Shown here piece by piece: positions 1-64,000 of a stretch of DNA of 64,000 bases (within the stretch, counting starts at the first letter, position 1; each line of letters starts with the position of its first letter). Where the stretch lies: the NCBI RefSeq assembly GCF_003364295.1, contig NZ_NXLO01000002.1, positions 62,001-126,000 on the forward strand. The letters run 5' to 3'. The stretch comes from Helicobacter sp. MIT 99-5507 (GTDB lineage: Bacteria > Campylobacterota > Campylobacteria > Campylobacterales > Helicobacteraceae). The notes under the pieces are model-generated. The model did no database searches and was not told the origin of the DNA. It saw only the letters and a program-made list of their open reading frames with translations. A program made the position numbers and the translations under genes.

Positions 1-371
1 TTAGCCATCACTTTTCCTAAATCTTTTATTCCATTTGCATTTAGAGATTCTATTATGCTTTTTATTTCCAATCTCAATTCATCATCACTTAATTGTTTTG
101 GTAAATATTCTAAAATGATATTCAACTCATCTTCTTCTTTTTTCACCAAATCATCTCTATTTGCCTTTTTATAAGCTTCAATAGAATCTAATCTTTGCTT
201 TTTTGCCTTAAGTAAAATAGAAATAACATCATCATTGCTAAGATCTACTCTTTTATCTACTTCAACTTGCTTTAATTCAGCATTAATAAGTCTTATTGTA
301 TCTCTTCTTATTACATTATTTGCGATCATTGCAGCTTTTAGATCATTTTTTAATTGTTCTTTTATATTCAT
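1..371 (-). CDS. yqeY: GatB/YqeY domain protein, 3' end cut by window edge
   Basis: The reverse strand encodes about 123 residues starting MNIKEQLKNDLKAAM and running off the window edge. The pattern is that of the YqeY family: short basic N-terminal helices, then RRDTIRLINAELKQ, then EYLPKQLSDDEL. The family resembles the tail domain of the tRNA amidotransferase subunit GatB; its role in bacteria is poorly defined. The ATG at 371-369 follows an AAGGA ribosome binding site. The gene is divergent from flgH and the two share an 86-base intergenic region. Most of the roughly 150-residue protein is present and nothing looks broken. Confidence 0.85.
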   Translation of the reverse strand, partial: MNIKEQLKNDLKAAMIANNVIRRDTIRLINAELKQVEVDKRVDLSNDDVISILLKAKKQRLDSIEAYKKANRDDLVKKEEDELNIILEYLPKQLSDDELRLEIKSIIESLNANGIKDLGKVMA

Positions 372-394
372 CTTCAAATCCTTAAATATATATT

Positions 395-412
395 TTGGAA
401 TAAACTTTGCTT
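395..412 (+). promoter_or_regulatory. Sigma-54-type promoter for flgH and pse genes
   Basis: The stretch TTGGAATAAACTTTGCTT has GG at 397-398 and GC at 409-410, separated by exactly ten bases, with TTTGC at the -12 side. This fits the RpoN -24/-12 pattern. Transcription would start near 422, about 36 bases before the flgH ATG. In Campylobacterota, RpoN drives middle flagellar genes, so placement ahead of an L-ring gene makes sense. The assignment rests on pattern alone. Confidence 0.6.
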
Positions 413-457
413 TTTAAAAGATTTAAGTATATCAAATGTAGCAAGGGAATACTAAAA

Positions 458-1165
458 ATGGTGGTAAAAAAACAAATATTATTACTTCTTATTTTATTGG
501 TATATAGTTTATATGCCGACCCTATTATGGATTTTAGTCCGCCAAGATATGTGGAGGAGTTAGGGGAAAAAGACTTTATAGAGGAATTTCCAAAATTAGG
601 TTCATTATTTGGACAAGGTGAGCGTCCTATGTTTGCAGATAGAAGGGCAATGAGAGTAAATGATATTTTATTAGTAAAAGTAAATGAATCTTCAAATGCG
701 ACATTTAGCACACAAAAAACATATAATGGCACGCAAGGTGGCGAGCTAAATGCACCTATTGTAAATTATACAGGTAATAATGCAGAAATAGCACAAAATA
801 TACAAGATTTCAAAGATGGCAGCTCATTTAATATGACTTTGGGAGCTGGAAATTCAAATTTTAATAGCGGTGGCTCACAAAATAGAGATGAAAATGTAAA
901 TCTTGAAATTACTGCAAGGGTGATTAAAGTCCTAAGCAATGGTAATTATTATATAGAAGGCACTAGACAGATTATGATTGATGGGGAGAAAAAAGTAATT
1001 TTAATAAGTGGTGTTATAAGACCATATGATATTTCATCAGATAATAGCATAGAATCTAAATTTATTTCAGAATTAAAGCTTAATTACACAAGTGAAGGTG
1101 ATATAAGCAATAAACGACATCAAAAATGGGGCTCAAAAGAACTCGAGCAAGCGTGGCCATACTAA
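458..1165 (+). CDS. flgH: Flagellar L-ring protein FlgH
   Basis: A protein of 235 residues that forms the outer-membrane L-ring bushing around the flagellar rod. A signal peptide (MVVKKQILLLLILLVYSLYA) is followed by the FlgH signature KLGSLFGQGERPMFADRRAM near residue 50, VNDILLVKV, and later NLEITARVIKVLSNGNYYIEG and SGVIRPYDIS. There is no lipobox cysteine after the signal; the Helicobacter FlgH I recall also lacks one, unlike E. coli FlgH. I chose the ATG at 458 because AAGGGA precedes it and because upstream extension would put charged residues before the signal peptide. pseF begins three bases after its stop, implying one transcript. Confidence 0.93.
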   Translation: MVVKKQILLLLILLVYSLYADPIMDFSPPRYVEELGEKDFIEEFPKLGSLFGQGERPMFADRRAMRVNDILLVKVNESSNATFSTQKTYNGTQGGELNAPIVNYTGNNAEIAQNIQDFKDGSSFNMTLGAGNSNFNSGGSQNRDENVNLEITARVIKVLSNGNYYIEGTRQIMIDGEKKVILISGVIRPYDISSDNSIESKFISELKLNYTSEGDISNKRHQKWGSKELEQAWPY

Positions 1166-1167
1166 GA

Positions 1168-1842
1168 ATGAATATAGCAATCATACCTGCAAGAGATGGC
1201 AGTAAAAGAATTAAAAATAAAAATATAAAGCTATTTTTTGGAAAACCAATCATTACATATGCTATAAAAACTGCAATAGAATCTAAAATATTTGATAGGA
1301 TTATAGTAAGCACAAATAGTAATAAAATAAAAAATATAGCAATAGAATCTGGAGCAGAAGTGCCATCACTTCGTCCAAATAACTTAAGTGATGATTTTAC
1401 TACAACACTAGATGTGATAAGCTATGAGGTAAAAAATCTAGGGCTTAGCGATGATGATATTGTATGTTGTATTTATCCTACAACACCATTGCTAGATTCT
1501 CGTTTTTTAAAAGCAGGGTTGAAAAAACTAAAGAAAGATTCTTATTGTTTTAGCGCATGTGCGTTTAATTCAAATCCATTAAGGGGTTTTTACATTAGAG
1601 ATGAGAGACTTTATTTATTAAATAAAAATTTTATAAACTGTAGAACTCAAGATATAGAAAATATATATTTTGATGCTGGAGCATTTTACTTTGGATATGT
1701 AAAAAGTTTTGCAGATAAAAAGCCTATTTTTAGTGAAGATTCTACTTTAATTATATTACCAGAGATTAATGTTGCCGATATTAATACGCAAAATGATTGG
1801 AAAATTGCGGAGATGAAATATAAAATAATATGCAAGCAATAA
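1168..1842 (+). CDS. pseF: Pseudaminic acid cytidylyltransferase PseF
   Basis: A protein of 224 residues in the acylneuraminate cytidylyltransferase family. It activates pseudaminic acid to the CMP-sugar, the donor for flagellin glycosylation. The nucleotide-binding start IIPARDGSKRIKNKNIK (family pattern IPARxGSKRIxxKN) lies at residues 5-21. GKPIITYAIKTA and CCIYPTTPLLDSRFL follow. The ATG at 1168 matches the family start; an upstream in-frame ATG inside flgH would add 14 unrelated residues. The frame overlaps pseG by 13 bases, suggesting translational coupling. Assignment to pseudaminic rather than sialic or legionaminic acid rests on the neighbouring pseG, pseH and pseI. Confidence 0.9.
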   Translation: MNIAIIPARDGSKRIKNKNIKLFFGKPIITYAIKTAIESKIFDRIIVSTNSNKIKNIAIESGAEVPSLRPNNLSDDFTTTLDVISYEVKNLGLSDDDIVCCIYPTTPLLDSRFLKAGLKKLKKDSYCFSACAFNSNPLRGFYIRDERLYLLNKNFINCRTQDIENIYFDAGAFYFGYVKSFADKKPIFSEDSTLIILPEINVADINTQNDWKIAEMKYKIICKQ

Positions 1843-2771
1843 TTTTTACAGAAGCAGGCAGTGGCTTTGGACTTGGACATTTAAGCAGATGTGATGCACT
1901 AAAAGACTATTTAGAGAATGCTGGTTTTGAAGTCAGTATTTATTGTAGAGGTGATTATATATCGCAGTATTGCAAGCAAATGGAATGGATTAGTGATGAT
2001 TATTCAAATCTTGATGAAATAATAAATAATAAGCTTGTTGTGGTAGATTCATATTATGCAAATAAAGAATTATGCGAATATATAAAAAATAAAGCAAAAG
2101 TATGCGTATTTTTTGATGATTTTAATAGAATAGATTACCCACAAGATTCTATTTTATTAAATGGTGGATTACTTGGAGATAGATTCTATAGAAATGATAT
2201 AAAAAATGAAATTTTTGCAGGGATTGAATATTATATTTTAAGAAAAGAATTTAGACAAAGAGAACAAAAAATAATAAACAAAGATATAAGTAGAATCTTA
2301 ATTACACTTGGTGGTAATGACTATGCAAATAATACTCAAAGTATATTAGAGATAATGGAAAAAGAATGTCCATATGCGATGATTGATGTAGTTTTAGGCA
2401 AAATACATAAGCCAATTAGCTACAATTTTCATACAAGTATGCATAAAAACCTAAGCCCTAGGGTATTAAAAAATCTCATGTTAGATTGCGACCTTGCAAT
2501 AAGTGGTGGAGGTGTAACGATGGTAGAATTGCAATCTACTTGCACGCCAACTATTGCTATGCAAATTGCACCAAATCAAGCCTATCAATTAAGAGTATGG
2601 CAAAAAGAAGGCTTACGAATAGCAACAAATATTCACCAAATAAAAGGACTATTAAAAACACTAAGAAAATTTAAAGATAGAAAAAAACTATCAAATAAAT
2701 TAGCAAAAGTTGAAATTGGCGGAAAAATAAATGAATTTATAAATACATTGATTACTAGATACAATGCTTAA
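1830..2771 (+). CDS. pseG: UDP-sugar hydrolase PseG
   Basis: A protein of 313 residues with a GT-B-like fold. It removes UDP from the trideoxy-altrose intermediate of pseudaminic acid synthesis before condensation by PseI. It starts IIFTEAGSGFGLGHLSRCDA, the glycine-rich PseG N-terminus with the conserved GHLSR histidine. ITLGGNDYANN lies near residue 155 and AISGGGVTMVEL, the nucleotide-binding loop, near residue 222. It overlaps pseF upstream and pseH downstream (8 bases). In H. pylori, as I recall, the PseF and PseG activities lie together at one locus after flgH; here they are separate complete genes. Confidence 0.9.
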   Translation: MQAIIFTEAGSGFGLGHLSRCDALKDYLENAGFEVSIYCRGDYISQYCKQMEWISDDYSNLDEIINNKLVVVDSYYANKELCEYIKNKAKVCVFFDDFNRIDYPQDSILLNGGLLGDRFYRNDIKNEIFAGIEYYILRKEFRQREQKIINKDISRILITLGGNDYANNTQSILEIMEKECPYAMIDVVLGKIHKPISYNFHTSMHKNLSPRVLKNLMLDCDLAISGGGVTMVELQSTCTPTIAMQIAPNQAYQLRVWQKEGLRIATNIHQIKGLLKTLRKFKDRKKLSNKLAKVEIGGKINEFINTLITRYNA

Positions 2772-3279
2772 AGACAAAATACAGCTAGATTCAATAAATA
2801 TAATTGCTATAAATTTTACTAAGTTAAATTGCAATGATAAATTAAAAATCTTAGATATGCGAAATGATGCAAGAGTCTCAAAATATATGTTTTTTGATAG
2901 AAAAATCACAAAAAAAGAACATTTTGAATTTATAAAAAAGCTAGATTCCACAAGAGATAGAATCTATTTTGCAATCAAAGATAAAAAAGATGAAATACTA
3001 GGCGTAATATCACTAACAAATATATCAAATCTAAGCGCATATATCGGAATCTATACAAATCCAAATATAAATACATCAAATGGAAATTTATTAATGCAAG
3101 TCATAAAATACATAGGTTTTAAAGAGATTGGATTAAAACAATTATTTGCACAATGCCTAAAAGATAATCGCAAAGCATTAAGATTCTATGAAAAAGAAGG
3201 TTTTAAAGAGATAAAAACCAACTATATCAAAAAAAATAATAATCTTATAGATGTAGTAGAATTAGTATTTAAGGAATGA
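2764..3279 (+). CDS. pseH: GNAT N-acetyltransferase PseH
   Basis: A protein of 171 residues of the GNAT fold, matching PseH, which acetylates the 4-amino group of the altrose intermediate. Visible family features are NDARVSKYMFFDRKITKKEH near residues 34-53, LGVISLTNIS on the central strand, and KALRFYEKEGFKEIK near the end, a common GNAT C-terminal motif. It sits between pseG and pseI with an 8-base overlap on the left and 4 bases to pseI on the right. Nothing in the sequence alone fixes the substrate; the function follows from position. Confidence 0.88.
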   Translation: MLKDKIQLDSINIIAINFTKLNCNDKLKILDMRNDARVSKYMFFDRKITKKEHFEFIKKLDSTRDRIYFAIKDKKDEILGVISLTNISNLSAYIGIYTNPNINTSNGNLLMQVIKYIGFKEIGLKQLFAQCLKDNRKALRFYEKEGFKEIKTNYIKKNNNLIDVVELVFKE

Positions 3280-3283
3280 GTTA

Positions 3284-4309
3284 ATGTTTATTGTTGCAGA
3301 GCTTAGTGCAAATCATAATAAAGATTTAAATCTTGCAAAAGAAAGTCTATATGCAATAAAAGAATGTGGCGCTAGTGCAGTCAAACTTCAAACATACACA
3401 CCAGATAGCCTCACACTAAATTGCAAAAGTGATATTTTTAAAATCAAATCAAATACAATTTGGGATAATAAATATTTATATGATTTATACAAAGAAGCAT
3501 ATATGCCGCTAGAATGGAATGTAGAATTATTTGAATTAGCAAAAAAAATAGATTTAATATGCTTTAGCAGTGCTTTTGACAAAAAAGGTGTAGATTTGCT
3601 AGAGACACTAAATAATCCCATATATAAAATTGCAAGCTTTGAGATAACAGATATTCCACTTATTCAATACATAGCAAAAAAACAAAAACCTATCATTTTA
3701 TCAAGTGGTATTGCAATAGGCGATGAAATGAGAGAGGCAATAGAGGCAATAAGGCAAGTTGGAAACAATAATATAACGATATTAAAATGCACGAGTTCGT
3801 ATCCAGCACCACTAAATTCACTCAATCTATCCAATATGCTTATTTTTGAAAAAAAATATGGTGTCAAATATGGAATCTCAGATCATAGCATTGGATTTCA
3901 TGCCGCTATCATAGCAGTAAGCCTAAAAGCAAGCATGATTGAAAAGCATTTTATTTTAGATAAAAAATATGGCGGAGTAGATTCTAAATTTAGTATGGAC
4001 AAAGATGAGTTTAAGCAATTAGTCCAAATAATAAAAGATACAAAAAATGCAATTGGAGATACTAATTATAAAATAGATTCTAGTAACATAAAAGAAAATA
4101 ATGATGAAATACCACAAGGAAGAGAGTTTGCAAGGAGTCTATTTGTAAGCAAAGATATAAAAAAAGGTGAAATAATAAAGGCTGATAATATAAAATCTAT
4201 TCGCCCAAATAATGGATTGCCCCCAAAATACCTAAATGAAATAATAGGCAAGACTGCAAAAAAAGATTTAAAATTTGGAGAGCCACTTACTTGGGATAGT
4301 CTTAAATAA
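3284..4309 (+). CDS. pseI: Pseudaminic acid synthase PseI
   Basis: A protein of 341 residues of the NeuB family. It condenses the freed 6-deoxy-AltdiNAc with phosphoenolpyruvate to give pseudaminic acid. An N-terminal TIM barrel carries MFIVAELSANHNKD, VKLQTYTPDSLTL, KIASFEITDIPLI and GISDHSIGF. A C-terminal antifreeze-like (SAF) domain runs from about residue 280 (ARSLFVSKDIKKGE, RPNNGLPPKYLNEIIGK). It is the last gene of the flgH-pse run and converges on fur with 9 bases between stops. pseB lies elsewhere in the window (15210-16202), and the aminotransferase gene pseC is not in the window. Confidence 0.92.
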   Translation: MFIVAELSANHNKDLNLAKESLYAIKECGASAVKLQTYTPDSLTLNCKSDIFKIKSNTIWDNKYLYDLYKEAYMPLEWNVELFELAKKIDLICFSSAFDKKGVDLLETLNNPIYKIASFEITDIPLIQYIAKKQKPIILSSGIAIGDEMREAIEAIRQVGNNNITILKCTSSYPAPLNSLNLSNMLIFEKKYGVKYGISDHSIGFHAAIIAVSLKASMIEKHFILDKKYGGVDSKFSMDKDEFKQLVQIIKDTKNAIGDTNYKIDSSNIKENNDEIPQGREFARSLFVSKDIKKGEIIKADNIKSIRPNNGLPPKYLNEIIGKTAKKDLKFGEPLTWDSLK

Positions 4310-4318
4310 GCAGAATCT

Positions 4319-4813
4319 CTAAATAGTTTGCAAACCTTTTTGTTTTTTCCTGCATTTATCACAAAGAACAAATAATCTAAGATTATCGCTGATTAGTTGG
4401 AATTGTAGAGATTTTGTAATTTCAAGTTGTTTATTTTTTATATCATTATCAATAAATTCAACGATATTGCCACAACTTAAGCAAATGATATGATAATGAT
4501 GTTCTTTTGATGCAATTTCATATTTTTTGCCACTTTTATCAACATCAATTGAGGTTACAAATCCATATGTTTCTAAAAATTGCAAGATTCTATAAATTGA
4601 TGAAACGGAGCAATGTTTGTTATTGTTTTTCATAACAACAGCGATGCCTTCACTGCTTAGATGAACTTTGCTATTATAAATAATTGTTAAAATATCTTCT
4701 CTTTGTTTTGAAGTTTTTAATTTTTTTGCTGCTACGACCTTCCGTAATTTATCTAATATGATTTCTAGAGATTCTGTCTTTTTAATCTCTTGATTATTTA
4801 ATTTTGATACCAT
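4319..4813 (-). CDS. fur: Ferric uptake regulator Fur
   Basis: A metal-dependent repressor of 164 residues. The N-terminal winged helix contains KLKTSKQREDILTIIYN and SVSSIYRILQFLETYGFV. The dimerisation and metal-binding half shows YEIASKEHHYHIICLSCGN with a HHxH cluster and a CxxC, and a second CxxC (CDKC) near the end, the structural zinc pair. It has a longer N-terminal extension than E. coli Fur, as in H. pylori. Fur usually controls iron uptake and its own gene. The start ATG at 4813 faces a 195-base AT-rich intergenic region shared with the chemoreceptor gene. Confidence 0.93.
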   Translation of the reverse strand: MVSKLNNQEIKKTESLEIILDKLRKVVAAKKLKTSKQREDILTIIYNSKVHLSSEGIAVVMKNNNKHCSVSSIYRILQFLETYGFVTSIDVDKSGKKYEIASKEHHYHIICLSCGNIVEFIDNDIKNKQLEITKSLQFQLISDNLRLFVLCDKCRKKQKGLQTI

Positions 4814-4948
4814 GATATATAAACCTTATAATTATTAATATAATAAAATCGCTGATATTTAAATAGTTTTCTAAAAAACAAACAATAACCTAATTATAAC
4901 CTAAATATAGTAAATTAATATAGGCTTATTATTTATTCAATGATTTAT

Positions 4949-4962
4949 GTTAGAATTCTAAC
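4949..4962. promoter_or_regulatory. 14-bp perfect palindrome upstream of chemoreceptor
   Basis: GTTAGAATTCTAAC is a perfect inverted repeat. A plausible -10 (TATACA, 4973-4978) follows it, so the palindrome would overlap the -35 region of the tlpD-like gene. That is a typical operator position. No known regulator site is recognised. Confidence 0.4.
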
Positions 4963-5008
4963 TTTATGTTACTATACAAAAGTTGCTAAATTTTTAAGGA
5001 GATAAACA

Positions 5009-6334
5009 ATGTTTTTTAGTTCAAAGACTGATAATAACACAGAAGAGTTATTGAATACATACAAAAAAGAGATTCAAGAATTAAAACAAGAATGCAATAC
5101 TTATAAAGCTATTGCTAGTTTTTCACACAATGAAGCAATAATTGCAATGAAAAATAATGAGGTTATATTTAAAAACGAAGGTGCTTCATTATTATACAAT
5201 TTTGATGAAATCAAAGCTTCACTGAAAGAAGATGTAGCGAGAATAAACACTCATAATCATTGTTTATTAGTAAATTCTAAAAGATATGAAGATATTATAA
5301 TATTCTCATTGGTTGAAGAAAATGCACGAGTTACACCAAAACCAGGACAAGGTGTAGATATTTTAAAACTATATTGTGATAGTATGAAAATAGGCACAAA
5401 ATTCACACAAGAAATACTTGCAAAATTGGTAGATGAATTGCGCGAAATCTTTGATTCTGCAATTGCTACAGAAGTAGGAATGGACAAAGGTCTTGATATA
5501 GCAGATTCTTCATTGCATCAAATCAATGTATTGTATGAAAAAATGCAAAGTGAAATCACCCTTGTTGGCTCACTCATTCAAAGAAGTAATGAAATCACAA
5601 ATGTAATTTCACTAATTGATGATATAGCAGAACAAACAAACTTACTAGCATTAAATGCTACTATAGAAGCAGCTCGTGCTGGTGAGCATGGAAGAGGGTT
5701 TGCCGTTGTTGCTGATGAAGTTAGAAAACTAGCAGAAAAAACTCAAAAAGCTACAAAAGAAATTGCTATAGTTGTAAAATCAATGCAACAAGAAGCAAGT
5801 GATATACAAACAAGCACAGAAGATATTAATGAAGTTACAGAAAATGTAAAACACAATATTGATGAATTACATGATATTGTAAAAGAATTTAAAAACAATG
5901 CTCGTTTATCAAAATTAAAAATATCTTGTTCTAATGACAGAATCTTCTGCGGTTTAGCAAAAGTAGATCATGTGGCATACAAACAAGCTATGTATTCATT
6001 AATATTTAAAATATCAAATGAGTTCAAACAAGTAGATGGACATTCATGCAGATTTGGAAAATGGTATTATGAAGGTATTGGCAAAAGAGAATTCTCTAAT
6101 ACTATGGGGTATAAAAAAGTTGAAACTCCTCATGATAGTATTCACAATGAGGCAAATACACTTGCTAAGCAATTGCTTGATAATACACAATCAACACCAA
6201 AAAGCATAATTGATGAAAAAATCACATCTATAGAAGAATCTAGCACGCAAATATTTAATGCTATCGATGATATGTTAAATGAAAAAATATCATCAACAAT
6301 GGCAGAAATCCAAACAGCAATAAAATCTGAATAG
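5009..6334 (+). CDS. tlpD: Cytoplasmic chemoreceptor with CZB zinc domain, TlpD-like
   Basis: A methyl-accepting chemotaxis protein of 441 residues with no signal peptide or membrane segment, so cytoplasmic. The N-terminus is a coiled coil (residues 8-35). The conserved signalling hairpin lies near residues 205-240 ([39 protein letters not shown]). A C-terminal chemoreceptor zinc-binding (CZB) domain shows [16 protein letters not shown] and PHDSIHNEA, giving the His/Cys ligands. H. pylori TlpD has the same plan and senses oxidative or energy stress. A strong AAGGAG site precedes the ATG. A long AT-rich hairpin follows at 6343-6375. Confidence 0.87.
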
Positions 6335-6342
6335 ATATAAAG

Positions 6343-6375
6343 TTTTAAATAAATTCTAAAAGAATTTATTTAAAA
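6343..6375 (+). terminator. AT-rich hairpin after tlpD-like gene
   Basis: A perfect 15-base inverted repeat (TTTTAAATAAATTCT and its complement) with an AAA loop begins 8 bases after the tlpD stop. A T-rich tract (TTGTATTTTT) follows. Only one G-C pair is present, so the hairpin is weak per base but long. Confidence 0.5.
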
Positions 6376-6510
6376 TACTTGTATTTTTAAAGCTAAATAT
6401 ATCTTTGACATTAAATTAGATTCTCAAATATTTTCACTAAAATTTTAAATCAATATAACAACTTTTTAGATGATTTATTAGCAAAATAAATAAAAGGATT
6501 AAAAAACACT

Positions 6511-8580
6511 ATGTCAATCACTAGAAAAGTATTATTTACATTTTTATTTTTAGCGGTATTTTTTATTATTACTTTATTAACCATCATTATTTTTGATACA
6601 CAAAGCAAAGTATCAGCAATAAAAAACTACAAACCAAAAATCGCACTTAGAATCCTAGATAGAAAAGATAGATTAATAGCAAATGTATTTGAAGATCAAT
6701 TTAGATATTTTGCAAGTTTTGATGAGATTCCACCAAGGATAATAGAAACATTGCTTGCAGTTGAAGATACGATGTTTTTTGAACATAGTGGTATAAACTT
6801 TGATGCAATAAGTAGAGCAATATTAAAAAATATAAAAAGTGGTGGGTATATGGAAGGTGGCAGCACAATCACGCAGCAGCTAGTAAAAAATGTAGTATTA
6901 TCGAATGAAAAAACACTAGATAGAAAGTTAAGAGAAGCAGTTCTTGCAATGCAAGTAGAAAATATGCTTACAAAAGAAGAAATACTAGAAAAATATATAA
7001 ACCATATTTATTTTGGACATGGATATTATGGCGTAAAAACTGCAGCACATGGATACTTTAATAAAGATTTACAAAGCCTCACACTAAAAGAAATGGCAAT
7101 GCTTATGGCACTACCTAGAGCTCCATCTTATTATGATCCTGTAAAAAACTTTGAATTTTCAATATCAAGAGCAAATAGTATATTGGAGAGAATGCATTCA
7201 ATTGGCTGGATAAACAAAGATGAATACCAAGTAGCAATAAATGAGAGACCAAAGGTATATAATCAAACATTAAGTCAGAATCTTGCCCCTCATGTAGTAG
7301 ATGAAGTATTAAGGCAGCTTAGTGATATTAAAGATATAAAAACTGGTGGATACATAGTAAAAACAAATATAGATTTAGATTATCAAGCAATAGCACAAAA
7401 ATCACTTATATATGGTTATAACAATATTCAAAAAAGATTAAAAAGTAGAAATGAACAAAAAGAACTAGCTGAAGGTGAAGTTGATACACTAAATGGAGCA
7501 ATAGTTGTTACAGAAAATGGAAGCGGAAATATACTAGCTTTGGTTGGTGGTATAGACTATACAAAAAGCAATTTTAATCGCGCAACACAATCACAAAGAC
7601 AATTTGGGAGCACAATAAAACCTTTCTTTTATCAAATTGCTTTTGATATGGGATATTCCCCTGCAAGCAGTATTTCTGATACAGCAAAAAGTTTTGGAGA
7701 ACTTGTAGAAAAAGATGAGAAAAAATCTAGTGAGAATCCAGAAATAATAAATGAAAATATCCATCAAGAAATCACACAAGAAATGCCAAATCAAGATGAA
7801 ATCACAGGAGAAATTACAGAAGAAGACACAAGATGGAAACCTAGAAATTTTAATAAAAGCTTTAGCGGTTTAGTTACTCTAAAAGAAGCACTACAATACT
7901 CGCTAAATCTTGCTACTATCAATCTTGTTGATTTAGTTGGATTCTATAATGTCTATAATAAAATGATAGATTATGGCTTTAAGAATATTCAAAGAGATAT
8001 GTCAATCATATTAGGAAGCGTTGCTTTATCGCCACTTGAAGCAGCAAGGCACTACTCGATATTCTCAAATTATGGCACTATAAATGAACCAAAACTAATA
8101 AGAAGCGTGATAGATATAGATAATAATGAAAAATATGCAATAGAAAATAATTCAATAGAAATGACAACAAAAGAGCAAGCTTTTTTAACAATCGATTTAT
8201 TAAAAAATATTGTTGAAAATGGAACTGGAAAAAGAGCAAAAGTAAATGGTATAGAATTAGCAGGCAAAACTGGAACATCAAATGACAATATTGATGCGTG
8301 GTTTAGTGGATTCTCGCCAACATTGCAAGTTGTTATTTGGTATGGTAGAGATGATAATACTTCTATTGGTAAATATGAATCTGGTGGAGTTGTATCTGCG
8401 CCTGTATTTTCACATTTCTTTAGCAATATCATAAAATTTGAACCAGGTTTAAAAAGGAGTTTTGATTTGCCAGAAGGTGTCTTTAAGCAAAATGTAAATG
8501 GTAAAAACTACTACTACACGATAAAATCAAAGATTCCAAAACAAATAATAAACAACCTGGATGAAAATCTAATTTTCTAG
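6511..8580 (+). CDS. pbpA: Bifunctional penicillin-binding protein 1A
   Basis: A class A PBP of 689 residues that polymerises and cross-links peptidoglycan. One N-terminal membrane anchor (residues 9-30) is followed by the glycosyltransferase domain: EDTMFFEHSGINFDAISRAI with the catalytic Glu, GGSTITQQLVKN, and KEEILEKYINHIYFG. The transpeptidase domain has STIKPFF (SxxK), a serine-containing YSLN segment, and AGKTGTSNDN (KTG). Between the SxxK region and the KPRNF motif there is an acidic, Glu/Gln-rich insert of about 50 residues (roughly 395-445), longer than I expect for the family. AAGGAT precedes the start. dld follows after 9 bases. Confidence 0.9.
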   Translation: MSITRKVLFTFLFLAVFFIITLLTIIIFDTQSKVSAIKNYKPKIALRILDRKDRLIANVFEDQFRYFASFDEIPPRIIETLLAVEDTMFFEHSGINFDAISRAILKNIKSGGYMEGGSTITQQLVKNVVLSNEKTLDRKLREAVLAMQVENMLTKEEILEKYINHIYFGHGYYGVKTAAHGYFNKDLQSLTLKEMAMLMALPRAPSYYDPVKNFEFSISRANSILERMHSIGWINKDEYQVAINERPKVYNQTLSQNLAPHVVDEVLRQLSDIKDIKTGGYIVKTNIDLDYQAIAQKSLIYGYNNIQKRLKSRNEQKELAEGEVDTLNGAIVVTENGSGNILALVGGIDYTKSNFNRATQSQRQFGSTIKPFFYQIAFDMGYSPASSISDTAKSFGELVEKDEKKSSENPEIINENIHQEITQEMPNQDEITGEITEEDTRWKPRNFNKSFSGLVTLKEALQYSLNLATINLVDLVGFYNVYNKMIDYGFKNIQRDMSIILGSVALSPLEAARHYSIFSNYGTINEPKLIRSVIDIDNNEKYAIENNSIEMTTKEQAFLTIDLLKNIVENGTGKRAKVNGIELAGKTGTSNDNIDAWFSGFSPTLQVVIWYGRDDNTSIGKYESGGVVSAPVFSHFFSNIIKFEPGLKRSFDLPEGVFKQNVNGKNYYYTIKSKIPKQIINNLDENLIF

Positions 8581-8589
8581 GAGATTATT

Positions 8590-11382
8590 ATGAGTGAAAT
8601 TTCATCAAAACATAGAGAGTTTTATATAAGGGCAAAAGAGTTTTTAAAAGATAGAATCTATATTGATTATTTAAGGAGATTTGCACTAGGGACTGATGCA
8701 TCTTGTTATAGATACATTCCACAAGTTGTAATTAGGGCTTATAGTGAAGATGAAATCATAAAAATATTAAAATTAAGCGATGAATTCAATCTAGCACTTA
8801 CATTTAGAGCATATGGAAGCTCCCTTTCAGGGCAAGGTTTAAGCGATAGTATATTAGTCATCACAACAACAAATTGGAATAAAATACAAGTAAATAATGA
8901 TTCAATTAGACTTGATTGCGGTGTCATTGGAAGTGATGCAAATGCAATTCTAAAAGATAAAAATAAAAAAATTGGACCAGACCCAGCGACTATTACAATG
9001 GCTTCAATTGGCGGAATTGTAGCTAATAATTCTAGTGGAATGTGTTGCGGTGTGAAACAAAATAGCTATCAAACAATAAAATCAATTCGTGTTATCTTAC
9101 AAGATGGGGCAATTCTTGATACTTCAAACAAACAAAGCATAGAATCTTTTCTTAAAACTCACAAGCATATAGTGGATTCTTTGCTTGCTTTAAGAGAAGA
9201 AATATTGCAAGATTCCATGTTAAAAGAGCTGATATATAAAAAATATAAGATAAAAAATACAACAGGATATTCTATCAATTCACTTCTTGATTTTGATGAT
9301 ATAAAAGATATCTTAAATCATATTTTTGTAGGTAGTGAAGGGACTTTAGGCTTCATATCAAGTGTTGAATTATATAGTGTAAAAGATTGCAAATACAAAG
9401 CTTGTGGATTGTTATTTTATAAAAATATATTAGAGGCAGCCAAAGCAGTAAAAATCCTAGCCAAAAATGATGATATCATCCAAAGTGCAGAGATTATGGA
9501 TTATAATTCATTAAAAAGTGTGCAGAATCTAAAAGATATCCCAGAAATACTACTTAAGATAAAAGAGGGATATGCTTGTATTTTGATACAAACACAAAGT
9601 GATTTGCAAAATGAATTAGATGAGAATCTAAGAATAATAAAAGATTCTCTAAAAGACACAAATATGGCACTAGAAGCACTATATAGTCAAGATGAAAATG
9701 AATTTAGCAAATGGTGGAAGATTAGAAAAGGCTTGCTTCCTATTGCTTCAATGGCAAGAGGTGATGGAAGTAGCGTAATTACCGAAGATGTGTGTTTTGA
9801 GATTGATAAGCTTGGGGATGGAATAACTGAAATTACCAATTTATTTAAAAAATATAATTTTAATGGAATTATTTTTGGGCATGCACTAAGTGGGAATGTG
9901 CATTTTATCATCACACCAAATCTAAATAACAAAAAAGAAAAAGAAAACTTTGAAAATCTCGTATTTGATATGGCAAAAATCGTATCTAGCATGGGAGGAA
10001 GCATCAAAGCAGAGCATGGCACAGGGAGAATGATGGCTCCATTTGTAGAAATGGAATGGGGTAAAAAAGCTTATGAAATAAATAAAAAAATCAAAAATAT
10101 TTTTGATAAAAAAAATCTATTAAATCCAGATGTAATAATCACAAATGATCCGCTAATACATACAAAAAATATCAAAGAAATGTCAAAAATAGAAGATTTT
10201 ATCAATAAATGTATGGAATGCGGATTCTGTCAAAAAGCTTGCCCTAGTGAGGCACTCACTCTAAATCCAAGGCAAAGAATTACAATATGGCGTGAAATGG
10301 AGCGATTAAGAAAACTAGATTCACAAGAATCTCTAGCACTTCTAGCTACATTGCAAAAACAATATGAATATTTAGGGAATGAAACTTGCGCAGCTTGTTC
10401 TATGTGTGCGACTTTGTGTCCTTTAGAAATCGATACTGCAAATATCGCTCTAAATTTAAGACAAAAAGATACAAATAAATTTGTAAAACATATAATAAAA
10501 AATATGTCTTTTTATACAAAAAGTGCATCAAGTGGGCTAAATCTCACCCATACACTAAATCCAAATCTATTTTCTAGTCTCTCAACAAAAGCTAGGCATA
10601 TAAGCAGAAAAATACCTTATCTATACAAAAATCTGCCTAAAGGCAATAAATTTATACCAAATCACACACAAATGCAATATAAGGATTCTGTTATATACTT
10701 TACTACATGCATAAATAGGACTTTTAAAACAAACGATACTCCACTATACAAAGTAGTAGAATCTTTATGCGATAAAGCACATATCAATGTAATATATCCA
10801 AAAGAAATACAAAATATGTGCTGCGGGAAGGCATTTGCACAATATAAAGATTTACATGATGAAAATACACAAACAATATTAGAGATTCTGCTTAAAATAA
10901 GCGATAATGGAACGATACCAATCATACTTGATCATAGTGCTTGCAGCATGCATCTAGTAAAAATACTAAAAGATTCTAAATTAAAAATTTATGATTTACC
11001 ACAATATATCTATGAAGTAATATTAAAAAAAGTAAAAATCAACAAAATAAATGAAGATATAGCAGTATATGCTATGTGTGCATTAAAAAAGAATAATTTA
11101 GATTCTATTATAGAAGATATAAGCAAAATTTGCACAAATGGAAAAATTATAAAAAATTCTATATTTTGTTGCGGATTTGCTGGGAATAAAGGCTTTTTTA
11201 CTCCAGAATTAAATAAAAATGCCCTCAGAGGATTAACAAACTTTTATGATACAACAAAAATAAAAAGAGGCTTTAGCAGCTCTACTACATGCGAGATTGG
11301 GCTAAATGACTATAGTAATATATCATGGAGAAATATCGCATATCTTGTAGATGAGGTATCTTCAAAGGATTTGATTGAATAA
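8590..11382 (+). CDS. dld: FAD/4Fe-4S D-lactate dehydrogenase
   Basis: A protein of 930 residues joining a GlcD-like flavin half to a GlcF-like iron-sulfur half. The FAD_binding_4 region shows RAYGSSLSGQGLSD, GPDPATITMASIGGIVANNS and FVGSEGTLGFIS. The C-terminal oxidase half has IIFGHALSGNVHF and KAEHGTGRMMAPFVE. Two 4Fe-4S motifs follow (CMECGFCQKACP near residue 539 and CAACSMCATLCP near 600). Then come two CCG-type heterodisulfide reductase-like modules (MCCGKAF, FCCGFAGNKG). This matches the quinone-linked Dld of Helicobacter/Campylobacter, which feeds electrons from D-lactate. It overlaps uppS by 8 bases, and dld-uppS order also occurs in H. pylori. Confidence 0.85.
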   Translation: MSEISSKHREFYIRAKEFLKDRIYIDYLRRFALGTDASCYRYIPQVVIRAYSEDEIIKILKLSDEFNLALTFRAYGSSLSGQGLSDSILVITTTNWNKIQVNNDSIRLDCGVIGSDANAILKDKNKKIGPDPATITMASIGGIVANNSSGMCCGVKQNSYQTIKSIRVILQDGAILDTSNKQSIESFLKTHKHIVDSLLALREEILQDSMLKELIYKKYKIKNTTGYSINSLLDFDDIKDILNHIFVGSEGTLGFISSVELYSVKDCKYKACGLLFYKNILEAAKAVKILAKNDDIIQSAEIMDYNSLKSVQNLKDIPEILLKIKEGYACILIQTQSDLQNELDENLRIIKDSLKDTNMALEALYSQDENEFSKWWKIRKGLLPIASMARGDGSSVITEDVCFEIDKLGDGITEITNLFKKYNFNGIIFGHALSGNVHFIITPNLNNKKEKENFENLVFDMAKIVSSMGGSIKAEHGTGRMMAPFVEMEWGKKAYEINKKIKNIFDKKNLLNPDVIITNDPLIHTKNIKEMSKIEDFINKCMECGFCQKACPSEALTLNPRQRITIWREMERLRKLDSQESLALLATLQKQYEYLGNETCAACSMCATLCPLEIDTANIALNLRQKDTNKFVKHIIKNMSFYTKSASSGLNLTHTLNPNLFSSLSTKARHISRKIPYLYKNLPKGNKFIPNHTQMQYKDSVIYFTTCINRTFKTNDTPLYKVVESLCDKAHINVIYPKEIQNMCCGKAFAQYKDLHDENTQTILEILLKISDNGTIPIILDHSACSMHLVKILKDSKLKIYDLPQYIYEVILKKVKINKINEDIAVYAMCALKKNNLDSIIEDISKICTNGKIIKNSIFCCGFAGNKGFFTPELNKNALRGLTNFYDTTKIKRGFSSSTTCEIGLNDYSNISWRNIAYLVDEVSSKDLIE

Positions 11383-12061
11383 ACTAAAACATCTTGCAAT
11401 CATAATGGATGGAAATGGTAGATGGGCAAAAGAGCGTAAGATGAAACGGACAGAAGGACACAAAGAAGGTGTAAATGTAGTGCGAGATATTACAAAATGG
11501 TGTGCCAAAAATAATATTTCATTTTTAAGTTTATATGCATTTTCAACAGAAAATTGGTCGCGTCCAAAAATAGAAGTTGATTTTTTGATGAAATTATTAG
11601 AAAAATATCTAATCAAAGAAGCTTCAACATATATGGATAATAATATCAAATTTAGAGTGATTGGCGATATGAATGGCTTTTCAAATAAACTTAGAGATTT
11701 GATATTATCACTAGAAGAAAAAACATCAAAAAACACATCTCTTACGCAGATTCTAGCACTAAATTATGGATCAAAAGATGAGATTGCAAGAGCGGTATTA
11801 AAGACAAAGATTCCAGATAATATTACAAAAAATGAAGTCTTAAACCTAATACAAGCAAATCTTGATACAGCAAATATTCCAGATGTTGATTTATTGATAC
11901 GCACAGGTGGCGAAAAAAGATTATCAAATTTTTTATTATTACAAAGTGCATATGCAGAGCTTTATTTTTGTGATACATTATTTCCAGATTTTAAAAGTGA
12001 TGAATTAGAAAAAATTATAGATGATTTTAAAAAGCGAAATAGAAGATTTGGAAATATTTAA
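11375..12061 (+). CDS. uppS: Undecaprenyl diphosphate synthase
   Basis: A cis-prenyltransferase of 228 residues that makes the C55 lipid carrier for cell-wall and O-antigen sugars. Family motifs: AIIMDGNGRWA (catalytic Asp), LYAFSTENWSRP, and DLLIRTGGEKRLSNFLL near residue 182, with the C-terminal RRFG. The start is TTG at 11375, preceded by AAGGA. The next ATG lies at the catalytic loop itself and would delete the first beta strand, so the TTG is well supported. Its last codons form one arm of a bidirectional hairpin with the convergent gene. Confidence 0.93.
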   Translation: MNKLKHLAIIMDGNGRWAKERKMKRTEGHKEGVNVVRDITKWCAKNNISFLSLYAFSTENWSRPKIEVDFLMKLLEKYLIKEASTYMDNNIKFRVIGDMNGFSNKLRDLILSLEEKTSKNTSLTQILALNYGSKDEIARAVLKTKIPDNITKNEVLNLIQANLDTANIPDVDLLIRTGGEKRLSNFLLLQSAYAELYFCDTLFPDFKSDELEKIIDDFKKRNRRFGNI

Positions 12062-12076
12062 TTATTCCAAATCTTC
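12042..12076. terminator. Bidirectional hairpin built from two coding ends
   Basis: GAAGATTTGGAA (12042-12053) and its exact complement (12065-12076) flank an 11-base AT loop that contains both stop codons, of uppS (plus) and the MotE-like gene (minus). The 12-bp stem lies within the coding sequence of both genes. Confidence 0.5.
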
Positions 12077-12598
12077 AAATGGTGGTCCAAGTCTTAGCAT
12101 TTCAGTAAGCTTTGCGGCTCTTTGTGGCGTCATCTTTGATAGAATCTTGCCCATATCTTTTGCCTGCATTGAATATAACAATTCTGCAGCATCTTTTAAT
12201 GGCATATTTTCTATAATTGGAGCTGCTTTAGAATCTCGCATTTGAGAGTAAGTCTGACTTATTTTTTCACTATTTACATTTTGGATATTTGCTAGAATCT
12301 CTTCATTTTGCTTTATTAAATCTCTAATTTCTTGTTCTTTATCTTTTACCTCTTTTAGTAAAGATTCTACTTTTTGTTCCTTTAACTCTAACTCTTGAAG
12401 CTTTTTATCATTTTGTGCTTGCTGTTGATTATAAAGAGTTGTCATTAATCTTTTTTGTTCTTCTATTTCTCTTAATTGATTAATCAATTCGCTTTTGCGT
12501 TGCTCAAAAATGATATTACAATCTATAACATTGCTTGGATTTTCATTTCCATTAGCAAATAAAATACAAAAAAAATAAAGAAAAAATAATCTTTTCAT
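12062..12598 (-). CDS. MotE-like periplasmic coiled-coil motility protein
   Basis: A protein of 178 residues with an N-terminal signal peptide (MKRLFFLYFFCILFANG). A long charged coiled coil runs from about residue 30 to 115 (rich in Glu, Lys, Gln). A compact C-terminal domain reads IIENMPLKDAAELLYSMQAK and MGKILSKMTPQRAAKLTEML, the repeat seen in MgtE N-domain/MotE-like proteins. Such proteins assist flagellar stator assembly in other bacteria. The order purA - FliJ-like - this gene also occurs in H. pylori and Campylobacter, where this protein is reported as a periplasmic factor. The exact role here is inferred. Confidence 0.65.
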   Translation of the reverse strand: MKRLFFLYFFCILFANGNENPSNVIDCNIIFEQRKSELINQLREIEEQKRLMTTLYNQQQAQNDKKLQELELKEQKVESLLKEVKDKEQEIRDLIKQNEEILANIQNVNSEKISQTYSQMRDSKAAPIIENMPLKDAAELLYSMQAKDMGKILSKMTPQRAAKLTEMLRLGPPFEDLE

Positions 12599-12642
12599 TC
12601 AAACTCTCCTAACAACCATCATAATCTTACATATTTGGTGTA

Positions 12643-15145
<2,503 letters not shown>

Positions 15146-15209
15146 AACTTTTATCCTTATAGCCTAAATTTGTATTATCTTGTATTATATTATATAAAAT
15201 TTTAAAACG

Positions 15210-16229
<1,020 letters not shown>

Positions 16230-18050
16230 TTAATTTTTTATATCCATATTATTATTTTTAAAATATCCAAGTTCATTCATTTTTTTTACTATATTTGTAA
16301 TAATTGGTCCTGTTGCTCTACCGCTACTACCTCCATGTTCAACTAATATAGTGATTACATATTTTGGATTCTTATATGGTAAAAATGCTGTAATCCATGC
16401 ATGAGATCTATGATAATACTCCATTTGACTTTCTGGAATCCTATTTATTATATCTTGTGGAATCCCAACAACTTGTGCAGTTCCAGTTTTGCAAGCAAGA
16501 GGAATAGGAGAAGATAGAGTAACTTTATATGCAGTTCCATCTTTTTCATTGCATACTTGATACATACCAAGTGCGATACTGCTAAGCTTACTTTTTTGAA
16601 AATCGCTAAGCACATCTTGCGCTTCAAATATCACTTCCTCATCACCTAGTTTTTTTACAAAATGTGGAGTTGGCAATTTTGCTGTAGCAAGCAATGCAGT
16701 ATATCTAGCAACTTGCATAGGTGTTGCTAAAAATAAACCTTGTCCTATTGAAGTAATAATTGTATCACCAATTAGCCATGGCATACCTCTATTTGTGAGT
16801 TTCCATTCTTTTGTAGGCAAGATTCCACTAGATTCATTTGGTAAATCAACTCCAGTTTTTTCTCCAAAACCCATAGTTGAGAGTGTAGAAGCCATCTTTT
16901 CATCACCTATTTTTTGACTAAGTTTATAAAAATATACATCTACACTTCTTCTTAAGGCTTTTATTAAATCTGCACTTCCATGACCACCTACTTTCCAATC
17001 TCTAAATTTTCTATTTCCAACTTCTAAATATGCAGGTGTATCAATAATTGTATGTTCATTAATTCCTGCAAACTCCAAAAATGATAGTCCAACTCCCATT
17101 TTTATAACACTTCCGGGAGGATATGTTCCATTAATCATTTTGTTTAAAAATGGATTATTTGGACTATTTATAAGCTCACTCCATTGCTTATTTGATATAC
17201 CATCAATAAAATAGTTTAGATTGTATTCTGGATAGCTACCAGCAGATAGAATCTCACCACTATGCGCATCCATCACAATAGCCGCTCCTGCCTTGCCATC
17301 AAACTCGCTATCAAGTGTTTTTTGCAATCTTATATCAATACCAAGCGTCATATCATGTCTTTTATTTGCTAGATTCTCATCAATTACTTCAACCGTTTGA
17401 TTTAAAACATCAACTTTTGTTTTTATATAACCTAATTCACCTTGCAAAAAATCATTATAATATCGCTCTAAACCACTCTTGCCAACCAATCCTATAAATT
17501 TTAAACTTTCATCTTTTTTTATATCATCATCATTTGCAGAGCCTATATATCCAATAATATGTGATGCCAAAGAATCATTTGGATAGTATCTTTTTATAGC
17601 ATTGCTCACTTTGATATTGTCACTTTGAGTAAGTATTGTATATGCTTTATACATCTCTTCATATGGGATATAATTTGCTACCTTTATGTAGTTATGATTA
17701 TAAGAGGAATATGAATTCATATAGTCATCTTTTAGCTGCTTTGCATCAAGATTTGGCAATAAAGATACAATTTTTGATATTTCTTTGTCTAAAGTATCAA
17801 GATTTTTTTTTCTACCTAAATATGGACTAAGTGATATTGAATAACCCAATGAATTTATAGCAAGAGGTTGATTATTTCTATCGAGAATCTGACCACGAGC
17901 AGGCACTAACATCTCTGTTCTTATTATATTATGTCTTGCTTCTTTTTCATATTTTTCATGTGATACTATTGATAAAAAATACAATCTAGCTAATATTATC
18001 AAAAATACTAAAGCAACAATATTAATAACTATTTTATATCGAATATCCAT
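16230..18050 (-). CDS. mrdA: Penicillin-binding protein 2 (elongation transpeptidase)
   Basis: A class B PBP of 606 residues of the rod complex. It has one membrane anchor (residues 7-27) and a dimerisation domain with RGQILDRNNQPLAINSLGYS. The transpeptidase domain shows TYPPGSVIKMGVGLSFLE (SxxK), the SVD triad in LRRSVDVYFYKL, and ACKTGTAQVVG (KTG). PBP2-type features such as the YYPNDSLASHIIGYIG segment distinguish it from PBP3. It overlaps the membrane protein gene upstream by 22 bases. In H. pylori and C. jejuni the same gene precedes ysxC and lptA, as here. Confidence 0.92.
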   Translation of the reverse strand: MDIRYKIVINIVALVFLIILARLYFLSIVSHEKYEKEARHNIIRTEMLVPARGQILDRNNQPLAINSLGYSISLSPYLGRKKNLDTLDKEISKIVSLLPNLDAKQLKDDYMNSYSSYNHNYIKVANYIPYEEMYKAYTILTQSDNIKVSNAIKRYYPNDSLASHIIGYIGSANDDDIKKDESLKFIGLVGKSGLERYYNDFLQGELGYIKTKVDVLNQTVEVIDENLANKRHDMTLGIDIRLQKTLDSEFDGKAGAAIVMDAHSGEILSAGSYPEYNLNYFIDGISNKQWSELINSPNNPFLNKMINGTYPPGSVIKMGVGLSFLEFAGINEHTIIDTPAYLEVGNRKFRDWKVGGHGSADLIKALRRSVDVYFYKLSQKIGDEKMASTLSTMGFGEKTGVDLPNESSGILPTKEWKLTNRGMPWLIGDTIITSIGQGLFLATPMQVARYTALLATAKLPTPHFVKKLGDEEVIFEAQDVLSDFQKSKLSSIALGMYQVCNEKDGTAYKVTLSSPIPLACKTGTAQVVGIPQDIINRIPESQMEYYHRSHAWITAFLPYKNPKYVITILVEHGGSSGRATGPIITNIVKKMNELGYFKNNNMDIKN

Positions 18051-18502
18051 CTTGCAACCAACATAATAATACTTTCAATCAATATATAATAAACAATCAT
18101 AGAACTCCAAATATCTACATCATAGTTATAAAAAAGCAAGATAAAGAAATTCAATATAAAGTATAAAACATAAATAATAGGTGGATAAAAAATATCAAAA
18201 ATATTGAAATTATCAAATATTTTTACAATATTTGGAAACAAAAATATATAAACCAAAGCATATGTAACAAATAAGATTCCAGGATAGAATCCTTTGCTAA
18301 TTTCAAATATACACATAACAGCTATAAAGGAATAGAGTGAATAATATCGCTCCCTTCTAAGTAATAAAATAAAATACAAAAAAAGCACACCAAATAATGG
18401 TGGTAAAAATAAATATATACTACTTAATATATTATAGATAAGTAAAAAACTTTGAAAAAGACTTGCTTTTACAAAGTTTTGATAAGTGCTATCTCGTCGC
18501 AT
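18029..18502 (-). CDS. MreD-like multi-pass membrane protein
   Basis: A very hydrophobic protein of about 157 residues with four or five membrane segments (for example LLIYNILSSIYLFLPPLFGV). It sits directly upstream of mrdA and overlaps it. Its size and position match MreD, the membrane component of the rod-shape system, but sequence alone cannot prove this. The start is uncertain: ATG at 18502 or 18520, or TTG at 18538, all inside the end of the preceding acetyltransferase gene, and none has a clear ribosome binding site. Translation probably depends on coupling. Confidence 0.6.
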   Translation of the reverse strand: MRRDSTYQNFVKASLFQSFLLIYNILSSIYLFLPPLFGVLFLYFILLLRRERYYSLYSFIAVMCIFEISKGFYPGILFVTYALVYIFLFPNIVKIFDNFNIFDIFYPPIIYVLYFILNFFILLFYNYDVDIWSSMIVYYILIESIIMLVARWIFDIK

Positions 18503-18948
18503 ATAGGAAATCGCTTGCATTTTATACAATCTGCCCAAATTTTATGATTTGGGATTTTTGCTTTATCAATCTCTTTAAAATCTAATTTTTCAAAAACCTC
18601 TCTTCTATATGTTAATACTAGAATCTCTTTTAATCCTAACTCTTTTGCATCTTCTATTAGGGCATTTATAAGCAAACTAGCAAGCCCCTTTCTTCTAAAA
18701 TCTTCTTTTACTATTAATGATCTAATCTCACCAAGAATCATAGAATAAATATAAAGTGCACTAAATGCGATAATCTCATCATTAGCATTTTTAATAATCT
18801 TGTATGAGCGAATTGTATTTGCAATCTCATCTTCACTTCTATCTAAAATCACTCCATTTTGAACTTCTTTTAATACAAGATTCCGCATATTTGGTATATC
18901 AGCAATTTTTGGCTTTATAATTTTAAATTCTACTTTATCAACTTCCAT
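18469..18948 (-). CDS. argA: GNAT acetyltransferase, probable short N-acetylglutamate synthase
   Basis: A GNAT protein of 159 residues. Acetyl-CoA binding is seen at IRSLIVKEDFRRKGLASLLI (R/QxxGxG/A type). The C-terminal IWADCIKCKRFPICDEIALI with CxxC and a third Cys is the pattern of short ArgA-type enzymes and of the ArgA domain fused to ArgH. The first step of arginine synthesis is therefore likely. The gene lies inside an envelope-biogenesis cluster, 2 bases after ysxC. A different amine substrate cannot be excluded. Confidence 0.68.
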   Translation of the reverse strand: MEVDKVEFKIIKPKIADIPNMRNLVLKEVQNGVILDRSEDEIANTIRSYKIIKNANDEIIAFSALYIYSMILGEIRSLIVKEDFRRKGLASLLINALIEDAKELGLKEILVLTYRREVFEKLDFKEIDKAKIPNHKIWADCIKCKRFPICDEIALIKTL

Positions 18949-18950
18949 AC

Positions 18951-19556
18951 CTACACCCCATAAAGATGATTTAATATGCTAAATCGTAAAGATTCTATAC
19001 TTTGTTTGTCATTATAAGAAATACATATAGAATCTTCTTTTTTTAGCTTTATTAATTCATTTTTATTCAATTTATCACATTTTGTAAAAACACTAAGAAT
19101 CTTAGAATCTGGCTTCAATAAGCTATTTAAAAAGTTTTTTATTTCATTATCAATTGCTAGATTTGTATGTCTAGAATCTATTAAATGAATAAATAATTTT
19201 ATAGAATCTCTAGTTTTTAAAAACTCGCTTAGATTCTTATCCCATAAATTTCTTTCTTCTTTTGAGACTTTTGCATATCCAAAACCTGGAAAGTCAATAA
19301 ATCTCAAATCATATACAACATCATCCAATCTCCACGATGATAAAAAGAAATTAATTAGTCTTGTTTTACCCGGTGTTGATGATGATTTTGCTAGATTTTT
19401 ATTGTTTAAAAGTAAATTTATTGCACTAGATTTTCCAACATTGCTTCGCCCTAAAATTGCAATTTCACTATAAAGCACACTTGGAGCTTGAGATTTATTT
19501 TCTATTGACTTTGTAAATGATGATGAAAGTACACAAATTTGATTATTTTGTATCAC
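18951..19556 (-). CDS. ysxC: Ribosome-biogenesis GTPase YsxC/EngB
   Basis: A TRAFAC GTPase of 201 residues needed for 50S subunit assembly. G1 is GRSNVGKSSAIN (residues 32-43), the switch region STPGKTRLINFF, G3 DFPGFGYAKV, G4 TKCDKLNK, and the G5 region ISYNDKQSIESL. The length is typical of the family. It overlaps lptA by 4 bases. This position next to lptA/lptC is conserved in Campylobacterota. Confidence 0.94.
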   Translation of the reverse strand: MIQNNQICVLSSSFTKSIENKSQAPSVLYSEIAILGRSNVGKSSAINLLLNNKNLAKSSSTPGKTRLINFFLSSWRLDDVVYDLRFIDFPGFGYAKVSKEERNLWDKNLSEFLKTRDSIKLFIHLIDSRHTNLAIDNEIKNFLNSLLKPDSKILSVFTKCDKLNKNELIKLKKEDSICISYNDKQSIESLRFSILNHLYGV

Positions 19557-20023
19557 TTTGTTTTGCCTTCTTCTAGCTTAAAAATTATCTTTGCTGGTTT
19601 TTTGCTTGTGCCTGTAATATTTACATAACCAATATCATTATTAATAATAATCTCTTCACCTGTAACAGCATTTGTAGTGCCATCTTCTATTACTTTGCTA
19701 TCACCAACTAGCTTATATTCTCCATTTATTGCATTGTAATACACTTCATTTGCTTTACCTTTTAAGATTCTATTATCTTTTGTAACAACAACAAAATCCA
19801 CTCCGCCATATGCAGAATAATTTGTAGGCATTCTATCTTTATCTATATTTATAATCACTTTAGAAGCATAAAGCTCGTCTTTACCTCGTTTGATTTCTAC
19901 ATTTTCGTTTAATTCAATAATGCCTTTTAATTCATCAGCCTTAAAATGCAGGGCTTTTACCTCTAAAGTATCATCAGCATATAAAAATACACTAATAAAA
20001 ATAAATATGATTCTAAATATCAT
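19553..20023 (-). CDS. lptA: LPS transport periplasmic protein LptA
   Basis: A protein of 156 residues with a short signal peptide (MIFRIIFIFISVFLYA) and an OstA/LptA beta-jellyroll: LHFKADELKGIIELNENVEI, YASKVIINIDKDR, VYYNAINGEYKLVGDSKVIE. It forms the bridge carrying LPS across the periplasm. The lptC gene directly upstream (3-base gap) supports the call. The sequence is diverged from E. coli LptA, as usual in this phylum. Confidence 0.85.
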   Translation of the reverse strand: MIFRIIFIFISVFLYADDTLEVKALHFKADELKGIIELNENVEIKRGKDELYASKVIINIDKDRMPTNYSAYGGVDFVVVTKDNRILKGKANEVYYNAINGEYKLVGDSKVIEDGTTNAVTGEEIIINNDIGYVNITGTSKKPAKIIFKLEEGKTK

Positions 20024-20026
20024 TTC

Positions 20027-20575
20027 TCACTTCTTTGGATATTTTTTTATATTAAGTTTTGCATTAATATTTTTTGCACTAACTAATCCTGTATTTGCAT
20101 CATAATATATATCATCACCTTTTATATCTTGAAAATTACCATTAATACTAAAAAAGCCATTTCCCTCTAGGATATTTTTATCTATTCTATATACACCTTT
20201 TGTAGAATACAAATCATAACCATCTCTATTATCATTCACACCATCATCAAAAAATATGGCATTATCTTTTTTAATAGCACTTTTTGTTGTAATCTTATCA
20301 ATAATATTATTATTCAATCTCTCTAAAGTTACATTGCTAAATTCTTCAAATTTATCAAATTGTTTAGCATTTTGTGCATACAATCTTGTAAGTAGATTCT
20401 CATTGCTTATTTGATAAATAGTAAAATTGTTTAATTCAATCTTTGGTATATCAACAGAATTTGCATAAGGGATAACTGCATTTTTATCAAATGAAAAAAT
20501 TACTACTATACTAAAAAATAGTAACAAAGCAAAAAATAATGAAACGCTATTCCCAATATTTAATAAACTCTTCAT
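20027..20575 (-). CDS. lptC: LPS export protein LptC
   Basis: A protein of 182 residues with one N-terminal membrane helix (residues 10-30) and a periplasmic jellyroll of the LptC type: IPKIELNNFTIYQISNENLL, FSNVTLERLN, YDLYSTKGVYRIDKNIL, GDDIYYDANTGLVSAKNI. It links the LptBFG transporter to LptA. Its start overlaps the kdsC end by 29 bases, and it is followed by lptA. The assignment combines fold-like repeats and conserved order. Confidence 0.8.
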   Translation of the reverse strand: MKSLLNIGNSVSLFFALLLFFSIVVIFSFDKNAVIPYANSVDIPKIELNNFTIYQISNENLLTRLYAQNAKQFDKFEEFSNVTLERLNNNIIDKITTKSAIKKDNAIFFDDGVNDNRDGYDLYSTKGVYRIDKNILEGNGFFSINGNFQDIKGDDIYYDANTGLVSAKNINAKLNIKKYPKK

Positions 20576-21056
20576 ACATATCTTCTTGTTTCAATATATA
20601 TTCAATAGCCTCTCTAACAGCACCATTGCCACCATTATTTTTTAGCTTAATTGCGATATTTGATATTTCACTAGCACAATTATTTGGAGCAAATTTAAGT
20701 GCAACTTCATTAAACATAGAAATATCATTTAAATCATCACCAACTGCCGCACAGGCACTAGAATCTATATTTAATTTTTGTTGCAATTCTCTAACACATT
20801 TGCCTTTATCTTTTACCCCCATAAATACATGACTAATGCCTATTTCTTTTGCTCTGTATTCAATAATAGGGCTATTTCTCCCTGTAATAATCGCCACATT
20901 TCTGCCTATTTTATTCCAATATGCTATGCCAAGTCCATCTTTGATGCAAAATGATTTCATTATTTCATAAGATTTATCTAAATTTATATCAAATGAAAAA
21001 TACAGCTTACCATCACTTAATGTGCCATCTACATCAAGACATAATAATTTAATCAC
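20547..21056 (-). CDS. kdsC: KDO 8-phosphate phosphatase
   Basis: A HAD-family C0-type phosphatase of 169 residues, without a cap domain, that makes KDO for LPS. Motif I is CLDVDGTLSDGKLYF, motif II AIITGRNSPI, and motif III VGDDLNDISMF; the glycine-rich KNNGGNGAVREAIEYIL tail is typical of KdsC. It overlaps hisB by 4 bases and lptC by 29, placing KDO formation with LPS transport genes. Confidence 0.92.
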   Translation of the reverse strand: MIKLLCLDVDGTLSDGKLYFSFDINLDKSYEIMKSFCIKDGLGIAYWNKIGRNVAIITGRNSPIIEYRAKEIGISHVFMGVKDKGKCVRELQQKLNIDSSACAAVGDDLNDISMFNEVALKFAPNNCASEISNIAIKLKNNGGNGAVREAIEYILKQEDMYEEFIKYWE

Positions 21057-21625
21057 AATATTCCTTTTGTAGTTGGAAGAATAATTCTATCATTTGGCTT
21101 TATTGCATTTCGAAATGCAACAGCAAAGCTTTTAAATACCGCTTCGCTTATGTGATGTAAATTTTTACCTCTTTTATAGATTATATGGGCACTTAGATTT
21201 GCATTAAATACTAATGCTTTAAAAAATTCTTCTATCAATTCAGCATCAAATGTCCCTATCTTTCCACTTAATGGAGCTTCAAATACAAAAAAAGCACGAT
21301 TTGATACATCAATACTACACTCTACACAAGCCTCATCCATCACAATACTAGCATGACCAAATCGCTCAATCCCACCTACTGGATAAAGGCTTTGATGCAG
21401 TAATTCACCAATTACAATACCGCAATCCTCAACACTATGATGATAATCGACCTCTATATCACCCTTGCATTGCAACTCTAAATCAATCAAACTATGTCTT
21501 ACAAAAGAATCAAGCATATGATTAAAAAAACCTATACCCGTATCAATAGAGCTCTTTGAATTGCCATAAAGATTGAGCTTTGCTGTTATATTAGTTTCTT
21601 TTGTAGTCCTAGTTAATGCTTTCAT
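21053..21625 (-). CDS. hisB: Imidazoleglycerol-phosphate dehydratase
   Basis: A monofunctional HisB of 190 residues catalysing the sixth step of histidine synthesis. The metal-binding repeats are seen as DYHHSVEDCGIVIGE and HHISEAVFKSFAVAFRNA, with GIGFFNHMLDSFVRHS at the start. No phosphatase domain is fused, unlike the enterobacterial enzyme. It lies between kdsC and rlpA, a spot with no his gene in H. pylori as I recall. Other his genes are absent from the window. Confidence 0.94.
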   Translation of the reverse strand: MKALTRTTKETNITAKLNLYGNSKSSIDTGIGFFNHMLDSFVRHSLIDLELQCKGDIEVDYHHSVEDCGIVIGELLHQSLYPVGGIERFGHASIVMDEACVECSIDVSNRAFFVFEAPLSGKIGTFDAELIEEFFKALVFNANLSAHIIYKRGKNLHHISEAVFKSFAVAFRNAIKPNDRIILPTTKGIL

Positions 21626-21636
21626 GAGTTTTACTC

Positions 21637-22644
21637 CTAATCTCTTATCAAGAAACCATCGATTTTATTATCCTTTATGAAATCTCTAGCTTCATCTTCA
21701 CTCTTAAAGCCTGTTACAAATACTCTATAAATAGCTTCTCCACCTAATTCACCGCTTTTGACGATAGTTGAATATCCATTATATTTATGAGTATCTTTAA
21801 AAATATTAGCTCCATTTTCTTTTCTAAATGCACCAATTTGAACTGCAAAATTTCCACCAGATACACTATATTCTACATTTCCTACTTTAAATTCATCACT
21901 AAATTCACTTGAATTTACCATATCTCTTACTATAGTTGATTGATTTGCAATATCATTTGATACAACATTATTAAAGCCAACTACTTCAATATTTACTCTA
22001 GCAGTCCCACTTTTTACCATATCAATATCTTTTGCTGCAGCAGCAGATAAATCTATAATCCTATTTTCAACAAATGGACCTCTATCATTTATACGCACAA
22101 TTGTGCTTTTGTTTGTATCTTTGCTTACAACTTTTACTATTGTATTCATAGGAAGAGTTTTGTGTGCTGCAGTATGAAGATGCATATCATAAGTTTCACC
22201 ATTTGATGTTTTTTTATTATGAAAATCTGGACCATACCAACTAGCAATGCCATCATAACTCTCGCCAATACTAACTTTTTGTGGATAATACCACTTACCA
22301 TTAATTTGATATGGCTTCATAGTAGCTCTTTGTAATGCTTCAGAATCCCTTGCACTTCCTAATTGTATATTCTCTGGAGGTGGAAGAGTAGAAACATTGC
22401 CTTCAGTATTTTGATTTTGATACGAGCTATTATTAGGTGTATTATTGTTTGGATTATAATTACTACTATATGTATTATCTTCATAATAGCTAGATTTTGA
22501 TGGTGAATAACCATTTAAATAATCTTGAAATCCTTCATAATCTTGAAATGCACCAATACCTCCACGATATGTAGAAGTGCTAGCACAACCAGCCAAAAAA
22601 ATAAATAATGTTGTAAGTAAATAAATATTTTTATTCAACCTCAT
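21637..22644 (-). CDS. rlpA: RlpA-like lipoprotein with SPOR domain
   Basis: A protein of 335 residues with lipobox FLAGC at residues 17-21. A low-complexity Asn/Ser/Pro-rich linker (residues 40-90) follows, then a double-psi beta-barrel domain (GIASWYGPDFHNKKTSNGE, RINDRGPFVENRIIDLS). The C-terminal SPOR domain starts near FAVQIGAFRKENGANIF. RlpA proteins cut denuded septal glycan strands, and SPOR binds such glycan. It overlaps mltD by 4 bases, pairing two lytic transglycosylases in one transcript. Confidence 0.9.
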   Translation of the reverse strand: MRLNKNIYLLTTLFIFLAGCASTSTYRGGIGAFQDYEGFQDYLNGYSPSKSSYYEDNTYSSNYNPNNNTPNNSSYQNQNTEGNVSTLPPPENIQLGSARDSEALQRATMKPYQINGKWYYPQKVSIGESYDGIASWYGPDFHNKKTSNGETYDMHLHTAAHKTLPMNTIVKVVSKDTNKSTIVRINDRGPFVENRIIDLSAAAAKDIDMVKSGTARVNIEVVGFNNVVSNDIANQSTIVRDMVNSSEFSDEFKVGNVEYSVSGGNFAVQIGAFRKENGANIFKDTHKYNGYSTIVKSGELGGEAIYRVFVTGFKSEDEARDFIKDNKIDGFLIRD

Positions 22645-23756
22645 CTCCCATTTAATGAATTATTTATCATTGCATATTTACTATCTTTAAGTGGAATTAT
22701 CAATTTTTGATTAATAGAAAGCAATGTTTTTTTCAAGTTATTTGCAACTTTTATAGATTTTATACTAACACCATATTTTCTTGATATGCTATACAAACTA
22801 TCACCCTTTGCAACTTTATATGTAATAAAATATTTTGCAAAATCTATCTTTTTTGGATCAAAATTTTGTTTGAAACTAAGCAAATATTCATATGGTAAAT
22901 AAACATCAAACTCTGCATTATCAAATGGTAAAAAATCGTATTTAAATTGCCTATTGTATTGTTTAAGCTCATTTAGGCTAATGCCCGCTCCTTGAGCAAT
23001 AGAATGCAGGCTAACCCCACCTTGAATCTTAATTGATGTTAATGTAGTAGTTACTCCACGATTTAAAAAATACTCTTTCTCTTCATTTTTTAAGATTCCA
23101 ATATCGCTAAATGCAACCCCCATAGATATAATCATTCTTATATAATTTCTAGTTTCTGATGGAATGTATTTCTTTTGTTCATCCATTAATACCCAAACAT
23201 CACTGCTTCCTGCTTCTTTTATAGCTCTTTGCAATCGTCCTATACCACAATTATAAGCCATTGCTGCTAAATACCATTTTCCAGTTGCATTGTATAAAAA
23301 CTTTAAATATTTTATAGCTGCAGCGGTAGATTTTATAGGATCTCTTCTTTCATCTATAAAATCATCTATTCTAAGACCTAGCTGCTTTCCTGTGCTAGGC
23401 ATAATCTGCCAAATACCTGATGCTTTTTTTGGTGAATATGCTCTTGGTGAAAATTCAGATTCAGCCATAGCTAGATATAAAAATTCTTGTGGAACTCCTG
23501 CATCACTTAACATTTGCTTTAAAATAGGTATATAAACATATCCTCTCTCAAAACTATCAACAAAAGATTCCCATCTCTCACCGCTAATTGTTTGATTATG
23601 AATTTCAAATAAGCTAGTATCAGTTTGAAATGAAGTATCAATATCAAATGCATTTAAAATACTCTCTACTGCACTGAATTGATTCCCATAAAAACTAGCA
23701 TTACTTACTGAAACAAATATGGCAATAAATATAAATTTTGCTAAATTATTTTGCAA
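22641..23756 (-). CDS. mltD: Membrane-bound lytic transglycosylase MltD-like
   Basis: A protein of 371 residues with a signal peptide (FIFIAIFVSVSNA) and an SLT domain around residues 80-220: YLAMAESEFSPRAYSPKKAS with the catalytic Glu, GIWQIMPSTGKQLGL, AAMAYNCGIGRLQRAI. One C-terminal LysM is present (TYKVAKGDSLYSISRKYGVS, residues about 310-355). It cleaves peptidoglycan between MurNAc and GlcNAc. E. coli MltD carries two LysM and a lipobox; here only one clear LysM and no obvious lipobox are seen. Confidence 0.88.
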   Translation of the reverse strand: MQNNLAKFIFIAIFVSVSNASFYGNQFSAVESILNAFDIDTSFQTDTSLFEIHNQTISGERWESFVDSFERGYVYIPILKQMLSDAGVPQEFLYLAMAESEFSPRAYSPKKASGIWQIMPSTGKQLGLRIDDFIDERRDPIKSTAAAIKYLKFLYNATGKWYLAAMAYNCGIGRLQRAIKEAGSSDVWVLMDEQKKYIPSETRNYIRMIISMGVAFSDIGILKNEEKEYFLNRGVTTTLTSIKIQGGVSLHSIAQGAGISLNELKQYNRQFKYDFLPFDNAEFDVYLPYEYLLSFKQNFDPKKIDFAKYFITYKVAKGDSLYSISRKYGVSIKSIKVANNLKKTLLSINQKLIIPLKDSKYAMINNSLNGR

Positions 23757-23844
23757 TAAAACCTCTAAAATAAAAATTGTATAAAACTATGGATTATACT
23801 TATTTTTTCTTAAACTATTTTTTTATCTTTTTGATAAAAACAAA

Positions 23845-24633
23845 TCAAATCTTAAATAATTTCAAAGCATTATTTGTCGTGTTGGTAGCAATAATTTCTA
23901 AATCCAAGCACAAAGTCTCCCCTAAATGCGTTGCAATAATAGGTATATATTCTGGTGTATTTATTTTACCTCTATGTGGCATTGGAGCTAAATATGGAGC
24001 ATCTGTCTCTAAAATCAAAGATTCTAGTGGCAACTCTTGAAGACAATCTCGCAAACTTTGTGCATTTTTAAAACTGACAACCCCACCAATACCAAAATAA
24101 GTAGGACATGATAGTGCATTTACTAGAGTTTTATCACCACCAAAACAATGAAAAACCAAACCTATAATATCACTTTCATAATCCTTTAAGATTCTAATTA
24201 CATCATCATTAGAATCTCTAGTATGTATTATAATTGGTAGATTATTAGAGATTGCAAGTTCTATTTGGTATCTAAAAGCTCTTTCTTGTGCTAATTTTAT
24301 ATCATCACAATTATTAGAATCAAAATAATGATAATCAAGTCCTATTTCACCTATCGCGATACATTTTGGATTGCTTAAGATGTCTTTTATCTTTGCTTGC
24401 ATATTACAATCAAAATCACCTATTTCTGTTGGGTGAATCCCGCTTGCAAAAAATACACCACTATATTTTTCTGCAATTTGTGCTGCATAAGGTAGATCGT
24501 TGATATCAGCACCAGGAATAATAATCTTTTGCACTCCAAGATTTAGAGCATTTGTGATGATAGTATCAAGATTCTCTTTATATTTTTTACTGTCTAAATG
24601 ACAATGCGTATCAATATACACACTAAACTCCAT
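23845..24633 (-). CDS. tatD: TatD family metal-dependent deoxyribonuclease
   Basis: A TIM-barrel hydrolase of 262 residues with the metal motifs IDTHCHLDSKKY, GEIGLDYHY, IIHTRDSNDDV, HCFGG and LETDAPYLAP. TatD enzymes act as 3'-5' nucleases in repair or RNA quality control. I place the start at ATG 24633 (MEFSVYIDTHCHLD), since the open frame further upstream runs into the divergent ribE gene. The frame is intact. Confidence 0.92.
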   Translation of the reverse strand: MEFSVYIDTHCHLDSKKYKENLDTIITNALNLGVQKIIIPGADINDLPYAAQIAEKYSGVFFASGIHPTEIGDFDCNMQAKIKDILSNPKCIAIGEIGLDYHYFDSNNCDDIKLAQERAFRYQIELAISNNLPIIIHTRDSNDDVIRILKDYESDIIGLVFHCFGGDKTLVNALSCPTYFGIGGVVSFKNAQSLRDCLQELPLESLILETDAPYLAPMPHRGKINTPEYIPIIATHLGETLCLDLEIIATNTTNNALKLFKI

Positions 24634-24685
24634 AATAAAAATTAAGTTAAAATAATAGCAGAATCTAAAAGTAGAGAGGTTTTTT

Positions 24686-25303
24686 ATGTTTAGTGGATTG
24701 GTTAAACATATAGGAATTGTAAAACAATTTAGCAATGAAACAATCACAATCAAAAGTGACTTAGCACCAAAAATTGGTGCAAGCATCGCAGTAAATGGTA
24801 TTTGCCTAACAGCAACAAGATATAAAGATAATGAATTTGATGCGATACTTAGCAAAGAAAGTAGAGATAATATTGCAATTGAGAATCTAAAAGATAAAGT
24901 GCATTTAGAAGAAGCACTAACTCTAAATGACAAACTAGATGGGCATATTGTGCAAGGACATATTGATTGTATAGGGATTATTAGAAAAATAGAGCAAAAT
25001 GAAAATGGATTTGATTTTTATATCGAATTTGATGAAAGTAAAATACCCTTGATAGTGCCAAAAGGAAGCATTGCTATAGATGGAATAAGTCTTACTATAA
25101 ATTCTTTGCAAAAAAATATCTTTAGGCTTACAATCATTCCTCACACATTTTACAATACTCTATTTCATACATATCAAATAAATAGAAGAGTAAATATTGA
25201 AACTGACATTATAAATAGAAGCATATATCATATATTAAAACACACAACGCCAGAATCTACTCCAAATTGGAGAGAAATAGATTCTATATTATCAAGTTAT
25301 TAA
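24686..25303 (+). CDS. ribE: Riboflavin synthase alpha chain
   Basis: A protein of 205 residues made of two similar lumazine-binding halves. The first starts MFSGLVKHIGIVKQF with SIAVNGICLTAT; the second has GHIDCIGIIRKIE with SIAIDGISLTIN. It converts two dimethylribityllumazine molecules to riboflavin. GAGAGG precedes the ATG. flhX starts one base after its stop. In H. pylori the order tatD-ribE-flhX is the same. Confidence 0.94.
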   Translation: MFSGLVKHIGIVKQFSNETITIKSDLAPKIGASIAVNGICLTATRYKDNEFDAILSKESRDNIAIENLKDKVHLEEALTLNDKLDGHIVQGHIDCIGIIRKIEQNENGFDFYIEFDESKIPLIVPKGSIAIDGISLTINSLQKNIFRLTIIPHTFYNTLFHTYQINRRVNIETDIINRSIYHILKHTTPESTPNWREIDSILSSY

Positions 25304-25304
25304 A

Positions 25305-25571
25305 ATGAATACAAAAAAAGCTGTAGCACTTGCATATGGAGAAAATATCAGCATACCAAAAGTAGTTGCAAGTGGCAGAGAAAAAATTGCATTTGAAATT
25401 ATTAAAAAAGCAAAAGAATATAATATACCTATGTTTCAAAATAAAGAGCTTGTAGATTCTCTTATCAATTTTGATATAGGTGATGAAATAAATGAAGAAT
25501 CTTATCATTGTGTAGAACAGATTCTGATATGGTTAAATAATATTGAAAATAATGCCCAATTAAGCAAATAG
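25305..25571 (+). CDS. flhX: FlhX, stand-alone FlhB C-terminal-like protein
   Basis: A protein of 88 residues equal to the cytoplasmic FlhB-C fragment left after FlhB autocleavage: KAVALAYGENISIPKVVASG, REKIAFEIIKKAKEYNIPMF and QNKELVDSLINFDIGDEINE. No membrane helices and no NPTH cleavage site are present. In H. pylori the equivalent gene (HP1575) can replace cleaved FlhB in flagellar export, as I recall. Translation is probably coupled to ribE. Confidence 0.85.
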   Translation: MNTKKAVALAYGENISIPKVVASGREKIAFEIIKKAKEYNIPMFQNKELVDSLINFDIGDEINEESYHCVEQILIWLNNIENNAQLSK

Positions 25572-25574
25572 ATT

Positions 25575-26327
25575 TTAGAGGATTTTTTCCTGCCCTATTC
25601 TATATAATGCAAAATCATATTTTATAGGATCATTTTCATCAAATTTTGCTAGATTATTTGTGATTTCTAGTGCCGATTGCAAATCATAACTCTTTCTATT
25701 TAATAATCCAAGTTTTTTAGATACTTTAAATGTATGTGTATCAAGTGGCAAAATAAGATGTCTGCTAGATACTTTATCATGCCAGATTCCAATATCAATA
25801 TTATCTTTTCTAACTAGCCATCTAAGAAACATATTCCATCTTTTTAGTGGCGATGAAGCGCTTGGCTTTATGCTTTTTCTACCTATCAAGAAATCAAGCC
25901 CTTTTGTAAGTTCTACCTTGTTTCTAAGAGATTCTATCATTGCATTTATTCCAGATAAGACATCATTTTCTTTATTATAAGAATCTAAAAAAATATTTTT
26001 TATTCCACCACTTTCTATAATATCATTCATACATAAAAATATATTTTTTATATCATCTTTTGTTTGGAATCTATATAGAGGAAAAGAAGTATTTAAAATA
26101 GACTTTCTATCATCAATAATATTAAAATCTATTGATAATAATGTTTTTAGAATCTGCTTTGCATTGCCATATGATAAAAGCGCACAAATTGCAGCAATCT
26201 CGCTAATATATTTAGAATCTACATATTTTTTCACAGCAAAAAGCGGATCAGGCTTATCTTGGCTTAATTCAAATGTTGTATTTCTAGCTTTATATTCATC
26301 ATCTAGTAGCTGCTTTAAATCATCCAT
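25575..26327 (-). CDS. TIGR02757 (DUF2400) family protein
   Basis: A protein of about 250 residues. DPLFAVKKYVDSKYISEIAA, ICALLSYGNAKQI, FLIGRKSIKPSASSPLKRWN, MFLRWLVRKDNIDIGIWHDK and LILPLDTHTFKVSKKLGLL are recognisable as the TIGR02757 family of unknown function. The conserved basic and DTH residues suggest a nucleic-acid or nucleotide role, but none is shown. The start is ATG 26327, with GGAT upstream; a TTG at 26342 is possible. It converges on flhX with 3 bases between stops. Confidence 0.75.
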   Translation of the reverse strand: MDDLKQLLDDEYKARNTTFELSQDKPDPLFAVKKYVDSKYISEIAAICALLSYGNAKQILKTLLSIDFNIIDDRKSILNTSFPLYRFQTKDDIKNIFLCMNDIIESGGIKNIFLDSYNKENDVLSGINAMIESLRNKVELTKGLDFLIGRKSIKPSASSPLKRWNMFLRWLVRKDNIDIGIWHDKVSSRHLILPLDTHTFKVSKKLGLLNRKSYDLQSALEITNNLAKFDENDPIKYDFALYRIGQEKIL

Positions 26328-26392
26328 TTTAAAAATATCCAAAAAATATGATATAAACTATAATTATACTATGTAATAATCTCAACTTATGG

Positions 26393-26398
26393 TAGAAT
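26393..26398 (+). promoter_or_regulatory. Extended -10 element for outer-membrane protein gene
   Basis: TGGTAGAAT gives a TGn-extended -10 (TAGAAT) with a predicted start near 26405, about 32 bases before the ATG at 26437. AAAGG serves as ribosome binding site. The -35 side is only AT-rich, as is usual for sigma-80 promoters in Helicobacter. Confidence 0.4.
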
Positions 26399-26436
26399 AA
26401 CTCCATCATTAAGACTTTAAAAATAAAGGTTGATTT

Positions 26437-27093
26437 ATGCTTAAAAAATTAATTATAGCTATATTGGTAACTTCACCTATTTTTGCAAAAACATTTAGCC
26501 TTGAAGCGTTATATGGATTTGGATTTGTGAATACACCAACAGCTCAAGGTAAATTAAATGGAAACGCACAAGATGGTGGGATTAGAGCAATATTTTTTAC
26601 TGATAATTTTACACATGAAATAGCAGGAAGATATACTTTTGCATCAAATGTAAAAGTAAATAATCTTGCATCAAAATATAATACTTGGGAAGCAGAGTAT
26701 AGATTTGGCACTAGAATGGATAATGATATGGCAAAGCTTGGAATGTTATTAGGAAGTGCTTATCTAGGACTTGGATACCAAAGCTTCATGACAACAGTAA
26801 ATAATATTAAAAATACAACAAATTATATATATTTACCATTTGGATTCTGGGGTGAAGACGATGCAGGTGCAAATAATTTTAAAGTAAGATATGGGCTAAA
26901 TCTTAAAGCAATGTTATTTGATAATTCTAATAATGGCTTTAGATGGAAATTCTTGCTAGGAGGAAAAGTGTATGCTGGTGCAGCATATTCATTTGGAAAT
27001 GTTATGGACATATTTGCACAACTATTCTTTACATATAATGCACCTATCAAAAATCTAAAGATATATGGGATTGAGGCTGGAATCCAATTCTAA
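26437..27093 (+). CDS. Small outer-membrane beta-barrel protein
   Basis: A protein of 218 residues with a signal peptide cleaved after SPIFA (residue 17). The mature part is rich in alternating aromatic and small residues: LEALYGFGFVNTPTAQGKL, ITHEIAGRYTF-like strands, GSAYLGLGYQSF, FKVRYGLNLKAML, GKVYAGAAYSFG. It ends IEAGIQF with a terminal Phe, the BAM recognition signal. An 8- to 10-strand barrel is likely. I do not recognise the specific family. It stands alone between convergent and divergent genes with its own promoter and terminator. A porin, adhesin or structural role is equally possible. Confidence 0.7.
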   Translation: MLKKLIIAILVTSPIFAKTFSLEALYGFGFVNTPTAQGKLNGNAQDGGIRAIFFTDNFTHEIAGRYTFASNVKVNNLASKYNTWEAEYRFGTRMDNDMAKLGMLLGSAYLGLGYQSFMTTVNNIKNTTNYIYLPFGFWGEDDAGANNFKVRYGLNLKAMLFDNSNNGFRWKFLLGGKVYAGAAYSFGNVMDIFAQLFFTYNAPIKNLKIYGIEAGIQF

Positions 27094-27096
27094 AGA

Positions 27097-27116
27097 TTTA
27101 GCACTTTTGTGCTAAA
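27097..27116. terminator. Rho-independent-type hairpin between convergent genes
   Basis: TTTAGCAC and GTGCTAAA form a perfect 8-bp stem around a TTTT loop, three bases after the outer-membrane protein stop. A T-rich stretch follows on the plus strand. It lies just outside the 3' end of the convergent ftsL-like gene, so it may serve both directions. Confidence 0.65.
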
Positions 27117-27122
27117 TAATAT

Positions 27123-27419
27123 TTATTTTATCTCTTCGATTTCAAGCGTTAGAAAATTAAATTTTACACTCTCTAATCTCTGTTGTAATTCAGCATTTTC
27201 TGCTTTTAGAGATTCTTTTCTTGATTGTAAATCATTTATATCTTTACTTATATAATAAATATTGCTAGATAGATATATCTTTGGAACAAAAAAGATTATA
27301 CAAAGAAACAAAATTGCATATGCAAAAAATATATGTCTAAGCTCTATGCCTTCATTGTTATCATCTAAATTATTTAGCAAATTTTGTTTTTCATATAAAC
27401 TGACTTCATTTTTATTCAT
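27123..27419 (-). CDS. Small bitopic coiled-coil protein, candidate FtsL
   Basis: A protein of 98 residues with a cytoplasmic N-terminus of about 30 residues, one membrane helix (IFFAYAILFLCIIFFVPKIY) and a periplasmic leucine-zipper-like coiled coil (NDLQSRKESLKAENAELQQR). This is the plan of FtsL, the divisome protein usually encoded directly after rsmH. It overlaps rsmH by 8 bases. No ftsI or ftsB lies next to it. FtsL is too diverged to call by sequence, so topology and position carry the assignment. Confidence 0.55.
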   Translation of the reverse strand: MNKNEVSLYEKQNLLNNLDDNNEGIELRHIFFAYAILFLCIIFFVPKIYLSSNIYYISKDINDLQSRKESLKAENAELQQRLESVKFNFLTLEIEEIK

Positions 27420-28329
27420 AGAATCTAAAACACCTCATCTTAGCACTTCGCGAACGTTTATTTGCCCTAATTTCATTTTGACTTGGAATAATTGGTTTTT
27501 TATATAGAATATCACCTTTTTTATGATTATTACCACATATACATTTTATAGTATCATTACTACAAATACATGATTTTGCCCAAGTCTTAAACTTTTCTTT
27601 TACTATTCTATCTTCAAGCGAATGAAATGAAATTATAGCAACTTTTGCTTTTTTTAGATTTTCTATATTGTTTAGAAATCTTTTAAGCTCTCCTAATTCA
27701 TCATTTACTTCTATACGCAATGATTGAAATACAAGAGTAGCTGGATGAATTTTTGAATTAATCTTAGAATGAGATTCTATTAATTGACTTAACTCTTTTG
27801 CAGTATTTATTGTATGATTTTTACGATAATCAAGTATAATTTTTGTAATAAAAGTTGGATTTTTTATCTCTCCGTATTCAATGAAGATTCTATGAAGTTC
27901 ATCTTTTGAGTATGAATTAATTACCATTTTTGCTGTTAGATGTGAATTTGTATCCATTCTCATATCAAGACTATCACTATAAAAACTAAAACCCCGATTA
28001 GGATTATCTACTTGATATGATGATATGCCAATATCAGCTAAGATTCCAATAATATTATCATTTTTGGATAGGATGTCTTTAATGCCATTTGAAAAGCTAG
28101 AATGCAAAGCCTTAAACCTTGCACCAAATATATTTAATCTCTCTTTTGCTAATGCAATAGCTTCTATATCTTTATCAATTCCAATAATATTAATATTTTT
28201 ATTTTGTTCTAATAATGCAAAAGAATGCCCACCAAGCCCTAGTGTCGCATCAATGATAGTCCCTTGATAATCTGCAAATTCATCAAGAACTTCATTTAGC
28301 AAAACTGGGATATGAGAAAAACTAGTCAT
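27412..28329 (-). CDS. rsmH: 16S rRNA (cytosine1402-N4)-methyltransferase RsmH
   Basis: A protein of 305 residues (MraW) that methylates C1402 in the decoding centre. It has HIPVLLNEVLDEF, the SAM loop DATLGLGGHSFALLEQN, GILADIGISSYQVDNPNRGF, YSDSLDMRMD and ISFHSLEDRIVKEKF. A four-cysteine patch (CICSNDTIKCICGN) lies near the C-terminus. The start codon overlaps the end of the AsmA-like gene (ATGA type). Confidence 0.95.
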   Translation of the reverse strand: MTSFSHIPVLLNEVLDEFADYQGTIIDATLGLGGHSFALLEQNKNINIIGIDKDIEAIALAKERLNIFGARFKALHSSFSNGIKDILSKNDNIIGILADIGISSYQVDNPNRGFSFYSDSLDMRMDTNSHLTAKMVINSYSKDELHRIFIEYGEIKNPTFITKIILDYRKNHTINTAKELSQLIESHSKINSKIHPATLVFQSLRIEVNDELGELKRFLNNIENLKKAKVAIISFHSLEDRIVKEKFKTWAKSCICSNDTIKCICGNNHKKGDILYKKPIIPSQNEIRANKRSRSAKMRCFRFYE

Positions 28330-30374
28330 CTTTTAAATAAATTATTAAGCCCCTTATTTATCATATCTTTTGCTTTATCTTCTATCTTTTGGACTTCTTG
28401 TTGGACTTTTGGATTTTTCATAACATTATTAAGAATATCCTTACCAAGCTTGCTAGTGTCAATTTTTACACTTGGATTTGCTACTTTTCCGCTTACAATT
28501 CCGGTTAATTCATATTGCTGCACTTTTAATGCTAAATTTGCATTTATATCATCATTATCTAGATTTAAAGTAACATTATTTGAGGTGATACTTGTATTAT
28601 TGCTTTGCATATTTAGATTTGCTGTAACTAAACTTTTATTAATCACACCATCGATTTTAATATTGCTATATACTTCTTTTGTTCCATCAAATTTAAGAGT
28701 TTTTTCTAATATTGACATCAATTTATTATCAACAAATGAACCTTTTGTTGATATTAGATCTATATTTCCTATTTGTGTTTGTCTATCATATTTTAAAACA
28801 CCATTTATAGTAGAATCAAATATCTTTGGATATTGAAGCATATCTAAGATAGAAAGTGTATTCATATCTTTTATTGTTGCACTAATTAGATTATTATTTA
28901 ACTCTGCATCTAATGTTCCACCAAATAAATCACTCTTCATATTTCCACGAAGAGAAATAGGCGTCCATACAACATCACCATAAGCAATCAAACTACCTTT
29001 TAATTCTTTACTGGTAACAAATACTAATTTCTTTAAATCTTTAACATCAATTTTATATGGAGCACTGATTCCAAGAGAATCTACATTTAATAAAGCATCT
29101 TTTATATTTAGATTTGCTGCATCTGTAATTAGATCTAAATTTAATTTACCAATGCCATTTGTAAAATTGATATTTGCTTGATGATTGTATTTCATATTTG
29201 GCATATCCATATCAAATTCACTTTTTACAACTTTACCATTGATAGTGCCATTCATAGTATGATCATAATCACCATTTATACCAGAGCTAATATTTCCTAA
29301 ATTAGCATTAGCATTAAACAAGCCATTTGCATATATAGGCTTAACAAGCATATATAATATTTTTTCAATTTTTAAATTTTTGATTTTTAATGTCGCATCT
29401 TTTGGTTTTGTATAATTTTGCAATGATATAGAATACGATGTAGCACTATCTGCTATATCACTTTTACCATCCAAATTTATCCATTTTGAATCACCTATGA
29501 CTTTACCATTTGTTCTAAATTCACCTCTAAGTGGCATACCAACAATTGGAGTAAGTGGAGATAAATCACTTATATTGATATCATAAGTTGAATCTGTTCG
29601 CAATGTTTTAATAATCGTGTTTCCAGTTGAGTTAATATTGCCAACACTTGATAATAACTCAAATTTATGTGCGATTTTTGTATCATCAAAATTAGCAAGA
29701 AGATTTATTATAAATGAATTATCTGGCACATTAACACCAAAATCTTTTTTGACAAGATCTTTTGATATCTTACCATTATTTACTTTTGCTAGAGCCTGCC
29801 CGTTGAATTTTAGATTATTATCACCTATGATATTTGCAACAACATCAATTTCACCTGTTGCATAAGGCTTCTCACCAAGTAAAGCAAGGATGGATTCTAA
29901 TTCCAAATCTTTAATATTTGCAATAACTTTTAATGGTTTAAAATTAACAATATTTGTATCGATTCTAAATTCACCTTTCAAAGAATTACTAACTGTATGA
30001 ATTTCAAAATTAGTAATTTTTCCTCTAATTACATTTTCTATTAATAACTCTTTTGGCGTAGCAGTAGGCGATGTTTTTAATAATGGATTTTTAAGTAATA
30101 TATTTAATTCTAAATATATATTTTGACTAAGTAGCGAAAAAGTCCCATGTGAAGTAATATTTATATCATCACTTGATTTTAATACTATATCAAAGCCTCC
30201 AAATCTAAGTGAAAAAAAATCTAAAACAAGCGGTATTGGCGAGTATTTATCAATTTGAGCTTGTAAATGAGGTTTTAAAATATTATTACCAAATGATGTA
30301 AATAAAAGCACAAAAGCTGCAACCAAAATAATAAGAATCAATCCAAGCAAAAATAATAAAAACTTCTTAAACAT
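28326..30374 (-). CDS. AsmA/TamB-like inner-membrane-anchored protein
   Basis: A protein of 682 residues with one N-terminal membrane helix (FLLFLLGLILIILVAAFVLL). A very long periplasmic region of repeated short beta strands follows (patterns such as INLLANFDDTKIAHKFELL and LNLDLITDAANLNIKDALL), ending in a Lys-rich helix (QKIEDKAKDMINKGLNN). This is the shape of AsmA-like proteins that bridge the envelope and move phospholipids. Charged helical tails like EDKAKDMINKGLNNLFKR are common in the group. No enzyme motif is present. It is transcribed with rsmH. Confidence 0.6.
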   Translation of the reverse strand: MFKKFLLFLLGLILIILVAAFVLLFTSFGNNILKPHLQAQIDKYSPIPLVLDFFSLRFGGFDIVLKSSDDINITSHGTFSLLSQNIYLELNILLKNPLLKTSPTATPKELLIENVIRGKITNFEIHTVSNSLKGEFRIDTNIVNFKPLKVIANIKDLELESILALLGEKPYATGEIDVVANIIGDNNLKFNGQALAKVNNGKISKDLVKKDFGVNVPDNSFIINLLANFDDTKIAHKFELLSSVGNINSTGNTIIKTLRTDSTYDINISDLSPLTPIVGMPLRGEFRTNGKVIGDSKWINLDGKSDIADSATSYSISLQNYTKPKDATLKIKNLKIEKILYMLVKPIYANGLFNANANLGNISSGINGDYDHTMNGTINGKVVKSEFDMDMPNMKYNHQANINFTNGIGKLNLDLITDAANLNIKDALLNVDSLGISAPYKIDVKDLKKLVFVTSKELKGSLIAYGDVVWTPISLRGNMKSDLFGGTLDAELNNNLISATIKDMNTLSILDMLQYPKIFDSTINGVLKYDRQTQIGNIDLISTKGSFVDNKLMSILEKTLKFDGTKEVYSNIKIDGVINKSLVTANLNMQSNNTSITSNNVTLNLDNDDINANLALKVQQYELTGIVSGKVANPSVKIDTSKLGKDILNNVMKNPKVQQEVQKIEDKAKDMINKGLNNLFKR

Positions 30375-30387
30375 ATCAAACTTCTCT

Positions 30388-33132
30388 TTATAATTTTATT
30401 TTTTGCATCTTTCTTGTGAAAAATGCCCCTACTACTATTGCAATTATTCCTGTAACCATAAAATATAAAAATTTTGGAATAGGCATTGGATCGCCAGCTG
30501 CATAAGAATGCAAACCAGATAGATAATAATTCACACCATAATAAGTCATTAATATACTAAAAAATCCTATTACACTAGCACTTGAGAATATATATTGTAA
30601 ATTCTCTTTACAAACAAATCTAAGGTGTATAATAATAGCATATATTCCAATAGAAACCAAAGACCAAGTCTCTTTTGCATCCCAGCCCCAATATCTACCC
30701 CAAGATTCATTTGCCCAAACTCCACCAAGAAAATTTCCTATACAAAGCAAAAGTAATCCTAAAATCATAGACATTTCATTTATAACAGTAATTGAATTGA
30801 TAATAGAATCTAGCTTATCAGATTTAAATCTTCTAAATATCATAAGAATAAGTGCAATGATACCCAAGGTAAAGCATAATGCCAAGAATCCATAACTAGC
30901 TGTTATAACAGATACATGGATATTTAGCCAATATGATTTTAATACAGGCACAAGATTTCCAATTTGTGGATCCATAAATCCAAGGTTTGCAACAAGAAGC
31001 GAAATACCAGCAAGGAATAATGATGCACAAACTGCCAAATAAGATTTTCTAAAAAATACTATTCCGGATGTCGCAGATACAAATGCTATATACAACATAG
31101 ATTCATATGCATTGCTCCAAGGTGCGTGTCCTGCTACATACCACCTAAGCAATAATGCAAATAAATGAAGTAGTAGTAACAACACGCTTACATAATAAAA
31201 TGCTTTTAATATTTTTAGTAGTTTATCATTTGGTTTGAAAATACAAATAAATACAATAATAAACATCACAATACTAATAAGTATATAAGGGAGTATTAGT
31301 TGTTTAAATAAGTTTAATTTATTTAACATAATCTCTGCATTTAATTTATTTTCATCAAGATAAATTGATTTAGCCGAATATTCTTTTTGATAATTAATAA
31401 TTTCTTCTAATGCTTTTGTAGCTTCACTCCAATCATTACTCTCTACACCTTTATTAAAACCATCAAAATATGTTAAAAGCATTGACTGAATTTTAATTGA
31501 TATATCATTATTACCAAAAGTCATAATATCAATTGGTGAGAGCCAAGTTTCTCCATGTTCTGGAATAGGAAATATTTTTATAAATTGTGCTGTAAAGATT
31601 CCATAAGCGATATTTAATCTCTCATCAACATTCAATAAATCTTTATCAAATGTGCCGCGTTCAGCAGGCTTTTTTCTATTTGCTTCTTCAACATAGTTTA
31701 TAAGTTTATAAGTGCCATCTTCATTAAACATATCTTTAAATGAAACATAATCACTATCTTTGCTAACACCTAGAATCTCTTTTAATTTTGGTGTAGATAT
31801 TTTTATCATTTTGATATTTTGCCAATCATTTGAATACACAATCATCCCAAGGACAATTTGCATATTTGTTAGATTCTTGTAATTATCTTTTTTTATCATT
31901 TTATGCACAAATTCGCTTGCTAGAGTATCCATAGGCTTAATTCTGCCTTGATAATCTTGCACTTGAAGTTTGCCAAACATTGCTGCATGCTCTTTTGAAT
32001 TTTCTCGTAATTTTGTTAGCCGTTCAACTATCGCCTTATCATCTATTTTATTTGTATCATTTGCAATTAATGGCGTATTTATCGATACTAATGCTACTAA
32101 TGCTAAAGCATAAATACTTTGAGATTGTAAAAATTTACCAAGTTTTCTAAATCTTCCATTTTTTGCAAAAATCAACCAAAAAGAGCCAACAATAAGCAAA
32201 AAATATCCTATATATGTTGGAATCTTACCTGGATCATTATTTATACTCAAAATCGTGCCTAACTCATCTTCATCATAATGTGCTTGAAAGAATCTATATC
32301 CGCCATAATCAAGTGTATGATTCATATATATATGATATGGCATTTCAATATTATTTTTCTCATCTAGTAGCACAACCTTTGCTTCATACGAGGATGGAGA
32401 CATAGAACCTGGATATCGCTCTAAAATAAAATCATCAAGCTTAATAGAAAATGGTAATTCAATCATTCTTGGACCCCAATTTATTATTGCTTTTATGCCA
32501 TTTAAGTCAATAACAGAATCTTTTGCAATTTGACTACCACCAATTAAAGTTAGTGGATATTCTATGCCATTATAAAATATAGAGCCTTCTAGTATAGATG
32601 TAGGATCTCCTTTGTTGTCATTCATCTTTGAAATACTATTTGATTTTATCTCAAAGCTTTTATCGCCAAATATGATTTTTTCATCCAATTTTTTTGAAGA
32701 AGCAAAAGAGATATTTGTTGGAATATGAAGATTGTATTTATTGTCGCCATCAAGGACAATGATATTTAGATAATTATCACTACTTGTATAAAGCGAGGTG
32801 CTCTCTCCTTCTCTAATGTGCATCAAACCTTCATGCCCAAAAAATCTAGTAATACCTGCACCAATGATGATGATGATAAATGAAAAGTGAAGTATAAATG
32901 ATGCATATTTTTTTTGTTGCAATAATTTATAACGCAAAATAACACCAATCAAACAGATTAAAATCCACAAATGTAAAATATTAAAAAACCATGCATCATA
33001 TATCAAGGCTTTTGCGGCATTTGTCCCGTAATCATTTTCTATAAATGTAGCAATTGCAATCAATGCTGCATAGATTCCCATAAGTGGAATTGCAGCATAT
33101 AAAGAAGCAAATAGTGTCTTAAAAATTTTCAT
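30388..33132 (-). CDS. ccsBA: Fused cytochrome c synthetase CcsBA
   Basis: A protein of 914 residues joining ResB/CcsB and CcsA. The N-terminal half has membrane helices (FIENDYGTNAAKALIYDAWF, ILHFSFIIIIIGAGITRFFG) and a periplasmic domain. The C-terminal half carries the heme-handling WWD segment WGRYWGWDAKETWSLVS near residue 810, with flanking histidines (NIHVSVITASYG, GLHSYAAGD). It attaches heme to c-type cytochromes outside the membrane (system II). The order with the thioredoxin-like lipoprotein and hemH matches H. pylori HP0378-HP0376 and groups heme synthesis with heme attachment. Confidence 0.94.
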   Translation of the reverse strand: MKIFKTLFASLYAAIPLMGIYAALIAIATFIENDYGTNAAKALIYDAWFFNILHLWILICLIGVILRYKLLQQKKYASFILHFSFIIIIIGAGITRFFGHEGLMHIREGESTSLYTSSDNYLNIIVLDGDNKYNLHIPTNISFASSKKLDEKIIFGDKSFEIKSNSISKMNDNKGDPTSILEGSIFYNGIEYPLTLIGGSQIAKDSVIDLNGIKAIINWGPRMIELPFSIKLDDFILERYPGSMSPSSYEAKVVLLDEKNNIEMPYHIYMNHTLDYGGYRFFQAHYDEDELGTILSINNDPGKIPTYIGYFLLIVGSFWLIFAKNGRFRKLGKFLQSQSIYALALVALVSINTPLIANDTNKIDDKAIVERLTKLRENSKEHAAMFGKLQVQDYQGRIKPMDTLASEFVHKMIKKDNYKNLTNMQIVLGMIVYSNDWQNIKMIKISTPKLKEILGVSKDSDYVSFKDMFNEDGTYKLINYVEEANRKKPAERGTFDKDLLNVDERLNIAYGIFTAQFIKIFPIPEHGETWLSPIDIMTFGNNDISIKIQSMLLTYFDGFNKGVESNDWSEATKALEEIINYQKEYSAKSIYLDENKLNAEIMLNKLNLFKQLILPYILISIVMFIIVFICIFKPNDKLLKILKAFYYVSVLLLLLHLFALLLRWYVAGHAPWSNAYESMLYIAFVSATSGIVFFRKSYLAVCASLFLAGISLLVANLGFMDPQIGNLVPVLKSYWLNIHVSVITASYGFLALCFTLGIIALILMIFRRFKSDKLDSIINSITVINEMSMILGLLLLCIGNFLGGVWANESWGRYWGWDAKETWSLVSIGIYAIIIHLRFVCKENLQYIFSSASVIGFFSILMTYYGVNYYLSGLHSYAAGDPMPIPKFLYFMVTGIIAIVVGAFFTRKMQKIKL

Positions 33133-33144
33133 TATATAAGCCTT

Positions 33145-33723
33145 TTATAAATTATGTATTTTTTTATTCAAATCTTCATATTGACCCATAGCATTATCTT
33201 TTCTAACTACATCTAATACTAAATCTTTGAATTTTGGCGTAAATCCTGGAAACAAATATTTCACATCGCCATTTTTACTTAAAAATACAATTGATGGCGT
33301 AAAATCAACTGCAAATAGCTGAGCAATATCGCTTGTATTTACCTTGCTTTGTCTATCATTAAAATTGATTGAATGTATTTTTAGATAGCTAGTATTTACA
33401 TAGTATGGATTAAAATTATCTTTTATTACTTGTTTTAGATTCTCATCTTTTTTGATGATATCTTTTAGACTATCACAATAATTGCAATTATTTTTACCAA
33501 AGATGATTAAAACATCTTTATTGAAATTAATTTCATTTGTATCCAAAAATACATCTGCTACATCGGCATAACTTGCTTTATCGAGATTTTTTTCTGATTC
33601 TCTTGCATTAGAATCCATCGTAGAACCACTTGATATCAAAGTAGAATCTATTTTATTATCATTGCAAGATACAAACAATAAACTAAATAATACTACAAAA
33701 ACAATATTAAATCTTTGCTTCAT
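33145..33723 (-). CDS. Thioredoxin-fold lipoprotein for cytochrome c maturation
   Basis: A protein of 192 residues with lipobox LFVSC near residue 20 and a thioredoxin fold with active site NNCNYCDSL (CxxC) and the cis-proline loop FTPSIVFL. It probably reduces the apocytochrome CxxCH cysteines for the adjacent CcsBA; the H. pylori neighbour HP0377 has such a role, as I recall. It lies 12 bases downstream of CcsBA's promoter side and overlaps the hemH end by 17 bases, so all three genes appear co-transcribed. Confidence 0.83.
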   Translation of the reverse strand: MKQRFNIVFVVLFSLLFVSCNDNKIDSTLISSGSTMDSNARESEKNLDKASYADVADVFLDTNEINFNKDVLIIFGKNNCNYCDSLKDIIKKDENLKQVIKDNFNPYYVNTSYLKIHSINFNDRQSKVNTSDIAQLFAVDFTPSIVFLSKNGDVKYLFPGFTPKFKDLVLDVVRKDNAMGQYEDLNKKIHNL

Positions 33724-34690
33724 CGATACTTTTTCCTTTTAAATTAATTAAATCAATAATACTCTTAGCAAAAGTGAGAGAATCATTTGGACATTTGCAA
33801 ACGATATAATTTTTTATTCCAAGTTTATTAGCTAACTCTCTATTTTCAATCTCAAGTTCATATATCGTTTCTGAATTATCTATGCTAAAGGCAAGTGGAT
33901 AAATCATGATATTATAATCTTTATATTCTTTAATAGTATCAATCGTAGTTGGTTCTAGCCATTTTACTGGTCCTATTTTTGATTGATAACAAACTGCTAT
34001 ATCTTTAAAGTTTATACCTTCTTTAATCAATCTCTCTTCCAAAGCAGCTGCACTTTTTTCTATTTCATTTTTGTATGGGTCGCCATTATGCACCATTTGT
34101 TTTGGAATCGAATGAGCTGATAATAACAAAACATAATCGCTATAATCTACTTCACATTCTTTTATTTTTTCTATGCAAGATTCTATAAAACCAATATAAG
34201 TTGGGTAGCTTTCAACCACATTTATCTTTGCTTTAAAATCTAACTCTCTTGCACAACGCATAAATTCCCTTACAGAAGAAAGTGTAGTTGTATTTGAATA
34301 TTGTGGATACATAGAAAAAAGCGTAACTTTTGTAATATTTCTATCCATCAAATCTTTTATTACCAAATCATTATATGGAGGAGTATATCGCATAGCATAA
34401 GTATAGAATCTAGTATTATCTAATTCTTGTAAAACTTTTGTCAAATTAAATGTAATCTCAACTAAAGGTGATTTAGAACCTATCTGCTTGTAATTGCTCT
34501 TTGCTTTTTCTAATCTTGAATTTACAATCATATTTGCAGTAAATTTACGTATAAAAGAATTTTTGATAGTTAAAATGAGTGGATCATTAAACATATTTTT
34601 TAAAAAAGTTTCAACTTCAAATAAATTATTTGGACCACCCATATTTAGTAGGACTACCGCCTCATTTGTATTAATATTTATATTACTCAA
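33707..34690 (-). CDS. hemH: Ferrochelatase
   Basis: A protein of 327 residues that inserts iron into protoporphyrin IX. It has VVLLNMGGPNNLFEVETFLK, YAMRYTPPYND, LLLSAHSIPKQMVHNGDPY with the catalytic His, CYQSKIGPVKWLEPTT and PLAFSIDNSETIYELEIE. The start appears to be TTG at 34690. An AGG precedes it but the site is weak. It begins the leftward block hemH - thioredoxin-like - ccsBA. Confidence 0.94.
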   Translation of the reverse strand: MSNININTNEAVVLLNMGGPNNLFEVETFLKNMFNDPLILTIKNSFIRKFTANMIVNSRLEKAKSNYKQIGSKSPLVEITFNLTKVLQELDNTRFYTYAMRYTPPYNDLVIKDLMDRNITKVTLFSMYPQYSNTTTLSSVREFMRCARELDFKAKINVVESYPTYIGFIESCIEKIKECEVDYSDYVLLLSAHSIPKQMVHNGDPYKNEIEKSAAALEERLIKEGINFKDIAVCYQSKIGPVKWLEPTTIDTIKEYKDYNIMIYPLAFSIDNSETIYELEIENRELANKLGIKNYIVCKCPNDSLTFAKSIIDLINLKGKSIDEAKI

Positions 34691-35016
34691 AATACTACCT
34701 ATGGTTATAAAAATAAAAAGTAAATAATATAATAAAAATTCTTTTAAATGCTTAAATGATAAATTTTATTATTAACCTTTAATATCCCAAAAAAAATCAA
34801 AGTATTTAGCGGTTTTTCTTTATATTGCTATTTATTTTTATTGCAAGGATTTTTCTAGATTCTAATTGTAATTAAAAAATACATTCATTTAAAAATCATC
34901 ATATAATCTATATTTATCAAGTGATTAATCTGTGGCGTCTATATTTTTAGAATCTCTTTATATATTTGCCACCTTTTGTTATAATCTCTAACTTTATATA
35001 CAAACAAAGAGGGGTG
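34691..35016. other. Gene-free divergent intergenic region
   Basis: These 326 bases separate hemH (minus) from a small membrane-protein gene (plus). They are about 80% AT, contain no open frame of note, no tRNA-like fold and no strong inverted repeat. Several TATAAT-like hexamers occur; the best plus-strand one is at 34980-34985. Two AGATTCT-type heptamers are present. Otherwise I see nothing in it. Confidence 0.6.
34980..34985 (+). promoter_or_regulatory. Extended -10 element for membrane protein-rsmE
   Basis: TGTTATAAT is a perfect TATAAT with an upstream TGn. The predicted transcript start near 34992 lies about 25 bases before the ATG at 35017, which follows AGAGGGG. Confidence 0.5.
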
Positions 35017-35412
35017 ATGGAGGCATTAGCACTAAGCCATGCGATAGGATTCCACTATGCTATTGGAATATCATTGCTAATAATCATAATAGCAAATCTT
35101 ATTATTTTATTTATCAATGATTTTTATAAAGTGCATAAATATATGTGGTATTTAACTCCTGTATTATTTGGGATATTGGCAGTTACTTTGATTAGTGGAT
35201 TTAGTATTTTTGCGATGATGAAATTTCATATAAATTTTATGATATTGTTAATGATTTTTATAAATATTGCAATCATTGCACTTGAAATAAAAAGAATAAA
35301 AAAACTTCGCATAGTGCGTAAAAAACCATCACTTATAAAAAACTATATCAAACAAAGCAGAATCCTTTATACAATCTATCTTTTTGCTACTTTGATATTT
35401 TTTCTAGGATAA
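35017..35412 (+). CDS. Small integral membrane protein of unknown function
   Basis: A protein of about 131 residues with four predicted membrane helices (IGISLLIIIIANLIILFI, MWYLTPVLFGILAVTLISGF, INFMILLMIFINIAIIALEI and a C-terminal IYLFATLIFFLG). Helix 1 includes His residues (ALSHAIGFHYAIG) and a later FHINFM, which might bind heme or metal. I do not recognise a characterised family. It is followed after 4 bases by rsmE. A gene in this position also lies between rsmE and hemH in H. pylori, as I recall. Start chosen at ATG 35017 because of AGAGGGG. Confidence 0.6.
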   Translation: MEALALSHAIGFHYAIGISLLIIIIANLIILFINDFYKVHKYMWYLTPVLFGILAVTLISGFSIFAMMKFHINFMILLMIFINIAIIALEIKRIKKLRIVRKKPSLIKNYIKQSRILYTIYLFATLIFFLG

Positions 35413-35416
35413 TATT

Positions 35417-36070
35417 TTGCAATTTTTATATCATAAAGATTCTGGAGAAAAAAATATAATCTTAGATAATCAAGCATTCCATCATGTATTCAATGTAAGG
35501 CGACAAAAAGATTCTATTTTGATATTAGCAAATATGTTAGATTCTAAGCTTTATAGTTACAAAATATTACAAGTAGGAAAAAAGCAAGCAACTCTAGAGC
35601 TAATAGATTCTAAATCTATAAAACAAAATAGCCCAAAAACACATATCATTCAAGCAATAATTGATATGAATGAATTTAGCAAAACCCTTCCATATCTAAA
35701 TGAATTATTTGTAGAAAAAATTACATTTTTTTATAGTGATTTTAGCCAGAGAAATGAAAAAATAAATATCGAAAAATTACATAAGATTCTACTAAATTCA
35801 TCAATGCAATGCGGAAGATTGAGTATTATGAAAATAGAAATAATGAAAAATTTAAACGAAGTATTAAATATTTATAGAGATTCTATAGCACTAGATTTTA
35901 ATGATAATAGAATTAATATAAAAAATCATAATAGCTTTATTATTGGAGCTGAAGGTGGATTTAGTAAAAACGAGAGAGAATTGCTAAAAGATAGGCTATT
36001 TGGAATAGACAATCCTTTGATAATGCGTGCAAAAACAGCTTCTATATTTGTTGCAGCAAATAAAATCTAG
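35417..36070 (+). CDS. rsmE: 16S rRNA (uracil1498-N3)-methyltransferase RsmE
   Basis: A SPOUT-fold methyltransferase of 217 residues. An N-terminal PUA-like strand region has [14 protein letters not shown]. The C-terminal knot has [20 protein letters not shown] and [17 protein letters not shown] (family: RILRTETAxxxAL). The start is TTG at 35417. Its TAG stop shares the sequence CTAG with the stop of the convergent murA gene. Confidence 0.9.
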
Positions 36071-36077
36071 ATTTTAT
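36060..36077. repeat. 18-bp perfect palindrome over two stop codons
   Basis: ATAAAATCTAGATTTTAT is fully self-complementary. Its central CTAG gives TAG stops on both strands, for rsmE (plus) and murA (minus), whose coding regions overlap by 4 bases. It could act as a termination or RNA-stability signal, although without a loop. Confidence 0.55.
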
Positions 36078-37341
36078 CACCTTTTAGACGCTCTATTTTT
36101 ACACCAATTGTTGATAGCTTTTGTTCTATTTTTTCATAACCTCTATCAAGATGATAGATTCTATGAATCCTTGTTTCTCCACTTGCAATAAGTGCTGCAA
36201 GGATCAAAGCACTGCTAGCACGAAGATCTGTCGCCATCACATCAGCACCTATTAGATTGCTTCTACCGCTAATATTTGCAACATTGCCAAGTAGCGATAT
36301 ATTTGCCCCAAGTCTTTGTAATTCATTTACATGCATAAAACGATTTTCAAATAATCTCTCTTTTATCGTGCTTACACCATTGCATTGCGTAGCCAAAGCC
36401 ATAAATTGTGCTTGCATATCAGTTGGGAATCCAGGATATTCGCTTGTAGTGATTTCAAATCCACTAAGCTCTCGTGCTTTTAAAATCGTAATACTACTAG
36501 AATCTACTTCTATGCCAAAACCTATTTCTTTTAGTTTGTTTGTAATCGCCTCAAGATGTTTTGGTATGACATTATTTATCGTGATACTAGAATTTGTGAT
36601 AGCACCGGCACAAAGATAAGTGCCTGCCTCGATTCTATCTGGTATGATTTCTATATTTTTAAAATCCAAAAGCTCGCCATCACTTCCAACAATCACAATT
36701 TCATTGCTACCTTGCCCACTAATCTCAACTCCTGCTTGTCTTAAAACATCACATAATTGAATAATTTCTGGTTCTTTTGCAGGATTTGTTATTATTGTTG
36801 TGCCTTTTGCAAGAGCTGCTGCCATTATCACATTTTCAGTGCCAGTTACTGTTATCTTATCAAAAATGATATTGCTTCCTTTTAGCCCTTTTGGCGCACT
36901 TGCATTGATATATCCATTTGTGATGTGAATATCAGCACCCATATTTCCCATAGCCTTAATATGCAAATCAACAGGTCTAGCCCCGATTGCACATCCGCCC
37001 GGAAGGCTGACTTGACATTTTCTAAATCTAGCAAGAAGAGGTCCAAGAAGCAATATAGAAGCACGCATTTTACGCACCATATCATATACAACTTGTGTAT
37101 TATTTATATTATTTGTATTAATGCTAACACTATTTTCATTTATATCTTTACTGCTTGCACCAAGCATAGTAAGCAATTTTATAAGAACTTTTACATCTAC
37201 AACATTTGGCAGATTCTCTAATACTACATCATTTTTTGACAAAATTGTTGCAGCAATTAGTGGCAATGCCGAATTTTTCGCACCACTAATTTTAACACTA
37301 CCATATAAATTATCACTATGTTTGATTCTTAAATAATCCAC
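36067..37341 (-). CDS. murA: UDP-GlcNAc 1-carboxyvinyltransferase MurA
   Basis: A protein of 424 residues catalysing the first committed step of peptidoglycan synthesis. It has [20 protein letters not shown] at the start, [16 protein letters not shown] with the fosfomycin-target Cys (CxIGxRP), and [14 protein letters not shown]. It also has [20 protein letters not shown] and [20 protein letters not shown]. The length is typical. Together with galU and a small protein it forms a leftward run also found in H. pylori (HP0646-HP0648). Confidence 0.96.
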
Positions 37342-37344
37342 AAT

Positions 37345-37767
37345 CTACTTCCTTTTTTTCTTATTGTCTTCTCGATATTTTAAGCTAATTCCTATTGCTT
37401 GTTTTATTTCTTGTTTGATACTAGGATTCTTCTTTGATAAATCATCTCTAAATTGAGCAGCTTGTTCAACACTCATATAATCAAGTAGAGTAATTTCTTG
37501 AATTAGTTTTAACCAAGTATTAAAATTACTACTTTTTGAAGAGATATTGTAAAAATGCGTATAAAATTCATGCATCACAGAATCTAAAACTTCTTTATCC
37601 TCATTTGAATTTTTTATTTGATCTATTAATAAATCAAGAGTTGTCTTTGGGGCTATTGGCTCTTTTGTGTAGCTAAAAAAATTACTAAAAAACAAAAAGA
37701 GTAGCAAAATAGATAAAGTTAAGATTTCAATGATATAAAAAAGTAAAAAATAAGATACTTGATACAA
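37345..37767 (-). CDS. Small membrane-anchored conserved protein
   Basis: A protein of 140 residues with one N-terminal helix (LLFYIIEILTLSILLLFLFF). A helical soluble domain of about 100 residues contains FYTHFYNISSKSSNFNTWLK and MSVEQAAQFRDDLSKKNP, with a very basic tail (KYREDNKKKRK). The start is probably TTG at 37767. It lies between galU and murA, 2-3 bases from each, as does a hypothetical gene in H. pylori. I do not recognise its function. Confidence 0.65.
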   Translation of the reverse strand: MYQVSYFLLFYIIEILTLSILLLFLFFSNFFSYTKEPIAPKTTLDLLIDQIKNSNEDKEVLDSVMHEFYTHFYNISSKSSNFNTWLKLIQEITLLDYMSVEQAAQFRDDLSKKNPSIKQEIKQAIGISLKYREDNKKKRK

Positions 37768-37769
37768 AT

Positions 37770-38594
37770 CTAATCTTTCATTTTATTATACAAATCTACA
37801 TTTGCTTTGATAAATCCTTCATTACTACCGCAATCATATCGAATACCTTTGAATTTATATGCTAAAACTCTTGTGCTTTTAGCAGCTCTATTTAGGGCAT
37901 CTGTTATTTGAATCTCGCCTCTTTTATCTGGCATTGTATATTTTAGAATCTCAAAAATATCTGGAGTTAAAATATATCTACCAATTACAGCAAGATTACT
38001 TGGTGCTTCTTTTGGCTCTGGCTTTTCTATCATGCTTTTAATCTCATATATAGAATCTTCTATACAAACGCCATCAATCACGCCATATTTATCTAAATCA
38101 CTAGATTCTACTTCTTGTATTGCAACAATAGAGCATTGAAAGCGATTATAAATCTCAGCCATTTGAGCAAGCACATTTTTCCCAGAATCATTTATACACA
38201 AATCATCCGCTAAAATGACACCAAATGCTTCATTACCAATTAGCTTTTGACCTGTCAATATTGCATGTCCTAAACCTTTCATCTCTTTTTGACGAATATA
38301 TGTGAATGAACAATTATTTATCACATCAATAGTTTCACGCAGTAAATGCTCTTTTTTTGCACTTTTTAATTGATGTTCTAGTTCATAACTCACATCAAAA
38401 TGATCTTCAATAGCTCTTTTTCCTCGCCCTGTTACAATTGCCATAGTATCACAAGATGCCTCTAGTGCCTCTTCAACACCATATTGAATAAGTGGCTTTG
38501 AATTTATAGGTAGCATTTCTTTTGGAATAGCTTTTGTTGCAGGAAGAAATCTAGTGCCATATCCAGCTGCTGGAAATAAACATTTTTTAATCAT
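37770..38594 (-). CDS. galU: UTP-glucose-1-phosphate uridylyltransferase
   Basis: A nucleotidyltransferase of 274 residues that makes UDP-glucose. The signature FPAAGYGTRFLPATKAIPKE is at the start, followed by MLPINSKPLIQYGVEEA, GHAILTGQKLIGNEAFGVIL, ADDLCIN and MIEKPEPKEAPSNLAVIGRY. UDP-glucose is the donor expected for the glucosyltransferases at 52-56 kb. Co-directional with murA and the AAA ATPase. Confidence 0.95.
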   Translation of the reverse strand: MIKKCLFPAAGYGTRFLPATKAIPKEMLPINSKPLIQYGVEEALEASCDTMAIVTGRGKRAIEDHFDVSYELEHQLKSAKKEHLLRETIDVINNCSFTYIRQKEMKGLGHAILTGQKLIGNEAFGVILADDLCINDSGKNVLAQMAEIYNRFQCSIVAIQEVESSDLDKYGVIDGVCIEDSIYEIKSMIEKPEPKEAPSNLAVIGRYILTPDIFEILKYTMPDKRGEIQITDALNRAAKSTRVLAYKFKGIRYDCGSNEGFIKANVDLYNKMKD

Positions 38595-38607
38595 CTTAAT
38601 ACCTTTA

Positions 38608-39378
38608 TTATTTTATTAAACCAATTTTTATTGCTCTAAAAAAATCATAAGCAACCCTGCCGCTTCTTTGACCTTTTTGCGTAGCATATGATAAGGCTTT
38701 TACTTTTAATTCTTCGCTTAAATCTTCTTTTAGATAAATGCCAATTATACGCAAATATTCTTCTGCATTAATCTTATAAAATGGAATACTAAGTCCAAAC
38801 CTATCGCTTAGTGAAATCCTCTCTTCAACTGCATCAGAAAAATGTAATTCTCCATTTATAATAGTAGTATTTAAATTATCACTTTGATATTCAGCCATTA
38901 TATGTTTTCTATTTGATGTAGCATAAAAAATAATATTATTTGGAATCTTCTCAATTGAGCCATCAAGCACGACTTTTAGTGCTTGATATGATAAATCGCC
39001 TTGTTCAAAACTCAAATCATCACAAAAAACAATAAATTTATATGGCTGTTCTCTCATTGCATCTATGAGTAATGGAAGAGAATCTATATCTCTAGTTGAT
39101 ACTTGAATGATTTTTAGACCATAATCTAAAAAATGAGTAAATACAGCTCTTGCAAGAGTGCTTTTCCCACATCCTCTAGGACCATATAGCAATACATTTA
39201 AGCCATTATTATTATTTAAAAAAGATTCTGTATTTCTTAATAGTATTTCTTTTTGTTCATCAATGCCTATTAAGTTAGATAATTCAAATGAATTAAACTC
39301 TTTTATTGGATGAAAATAATCCCCGCGCCAAATAAAAGCATTATATATTTTCCAATTGGTATCAATTTTTCTAATCAT
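38608..39378 (-). CDS. DUF815-type AAA+ ATPase
   Basis: An ATPase of 256 residues. Walker A is LLYGPRGCGKSTLARAVFTH, Walker B is KFIVFCDDLSFEQG, and sensor-like IIFYATSNRKHIM follows. FNSFELSNLIGIDEQKEILL precedes the P-loop, and LSDRFGLSIPFYKINAEEYL lies in the lid. This matches DUF815, a clade-7 AAA family of undefined function. It heads the run leading to galU and murA, and a 195-base region separates it from clpA. Confidence 0.8.
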   Translation of the reverse strand: MIRKIDTNWKIYNAFIWRGDYFHPIKEFNSFELSNLIGIDEQKEILLRNTESFLNNNNGLNVLLYGPRGCGKSTLARAVFTHFLDYGLKIIQVSTRDIDSLPLLIDAMREQPYKFIVFCDDLSFEQGDLSYQALKVVLDGSIEKIPNNIIFYATSNRKHIMAEYQSDNLNTTIINGELHFSDAVEERISLSDRFGLSIPFYKINAEEYLRIIGIYLKEDLSEELKVKALSYATQKGQRSGRVAYDFFRAIKIGLIK

Positions 39379-39422
39379 AAAATACCCACCTCTAATAGAT
39401 AGATTTATAACTGCTAATTTAC

Positions 39423-39442
39423 TACTTAAAAATTTTTAAGTA
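39423..39442. promoter_or_regulatory. 20-bp perfect palindrome upstream of DUF815-galU-murA run
   Basis: TACTTAAAAATTTTTAAGTA is fully self-complementary and lies 45-64 bases upstream of the DUF815 ATG. TATAAT-like hexamers on the minus strand lie just upstream (about 39450-39465), so the palindrome would fall around the transcription start. It may be an operator or an AT-rich coincidence. Confidence 0.3.
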
Positions 39443-39569
39443 ATTTTATATATTCTATTATATTTTTTTGCAATCTGCTTTATATCTTAATGATTATTTT
39501 AATCTTTTTATAAAAATATATTTGTACTTAACTTAAACATACCAATTTTAAAAAACAATCAAAGATAAA

Positions 39570-39583
39570 ACACTTAAAAGTGT
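39570..39583 (-). terminator. Short hairpin overlapping the clpA stop
   Basis: ACACTT and AAGTGT pair around two bases and include the clpA TAA. On the minus strand the hairpin is followed by TTTTATC and, further on, TTTTTT. It is small but well placed to end clpS-clpA transcription. Confidence 0.45.
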
Positions 39584-41769
39584 CTAAAATCTAATTTATT
39601 ATCTTTGCAAGATACCTGTATTTTTGCATTATCTTTTAGATTCCCAAATAACAATAACTCACTAAGTGGGGTTTTGATATGAATATCAAGCAATCTTGCA
39701 ATCTCTCTTGCACCCAAACTTCTGTCAAAATTAAGTGAGAGCAAATAATCATACACATTTGCATTAAGTTGAAGTGTTACATTTTTTAGCTGTGAATTTA
39801 AATCTTGTATTTGTTTTTTGATGATTAGTTTCAAACAATTATCATCTAAATTATTGAAATGACAAATACAATCAATTCGATTTTTTAGCTCCGGTGAAAA
39901 TAAATCTTTTATAGACTTATCATGTGAAGAATTTTTATCCATACCAAAACCAAGAGTTGGAAGATTTTTTGCTGTGATATTTGAAGTCATTATAATAATC
40001 ACATTTCTAAAATCAGCCTTATTGCCGCTATTATCAGTCAATGTAGCGTTATCAAATACTTGAAGAAGTAGATTATAAATACTCTCATGGGCTTTTTCTA
40101 TTTCATCTAAAAGCAATACACAATGTGGAGTTTTACGAATAGATTCTACTAATAACCCACCTTGTTCAAAGCCAACATATCCTGCTGGAGCGCCAATAAG
40201 CCTAGAAATAGTATGAGATTCTGCATATTCACTCATATCAAATCGTAAAAAATTGATATTTAGATTTAGTGCTAATTCTTTTGCTAGCTCACTTTTTCCT
40301 ACACCACTTGCACCTGTAAATAAAAATACACCGATTGGTTTATTTGCATTTCCAAGTCCTGCTTTATTCTTTAGCAGGCTTTTATACAAAGATTCTATTG
40401 CTTCGCTTTGTCCAAAGATTCTACTTTGCAAACGTTTTTTTAGTGATTTTAACAATACTTTTTCATCTAGATTCTGTGATAGCGGTAATTTTGTATTTTT
40501 TGATACTAAAAATTCAATATCAGCTCTATTGATTTTTATTTTTTTAGATTTTTCTTTTTTGGATTTTGTTTTGCCATAGATTTTAAAATAAGCGCCAGCT
40601 TCATCCAACAAATCAATAGCTTTATCGGGCAAGAATCTATCATTTATAAATTTATTTGATAAAACAACACAAGATTCTATTGCCTCTTTGCTATATGAAA
40701 CATTGTGAAATTTTTCATAAATTGGGGAGAGTGATGATAATATTTTGATTGCATCTTCATTGCTTGGCTCATCTACATTAATCTTTGCAAAACGACGAGA
40801 AAGAGCTTTGTCTTTATCAAAATGATTTCTAAATTCGCTATGAGTTGTAGCACCAATACATCTAAGTGTGCCATTTGCAAGTGCTGGCTTTAATAAGTTT
40901 GAAACATCAATGCTTCCTCCACTTGTGCTGCCCGCCCCAACAATCGTATGAATCTCATCAATAAAGATAATAGCATTGTTAATATTTTCTAATGTATTTA
41001 AAATATCTTTTATTCGCTTTTCAAAATCACCTCTATATTTTGTCCCTGCAAGAAGAGCGCCTAAATCAAGCGCATAAATCTTGCAATCTTTCATCTCATT
41101 TATCACATCATTATTTGCGATATTTAAGGCAATCCCTTCTGCAATAGCAGTTTTACCAACGCCTGGCTCACCAACTAAAAGGGGATTATTTTTCTTTCTT
41201 CTACATAATACTTCACAAACTCGCTTTATCTCTTCATCTCTACCAATAACAGGATCTATTTTGCCACTTTTTGCAAGACTAACAAGCTCTCTAGTATATA
41301 GCTCTAATGGATTATTTGCTTTATCTATTTGATTTCCCTTGTCTTTATCCATATTTGTTATAGATTCTAAAATATCTACTCTTTGAATATTTTGAGATTC
41401 TAATAACATAGTGCTATATGCTTTTTTATCATATGTAATTGCAATAAGTAAATCATAAATATCAACCAAAGGTTTATTTGCGCTATTTGATAGATTTATC
41501 ATTGTAGAAAAAATATTTTCTAAAGGTGCTGTATATATAGGTTTTTGAAGTTCGATTGACTTTTGTATAAAAGTATGTAAATAATTTAATGTTTGCATAT
41601 GAAGTTCATCTGTATCACCACCTAAATTTTTTATAAAATTATTTGCATTAGTATCATCTAATAATGATAAAAAAATATGCTCTGTTGTGATTATATTGTG
41701 TCCTAATTCTTGCGCTAAAGTAAATGCATTATTTATCACTTTATGCAAATTATCATCTATTTTTTTCAC
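39574..41769 (-). CDS. clpA: ATP-dependent Clp protease ATP-binding subunit ClpA
   Basis: A Hsp100 unfoldase of 731 residues. The N-domain repeats begin with [20 protein letters not shown]. The first AAA domain has [20 protein letters not shown] and [16 protein letters not shown]; the second has [38 protein letters not shown] and [17 protein letters not shown]. There is no ClpB middle coiled coil, so this is ClpA. It works with ClpP, while the adjacent ClpS delivers N-degron substrates. Its start overlaps the clpS stop by one base. Confidence 0.95.
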
Positions 41770-42059
41770 TACTCTTCCTCTACTATTATTCTTAGTGGGA
41801 ATCCAGCTTGCCTAGATTTTTGTATAGCGATATTTGCTTTTGTTTGTGCTATATCATATGTATAGATTCCACATATTCCTCTGCCATTATTATGAATCTC
41901 AAGCATAATATTTGTCGCTTCGCTTGTATTTTTATCAAACACATCTTTTAATACAGATACAACAAAATCTTGGGTTGTGTAATCGTCATTTAACATCACG
42001 ACTTTTGACATTTTTGGTAAGACTAATCTAGTATCAACTTCGCTTTTGTAATCATGCAT
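41769..42059 (-). CDS. clpS: ClpA adaptor protein ClpS
   Basis: A protein of 96 residues that recognises N-terminal hydrophobic residues and hands substrates to ClpA. The family core is intact: KVVMLNDDYTTQDFVVSVLK, VFDKNTSEATNIMLEIHNNG, GICGIYTYDIAQTKANIAIQ. The start ATG at 42059 follows AAGGAAG. Confidence 0.95.
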   Translation of the reverse strand: MHDYKSEVDTRLVLPKMSKVVMLNDDYTTQDFVVSVLKDVFDKNTSEATNIMLEIHNNGRGICGIYTYDIAQTKANIAIQKSRQAGFPLRIIVEEE

Positions 42060-42085
42060 TATTATTAACTTCCTTGCAAAAAGTA

Positions 42086-42091
42086 ATTATA
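42086..42091 (-). promoter_or_regulatory. -10 element for clpS-clpA
   Basis: On the minus strand this is a perfect TATAAT, preceded by AGA. It is about 27 bases from the clpS ATG, giving a leader of about 20 bases that includes the AAGGAAG site. Confidence 0.5.
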
Positions 42092-42237
42092 TCTATTTTT
42101 GAATTTTAACATTACAAATATCAAATACAATTATATACACAAATTTTTAGATAGCATTTACCTTAAAATTTAGCTTGATTTGTTATTTTTTATTTTAGAA
42201 TCCATATTTTGATATTTAAAATTAAGGGAAGAAAAGA

Positions 42238-43509
42238 TTGATTACACAGGATTCTATTATACAACTTGCACAAAAATACAAAACTCCGCTATATATTTAT
42301 GATTTTGATGGAATAAAAGATAGAGTATTGGAATTTAAACAAGCATTTAAAGCTAGAAAATCTTTACTTTGTTATGCACTAAAAGCAAATTCAAATCTAT
42401 CATTGCTATCATTTTTAGCAAAACTAGATTGTGGTGCGGATTGTGTATCTATAAATGAAGTAAAAAAAGCAATTCTTGCTGGAATCCCAAAATACAAGAT
42501 TATTTATAGCGGAGTTGGAAAAAATGATGATGATATAAAAGAAGCCCTAGATTCTGATATATTGTTTATAAATGTAGAATCTAAGATGGAATTATTAAGG
42601 ATAGAATCTATTGCAAAAGCGATGAATAAACATGCAAGAATTAGCATTAGAGTAAATCCCGATGTAGATGCAAAAACTCACCCTTACATATCAACAGGAT
42701 TAAGAGAAAATAAATTTGGCGTAGATATGGAGAGTGCAAAAGCTATGTATATATACGCAAATAATTCAAAACATCTAAATCCAATAGGCATACACTTTCA
42801 TATAGGCAGTCAGCTATTAGATTCTACTCCAATCATGCAAAGTATGGAAAAAATAGTGGATTTAGTATTTCTTTTGTTAGCATTAAAGATTGATTTAAAA
42901 TTCATCGATATAGGTGGCGGAATAGGCATAAAATATGAAAATGAAGAGACAATAGATTTATATTCTTATGCACAAGGAATCTTAAAAGCACTAAATGGAC
43001 TTGATCTAAGTATCATTGTAGAACCAGGGCGATATATAGTAGGAAATAATGGAATCTTAGTATCAAAAGTAATCTATGAAAAATACAATAAAGGCAAGAG
43101 ATTCTGCATTATTGATGCAGCTATGAATGACTTGCTTCGACCTTCGCTTTATAATGCAAAACATGGCATAACTCACATAAGCATAGATAGCAAATCTTTA
43201 GAAATTCCACCAATATTGAGTGAAAAAAATGATTTTATAGATAAAGCTGATATTGTTGGACCAATTTGTGAGAGTGGCGATTATCTAGCAAAAGATATTA
43301 TTTTACCACCTACAAAAAGTGGAGATTTGATAGTGATACAATCTGCTGGAGCATATGGTTTTAGTATGTCAAGTAATTACAATTCAAGAACAAAATGTGC
43401 TGAAGTAGCTTTGATTGAAGGTAAAGAAAAGCTGATTTGTAAAAGAGAGAGCTTTGAGGATTTAATCGCGAAAGAAAAGCCTTATTTGGGAGATAATGAT
43501 GAATTTTAA
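42238..43509 (+). CDS. lysA: Diaminopimelate decarboxylase
   Basis: A PLP enzyme of 423 residues making lysine from meso-diaminopimelate. The PLP lysine lies in LLCYALKANSNLSLL. HFHIGSQLLDSTP, FIDIGGGIGIKYENEE, IVEPGRYIVGNNG, VGPICESGDYLAKD and GAYGFSMSSNYNSRTK are all intact. The start is TTG at 42238 after AAGGGAAG. It overlaps pheA by 14 bases. Confidence 0.95.
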   Translation: MITQDSIIQLAQKYKTPLYIYDFDGIKDRVLEFKQAFKARKSLLCYALKANSNLSLLSFLAKLDCGADCVSINEVKKAILAGIPKYKIIYSGVGKNDDDIKEALDSDILFINVESKMELLRIESIAKAMNKHARISIRVNPDVDAKTHPYISTGLRENKFGVDMESAKAMYIYANNSKHLNPIGIHFHIGSQLLDSTPIMQSMEKIVDLVFLLLALKIDLKFIDIGGGIGIKYENEETIDLYSYAQGILKALNGLDLSIIVEPGRYIVGNNGILVSKVIYEKYNKGKRFCIIDAAMNDLLRPSLYNAKHGITHISIDSKSLEIPPILSEKNDFIDKADIVGPICESGDYLAKDIILPPTKSGDLIVIQSAGAYGFSMSSNYNSRTKCAEVALIEGKEKLICKRESFEDLIAKEKPYLGDNDEF

Positions 43510-44575
43510 AGAGCTAAGAAAAAAGATTGATAAAATCGATGATGAAATACTAAATCTTCTTGATAAAAGAATGGGAATCGTAAAAGAAATAGGACAATTA
43601 AAACTAAAATCAAATGTAGCAATCTATCACCCAAAAAGAGAAAAAGAAATAATCTATCGATTAATAGGGCAAAACAAAACAAATATCACACAAAAAGGAA
43701 TTGAGGCAATCTATCAAGAAATATTTGCAACAAGCAGATTCTTAGAATTGCCACAAAGAGTTGCATTTTTGGGACCTATTGGGAGTTTTACACATCAAGT
43801 TGCAGTAGAAAAATTTGGCAAATTAAGCGAATACATATCAAGCAACAATATAGAATCCATCTTTAAATCTGTAGCAAATGGTAGCGTAAAATACGGCGTA
43901 ATTCCTATCGAAAATAATAGCAATGGAATTGTAGGCGAAAGTCTTGATTATCTAGCAAAATATGATGTAAAAATCGTAGCAGAAGCAAATCTCTCTATCC
44001 ATCATAGTTTTGCTTCAAATGAAAAATTAATATCAAATATCAAAAAAGTATTTTCAAAAGATATTGCATTTGGGCAATGTAGAGATTTTTTGAATAATTA
44101 CTCACTTCAAAATGTAGAATTAATTCCTCTAGATTCTACTGCAAAAGCTGCAAAAACAGCCTCTATTACACCAAATAGTGCTGCAATATGCTCAAATATC
44201 GCTGCAAAAATATGCAATCTACCAATAATGTTTGAAAATATCGAAGATAGCAGTGAAAATACAACTAGATTTTTTATCATTAGTGATTTTAAGACAAATT
44301 CTACAAATAATGATAAAACTTCGCTATGTGCATTTATAAACAATTCAGATAAGCCAGGAACGCTAGCAAAACTACTTTATGAATTTAATAAAAAAAATAT
44401 AAATTTAATAAAGCTAGAATCTCGTCCTTTGCATAAAAATAAAGGGTTTAGCTTTTGGTTTTATATAGAATTTGAAGGGCATATTGATGATTGCAATATA
44501 AAAGAAATCTTTGAACTTAAGAAAAATAAATTAAAATGGCTAGGAAGTTATACAAAAGATAAATTAAAGGATTAG
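43496..44575 (+). CDS. pheA: Chorismate mutase/prephenate dehydratase
   Basis: A P-protein of 359 residues for phenylalanine synthesis. The AroQ mutase domain at residues 1-90 shows LRKKIDKIDDEILNLLDKRM. The prephenate dehydratase at about 95-270 has FLGPIGSFTHQVAVEKFG, GVIPIENNSNGIVGESLD and ENTTRFFIIS with the catalytic TRF. The C-terminal ACT domain has GTLAKLLYEFNKKNINLIKL and ESRPLHKNKGFSFWFYIEFE, the Phe-binding ESRP motif, so feedback inhibition is likely. Confidence 0.95.
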   Translation: MMNFKELRKKIDKIDDEILNLLDKRMGIVKEIGQLKLKSNVAIYHPKREKEIIYRLIGQNKTNITQKGIEAIYQEIFATSRFLELPQRVAFLGPIGSFTHQVAVEKFGKLSEYISSNNIESIFKSVANGSVKYGVIPIENNSNGIVGESLDYLAKYDVKIVAEANLSIHHSFASNEKLISNIKKVFSKDIAFGQCRDFLNNYSLQNVELIPLDSTAKAAKTASITPNSAAICSNIAAKICNLPIMFENIEDSSENTTRFFIISDFKTNSTNNDKTSLCAFINNSDKPGTLAKLLYEFNKKNINLIKLESRPLHKNKGFSFWFYIEFEGHIDDCNIKEIFELKKNKLKWLGSYTKDKLKD

Positions 44576-44577
44576 CT

Positions 44578-45336
44578 TTGAGATTAGGTGTAAATATAGA
44601 TCATATAGCAACTTTAAGAGAAGCAAGAAAGATAAATTATCCAGATCCTCTTGAGGCGATATTTATCGTAAAAAATGCAGGGGCAGACCAAATCACTTTG
44701 CATTTAAGAGAAGATAGAAGACATATAAATGATGATGATGTGCGAAAAATCATAGAATCTCATCAAATAAAAATAAATATAGAATCTAGCACAAATAAAC
44801 AAATCATTGATTATTTAATTAGTCTAAAACCTCATTCAATCACATTAGTGCCAGAAAATAGAATGGAAGTCACCACAGAAGGTGGATTGAAAATCACAGA
44901 TAACATAAAAGAAGTAGTAAAAAAAATAAAAGATAGTGGTATTAAAACTTCGCTTTTTATTGATGCTTGCGATGATGAAATACAAAAAGCAAAAGAATGC
45001 AACACTGATGCTATCGAGCTACATACAGGGCTTTTTAGTAATCTTTATTTGATACTAAATACAAATCTAAATCTTACTTGCAATAAATTAGATATAAAAA
45101 ACCCGCTTCAAAAATATCAAGAGATTCTAAAAAATATAAATGATTGTGCAAAATTTGCAAAAAATCTAGGGCTTGAAGTGTATGCAGGGCATGGACTAAA
45201 CTATCAAAATGTAGGCGAGATTGTAAAAATAGATGAAATCACAGAGTTAAATATTGGGCATAGCATCATTGCAAGAGCAGTATTTTGCGGACTTGAAAAT
45301 GCAATAAAAGAAATGCTAGCTTTAATAAAAAAATGA
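44578..45336 (+). CDS. pdxJ: Pyridoxine 5'-phosphate synthase
   Basis: A TIM-barrel enzyme of 252 residues that forms pyridoxine phosphate from DXP and the PdxA product. It starts RLGVNIDHIATLREARKINY, with GADQITLHLREDRRHINDDD, ITLVPENRMEVTTEGGL and VYAGHGLNYQNVGEIVKID. The start is TTG at 44578. pdxA overlaps its end by 4 bases, so two steps of vitamin B6 synthesis are coupled. Confidence 0.96.
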   Translation: MRLGVNIDHIATLREARKINYPDPLEAIFIVKNAGADQITLHLREDRRHINDDDVRKIIESHQIKINIESSTNKQIIDYLISLKPHSITLVPENRMEVTTEGGLKITDNIKEVVKKIKDSGIKTSLFIDACDDEIQKAKECNTDAIELHTGLFSNLYLILNTNLNLTCNKLDIKNPLQKYQEILKNINDCAKFAKNLGLEVYAGHGLNYQNVGEIVKIDEITELNIGHSIIARAVFCGLENAIKEMLALIKK

Positions 45337-46280
45337 AAAAAATTGCAATTAGTATTGGCGATATAAATGGCATAGGTATAGAAATCGCCTTAAAATCACA
45401 TAAAAAAATATCAAAACTATGCAAGCCTGTTTATTTTGTAGATGATGAGATTTTAAGTGCTGCAAGTAAGATTCTAAAAATAGAGATTCCAAAGGATTTT
45501 AAAAATAAAAATATCAAAAAACATCTATCAAAAGAATTTAGAGATTCCATAAAAAATAAAGATTGCAAGCTAATAAATCCTGCAAAAATCACAAAAGAAA
45601 GTGGCGAGTATAGCTTTACTAGCTTAAAATGTGCATTAGATTCTGTTATACAAAAACAAAATGACGCCTTGCTTACTCTACCTATACACAAAAAAGCATG
45701 GAATCTAGCAGGAATAGATTATGTTGGGCATACGGATTTTTTAAGTCATTATTTTAATGATAGCGGAATAATGATGCTTGGTTGTAAAAAGATGTTTGTA
45801 GCATTATTTAGTGATCATATTCCATTATCTAAAGTGGCAAGCAAAATAGAATTTGAAAGCTTATGTAATTTTTTTGAGCGATTTTATAAAAGCTTTAAAT
45901 GCAAAAAAGCATTGGTGCTAGGACTAAATCCTCATGCTGGAGATGGCGGAGTGCTAGGAAATGAAGATAAAATCATAAATAAGGCAATAGAATATACAAA
46001 TAAAAAACTAAATAAAAATATTTTTTTTGGTGCAATTTCTCCTGATGTTGCATTTAGTGAAGAAAATAGAAAAAAATACCAAGTTTTTATAGCAATGTAT
46101 CATGATCAAGGGCTAATTCCACTAAAAGCACTTTATTTTGAAGAAAGCATAAATATAACGCTTGGTTTGCCAATCTTACGCTCATCAGTGGATCATGGAG
46201 TGGCATTTGATATTGCATACCAAAACAAAGCTAAAACAAAGAGCTATTTAAATGCACTAGATTTTCTTATAAAAAATTAG
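45333..46280 (+). CDS. pdxA: 4-hydroxythreonine-4-phosphate dehydrogenase
   Basis: A protein of 315 residues that oxidises 4-phosphohydroxythreonine for PdxJ. It has ISIGDINGIGIEIALKSHKK, the metal histidines in DYVGHTDFLSHYF and YHDQGLIPLKALYFEE, LGLNPHAGDGGVLGNED and LRSSVDHGVAFDIAYQ. An A/T-rich run near 46021 (T8) lies within the frame without disrupting it. Confidence 0.95.
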   Translation: MKKIAISIGDINGIGIEIALKSHKKISKLCKPVYFVDDEILSAASKILKIEIPKDFKNKNIKKHLSKEFRDSIKNKDCKLINPAKITKESGEYSFTSLKCALDSVIQKQNDALLTLPIHKKAWNLAGIDYVGHTDFLSHYFNDSGIMMLGCKKMFVALFSDHIPLSKVASKIEFESLCNFFERFYKSFKCKKALVLGLNPHAGDGGVLGNEDKIINKAIEYTNKKLNKNIFFGAISPDVAFSEENRKKYQVFIAMYHDQGLIPLKALYFEESINITLGLPILRSSVDHGVAFDIAYQNKAKTKSYLNALDFLIKN

Positions 46281-46330
46281 CAAATATAAAAGCACTTAAA
46301 AAAATATTAAATTAAAGCTATATTGATTTT

Positions 46331-48337
46331 TTAAATAACTAGCCCTGCTTCTTTTAAAAATATCGATGGAATATAATTAGTATTTTTTATAGAATCTTTA
46401 TTTGCATATGAAAAATATATATTGTATTTGGCACGAGTAGCTGCTACATAAAATAATCTTCTTTCTTCCTCTAAGCTTCCATTTTTAGATATAAGTTTCA
46501 TATTTGGGAATCTTCCCTCCATCAAATCTATCACATATACATCATCAAACTCTAAACCTTTTGAAGCATGAATTGTAAGCAAATTTACACCATCGCCATT
46601 GCTAGATTCTGCGCTATTTAATGTGATTGAATTGAGGAATCTTCCTAAATCATCATAGCTTTTTGATAGATTATATAGGATTTTTATTTTTCTATCGATA
46701 TTATTTTTTTCCTCATCAATCTTTTCTTTTTGCAATATTTTGTATTTATTTTTGATTCTACTAATGCTTACACTTTCTTTTATTGCACCAAAAAAATCAC
46801 TATTTAAAATACCATTAAATAGCGTATCAAGGCTATTATATTTCATATTAAATAGATTATAAAATTTATCTAAAAATATTGCACTATCCATCTTTAACTT
46901 TGGATGAGATAACAAAAGATGAGAAGCAAAATTTTTACTAAGTGCTTTATTAAATCTAGCAGAATCTTCTTCTATAAATATATCATCAAATAGCCCAAGT
47001 TGTGCATTTTTTAATCTATTTTGATATGGCTTTTTTATATTTTTTGGATTAAATAATCCCTTTTTTATATCGCCATCACCTAGATTGATAAGACAATCAT
47101 AAATATCTTTTGCGATACTCTCCCCTATACCATTTCCAATGGACAATACATGCACAAAAGCCATCATATCATGCTTATTAAAAAAGAGATTTAAAATATC
47201 AATAAAAAGGCTGATTTCTTTACTCTCAAAAAAGCTTCTACCGCCTTTTTTCTTCACACCAATTCCAAGTTCCCGCAAAGCTGCTTCTATATAATCAGAG
47301 CTTACATTGTTTCTAAAGATTATTGCAATATTATTTAGATTTGTTTTAGAATCTCTAATATGCCTTGCTATAAATTGATATTGCTCTTTTGTGTCCTCAA
47401 ATTTTAGCACTTCAACTATAGAATCTTTCACATCTTTTAAAACTTCTAAATGTTTTGGATAGATTCTAGGATTATTTGAAATGACTTTATTTGCAATATC
47501 TAATATTTTGCTACTTGAGCGATAATTTTTAGTCAAACTAAATATATTTGCATTGCTACATCTATCTTTAAATGATGCAATTATCCCTATATCAGAACCA
47601 TTAAAAGCATAAATACTTTGGTCATAATCGCCTACACAAAAAAGAGATTTTGCCTTTGTATTGAATATAATGCTATTTTGCAAATAATTTGTATCTTGGT
47701 ATTCATCAACTAAAATCTCCTCAAAATACATAGAATCTTCTTTTATCAAATCCCGATATAAAAGCAGTAAATCATCATAAGATGCGTAGTTATAATATTT
47801 TTTTAATTCCATAAACTCCATAAATACATCATCATAGATTGGAGCATAGATTTCATGCTCACTAGAATAATTTATTATAAAATCAACAAAACTACCACTA
47901 GAGCTATTTAAATAAAGTGAAAATAAATCATACAAATAATCTGCTTTATATGGTGGAGATGAGCCAATATCACTAAAGATTCTATTGTTATAAATACTTC
48001 TAAGCAAGACTTTTAATTCTTTTGGTTGCTTTAGTAGAATCTTGTGATTATCCTTTAGATACCTATATGCGATAGCATGAAATGTGCCTGCTTGGATATT
48101 TTTTAAGATATCTTTTGGAAAATAAGATTCTAGTCGTTTTATCATCTCACTTGAAGCTTTATTTGTAAAAGTAAGCAACATAATCTTATTTGCCTCTACA
48201 CCATTTTGCAATAAATATGCAATCCTGCCAACTATAGTAGAAGTTTTTCCAGTGCCAGCACTAGCTATAATTAGATTGTATCCACAAGGAGCACAAGCAG
48301 CATCTAACTGCTCTTTATTTAATAAACTTAATGGCAA
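46331..48337 (-). CDS. uvrD: UvrD/Rep-type DNA helicase
   Basis: A superfamily 1A helicase of 668 residues. Motif Ia region LTFTNKASSEMIKRLESYFP follows the P-loop IASAGTGKTSTIVGRIAYLL. Motif II is LVDEYQDTNYLQ, motif III VGDYDQSIYAFNGSD, motif IV NYRSSSKILD, motif V LLTIHASKGLEFDDVYVIDL and motif VI EERRLFYVAATRAKYNIYFS. It probably serves repair or fork restart. The TTG at 48337 directly follows the fliW stop, so reinitiation coupling is likely. The frame is intact. Confidence 0.9.
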   Translation of the reverse strand: MPLSLLNKEQLDAACAPCGYNLIIASAGTGKTSTIVGRIAYLLQNGVEANKIMLLTFTNKASSEMIKRLESYFPKDILKNIQAGTFHAIAYRYLKDNHKILLKQPKELKVLLRSIYNNRIFSDIGSSPPYKADYLYDLFSLYLNSSSGSFVDFIINYSSEHEIYAPIYDDVFMEFMELKKYYNYASYDDLLLLYRDLIKEDSMYFEEILVDEYQDTNYLQNSIIFNTKAKSLFCVGDYDQSIYAFNGSDIGIIASFKDRCSNANIFSLTKNYRSSSKILDIANKVISNNPRIYPKHLEVLKDVKDSIVEVLKFEDTKEQYQFIARHIRDSKTNLNNIAIIFRNNVSSDYIEAALRELGIGVKKKGGRSFFESKEISLFIDILNLFFNKHDMMAFVHVLSIGNGIGESIAKDIYDCLINLGDGDIKKGLFNPKNIKKPYQNRLKNAQLGLFDDIFIEEDSARFNKALSKNFASHLLLSHPKLKMDSAIFLDKFYNLFNMKYNSLDTLFNGILNSDFFGAIKESVSISRIKNKYKILQKEKIDEEKNNIDRKIKILYNLSKSYDDLGRFLNSITLNSAESSNGDGVNLLTIHASKGLEFDDVYVIDLMEGRFPNMKLISKNGSLEEERRLFYVAATRAKYNIYFSYANKDSIKNTNYIPSIFLKEAGLVI

Positions 48338-48715
48338 TTATTTAGCAAACAATTTTAGAGATTCTAGTTTTGAAAATTGTGGATAATGCAATGGAGATAG
48401 CACTAATTGAATTGCTTTTTTATTTGTATGATTAAAAATTATTGGGGCAATAAATTGCACCTTAGAATCTTCAAGTGGATTTTGCAATACAAGCATACAA
48501 TAAATTTCAATTTGACTGTCATCTTTTAAATCTAGCAGAATCTTTGCATAATATGGAATCTCAAAAGAATACGATTTAAGCAAAAATGGATTTACCAAAG
48601 TCCAAGTATAACCCTCTTTACTATTAATATTTGCAAAACAATCATCAATTTTATTAAACTCTAATAAACTAACATCTTCAAAGCCAAGTATTGGCGAAAC
48701 TAAGTCAAAAACCAC
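48338..48715 (-). CDS. fliW: Flagellar assembly factor FliW
   Basis: A protein of 125 residues that binds CsrA and flagellin to couple flagellin translation to secretion. Recognisable features: SPILGFEDVSLLEFNKIDDC near the start, WTLVNPFLLKSYSFEIP, CMLVLQNPLEDSKVQFIAPI and QLVLSPLHYPQF. The start is GTG at 48715 after AGGA. It is divergent from valS, as with H. pylori HP1154/HP1153. No csrA gene is in the window. Confidence 0.85.
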   Translation of the reverse strand: MVFDLVSPILGFEDVSLLEFNKIDDCFANINSKEGYTWTLVNPFLLKSYSFEIPYYAKILLDLKDDSQIEIYCMLVLQNPLEDSKVQFIAPIIFNHTNKKAIQLVLSPLHYPQFSKLESLKLFAK

Positions 48716-48817
48716 ACTGCATTCCTAGTATTAATTTATTTTTGGATAAAATAAAAACTCCAAAATTACAAATCTAGTTAAGCAATTTTTATACCAAAAA
48801 AATTAAGGCTCTAAAAT

Positions 48818-51454
48818 ATGCAAGAAAAAAATGAAATAGAAAAATATAACCCTCAAATTTTAGAAGAGAAAATTTATAAAATATGGGAAGATAGAGGATA
48901 TTTTGAATTAGATTCAAATAAAGACATTCAAAATGGTAAAAATTTCTGCATCATGATGCCTCCACCAAATATTACAGGTGCATTGCATATGGGACATGCA
49001 CTAACTTACACTCTTCAAGATATAATCACCAGATTTAAGCGAATGGATGGATATAGAGTGCTTTGGCAACCAGGAATCGATCATGCAGGAATTGCTACAC
49101 AAAATGTAGTTGAGAGACAGCTTTTAGCAAAAGGTATAAAAAAAGAAGACATAGGAAGAGATGAATTTCTAAAAGCTGTATGGAAATGGAAAGAAGAAAG
49201 TGGCGGAACAATAATCTCACAGCTTAAAAGACTAGGTGCTTCACCAAATTGGAAAAGATTGCGTTTTACTATGGATAAAGGATTGCAAAATGCTGTAAAA
49301 AAAGCATTTGTAACCTGGTATAACAAAGGACTGATTTATCAAGGTGATTATATGGTAAATTGGTGCACTCACGATGGCGCATTATCTGATATAGAAGTAG
49401 AATTTGAAGAAAATAAAACAAAACTCTACTACATGCGATATTTTATAAAAGATAGTAATGATTATGTAGTAGTTGCTACAACTCGTCCAGAAACTTATTT
49501 TGGCGATACAGCAGTGATGGTAAATCCACAAGATTCTAGATACAAACATTTAATAGGTAAAATTGTTATCCTCCCACTTGTTGGCAAAGAAATAAAAATC
49601 ATTGCAGATTCTTATGTTGATATGGAATTTGGAAGTGGTGTAGTAAAAGTCACCCCATCTCATGATACAAATGACTATGAAGTAGGACTTAGACATAATC
49701 TAGAATTTTTAAGCATATTTGATAAATTTGGAATCTTAAATGAACATTGTGGTGAATTTTGTGGAATGGAACGTCTTAGCGCAAGAGAAGCGATAGTATC
49801 AAAACTAAATGAAAATGGATTTATAGAAAAAATAGAAGATTATACAAATCAAGTAGGTAAATGCTATCGCTGCGGTAATATCGTAGAACCATACATATCA
49901 AAACAATGGTTTGTAAAGCAAGATATTGCAAAAGAAACGATAAAAAAAGTAAATAATGGCGATGCAAGATTCTATCCAAAACAATGGCTAAATAATTTCA
50001 ATGCATGGATGAATGAACTTAGAGCATGGTGCATTAGTAGGCAACTTTGGTGGGGGCATAGGATACCTATATTTTATTGTGATTCTTGTGGGATAAAAAT
50101 AGCAAGTCAAAATGATAGTGAGATATGTAAATCTTGCGGAAAAGAAATGCGACAAGATGAAGATGTGCTTGATACTTGGTTTAGCTCTGGACTTTGGGCA
50201 TTTAGCACACTTGGTTGGGGAAATAAAGATAATGCAGAATCTTTATATAATGAAAATGATTTAAATGATTTTTACCCAAATAATCTACTTATAACAAGCT
50301 TTGATATTTTATTTTTCTGGGTTGCAAGAATGCTATTTAGCGGAGAAAATCTACTTGGTAAATTGCCATTTAAAGATATATATTTACATGCTTTGGTATG
50401 TGATGAATTTGGTAGAAAAATGAGCAAATCAAAAGGCAATGTCTTAGATCCGCTTGTCTTTATACAAGAATATAGTAGTGATATTTTACGCTTTACGCTT
50501 AGTTTTAATTGCATTGCTGGGAGAGATATAAGGATAAGCAAAAATGCGATGAGCATAGGAAATGCACTTGCTACAAAAGTTCTAAATGCACTAAATTTTC
50601 TAATAATGTATAGAAATCAGCAAGATGAAAATAAAGCTTTTATAAATCCAAAAGATATCACCTCTCCACTTGGAATGCATATAAATTATAGATTCAATCT
50701 TTGTATTAATGACATGAGGAATGCCCTAGAATCTTATAGATTTAATGATGCAGCAAGTTGTATTTATAGATTCTTGTTTAATGATTTTTGTGATTGGGGA
50801 ATTGAATTTGTAAAAGCAGATAAAAATGCTGTATTTGAACTTGGTGGAATCTTTAGAGATGCTATGAAATTATTGCATCCATTTATGCCATTTTTGAGCG
50901 AATTTGCATATCATAAAATAAATAACACAAATCTAGAATCTTCAAAATCTATTATGATAGAGAAATTCCCAACATATAATAAAAATATAGATGATGTAAT
51001 AGAATTTGAGATGATTAAAGATATAGTTACAAGCATAAGGCGGGCAAAAATCGTCATTGATTTTGCAAACAAAAGCATACCACTTTGCTATATCAAACTA
51101 AATAAAGAAGTAAATAAAGACATATTAAAGACTTTTATTCCAAAACTAAGTAAATGTGAAAATATCGAATTTGTTGGTGAAAAAATAGAAAATACAATAT
51201 TTGATATTGGTGAATTTTGCGAGATTTACATCCCAACAGATAAAATAAATCTTGATGAAATCAAAGCAAAACTAAATAAAAAGAAAGAAAAAATCTTAAA
51301 AGAGATAGAAAAGCTAGATTCTATGCTTAGCAATCAAAATTTCATCAAAAATGCCCCAAAAGAGCTAATAGAATCCAATCAAAACGCACTAAATCAAACA
51401 AAAGAAAAATTAGCAAAAATACAAAGCGAGATTGATTGTCTATGCAAAAATTGA
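48818..51454 (+). CDS. valS: Valyl-tRNA synthetase
   Basis: A class Ia synthetase of 878 residues. The HIGH region is MMPPPNITGALHMGHAL and KMSKS is FGRKMSKSKGNVLDP. The editing domain has VVATTRPETYFGDTAVMVNP. Two CxxC pairs (CYRCGN, CDSCGI with CKSCGK) lie near the catalytic core. WGHRIPIFY and DEDVLDTWFSSGLWAFSTLG are present, and the tail is a valS-type coiled coil (KKKEKILKEIEKLDSML). The length is typical. The 3' end overlaps the lipoprotein gene by 13 bases. Confidence 0.97.
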   Translation: MQEKNEIEKYNPQILEEKIYKIWEDRGYFELDSNKDIQNGKNFCIMMPPPNITGALHMGHALTYTLQDIITRFKRMDGYRVLWQPGIDHAGIATQNVVERQLLAKGIKKEDIGRDEFLKAVWKWKEESGGTIISQLKRLGASPNWKRLRFTMDKGLQNAVKKAFVTWYNKGLIYQGDYMVNWCTHDGALSDIEVEFEENKTKLYYMRYFIKDSNDYVVVATTRPETYFGDTAVMVNPQDSRYKHLIGKIVILPLVGKEIKIIADSYVDMEFGSGVVKVTPSHDTNDYEVGLRHNLEFLSIFDKFGILNEHCGEFCGMERLSAREAIVSKLNENGFIEKIEDYTNQVGKCYRCGNIVEPYISKQWFVKQDIAKETIKKVNNGDARFYPKQWLNNFNAWMNELRAWCISRQLWWGHRIPIFYCDSCGIKIASQNDSEICKSCGKEMRQDEDVLDTWFSSGLWAFSTLGWGNKDNAESLYNENDLNDFYPNNLLITSFDILFFWVARMLFSGENLLGKLPFKDIYLHALVCDEFGRKMSKSKGNVLDPLVFIQEYSSDILRFTLSFNCIAGRDIRISKNAMSIGNALATKVLNALNFLIMYRNQQDENKAFINPKDITSPLGMHINYRFNLCINDMRNALESYRFNDAASCIYRFLFNDFCDWGIEFVKADKNAVFELGGIFRDAMKLLHPFMPFLSEFAYHKINNTNLESSKSIMIEKFPTYNKNIDDVIEFEMIKDIVTSIRRAKIVIDFANKSIPLCYIKLNKEVNKDILKTFIPKLSKCENIEFVGEKIENTIFDIGEFCEIYIPTDKINLDEIKAKLNKKKEKILKEIEKLDSMLSNQNFIKNAPKELIESNQNALNQTKEKLAKIQSEIDCLCKN

Positions 51455-51981
51455 TTTTATTTGTAGCTATTTTGTTATTTATTGGCTGTGATGAAAAAAT
51501 ATCATTTATAGACATAGAAGAAAATATCAATCATTTAGAATCTCTAAATTCACAAGAAAGAGAAATAGCCCAAATGCAAATAAAACATGCAAAAGAAAAT
51601 AATTATCGCTTAATAACTACAAAAGAGCTAAAAGATAAGCTTGAAAGTGGCGGTGATTTGCAAATTATTGCTGCAATCCCTAGAGGAATCTATATACTTG
51701 GTTTTATAAAAAATGCAAAAAATTTTGAATTTAGCAACAACTTTAGTGGAATCTGGGAAAAAGATACAAAAGGAAGTAAAGATAAATTTATAGATTTTTT
51801 AGGGGATAGAAAAAAAGAAATTATATTTTATGATAATGGAGAAAATGTCGCAATAACTGCTGCAATATGGGCTAAGAAACTTAGATATGAAAATGTAGCA
51901 ATTCTTATTGGTGGATTTAAAGGATGGAAGGAGCGAGATTTTGAGATTAGCTTTGATATGCCTACATGTTGTCAAATTTAA
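51442..51981 (+). CDS. Rhodanese-like lipoprotein lacking the usual cysteine
   Basis: A protein of about 179 residues with lipobox LLFIGC near residue 15 and a C-terminal rhodanese fold: TTKELKDKLESGGDLQIIAA, GYILGFIKNAKNF-type strand, FYDNGENVAITAAIWAKKLR, NVAILIGGFKGWKERDFE. The position of the catalytic Cys in active rhodaneses (YCxxG) is Asp here (FYDNG). Two cysteines lie at the very end (TCCQI). It may bind rather than transfer sulfur. I chose the ATG at 51442; a TTG at 51436 is possible. Confidence 0.7.
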   Translation: MQKLILFVAILLFIGCDEKISFIDIEENINHLESLNSQEREIAQMQIKHAKENNYRLITTKELKDKLESGGDLQIIAAIPRGIYILGFIKNAKNFEFSNNFSGIWEKDTKGSKDKFIDFLGDRKKEIIFYDNGENVAITAAIWAKKLRYENVAILIGGFKGWKERDFEISFDMPTCCQI

Positions 51982-51992
51982 CATAGAGTAAA

Positions 51993-52954
51993 ATGATGGA
52001 TAAAATAGATTTAAGCATTATTATTCCTTGCTTTAATGAAGAACAAAATATACAAAACTTTTATACAAAAGTCCAAAATGTGCTTATGGGGGGGGGAAGA
52101 CTAATTATAAATATGATCTAAATGAAGTTTATTTTATATTTATTGATGATGGAAGCAAAGACAATACAATAAATGAGATAAAAAAACTTCAAGCAAATAA
52201 CAAAAATATAAAACTTATAAAATTCTCTCGCAATTTTGGCAAAGAAGCCGCAATGCTCGCAGGACTAAAAGAAAGTAAAAGTATCTTGACTTGTATTATG
52301 GATTGTGATTTGCAAGACCCACCAGAATTATTATTAGAGATGATTGAAAAATACAAAAATAGCAATGGAGAATTAAAGCTAATTACTGCAAAAAGAAGAG
52401 ATAGGAGTGGAGATTCTGCATTTAGAGCATTTTTTAGCGAAGTGTTTTATAAAATCAATAATATTTTATCTCCAATAAAATTAGAATCTGGTGTAAGAGA
52501 TTTTAGACTAATTCATAGAGATGCACTACAATGTATATTGCAAATAAATGAATATCATAGATTCTCAAAAGCTATATTTGAATTTATAGGATTTCAAAAA
52601 GAAACAATAGAATATGACTATATAGAGAGATACCAAGGAAATTCTAAATGGAATTTTTTAAAGCTATTTTTATATGCAATTGAAGGGATTGTAAGCTTTT
52701 CTACCATCCCACTAAAAATCATTACACTAATTGGCTTTGTGATTTTTATCCTCTCATCAATTTATGGAATCCATATCATGATAAATACACTTGCCTTTGG
52801 AAATGATGTAAAAGGATATCCAAGCATCGTTACTTTGATAGCATTTTTTGGAGGATTGCAAATAATGCTACTTGGAATAATTGGCGAATATATCGCTAGA
52901 ATCTACGAGCAAGGCAAAAATCGCCCTCATTATTTCATCGAATATATTTCTTAA
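51993..52954 (+). CDS. GtrB-type polyprenyl-phosphate glycosyltransferase, frameshifted at poly-G (phase OFF)
   Basis: A family 2 glycosyltransferase of the GtrB/DPM1 type that would charge undecaprenyl phosphate with a hexose, probably glucose. The first 32 codons read SIIIPCFNEEQNIQNFYTKV and then enter a run of nine G (52088-52096). As sequenced, the frame then stops at 52119-52121. With ten G the frame joins the downstream one, giving about 320 residues with FIDDGSKDNT, FSRNFGKEAAM, IMDCDLQDPPELLLEMIEKY, YQGNSKWNFLKLFLYAIEG and two C-terminal membrane helices. Both parts are otherwise intact, which argues for slipped-strand phase variation, not decay. A GtrII-like gene follows. Confidence 0.85.
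52088..52096 (+). repeat. Homopolymeric G9 tract, phase-variation switch
   Basis: Nine consecutive G, the longest G run in the window, lie inside the N-terminal coding part of the glycosyltransferase. Adding one G (or losing two) restores the full frame. Poly-G tracts are the usual contingency repeats in Helicobacter and Campylobacter. Confidence 0.9.
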
Positions 52955-52972
52955 AACAAGGATATTATAAGC

Positions 52973-54493
52973 TTGAATGTAAAAATACTAAGATTGGATT
53001 TAATATTTTTAGCAAAACTAAAACAATTACTAAACTATAAATACAAAATATTATTTGTTTTTATTATTTATTTGGTTGGTTTAGCTGCGTTAATACTTGC
53101 AAATTTTAACTACATAGATGATAGAGATAGAATCCTTTATGGAACATTTGCATTTTTTTGGTGGAATAGACATAGCTCTACTATCGCAGCTTCTATACTT
53201 AGCTTAAATAGCGATTATTTTGTAGTAACATTTCCATATAGTTTATTTATCAGTATTTTTCTACTTAGCATATCATCTATTATTTTTCTAAAAACAATCG
53301 ATAAAAAACTCCTAAATAGTAAAATCGCCTTACTTGCAAGCGTAAGCATAGGACTTTCACCTTATTATTTAGAGAATCTATCATATAAGTTTGATGCCCC
53401 TCTCATGGCATTAAGTGTATTTGCAAGCATATTTCCTTTTCTTTTTATTCGATACAAAAAGATTTTTGTTATTACATCAATTATTGGACTTTTAATAATG
53501 CTTACAAGCTATCAAGCAAGTAGCGGAATTTATATGATGATCTCTATTTTTCTAGCATTTATAAAGATTTTAGAGAAAGATATAAAAGAGGCTTTTAGGA
53601 TTCTTCTTTGTTTTTGCATTTCATATCTTATTGTTGGAATCTTGTATCTTATGATTTACAATCCAGAAGCAACTTATGCAAATACACATATATTGCCACT
53701 TAAGTATTTTCTAATTGGACTTGATAAACACATAACAAATTATATAAAAACTATATATAGCGATATGGGCGGGGGTAGTAGAGTATATTTGCATTTAGTA
53801 TTTGGATTTGCTTTTATATTTGTTGCAAAATCAATCTTAAATGCAAAGATAAATAAATTTTTGGCATTTTTTCTTAGCATAATTACATTAATAATACTCT
53901 TTATCCTTTCATTTGGACTATATCTAATCATCATAACACCAACTTTTGATCCACGAAGTTTTATTGGGTTTGGAGTATTTGTAGGGATTTTGAGTCTGTA
54001 TTCTATATACAAAGGAAAGATTCTCTCTAGCATATTGATTATTATTTTTGTTCATTATCTAATAATGTTTGCAAATTATTATGGACAAAGTTTAAAAGCA
54101 CAAAATGATTATGAAACTTTTAGATGGACTATCATGCTAAATGATTTAGGCAAATTTTTAGATACAAGCCATATGGAAGTAGAATCTAAATTTAATATAA
54201 AAACATTAGGGCATTCAGGAGTAAATCCTGTTATTGCAAAAAGTAAAATACAATATCCGCTGATAGCAAGATTAATACCAAATCTACAAAATAGTTGGAG
54301 TTGGAGTGAATCGGCTCTTGATAATTATGGAATCGTTGGAAATAGTAAGAATAAAGATTGCGATGAATATTCTTCTACAAAAGTTCTAATTGACACATAT
54401 TTTCATACAATAGAATCTTTTAATCCAAATAAAAATACGACTTGCTTTTTAATCACATACAAAAATATTACAGATTATAAAAGTAACTTCTAA
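52973..54493 (+). CDS. GtrII-family membrane glucosyltransferase
   Basis: A polytopic protein of 506 residues with about ten to twelve membrane helices. FNYIDDRDRILYGTFAFFWW near residue 44 carries the acidic pair expected in the first periplasmic loop of lipid-sugar-dependent transferases. ASVSIGLSPYYLENLSYKFD near residue 120 resembles the Pfam GtrII segment closely. Such enzymes move glucose from undecaprenyl-phosphate-glucose to a surface polysaccharide. The GtrB-type gene 18 bases upstream would make that donor. No GtrA flippase is adjacent. The start is TTG at 52973 after AAGGA. The frame is intact, so this gene stays translatable while the upstream gene is OFF. Confidence 0.75.
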   Translation: MNVKILRLDLIFLAKLKQLLNYKYKILFVFIIYLVGLAALILANFNYIDDRDRILYGTFAFFWWNRHSSTIAASILSLNSDYFVVTFPYSLFISIFLLSISSIIFLKTIDKKLLNSKIALLASVSIGLSPYYLENLSYKFDAPLMALSVFASIFPFLFIRYKKIFVITSIIGLLIMLTSYQASSGIYMMISIFLAFIKILEKDIKEAFRILLCFCISYLIVGILYLMIYNPEATYANTHILPLKYFLIGLDKHITNYIKTIYSDMGGGSRVYLHLVFGFAFIFVAKSILNAKINKFLAFFLSIITLIILFILSFGLYLIIITPTFDPRSFIGFGVFVGILSLYSIYKGKILSSILIIIFVHYLIMFANYYGQSLKAQNDYETFRWTIMLNDLGKFLDTSHMEVESKFNIKTLGHSGVNPVIAKSKIQYPLIARLIPNLQNSWSWSESALDNYGIVGNSKNKDCDEYSSTKVLIDTYFHTIESFNPNKNTTCFLITYKNITDYKSNF

Positions 54494-54548
54494 AAATATT
54501 AACAATGTTTAATTACAATTCCAGCCTATTTTACACAAGGAGCAAACA

Positions 54549-55115
54549 ATGAAAAAATTATTTTACCAATCATATTACTCACAAGTAGCGTTTTATACAG
54601 GGATGTATTAGTATATGGTCCAGGAGGTCCAGCACCAGTTTTAAAAGAATTAGCACAAGAATTCAACAAAACCAGTAATGAAAAAGTCAAAATCATAGCT
54701 GGTCCTACATCGCAGTGGATTGAAAAGGCAAAATTAGATGCAGATATTATATATTCAGGTAGTTCTGCGATGATGGATAGTTTTATTAAAACAATGCCAA
54801 ATCAATTATCAAGCAATGATGTAAATGTGCTAAATATAAGAGAAGCAGGGATTATAGTGCGCCCAAACAATCCAAAAAATATCAAAAGTTTTGATGACTT
54901 ACTTAAAAAAGGTATAAAAATAATGGTAGTAGATGGTGCAGGACAAGTGGGCAAAATTTATATCACTAAAATCATCAAATGTAATTTATAGAGCCACAGA
55001 GATTGCCATAACAAAAACAAGCAACAATAAAAATGCAGCACAAAAATTTATAGATTTTATAAATTCAAAACAAGCACAAGATGTATGGAAAAAATATAAA
55101 TGGGAAGCAAAATAA
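54549..55115 (+). pseudogene. AcfC-like solute-binding protein pseudogene
   Basis: The remains of an AcfC-type periplasmic binding protein: VYGPGGPAPVLKELAQEF, IIAGPTSQWIEKAKLDADII, YSGSSAMMDSF and IVRPNNPKNIKSFDDLL. Three lesions are visible. Six A after the ATG shift the frame; seven A would give the signal peptide MKKIILPIILLTSSVLY. After DGAGQVG the frame changes near 54960-54975. About 60 codons usual at that point appear missing, and the C-terminus resumes as YRATEIAITKTSNN and AAQKFIDFINSKQAQDVWK. AAGGAG precedes the ATG, so decay may be recent. Confidence 0.8.
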
Positions 55116-55121
55116 CAAAAA

Positions 55122-56240
55122 CTATGCTTTAAAATCAAAAATAGCCTCTTTATATAGATCTATCATTTTATCAACACAAAATGATAAGTCATATTTTTGG
55201 GCTACACTTTCATATTTAATACTCAATTCCTTTAAATAATCTCTATTTTCTATAAAATAATCTATCTTTTTTGATAAATCTTTTGCATCTCCTGCCCTAA
55301 ACAAACAATCATCATTTATTGCAAATTGCTTTGTAGCCGAAGTTTTACTATCTGATATAATTGGTGTAATGCCATTTGAAATAGCCTCTAGTGTAGCAAT
55401 AGATTCTATATCAACATCAGAAGTATGCACATATAAATCTGTATAAGAATATAGTTTTGAGAGTTCATCATCACTTACAAATCCTAAATCCGCACCAAAA
55501 GTAAGCTTTGAGGCAAGTTTTTTGTATTCTTCTTCTCTTGGTCCAAGTCCTTTTATATGGAGCTTTATTTGTTTTTCATATTTACTTAAATGCACTGCTT
55601 CAATAAGCAAATCCTGCCGCTTTTCTTGCGTGTATCTACCAGTCATTGTGATATGAAAGAAATCATCAATTTTATTTTTTGCTATTTTTTTAAGACGAGG
55701 GGTAAAGCCATTTGAGATTACACATAAATTTGCTTTGTAATTATGCTTTTTTAATTCATCAGCAATTAAATTTGAAGGGCAATGAATATATTTTGTATAT
55801 TTGTAGATTCTATATTTAAATAGCCAAAATATAAATTGATGAATAAAAGGAATATGCCTTAAATGCGCATTGTATGTGATATTTTCAGGTTGGAGGTGGA
55901 ATCCACAAATAAATGGAATATTCATTTCTTTTGCAATTTTTACACCAATAATTTCAAGTTTAAAAGGCAAGAAAAAATGCACTATATCAGCGCCTCTAAA
56001 CGCTTCTTTTAATACTTTTTTATCAGCTTTACCAAAATGCATATGCTGTTTATGTGATATTTCAGTAACAAGTGGAATGTATCTTTCATCTACTCTATAT
56101 GCATCTTTACCTTCAATATATGGTGCTACAACACGGACTTTATGCCCTTTTTGCCTTAGTGTTTGGACTAAATTATTTGCACTAACTGCTGTTCCATTAC
56201 TCTTATCTACAAAGCAATCAACTACAACTACAATAATCAA
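55122..56240 (-). CDS. cgt: Family 4 glycosyltransferase, probable cholesterol alpha-glucosyltransferase
   Basis: A GT-B enzyme of 372 residues. VVDCFVDKSNGTAVSANNLV, RYIPLVTEISHKQHMHFGKA, GADIVHFFLPF, FHLQPENITYNAHL and IHCPSNLIADELKKHNYKA agree with what I recall of H. pylori HP0421, which glucosylates host cholesterol. The retaining GT4 core follows: TGRYTQEKRQDLLIEAV, and the C-terminal DVDIESIATLEAISNGITPI with the ExxxxxxE pattern. I place the start at TTG 56240 (LIIVVVVDCF), six bases after AAAGG. Upstream in-frame ATGs would add about 25 unrelated residues. Another glycolipid acceptor is possible. Confidence 0.72.
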   Translation of the reverse strand: MIIVVVVDCFVDKSNGTAVSANNLVQTLRQKGHKVRVVAPYIEGKDAYRVDERYIPLVTEISHKQHMHFGKADKKVLKEAFRGADIVHFFLPFKLEIIGVKIAKEMNIPFICGFHLQPENITYNAHLRHIPFIHQFIFWLFKYRIYKYTKYIHCPSNLIADELKKHNYKANLCVISNGFTPRLKKIAKNKIDDFFHITMTGRYTQEKRQDLLIEAVHLSKYEKQIKLHIKGLGPREEEYKKLASKLTFGADLGFVSDDELSKLYSYTDLYVHTSDVDIESIATLEAISNGITPIISDSKTSATKQFAINDDCLFRAGDAKDLSKKIDYFIENRDYLKELSIKYESVAQKYDLSFCVDKMIDLYKEAIFDFKA

Positions 56241-56315
56241 ATAAAACCTTTTATATTTTTTAAAACCAAATTCTACAATAATGTTAGTTTTCATAATATA
56301 AATTGATGGTAACAA

Positions 56316-57110
56316 ATGGAAAACAAAATAATCTTTAGCAAAACAAACAATACAAATGAAGCAAAAAAACTACTTGATATGGGGATAAATATCATTAGTG
56401 ATGAAATAAACACAAAAAATAATTATAAAATATTTTATCATCAAAATTTTGAATTCTTTGATAGATATAAAGGCTCAAAAATACTAAAGATTAAAGATGA
56501 AAATGATTTAGAATCTTATTTAAAATACGCAAAATTAGATGATTGTATATTTTTAATTGATTGCAAAAATCTATATGATTGCTTTTATCTATTTACAAAA
56601 ATTCCTACAAATATCAAAAGTATCATTTATCACAATAGCTTAACACCTCATATTGCATATATGGCTTTTAGCGTTGGGATTAGTGGAATCTTGTGCGATA
56701 TTGATAATATATATAAAAATGGTGGTGGAAAATTTATACATAAAATACATTTATCCTATAAAAAATCAAAAAATGATAGATTCTATTCTAAATTTTTTAA
56801 TGCAAAAAAGCCATTTACGCAGCTAAGAAATATCAAAATTGATAGAATCTTTAAAGATTTAAATGCAGATTCAATTGCACTAGATTTAAATGATACTAGC
56901 TTTAAAACTTTTCTTTATGTATCAAAAAATAAAAATATTATAAAAATTGGCGTAGTAAATAACAAAAAGCAATTCAAATTGGCTAGAAATTTACAAGACA
57001 ATGCAATGCTAGATGTCTTAGAATTAGAATCTAGTGATGGATTAGATTATGCAAATTTTGCATTTTATGATAGATTTGATTCTAATTTTAATATGCAAAT
57101 ACTAGATTGA
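56316..57110 (+). CDS. Unrecognised soluble protein next to glycosyltransferase
   Basis: A protein of 264 residues with no signal peptide or membrane segment, rich in Lys, Asn and Ile. Segments such as NTNEAKKLLDMGINIISDEI, YHNSLTPHIAYMAFSVGISG, ILCDIDNIYKNGGGKF and RNIKIDRIFKDLNADSIALD suggest an alternating alpha/beta fold. I do not recognise a family or active site. It is divergent from cgt with 75 bases between starts, and 59 bases upstream of gatA. Base composition and codon use match the neighbours. Function is unknown. Confidence 0.65.
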   Translation: MENKIIFSKTNNTNEAKKLLDMGINIISDEINTKNNYKIFYHQNFEFFDRYKGSKILKIKDENDLESYLKYAKLDDCIFLIDCKNLYDCFYLFTKIPTNIKSIIYHNSLTPHIAYMAFSVGISGILCDIDNIYKNGGGKFIHKIHLSYKKSKNDRFYSKFFNAKKPFTQLRNIKIDRIFKDLNADSIALDLNDTSFKTFLYVSKNKNIIKIGVVNNKKQFKLARNLQDNAMLDVLELESSDGLDYANFAFYDRFDSNFNMQILD

Positions 57111-57169
57111 TTTTAAGTAGCAAAATAGAAATAAAAGTTATAATTCTATGGCATTTTTAAAATGGAGTT

Positions 57170-58531
57170 ATGATGATAAAATTAAGAGAAGCAATCAAAC
57201 TAAAAGAAGAAGAATTAAAAGAAATCAAAAGCAAAATCTTGCAAGATTTAAAAAACTCTAACTTAAATGCCTACATAATAGATGAAACCTCACTTGATAT
57301 AAATAATAGCGGAATCCCAATACTCATAAAAGACAATATAAATGTAAAAGGCTGGGAAATCACTTGTGGAAGCAATATCTTAAAAGGCTATAAGTCTCCA
57401 TATAATGCAAGTGTGATAAACAAACTAAAACAAAATAATTTAGTTCCATTTGGTAGAGCAAATATGGATGAATTTGCCATGGGAAGCACAGGAGAATCTA
57501 GTGCATATGGAGCTACAAAAAATCCAAGGGATAATACAAGAGTTCCTGGGGGTAGCAGCAGTGGAAGTGCCGCAGCAGTAGCAGGAAAACTTGCAATCGC
57601 TGCACTTGGAAGTGATACTGGCGGTTCTATAAGACAACCTGCTGGGTATTGTGGCTGTGTAGGATTAAAGCCAACTTATGGAAGTGTAAGCAGATATGGA
57701 CTTGTAGCATATAGCTCAAGTCTAGATCAAATAGGACCAATAACACAAGATGTAAAAGATTGTGCTTTGCTATTTGATTATATAAAAGGCTATGATAGAA
57801 TGGATTCTACAAGCAATAAAAACACACCAACAAATAGCACATTTAACAATCTAAACAAAGACAGAAAATTCACTATTGGAATCCTAAAAAATGCTATAAA
57901 AGAAGCAAATGATGATATTGCATCAGCATATAGCAATTTAGTCGATAAGCTAACTAAATTGGGACATAATATAAAAGAAATCGATTTAATAGATAGCAAT
58001 TTTGCAATATCAAGCTATTATATAACTTCTATGGCAGAAGCTAGCTCCAATCTAGCGAGATTTGATGGAATCAGGTATGGAAATAGGGCAAGCAATGCTA
58101 CGAATCTAAAAGACTTATATATACAAACTAGAAGCAAAGGTTTTGGAGAAGAAGTAAAACGAAGGATTCTAATAGGAAATTTTGTATTATCAAGTGGATA
58201 TTATGATGCCTACTATCTAAAAGCACAAAAAGTTAGAGATTATATAAGCTTTCAATATAGTGAAATTTTTAAAAGCGTTGATATCATCTTAAGCCCTATT
58301 GCACCAAATGTTGCACCAAAGCTAGGTGAAAAATGCACCCCTTTAGAAATGTATCTAAGTGATATTTATACTATTGGTGTAAATCTTGCTGGACTTTGCG
58401 GAATCTGCATTCCTGTTGATAAAAGCACTACAAATTTACCTATTGGTATGCAATTTATCGGTAATCATTTTAAAGAACAAGATATTCTTGACTTGGCATT
58501 AAATGTAGAATCTAACTTAAAAGGAGAATAA
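57170..58531 (+). CDS. gatA: Aspartyl/glutamyl-tRNA amidotransferase subunit A
   Basis: An amidase of 453 residues that supplies ammonia for Glu-tRNA(Gln) and Asp-tRNA(Asn) amidation. The catalytic Lys lies in [19 protein letters not shown], and the Ser-cisSer pair in [17 protein letters not shown] and [36 protein letters not shown] and [20 protein letters not shown] are intact. A GGAG site precedes the ATG pair. It is followed immediately by guaB, as in H. pylori and C. jejuni. Confidence 0.96.
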
Positions 58532-59977
58532 ATGAAAGAAATCAAAAAGGCACTAACTTTTGAAGACATTTTATTAATTCCTGCATATTCTGAAGTATTG
58601 CCAAAAGAGGTGAATCTAAAAACAAATCTAACAAAACATATAACATTAAATTCACCTTTTGTGAGTGCTGCGATGGATACCGTTACAGAACATAGAACTG
58701 CAATCTCAATAGCTAGAATGGGTGGAATTGGAATCATTCATAAAAATATGGATACAAGCGCACAAATAAATGAAGTAAAAAAAGTTAAAAAAAGTGAAAG
58801 TGGCGTAATAAATGATCCAATATATATTCAAGCTGATAGAACTCTAGCAGATGCAAAGCTAATAACTGATAATTATAAAATCTCTGGCGTCCCTGTTGTT
58901 GATAAAGATGGCAAACTCATTGGAATCCTAACAAATAGAGATACCAGATTTGAGAGTGATTTAAGTAAGCAAGTAGGTGAAGTGATGACAAAAGCACCTC
59001 TAATTACTGCAAAAGAAAATACAAGTCTTGAAGTCGCAAAAGATATTATGCATAGCCACAAAATTGAAAAACTTCCAATAGTCAATGAAAACAATATACT
59101 AAAAGGCTTAATCACTATAAAAGATATACAAAAACGAATTGAGTATCCAAACTCAAATAAAGATGATTTTGGAAGACTTAGAGTTGGTGCTGCTATTGGA
59201 GTATTTCAAGTAGAAAGAGCAAGGGCATTGGCTGAAGCTGGCGTTGATGTGATAGTGCTAGATTCTGCACATGGGCATTCATTAAATGTGCTAAAAACTA
59301 TAGAATTGATTAAAAAACAATTAAGTGTTGAACTTATCGTTGGAAATGTAGTCACAAAAGAAGCAACAAGGGATTTAATCAATGCTGGAGCAGATGGAAT
59401 AAAAGTAGGTATTGGACCAGGAAGTATATGTACCACTAGAATCATAGCTGGAGTTGGAATGCCTCAAATCTCTGCTATTATGGATTGTGCAAGTGAAGCA
59501 AAAAAACATAATATTCCTATTATTGCAGATGGTGGTATAAAATATTCAGGCGATGTAGCAAAAGCAATTGCACTTGGTGCTAGCTGTGTTATGATAGGAA
59601 GCTTACTTGCAGGTTGCGAAGAAGCTCCAGGTGATATTGTGATATATCAAGGAAGACAATATAAAAGCTATCGTGGAATGGGAAGTATTGGTGCAATGAC
59701 TTCAGGAAGTAGCGATAGATATTTTCAAGAAGGTGTTGCAAAAGAAAAACTAGTGCCAGAAGGTATTGAAGGTAGAGTTCCATATAGAGGAAAAATTGCA
59801 GATATTATATTCCAACTTGAAGGCGGGTTAAGAAGTTCTATGGGGTATTTAGGAAGTAAAGATATTCCAAGTCTTTGGAATAAAGTAGAATTTGTTCAAA
59901 TCACTAGTGCTGGACTTAGAGAATCTCATGTGCATGATGTTGATATCACAAAAGAAGCACCTAATTATCATGGATAA
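58532..59977 (+). CDS. guaB: Inosine-5'-monophosphate dehydrogenase
   Basis: A protein of 481 residues for the rate-limiting step of GMP synthesis. The TIM barrel is split by a CBS pair (about residues 95-205: [39 protein letters not shown]). [24 protein letters not shown] with the catalytic Cys, [19 protein letters not shown] and [10 protein letters not shown] are intact. AAGGAG before the ATG overlaps the end of gatA. Confidence 0.97.
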
Positions 59978-60090
59978 ATAGAAAAATAAATATGATATTT
60001 TTATAAATACAATATTTGAAAGTGGTAGAATCCTAGAGCCAAACGATATTTATATGATTATTATAAGTGAAATTTCTCATAGGAGCAAAT

Positions 60091-60327
60091 ATGGAATTTG
60101 AACAAAAAGTCCAAAGAGTAAAAGAAATCTTAGAATCTCTAAATAAAAATGAACTAAGCCTAAAAGATGGAATGAAACTATACAAAGAAGGTATAGACAA
60201 TCTAAAAGAAGCACAAAAAATGTTAGAAGAAGCAAAAGTGCAATATGAAGAGATAAAAGATTCTTCAATAGAACAAGAAAATATAGACAAAAGGGAATTA
60301 GATGAAGATTCTAATCTCACAATTTGA
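60091..60327 (+). CDS. xseB: Exodeoxyribonuclease VII small subunit
   Basis: A helical protein of 78 residues that pairs with XseA to form an ssDNA exonuclease. It shows FEQKVQRVKEILESLNKNEL, SLKDGMKLYKEGIDNLKEAQ and KMLEEAKVQYEEI, the typical XseB hairpin. The acidic tail is longer than usual. ATG 60091 is preceded by AGGAG, while an earlier in-frame ATG has none. It overlaps the nitrilase-fold gene by 26 bases. xseA is not in the window. Confidence 0.88.
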   Translation: MEFEQKVQRVKEILESLNKNELSLKDGMKLYKEGIDNLKEAQKMLEEAKVQYEEIKDSSIEQENIDKRELDEDSNLTI

Positions 60328-61069
60328 AAATATCAAACCAAATGATAAATCTTTTAATAAATATCTAAACAACTTTTGCAAGAAAAAAGATATAGATCTA
60401 ATTGTGCTTGGTGAATATGTATTAAATCCATTTTTTAAAGAACTAAAGCCAAATTATAATAAATTGAATAAGGATTTTTTAGCACTAGAATCGTATCTAA
60501 AAAATATTGCTACAAAATATAAAACAACGATTATTGCTCCTATTTATGAATGCAAAGATAATAAAATCTTTAAAAGTATCATAGTTATTGATGAAAAAAA
60601 AACCAATTTTTATCAATCACAAAGATTAATGCAAATGGAACATTGGAATGAAAAGAGTTTTTTTAGCAATGATTTGAAAGCAAAAGAACCACTAATTTTT
60701 AAAATCAATAGATTAAATATAAGCGTATTATTTGGTTTTGAAACACATTTTGATGAATTATGGATAAAACTAAAAAAGAAAAATGTAGATGTCGTGATAG
60801 TGCCTACTGCAAGCACATTTGGCTCTAATGATAGATGGATTCGTTTGCTTCAAACTAGAAGTTTTTTAAATAATTGTTTTGTAGTTAGGGTAAATAGAGT
60901 AGGAAACTATATAGAAGATAATATTATTTGGAAATTCTATGGAGATTCTTTTATTGCATTGCCTGATGGGAATCTAGGAGATATGCTAGGCAATAAAGAA
61001 GGTGTTATGGTTAGCGAGATAAAAAAAACAATGATTGATGAAGCAAAGCAAAATTGGGGTTTTAGATAA
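60302..61069 (+). CDS. Nitrilase-superfamily protein with altered catalytic triad
   Basis: A protein of 255 residues with the carbon-nitrogen hydrolase fold. The first catalytic Glu appears in LIVLGEYVLNPF. The usual Lys motif (YRKxHL) aligns with FYQSQRLMQME, where Lys is Ser or Gln. The Cys motif (ICYDxRFPEL) aligns with LFGFETHFDEL, where Cys is Gly. VIVPTASTFGSNDRWIRLLQ, VVRVNRVGNY and FYGDSFIALPDGNLGDML match the later part of the family. Two of three catalytic residues are thus missing although the frame is full-length. An A9 run at 60594-60602 lies in frame. Confidence 0.75.
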   Translation: MKILISQFENIKPNDKSFNKYLNNFCKKKDIDLIVLGEYVLNPFFKELKPNYNKLNKDFLALESYLKNIATKYKTTIIAPIYECKDNKIFKSIIVIDEKKTNFYQSQRLMQMEHWNEKSFFSNDLKAKEPLIFKINRLNISVLFGFETHFDELWIKLKKKNVDVVIVPTASTFGSNDRWIRLLQTRSFLNNCFVVRVNRVGNYIEDNIIWKFYGDSFIALPDGNLGDMLGNKEGVMVSEIKKTMIDEAKQNWGFR

Positions 61070-61108
61070 TACTTAGATATTATAAGTTTATATTTAATAT
61101 TAAAATAG

Positions 61109-61114
61109 TATAAT
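61109..61114 (+). promoter_or_regulatory. -10 element for rpoD
   Basis: A perfect TATAAT in ATAGTATAATCGAGCCCC, with AT-rich sequence upstream. Transcription would start near 61121, about 32 bases before the chosen ATG. Confidence 0.55.
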
Positions 61115-61152
61115 CGAGCCCCTTTAGAAAACTTCCATTAAGGAATATGACA

Positions 61153-62997
61153 ATGTCTAGATCCAATGAAGCAAAATCAACAACAGAACAATTAGTAGAA
61201 TTATTTCAACAAGATGGCGAATTTATAGCATATGAAGAAATCGCTTCAATCTTAAAAAAACCTGCTACAGCTGCACAGATAAAAAAGATTCAAGAATTAG
61301 CAAAAAAATATAAAAAAACATTTCTTAGCTCATCAGAATTAGCAAAACAACTCAACTATGAAGAAAAAGTTTTAGAAAAAGAAAATAAACAAAAACAAAT
61401 AAATGAAAATCTAGAAGATGAATTTGACCTTGCAAAAGAAAGAGAATCTTTAGAATGGAGTAGAAGCGATAGCCCTGTGCGAATGTATCTACGAGAAATG
61501 GGACAAATCCAGCTCCTTACAAAAGAAGAAGAAAGAGAACTTGGAAAAAATATAGAAACTGGTGAAAATATCATCATTGATGCGATATGTTCAGTGCCAT
61601 ATCTAACGGATTTTATCTACAATTATAGAGATGCATTGATTAATAGAGAAAGAAGAGTAAAAGAATTATTTAAAAATTTTGAAGATAAAGATTCTTTTGA
61701 TGATGGTGATAGTGATGAAAATGAAGATGATGAAGAAAAAAGTAATGAAAAAATATCATCAAAAGATAGCGAGAGAGTAAAAGTTATCATCGCAGCTTTT
61801 AAAGAACTAGATAAAGCTAAAAAAGAAAGATTAAAAGCATTAGAAATAGTCCCGCAAGATCCAAATGATTTAGGACATATACTATTACTAGCACATAAAA
61901 AAGAGGTATTAAAAGAAAAATTAGTAGCACTTGGACCAACAAGTAAGTTGATTACAGAAATAGTAAAGATTATGGAAAATGTAGTCAAAGGCGATGAAAG
62001 CTTTGAAAAAGAAATGAAACGACTTGAATATAGACTACCATTATTCAATGAAACACTTATTGAAAATCATAAAAAAATATTATCAAATATATTAAATATG
62101 TCAAAAGCTGATATCGCTCAAGCAGTCCCTGAAACTACGATGGTGAGTACTTATGTAGAAATTAAAAAATTACTTCAAACAAAAGAAGCTTCAAAAGATA
62201 GTTTTAATCTTGATGAAAAAAAATTAAAAGAGATTCTAGAACAAATCAAAAGAGGAAAATTAATAGTAGATAAAGCCAAAAATAAAATGGCAAAAAGCAA
62301 TCTAAGACTTGTTGTATCAAATGCAAAAAAATATACAAATAGAGGTTTGCCATTTCTTGATTTGATACAAGAAGGCAATATTGGATTAATGAAAGCTGTG
62401 GATAAATTTGAATATAAAAGAGATTATAGATTCTCAACATATGCTACTTGGTGGATAAAACAAGCAATAAGTAGAGCTATTGCAGACCAAGCACGAACAA
62501 TTAGAATTCCTATTCACATGATTGACACCGTAAATAAAATAAATAAAACCCAAAGAGATTACATACAAAAATATGGAAAAGAACCAGATATAGAATACAT
62601 TGCAAAAGAAGTATCACTTCCAGCAGATAAAATCAAAAATGTTATCAAAATGACAAAAGAACCAATCAGTCTTGATGCACCAATTGGTAATGATGAAGAT
62701 GGAAAATATGGCGATTTTGTCGAGGATAAAAACACCATAGGACCTATGGAACAAGTATTAAAGGAGGATTTAAGAGGACAGATAGATGAAGTATTAATGC
62801 AACTAAATGAAAGAGAGAGAGCCGTCATAAAAATGCGGTTTGGGCTTTTAGATGATGAAAGCGATAGAACTCTTGAAGAAATAGGAAAAGAGCTAAATGT
62901 TACACGAGAAAGAGTTAGACAAATAGAATCTAGTGCAATAAAAAAACTAAAACATCCTAGAGTAGGTAAGAATCTTAAGAAATATATAGAAGATTAG
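61153..62997 (+). CDS. rpoD: Primary sigma factor RpoD
   Basis: A protein of about 614 residues. Region 1.1 is near the start ([20 protein letters not shown]), and region 1.2 is [21 protein letters not shown] non-conserved region has an acidic stretch (residues about 180-200, [14 protein letters not shown]). Region 2 has [40 protein letters not shown] and [20 protein letters not shown]. Region 3 is [20 protein letters not shown], and region 4 ends in [23 protein letters not shown] 61153 sits eight bases after AAGGA; an ATG two codons earlier is too close to it. It is monocistronic-looking. Confidence 0.95.
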
Positions 62998-63029
62998 AAA
63001 TATTGTAGTAATTTCAAAATTAGGAGTAA

Positions 63030-64000
<971 letters not shown>

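Follow-up and report, generated by a model that had tools for sequence, protein, structure and literature searches.

A chromosomal gtrB–gtrII cassette with a coding poly-G tract in Helicobacter sp. MIT 99-5507, a probable slipped-strand switch of lipid-linked sugar transfer

Organization of the gtrB–gtrII locus

The window, which is the whole stretch of 64,000 nucleotides (64 kb) that was analyzed from Helicobacter sp. MIT 99-5507, harbors a GtrB-type and a GtrII-type glycosyltransferase gene side by side on the forward strand. The gtrB gene is split over two frames. Its N-terminal piece (51993–52121) opens with an ATG at 51993, encodes the first strand and helix of the GT-A domain (LSIIIPCFNEE), and loses its frame past a mononucleotide tract of nine G (G9, 52088–52096, forward strand), where a stop at 52119–52121 ends it after 42 codons. 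The C-terminal piece (52097–52954) follows in another frame and carries the DxD motif, the catalytic Asp, the juxtamembrane region, and two transmembrane helices. The gtrII gene (52973–54493) starts with a TTG eighteen bases past the end of this frame and encodes, in 506 codons, an intact polytopic glycosyltransferase of the putative GT-C type. The same tract, frames, and intact gtrII had been described in an earlier note on this DNA, whose coordinates and frame arithmetic are correct.

The cassette lies between conserved neighbors, valS upstream (48818–51454, forward strand) and a GT4-family glycosyltransferase gene downstream (55122–56315, reverse strand). A rhodanese-domain gene (51436–51981, forward strand) ends 11 nt before gtrB and is likely on the same transcript. 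The order uvrD-...-valS-rhodanese-gtrB-gtrII-GT4-...-amidase-IMPDH is kept in four of the five genus members, and in G001 the pair is found at a different location. A prophage remnant or serotype-converting phage module was rejected on the basis of these fixed chromosomal neighbors, a scan of viral contigs with the GtrII alignment that returned no relative, and an identity of only ~26% to the phage GtrC; the prophage link implied by the earlier note is thereby not borne out. Between gtrII and the GT4 gene, a solute-binding-protein gene (54549–55117) appears degraded by a deletion and frame changes. Its counterpart in L067 (11454–12044) is an open frame of 196 codons, and SBP_bac_11 is matched in a relative.

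The adjacency of gtrA, gtrB, and a type-specific gtr gene is not found here, as gtrA is unlinked to the cassette (C4:184.5 kb). This orphan gtrA is conserved in the genus, with only a weak match in the incomplete genome G003, and has relatives in genera g5, g13, and g3, where gtrA comes immediately after gtrB-gtrII. The genome also encodes two O-antigen ligase/polymerase-like proteins.

Identity of GtrB and GtrII

The disrupted gtrB was left unmended. Each piece was searched separately, and fold and structure comparisons relied on the open copies of relatives. The N-terminal piece covers positions 1–22 of PF00535 and the C-terminal piece positions 30–167; the latter also matches the GtrB family phrog_841 at 3e-93. 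Together, the two pieces make up a whole GT2/GtrB family domain, and the gene is otherwise intact and is out of frame in the assembly. The sister species L001 has an open GtrB, which matches the glucose-specific polyisoprenyl-phosphate glycosyltransferase GtrB from Synechocystis (5EKP) over its full length in sequence (E 1e-72); the best fold matches of the model of this copy are 9NYC and 5EKP (9NYC, E 1e-25). Both the 5EKP alignment and the fold match of the sister copy include the juxtamembrane region and the two transmembrane helices that follow the glycosyltransferase domain. Identity to this best solved relative amounts to 37–39%, compared to ~24% for ArnC. D94, D96, R122, D157, and R200 have been identified as catalytic residues in the Synechocystis enzyme (PMC4728340). 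Equivalents of all five are present in the C-terminal piece, and the truncated N-terminal product contains none of them.

GtrII matches PF14264 at 7e-28 (98.1 bits against a curated cut-off of 30) and the P22-type GtrC family phrog_4829 at 1e-54, with an identity to P22-type GtrC from phage records of only ~26%. It has ~9–10 hydrophobic segments, and Asp50, located after the first helix, is invariant in eight relatives and kept in P22-type GtrC. No sequence match was found in the PDB, and a fold model built from five sequences (pLDDT 40) was too poor for use. PF14264 occurs in 23 of the 121 family genomes sampled, and in most Helicobacteraceae loci GtrB is paired with a PF14264 protein.

The earlier assignment as a GtrB/GtrII-type pair is supported by the 5EKP homology, the five catalytic residues, the match of both pieces to PF00535, and the membership of GtrII in PF14264 and the P22-type GtrC family. 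The further claim that glucose is placed on a surface polymer draws its support from family membership only, and assignment to GT2 or GT-C does not in itself specify the sugar or the acceptor.

A length-tolerant loop carries the tract

Slippery G runs commonly serve as random on/off switches in the Helicobacter group. The G9 of gtrB is the only run of G or C of at least six in the 64-kb window, and by base composition only ~0.003 runs of at least nine would be expected there, so that a chance origin was rejected. With a G run of at least eight within its coding sequence, well beyond chance expectation, gtrB resembles poly-G contingency genes.

The tract lies in the codons of the loop that joins the first helix of the GT-A domain to its second strand, as located by the 5EKP alignment and the sister-copy model. 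This loop is shorter in Synechocystis GtrB and is extended by a low-complexity insert of ~55 residues in the relative G002. In L002, the codons for the same Leu-Met-Gly-Gly-Gly are broken up by other bases, which leaves no slippery run; gtrB switching is therefore not universal in the genus. Across these proteins, the loop is unusually tolerant of length changes.

The sister species L001 carries the same G9, and its gtrB is open (316 aa) because the number of bases that flank the tract differs. The tract is thus common to both species in different coding states, and its length alone does not define ON and OFF. The earlier note had described gtrB as interrupted by G9 and restored by ten G. The frames are indeed separated at the tract, but nine G are not OFF by themselves. 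The reading as a poly-G contingency tract is favored by the same comparison, as gtrB is open in L001.

Switching or decay

Genome-wide, 125 overlapping G9 matches were counted. In the tract-rich regions sampled, 77 runs of at least eight were found (48 of nine, 22 of ten, four of eight, and three of eleven), mainly in genes for glycosyltransferases, methyltransferases, radical SAM proteins, and sugar-nucleotide enzymes. This length distribution is close to that of the Campylobacter phasome, in which tracts of at least eight mediate switching and lengths 9 and 10 account for 53% and 26% (PMC6321876).

The disrupted gtrB frame shows a dN/dS of 0.11 between the window and L001, compared to 0.06–0.22 for intact neighbors. 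With L002 as outgroup, 18 synonymous and 14 nonsynonymous changes fall on the window lineage. The synonymous share expected without constraint is 20–29%, and neutrality is rejected for this lineage with P between 7e-6 and 1e-3. The disrupted copy is still under purifying selection, and an old pseudogene was rejected since constraint on the frame persists.

Tracts also occur elsewhere in related cassettes. Within the genus, gtrII has a nine-base tract in G001 and in G002, at a different place in each; G014, from another genus, has a ten-base tract at a third place, and all three are in frame. No tract is present in G004 or in most of the remaining Helicobacteraceae cassettes, even though G9 is abundant in the genomes of the latter.

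An assembly error in the homopolymer or a fixed loss-of-function mutation would also account for the broken gtrB. Only a single assembly exists for the species, long G runs are prone to error, and the neighboring solute-binding gene looks degraded. This explanation is nevertheless considered very unlikely, as it is at odds with the tract-length distribution and the bias toward glycan genes, the presence of the tract in an independently assembled sister genome, the purifying selection on the out-of-frame piece, and the intactness of the remaining long genes in the window.

Probable exchange of gtrII with the sister species

The median DNA identity between the window and L001 is 89.2% over 253 bins of 250 bases. 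Only six bins reach at least 97%; they are consecutive (53001–54500) and coincide with gtrII. Identity climbs at the 3′ end of gtrB (~52.9 kb), stays close to complete over a core from 52925 to 54510, and drops back to the level of the flanks by ~55.4 kb. Near-identity to L001 thereby takes in gtrII and its 3′ flank (52925–55420). The gtrII copies are 99.2% identical, with 12 differing sites. Their dS is 0.016, whereas that of all neighbors, gtrB included, ranges from 0.38 to 0.61, and gtrII was therefore probably exchanged recently between the two species, in either direction, by homologous recombination. A chimeric metagenome contig in L001 may instead lie behind the near-identity; the 12 differing sites imply that the two copies are not the sequence of the same strain. 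Such an exchange would probably move the presumed specificity part, gtrII, while the switch-bearing gtrB stays resident.

Taken further, the cassette could be an antigen module with split roles, in which the resident gtrB (or gtrII) repeatedly gains poly-G switches at varied positions and gtrII is swapped between species at a fixed site. This is put forward tentatively, at slightly below even odds. If true, one and the same surface sugar would be varied both by random on/off switching and by the replacement of genes, with no phage involved.

Proposed mechanism and alternative readings

The locus is best explained as a chromosomal two-gene cassette for lipid-linked sugar transfer that is controlled by slipped-strand changes in the poly-G tract and whose gtrB is now out of frame (probability roughly 0.76). 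In-frame GtrB would attach a sugar, most likely glucose, to undecaprenyl phosphate at the inner membrane face. The unlinked GtrA would likely help to flip the lipid-linked sugar, and GtrII would move it to an acceptor in the outer leaflet or periplasm, most likely LPS or another surface glycan. The frame of gtrB would be toggled as the length-tolerant loop gains or loses G residues.

A sugar other than glucose, or an acceptor other than LPS such as a glycoprotein or another envelope glycan, is somewhat unlikely but the most credible of the alternatives. It is suggested by the best NCBIfam match, streptococcal PgfS (291 bits for an open relative, below the cut-off of 500), by ArnC as another close fold to GtrB, and by the low identity of GtrII to phage GtrC. 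Glucose and LPS are favored by the closer identity to the glucose-specific GtrB than to ArnC, the pairing of GtrB with PF14264 proteins in most Helicobacteraceae loci, and the two O-antigen ligase/polymerase-like genes.

The consequence of the OFF state depends on donor supply. The genome encodes two intact GtrB-family paralogues, one at C3:352909 (phrog_841 match at 2e-96) and one at C3:337070 (1e-84). Neither has lost any of the five catalytic residues, and the first is present in all five genus genomes. They share 53% identity with each other and 33–36% with the cassette GtrB, from which they form a separate subfamily by sequence comparison. One of them might supply the same lipid-linked sugar, in which case the tract would be a real switch that does not silence GtrII and instead tunes the dose or the sugar that it receives. 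In Shigella, the GtrA and GtrB of one serotype can stand in for those of another (PMC3259042), which fits this possibility. It is judged unlikely given the low identity of the paralogues to the cassette enzyme, and the fact that gtrB adjoins gtrII in all five genus members despite the ever-present first paralogue, together with the purifying selection on gtrB, suggests a dedicated donor. The earlier statement that, in the OFF state of gtrB, GtrII would lack its lipid-glucose donor is plausible, though the two intact paralogues make it doubtful.

Relation to known systems

Most of what is known of GtrB/Gtr(type) systems comes from the prophages of enterobacteria, in which their expression is switched epigenetically. 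The unit of Shigella flexneri (gtrA-gtrB-gtr(type), including GtrII) likewise combines GtrB with a type-specific membrane transferase that has an acidic residue in the region of the first periplasmic loop. It is phage-encoded and comprises three genes, whereas the Helicobacter cassette consists of two chromosomal genes, and the similarity to GtrII is at the Pfam level only. To our knowledge, no poly-G tract is known from the Shigella unit. The gtrABC operons of Salmonella phage P22 and its relatives, which glucosylate the O-antigen, are also related in sequence: the cassette GtrB is 42% identical to ST64T GtrB, and GtrII belongs to the GtrC PHROG family. These operons are phase-variable as well, but through Dam/OxyR-dependent promoter switching (PMC2909390), in contrast to the coding poly-G tract, the unlinked gtrA, and the lack of a phage described here. 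In Pseudomonas donghuensis, chromosomal gtrA/B/II genes likewise combine GtrB with GtrII and are implicated in O-antigen glucosylation; gtrA is clustered there, unlike in the window genome, and the parts of the report consulted do not mention a poly-G switch (PMC8509367).

Poly-G glycosyltransferase genes of Campylobacter and Helicobacter resemble gtrB in the type of tract, in its range of lengths, and in the kind of gene affected, and HCAN_0101 of H. canadensis is one example of a poly-G glycosyl transferase (PMC6321876, PMC2823697). No case of a poly-G tract with gtrB/gtrII in Helicobacter was found in the open-access literature that was searched. The switch is hence of an ordinary type, and its combination with a gtrB-gtrII cassette is new to the literature searched. 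The same biochemistry as in the prophage systems is resident on the chromosome in Helicobacteraceae, where it appears to be switched by slippage, with tracts at independent places in several genomes and a gtrII that was probably exchanged recently. The locus may thus offer a compact natural case for studying how phage adsorption or host recognition selects reversible decoration and gene swapping.

Other tract-bearing and split loci

Further candidate loci were noted alongside the cassette. A second lipid-sugar module (L058:6330-7420, G000:C3) combines GtrA and a PMT_2-type enzyme with a DPM1-like GT2 whose gene has a nine-base tract close to the start; there, too, the start region of the GT2 appears to be out of frame. 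At L061:4783-8253 (G000:C3), a GT2-GtrA fusion gene with G8 and G10 tracts precedes genes for a methyltransferase and a TMEM260-like membrane protein. A PF14264 gene from a different family of the order (L106/L120, G234:C1:257727-258646) is split over two frames and has no long G/C tract. The region G000:C1:341000-418000 is dense in G/C tracts of at least nine, most of which fall in genes for glycosyltransferases, methyltransferases, radical SAM proteins, or sugar-nucleotide metabolism, and is likely a large switchable glycan region.
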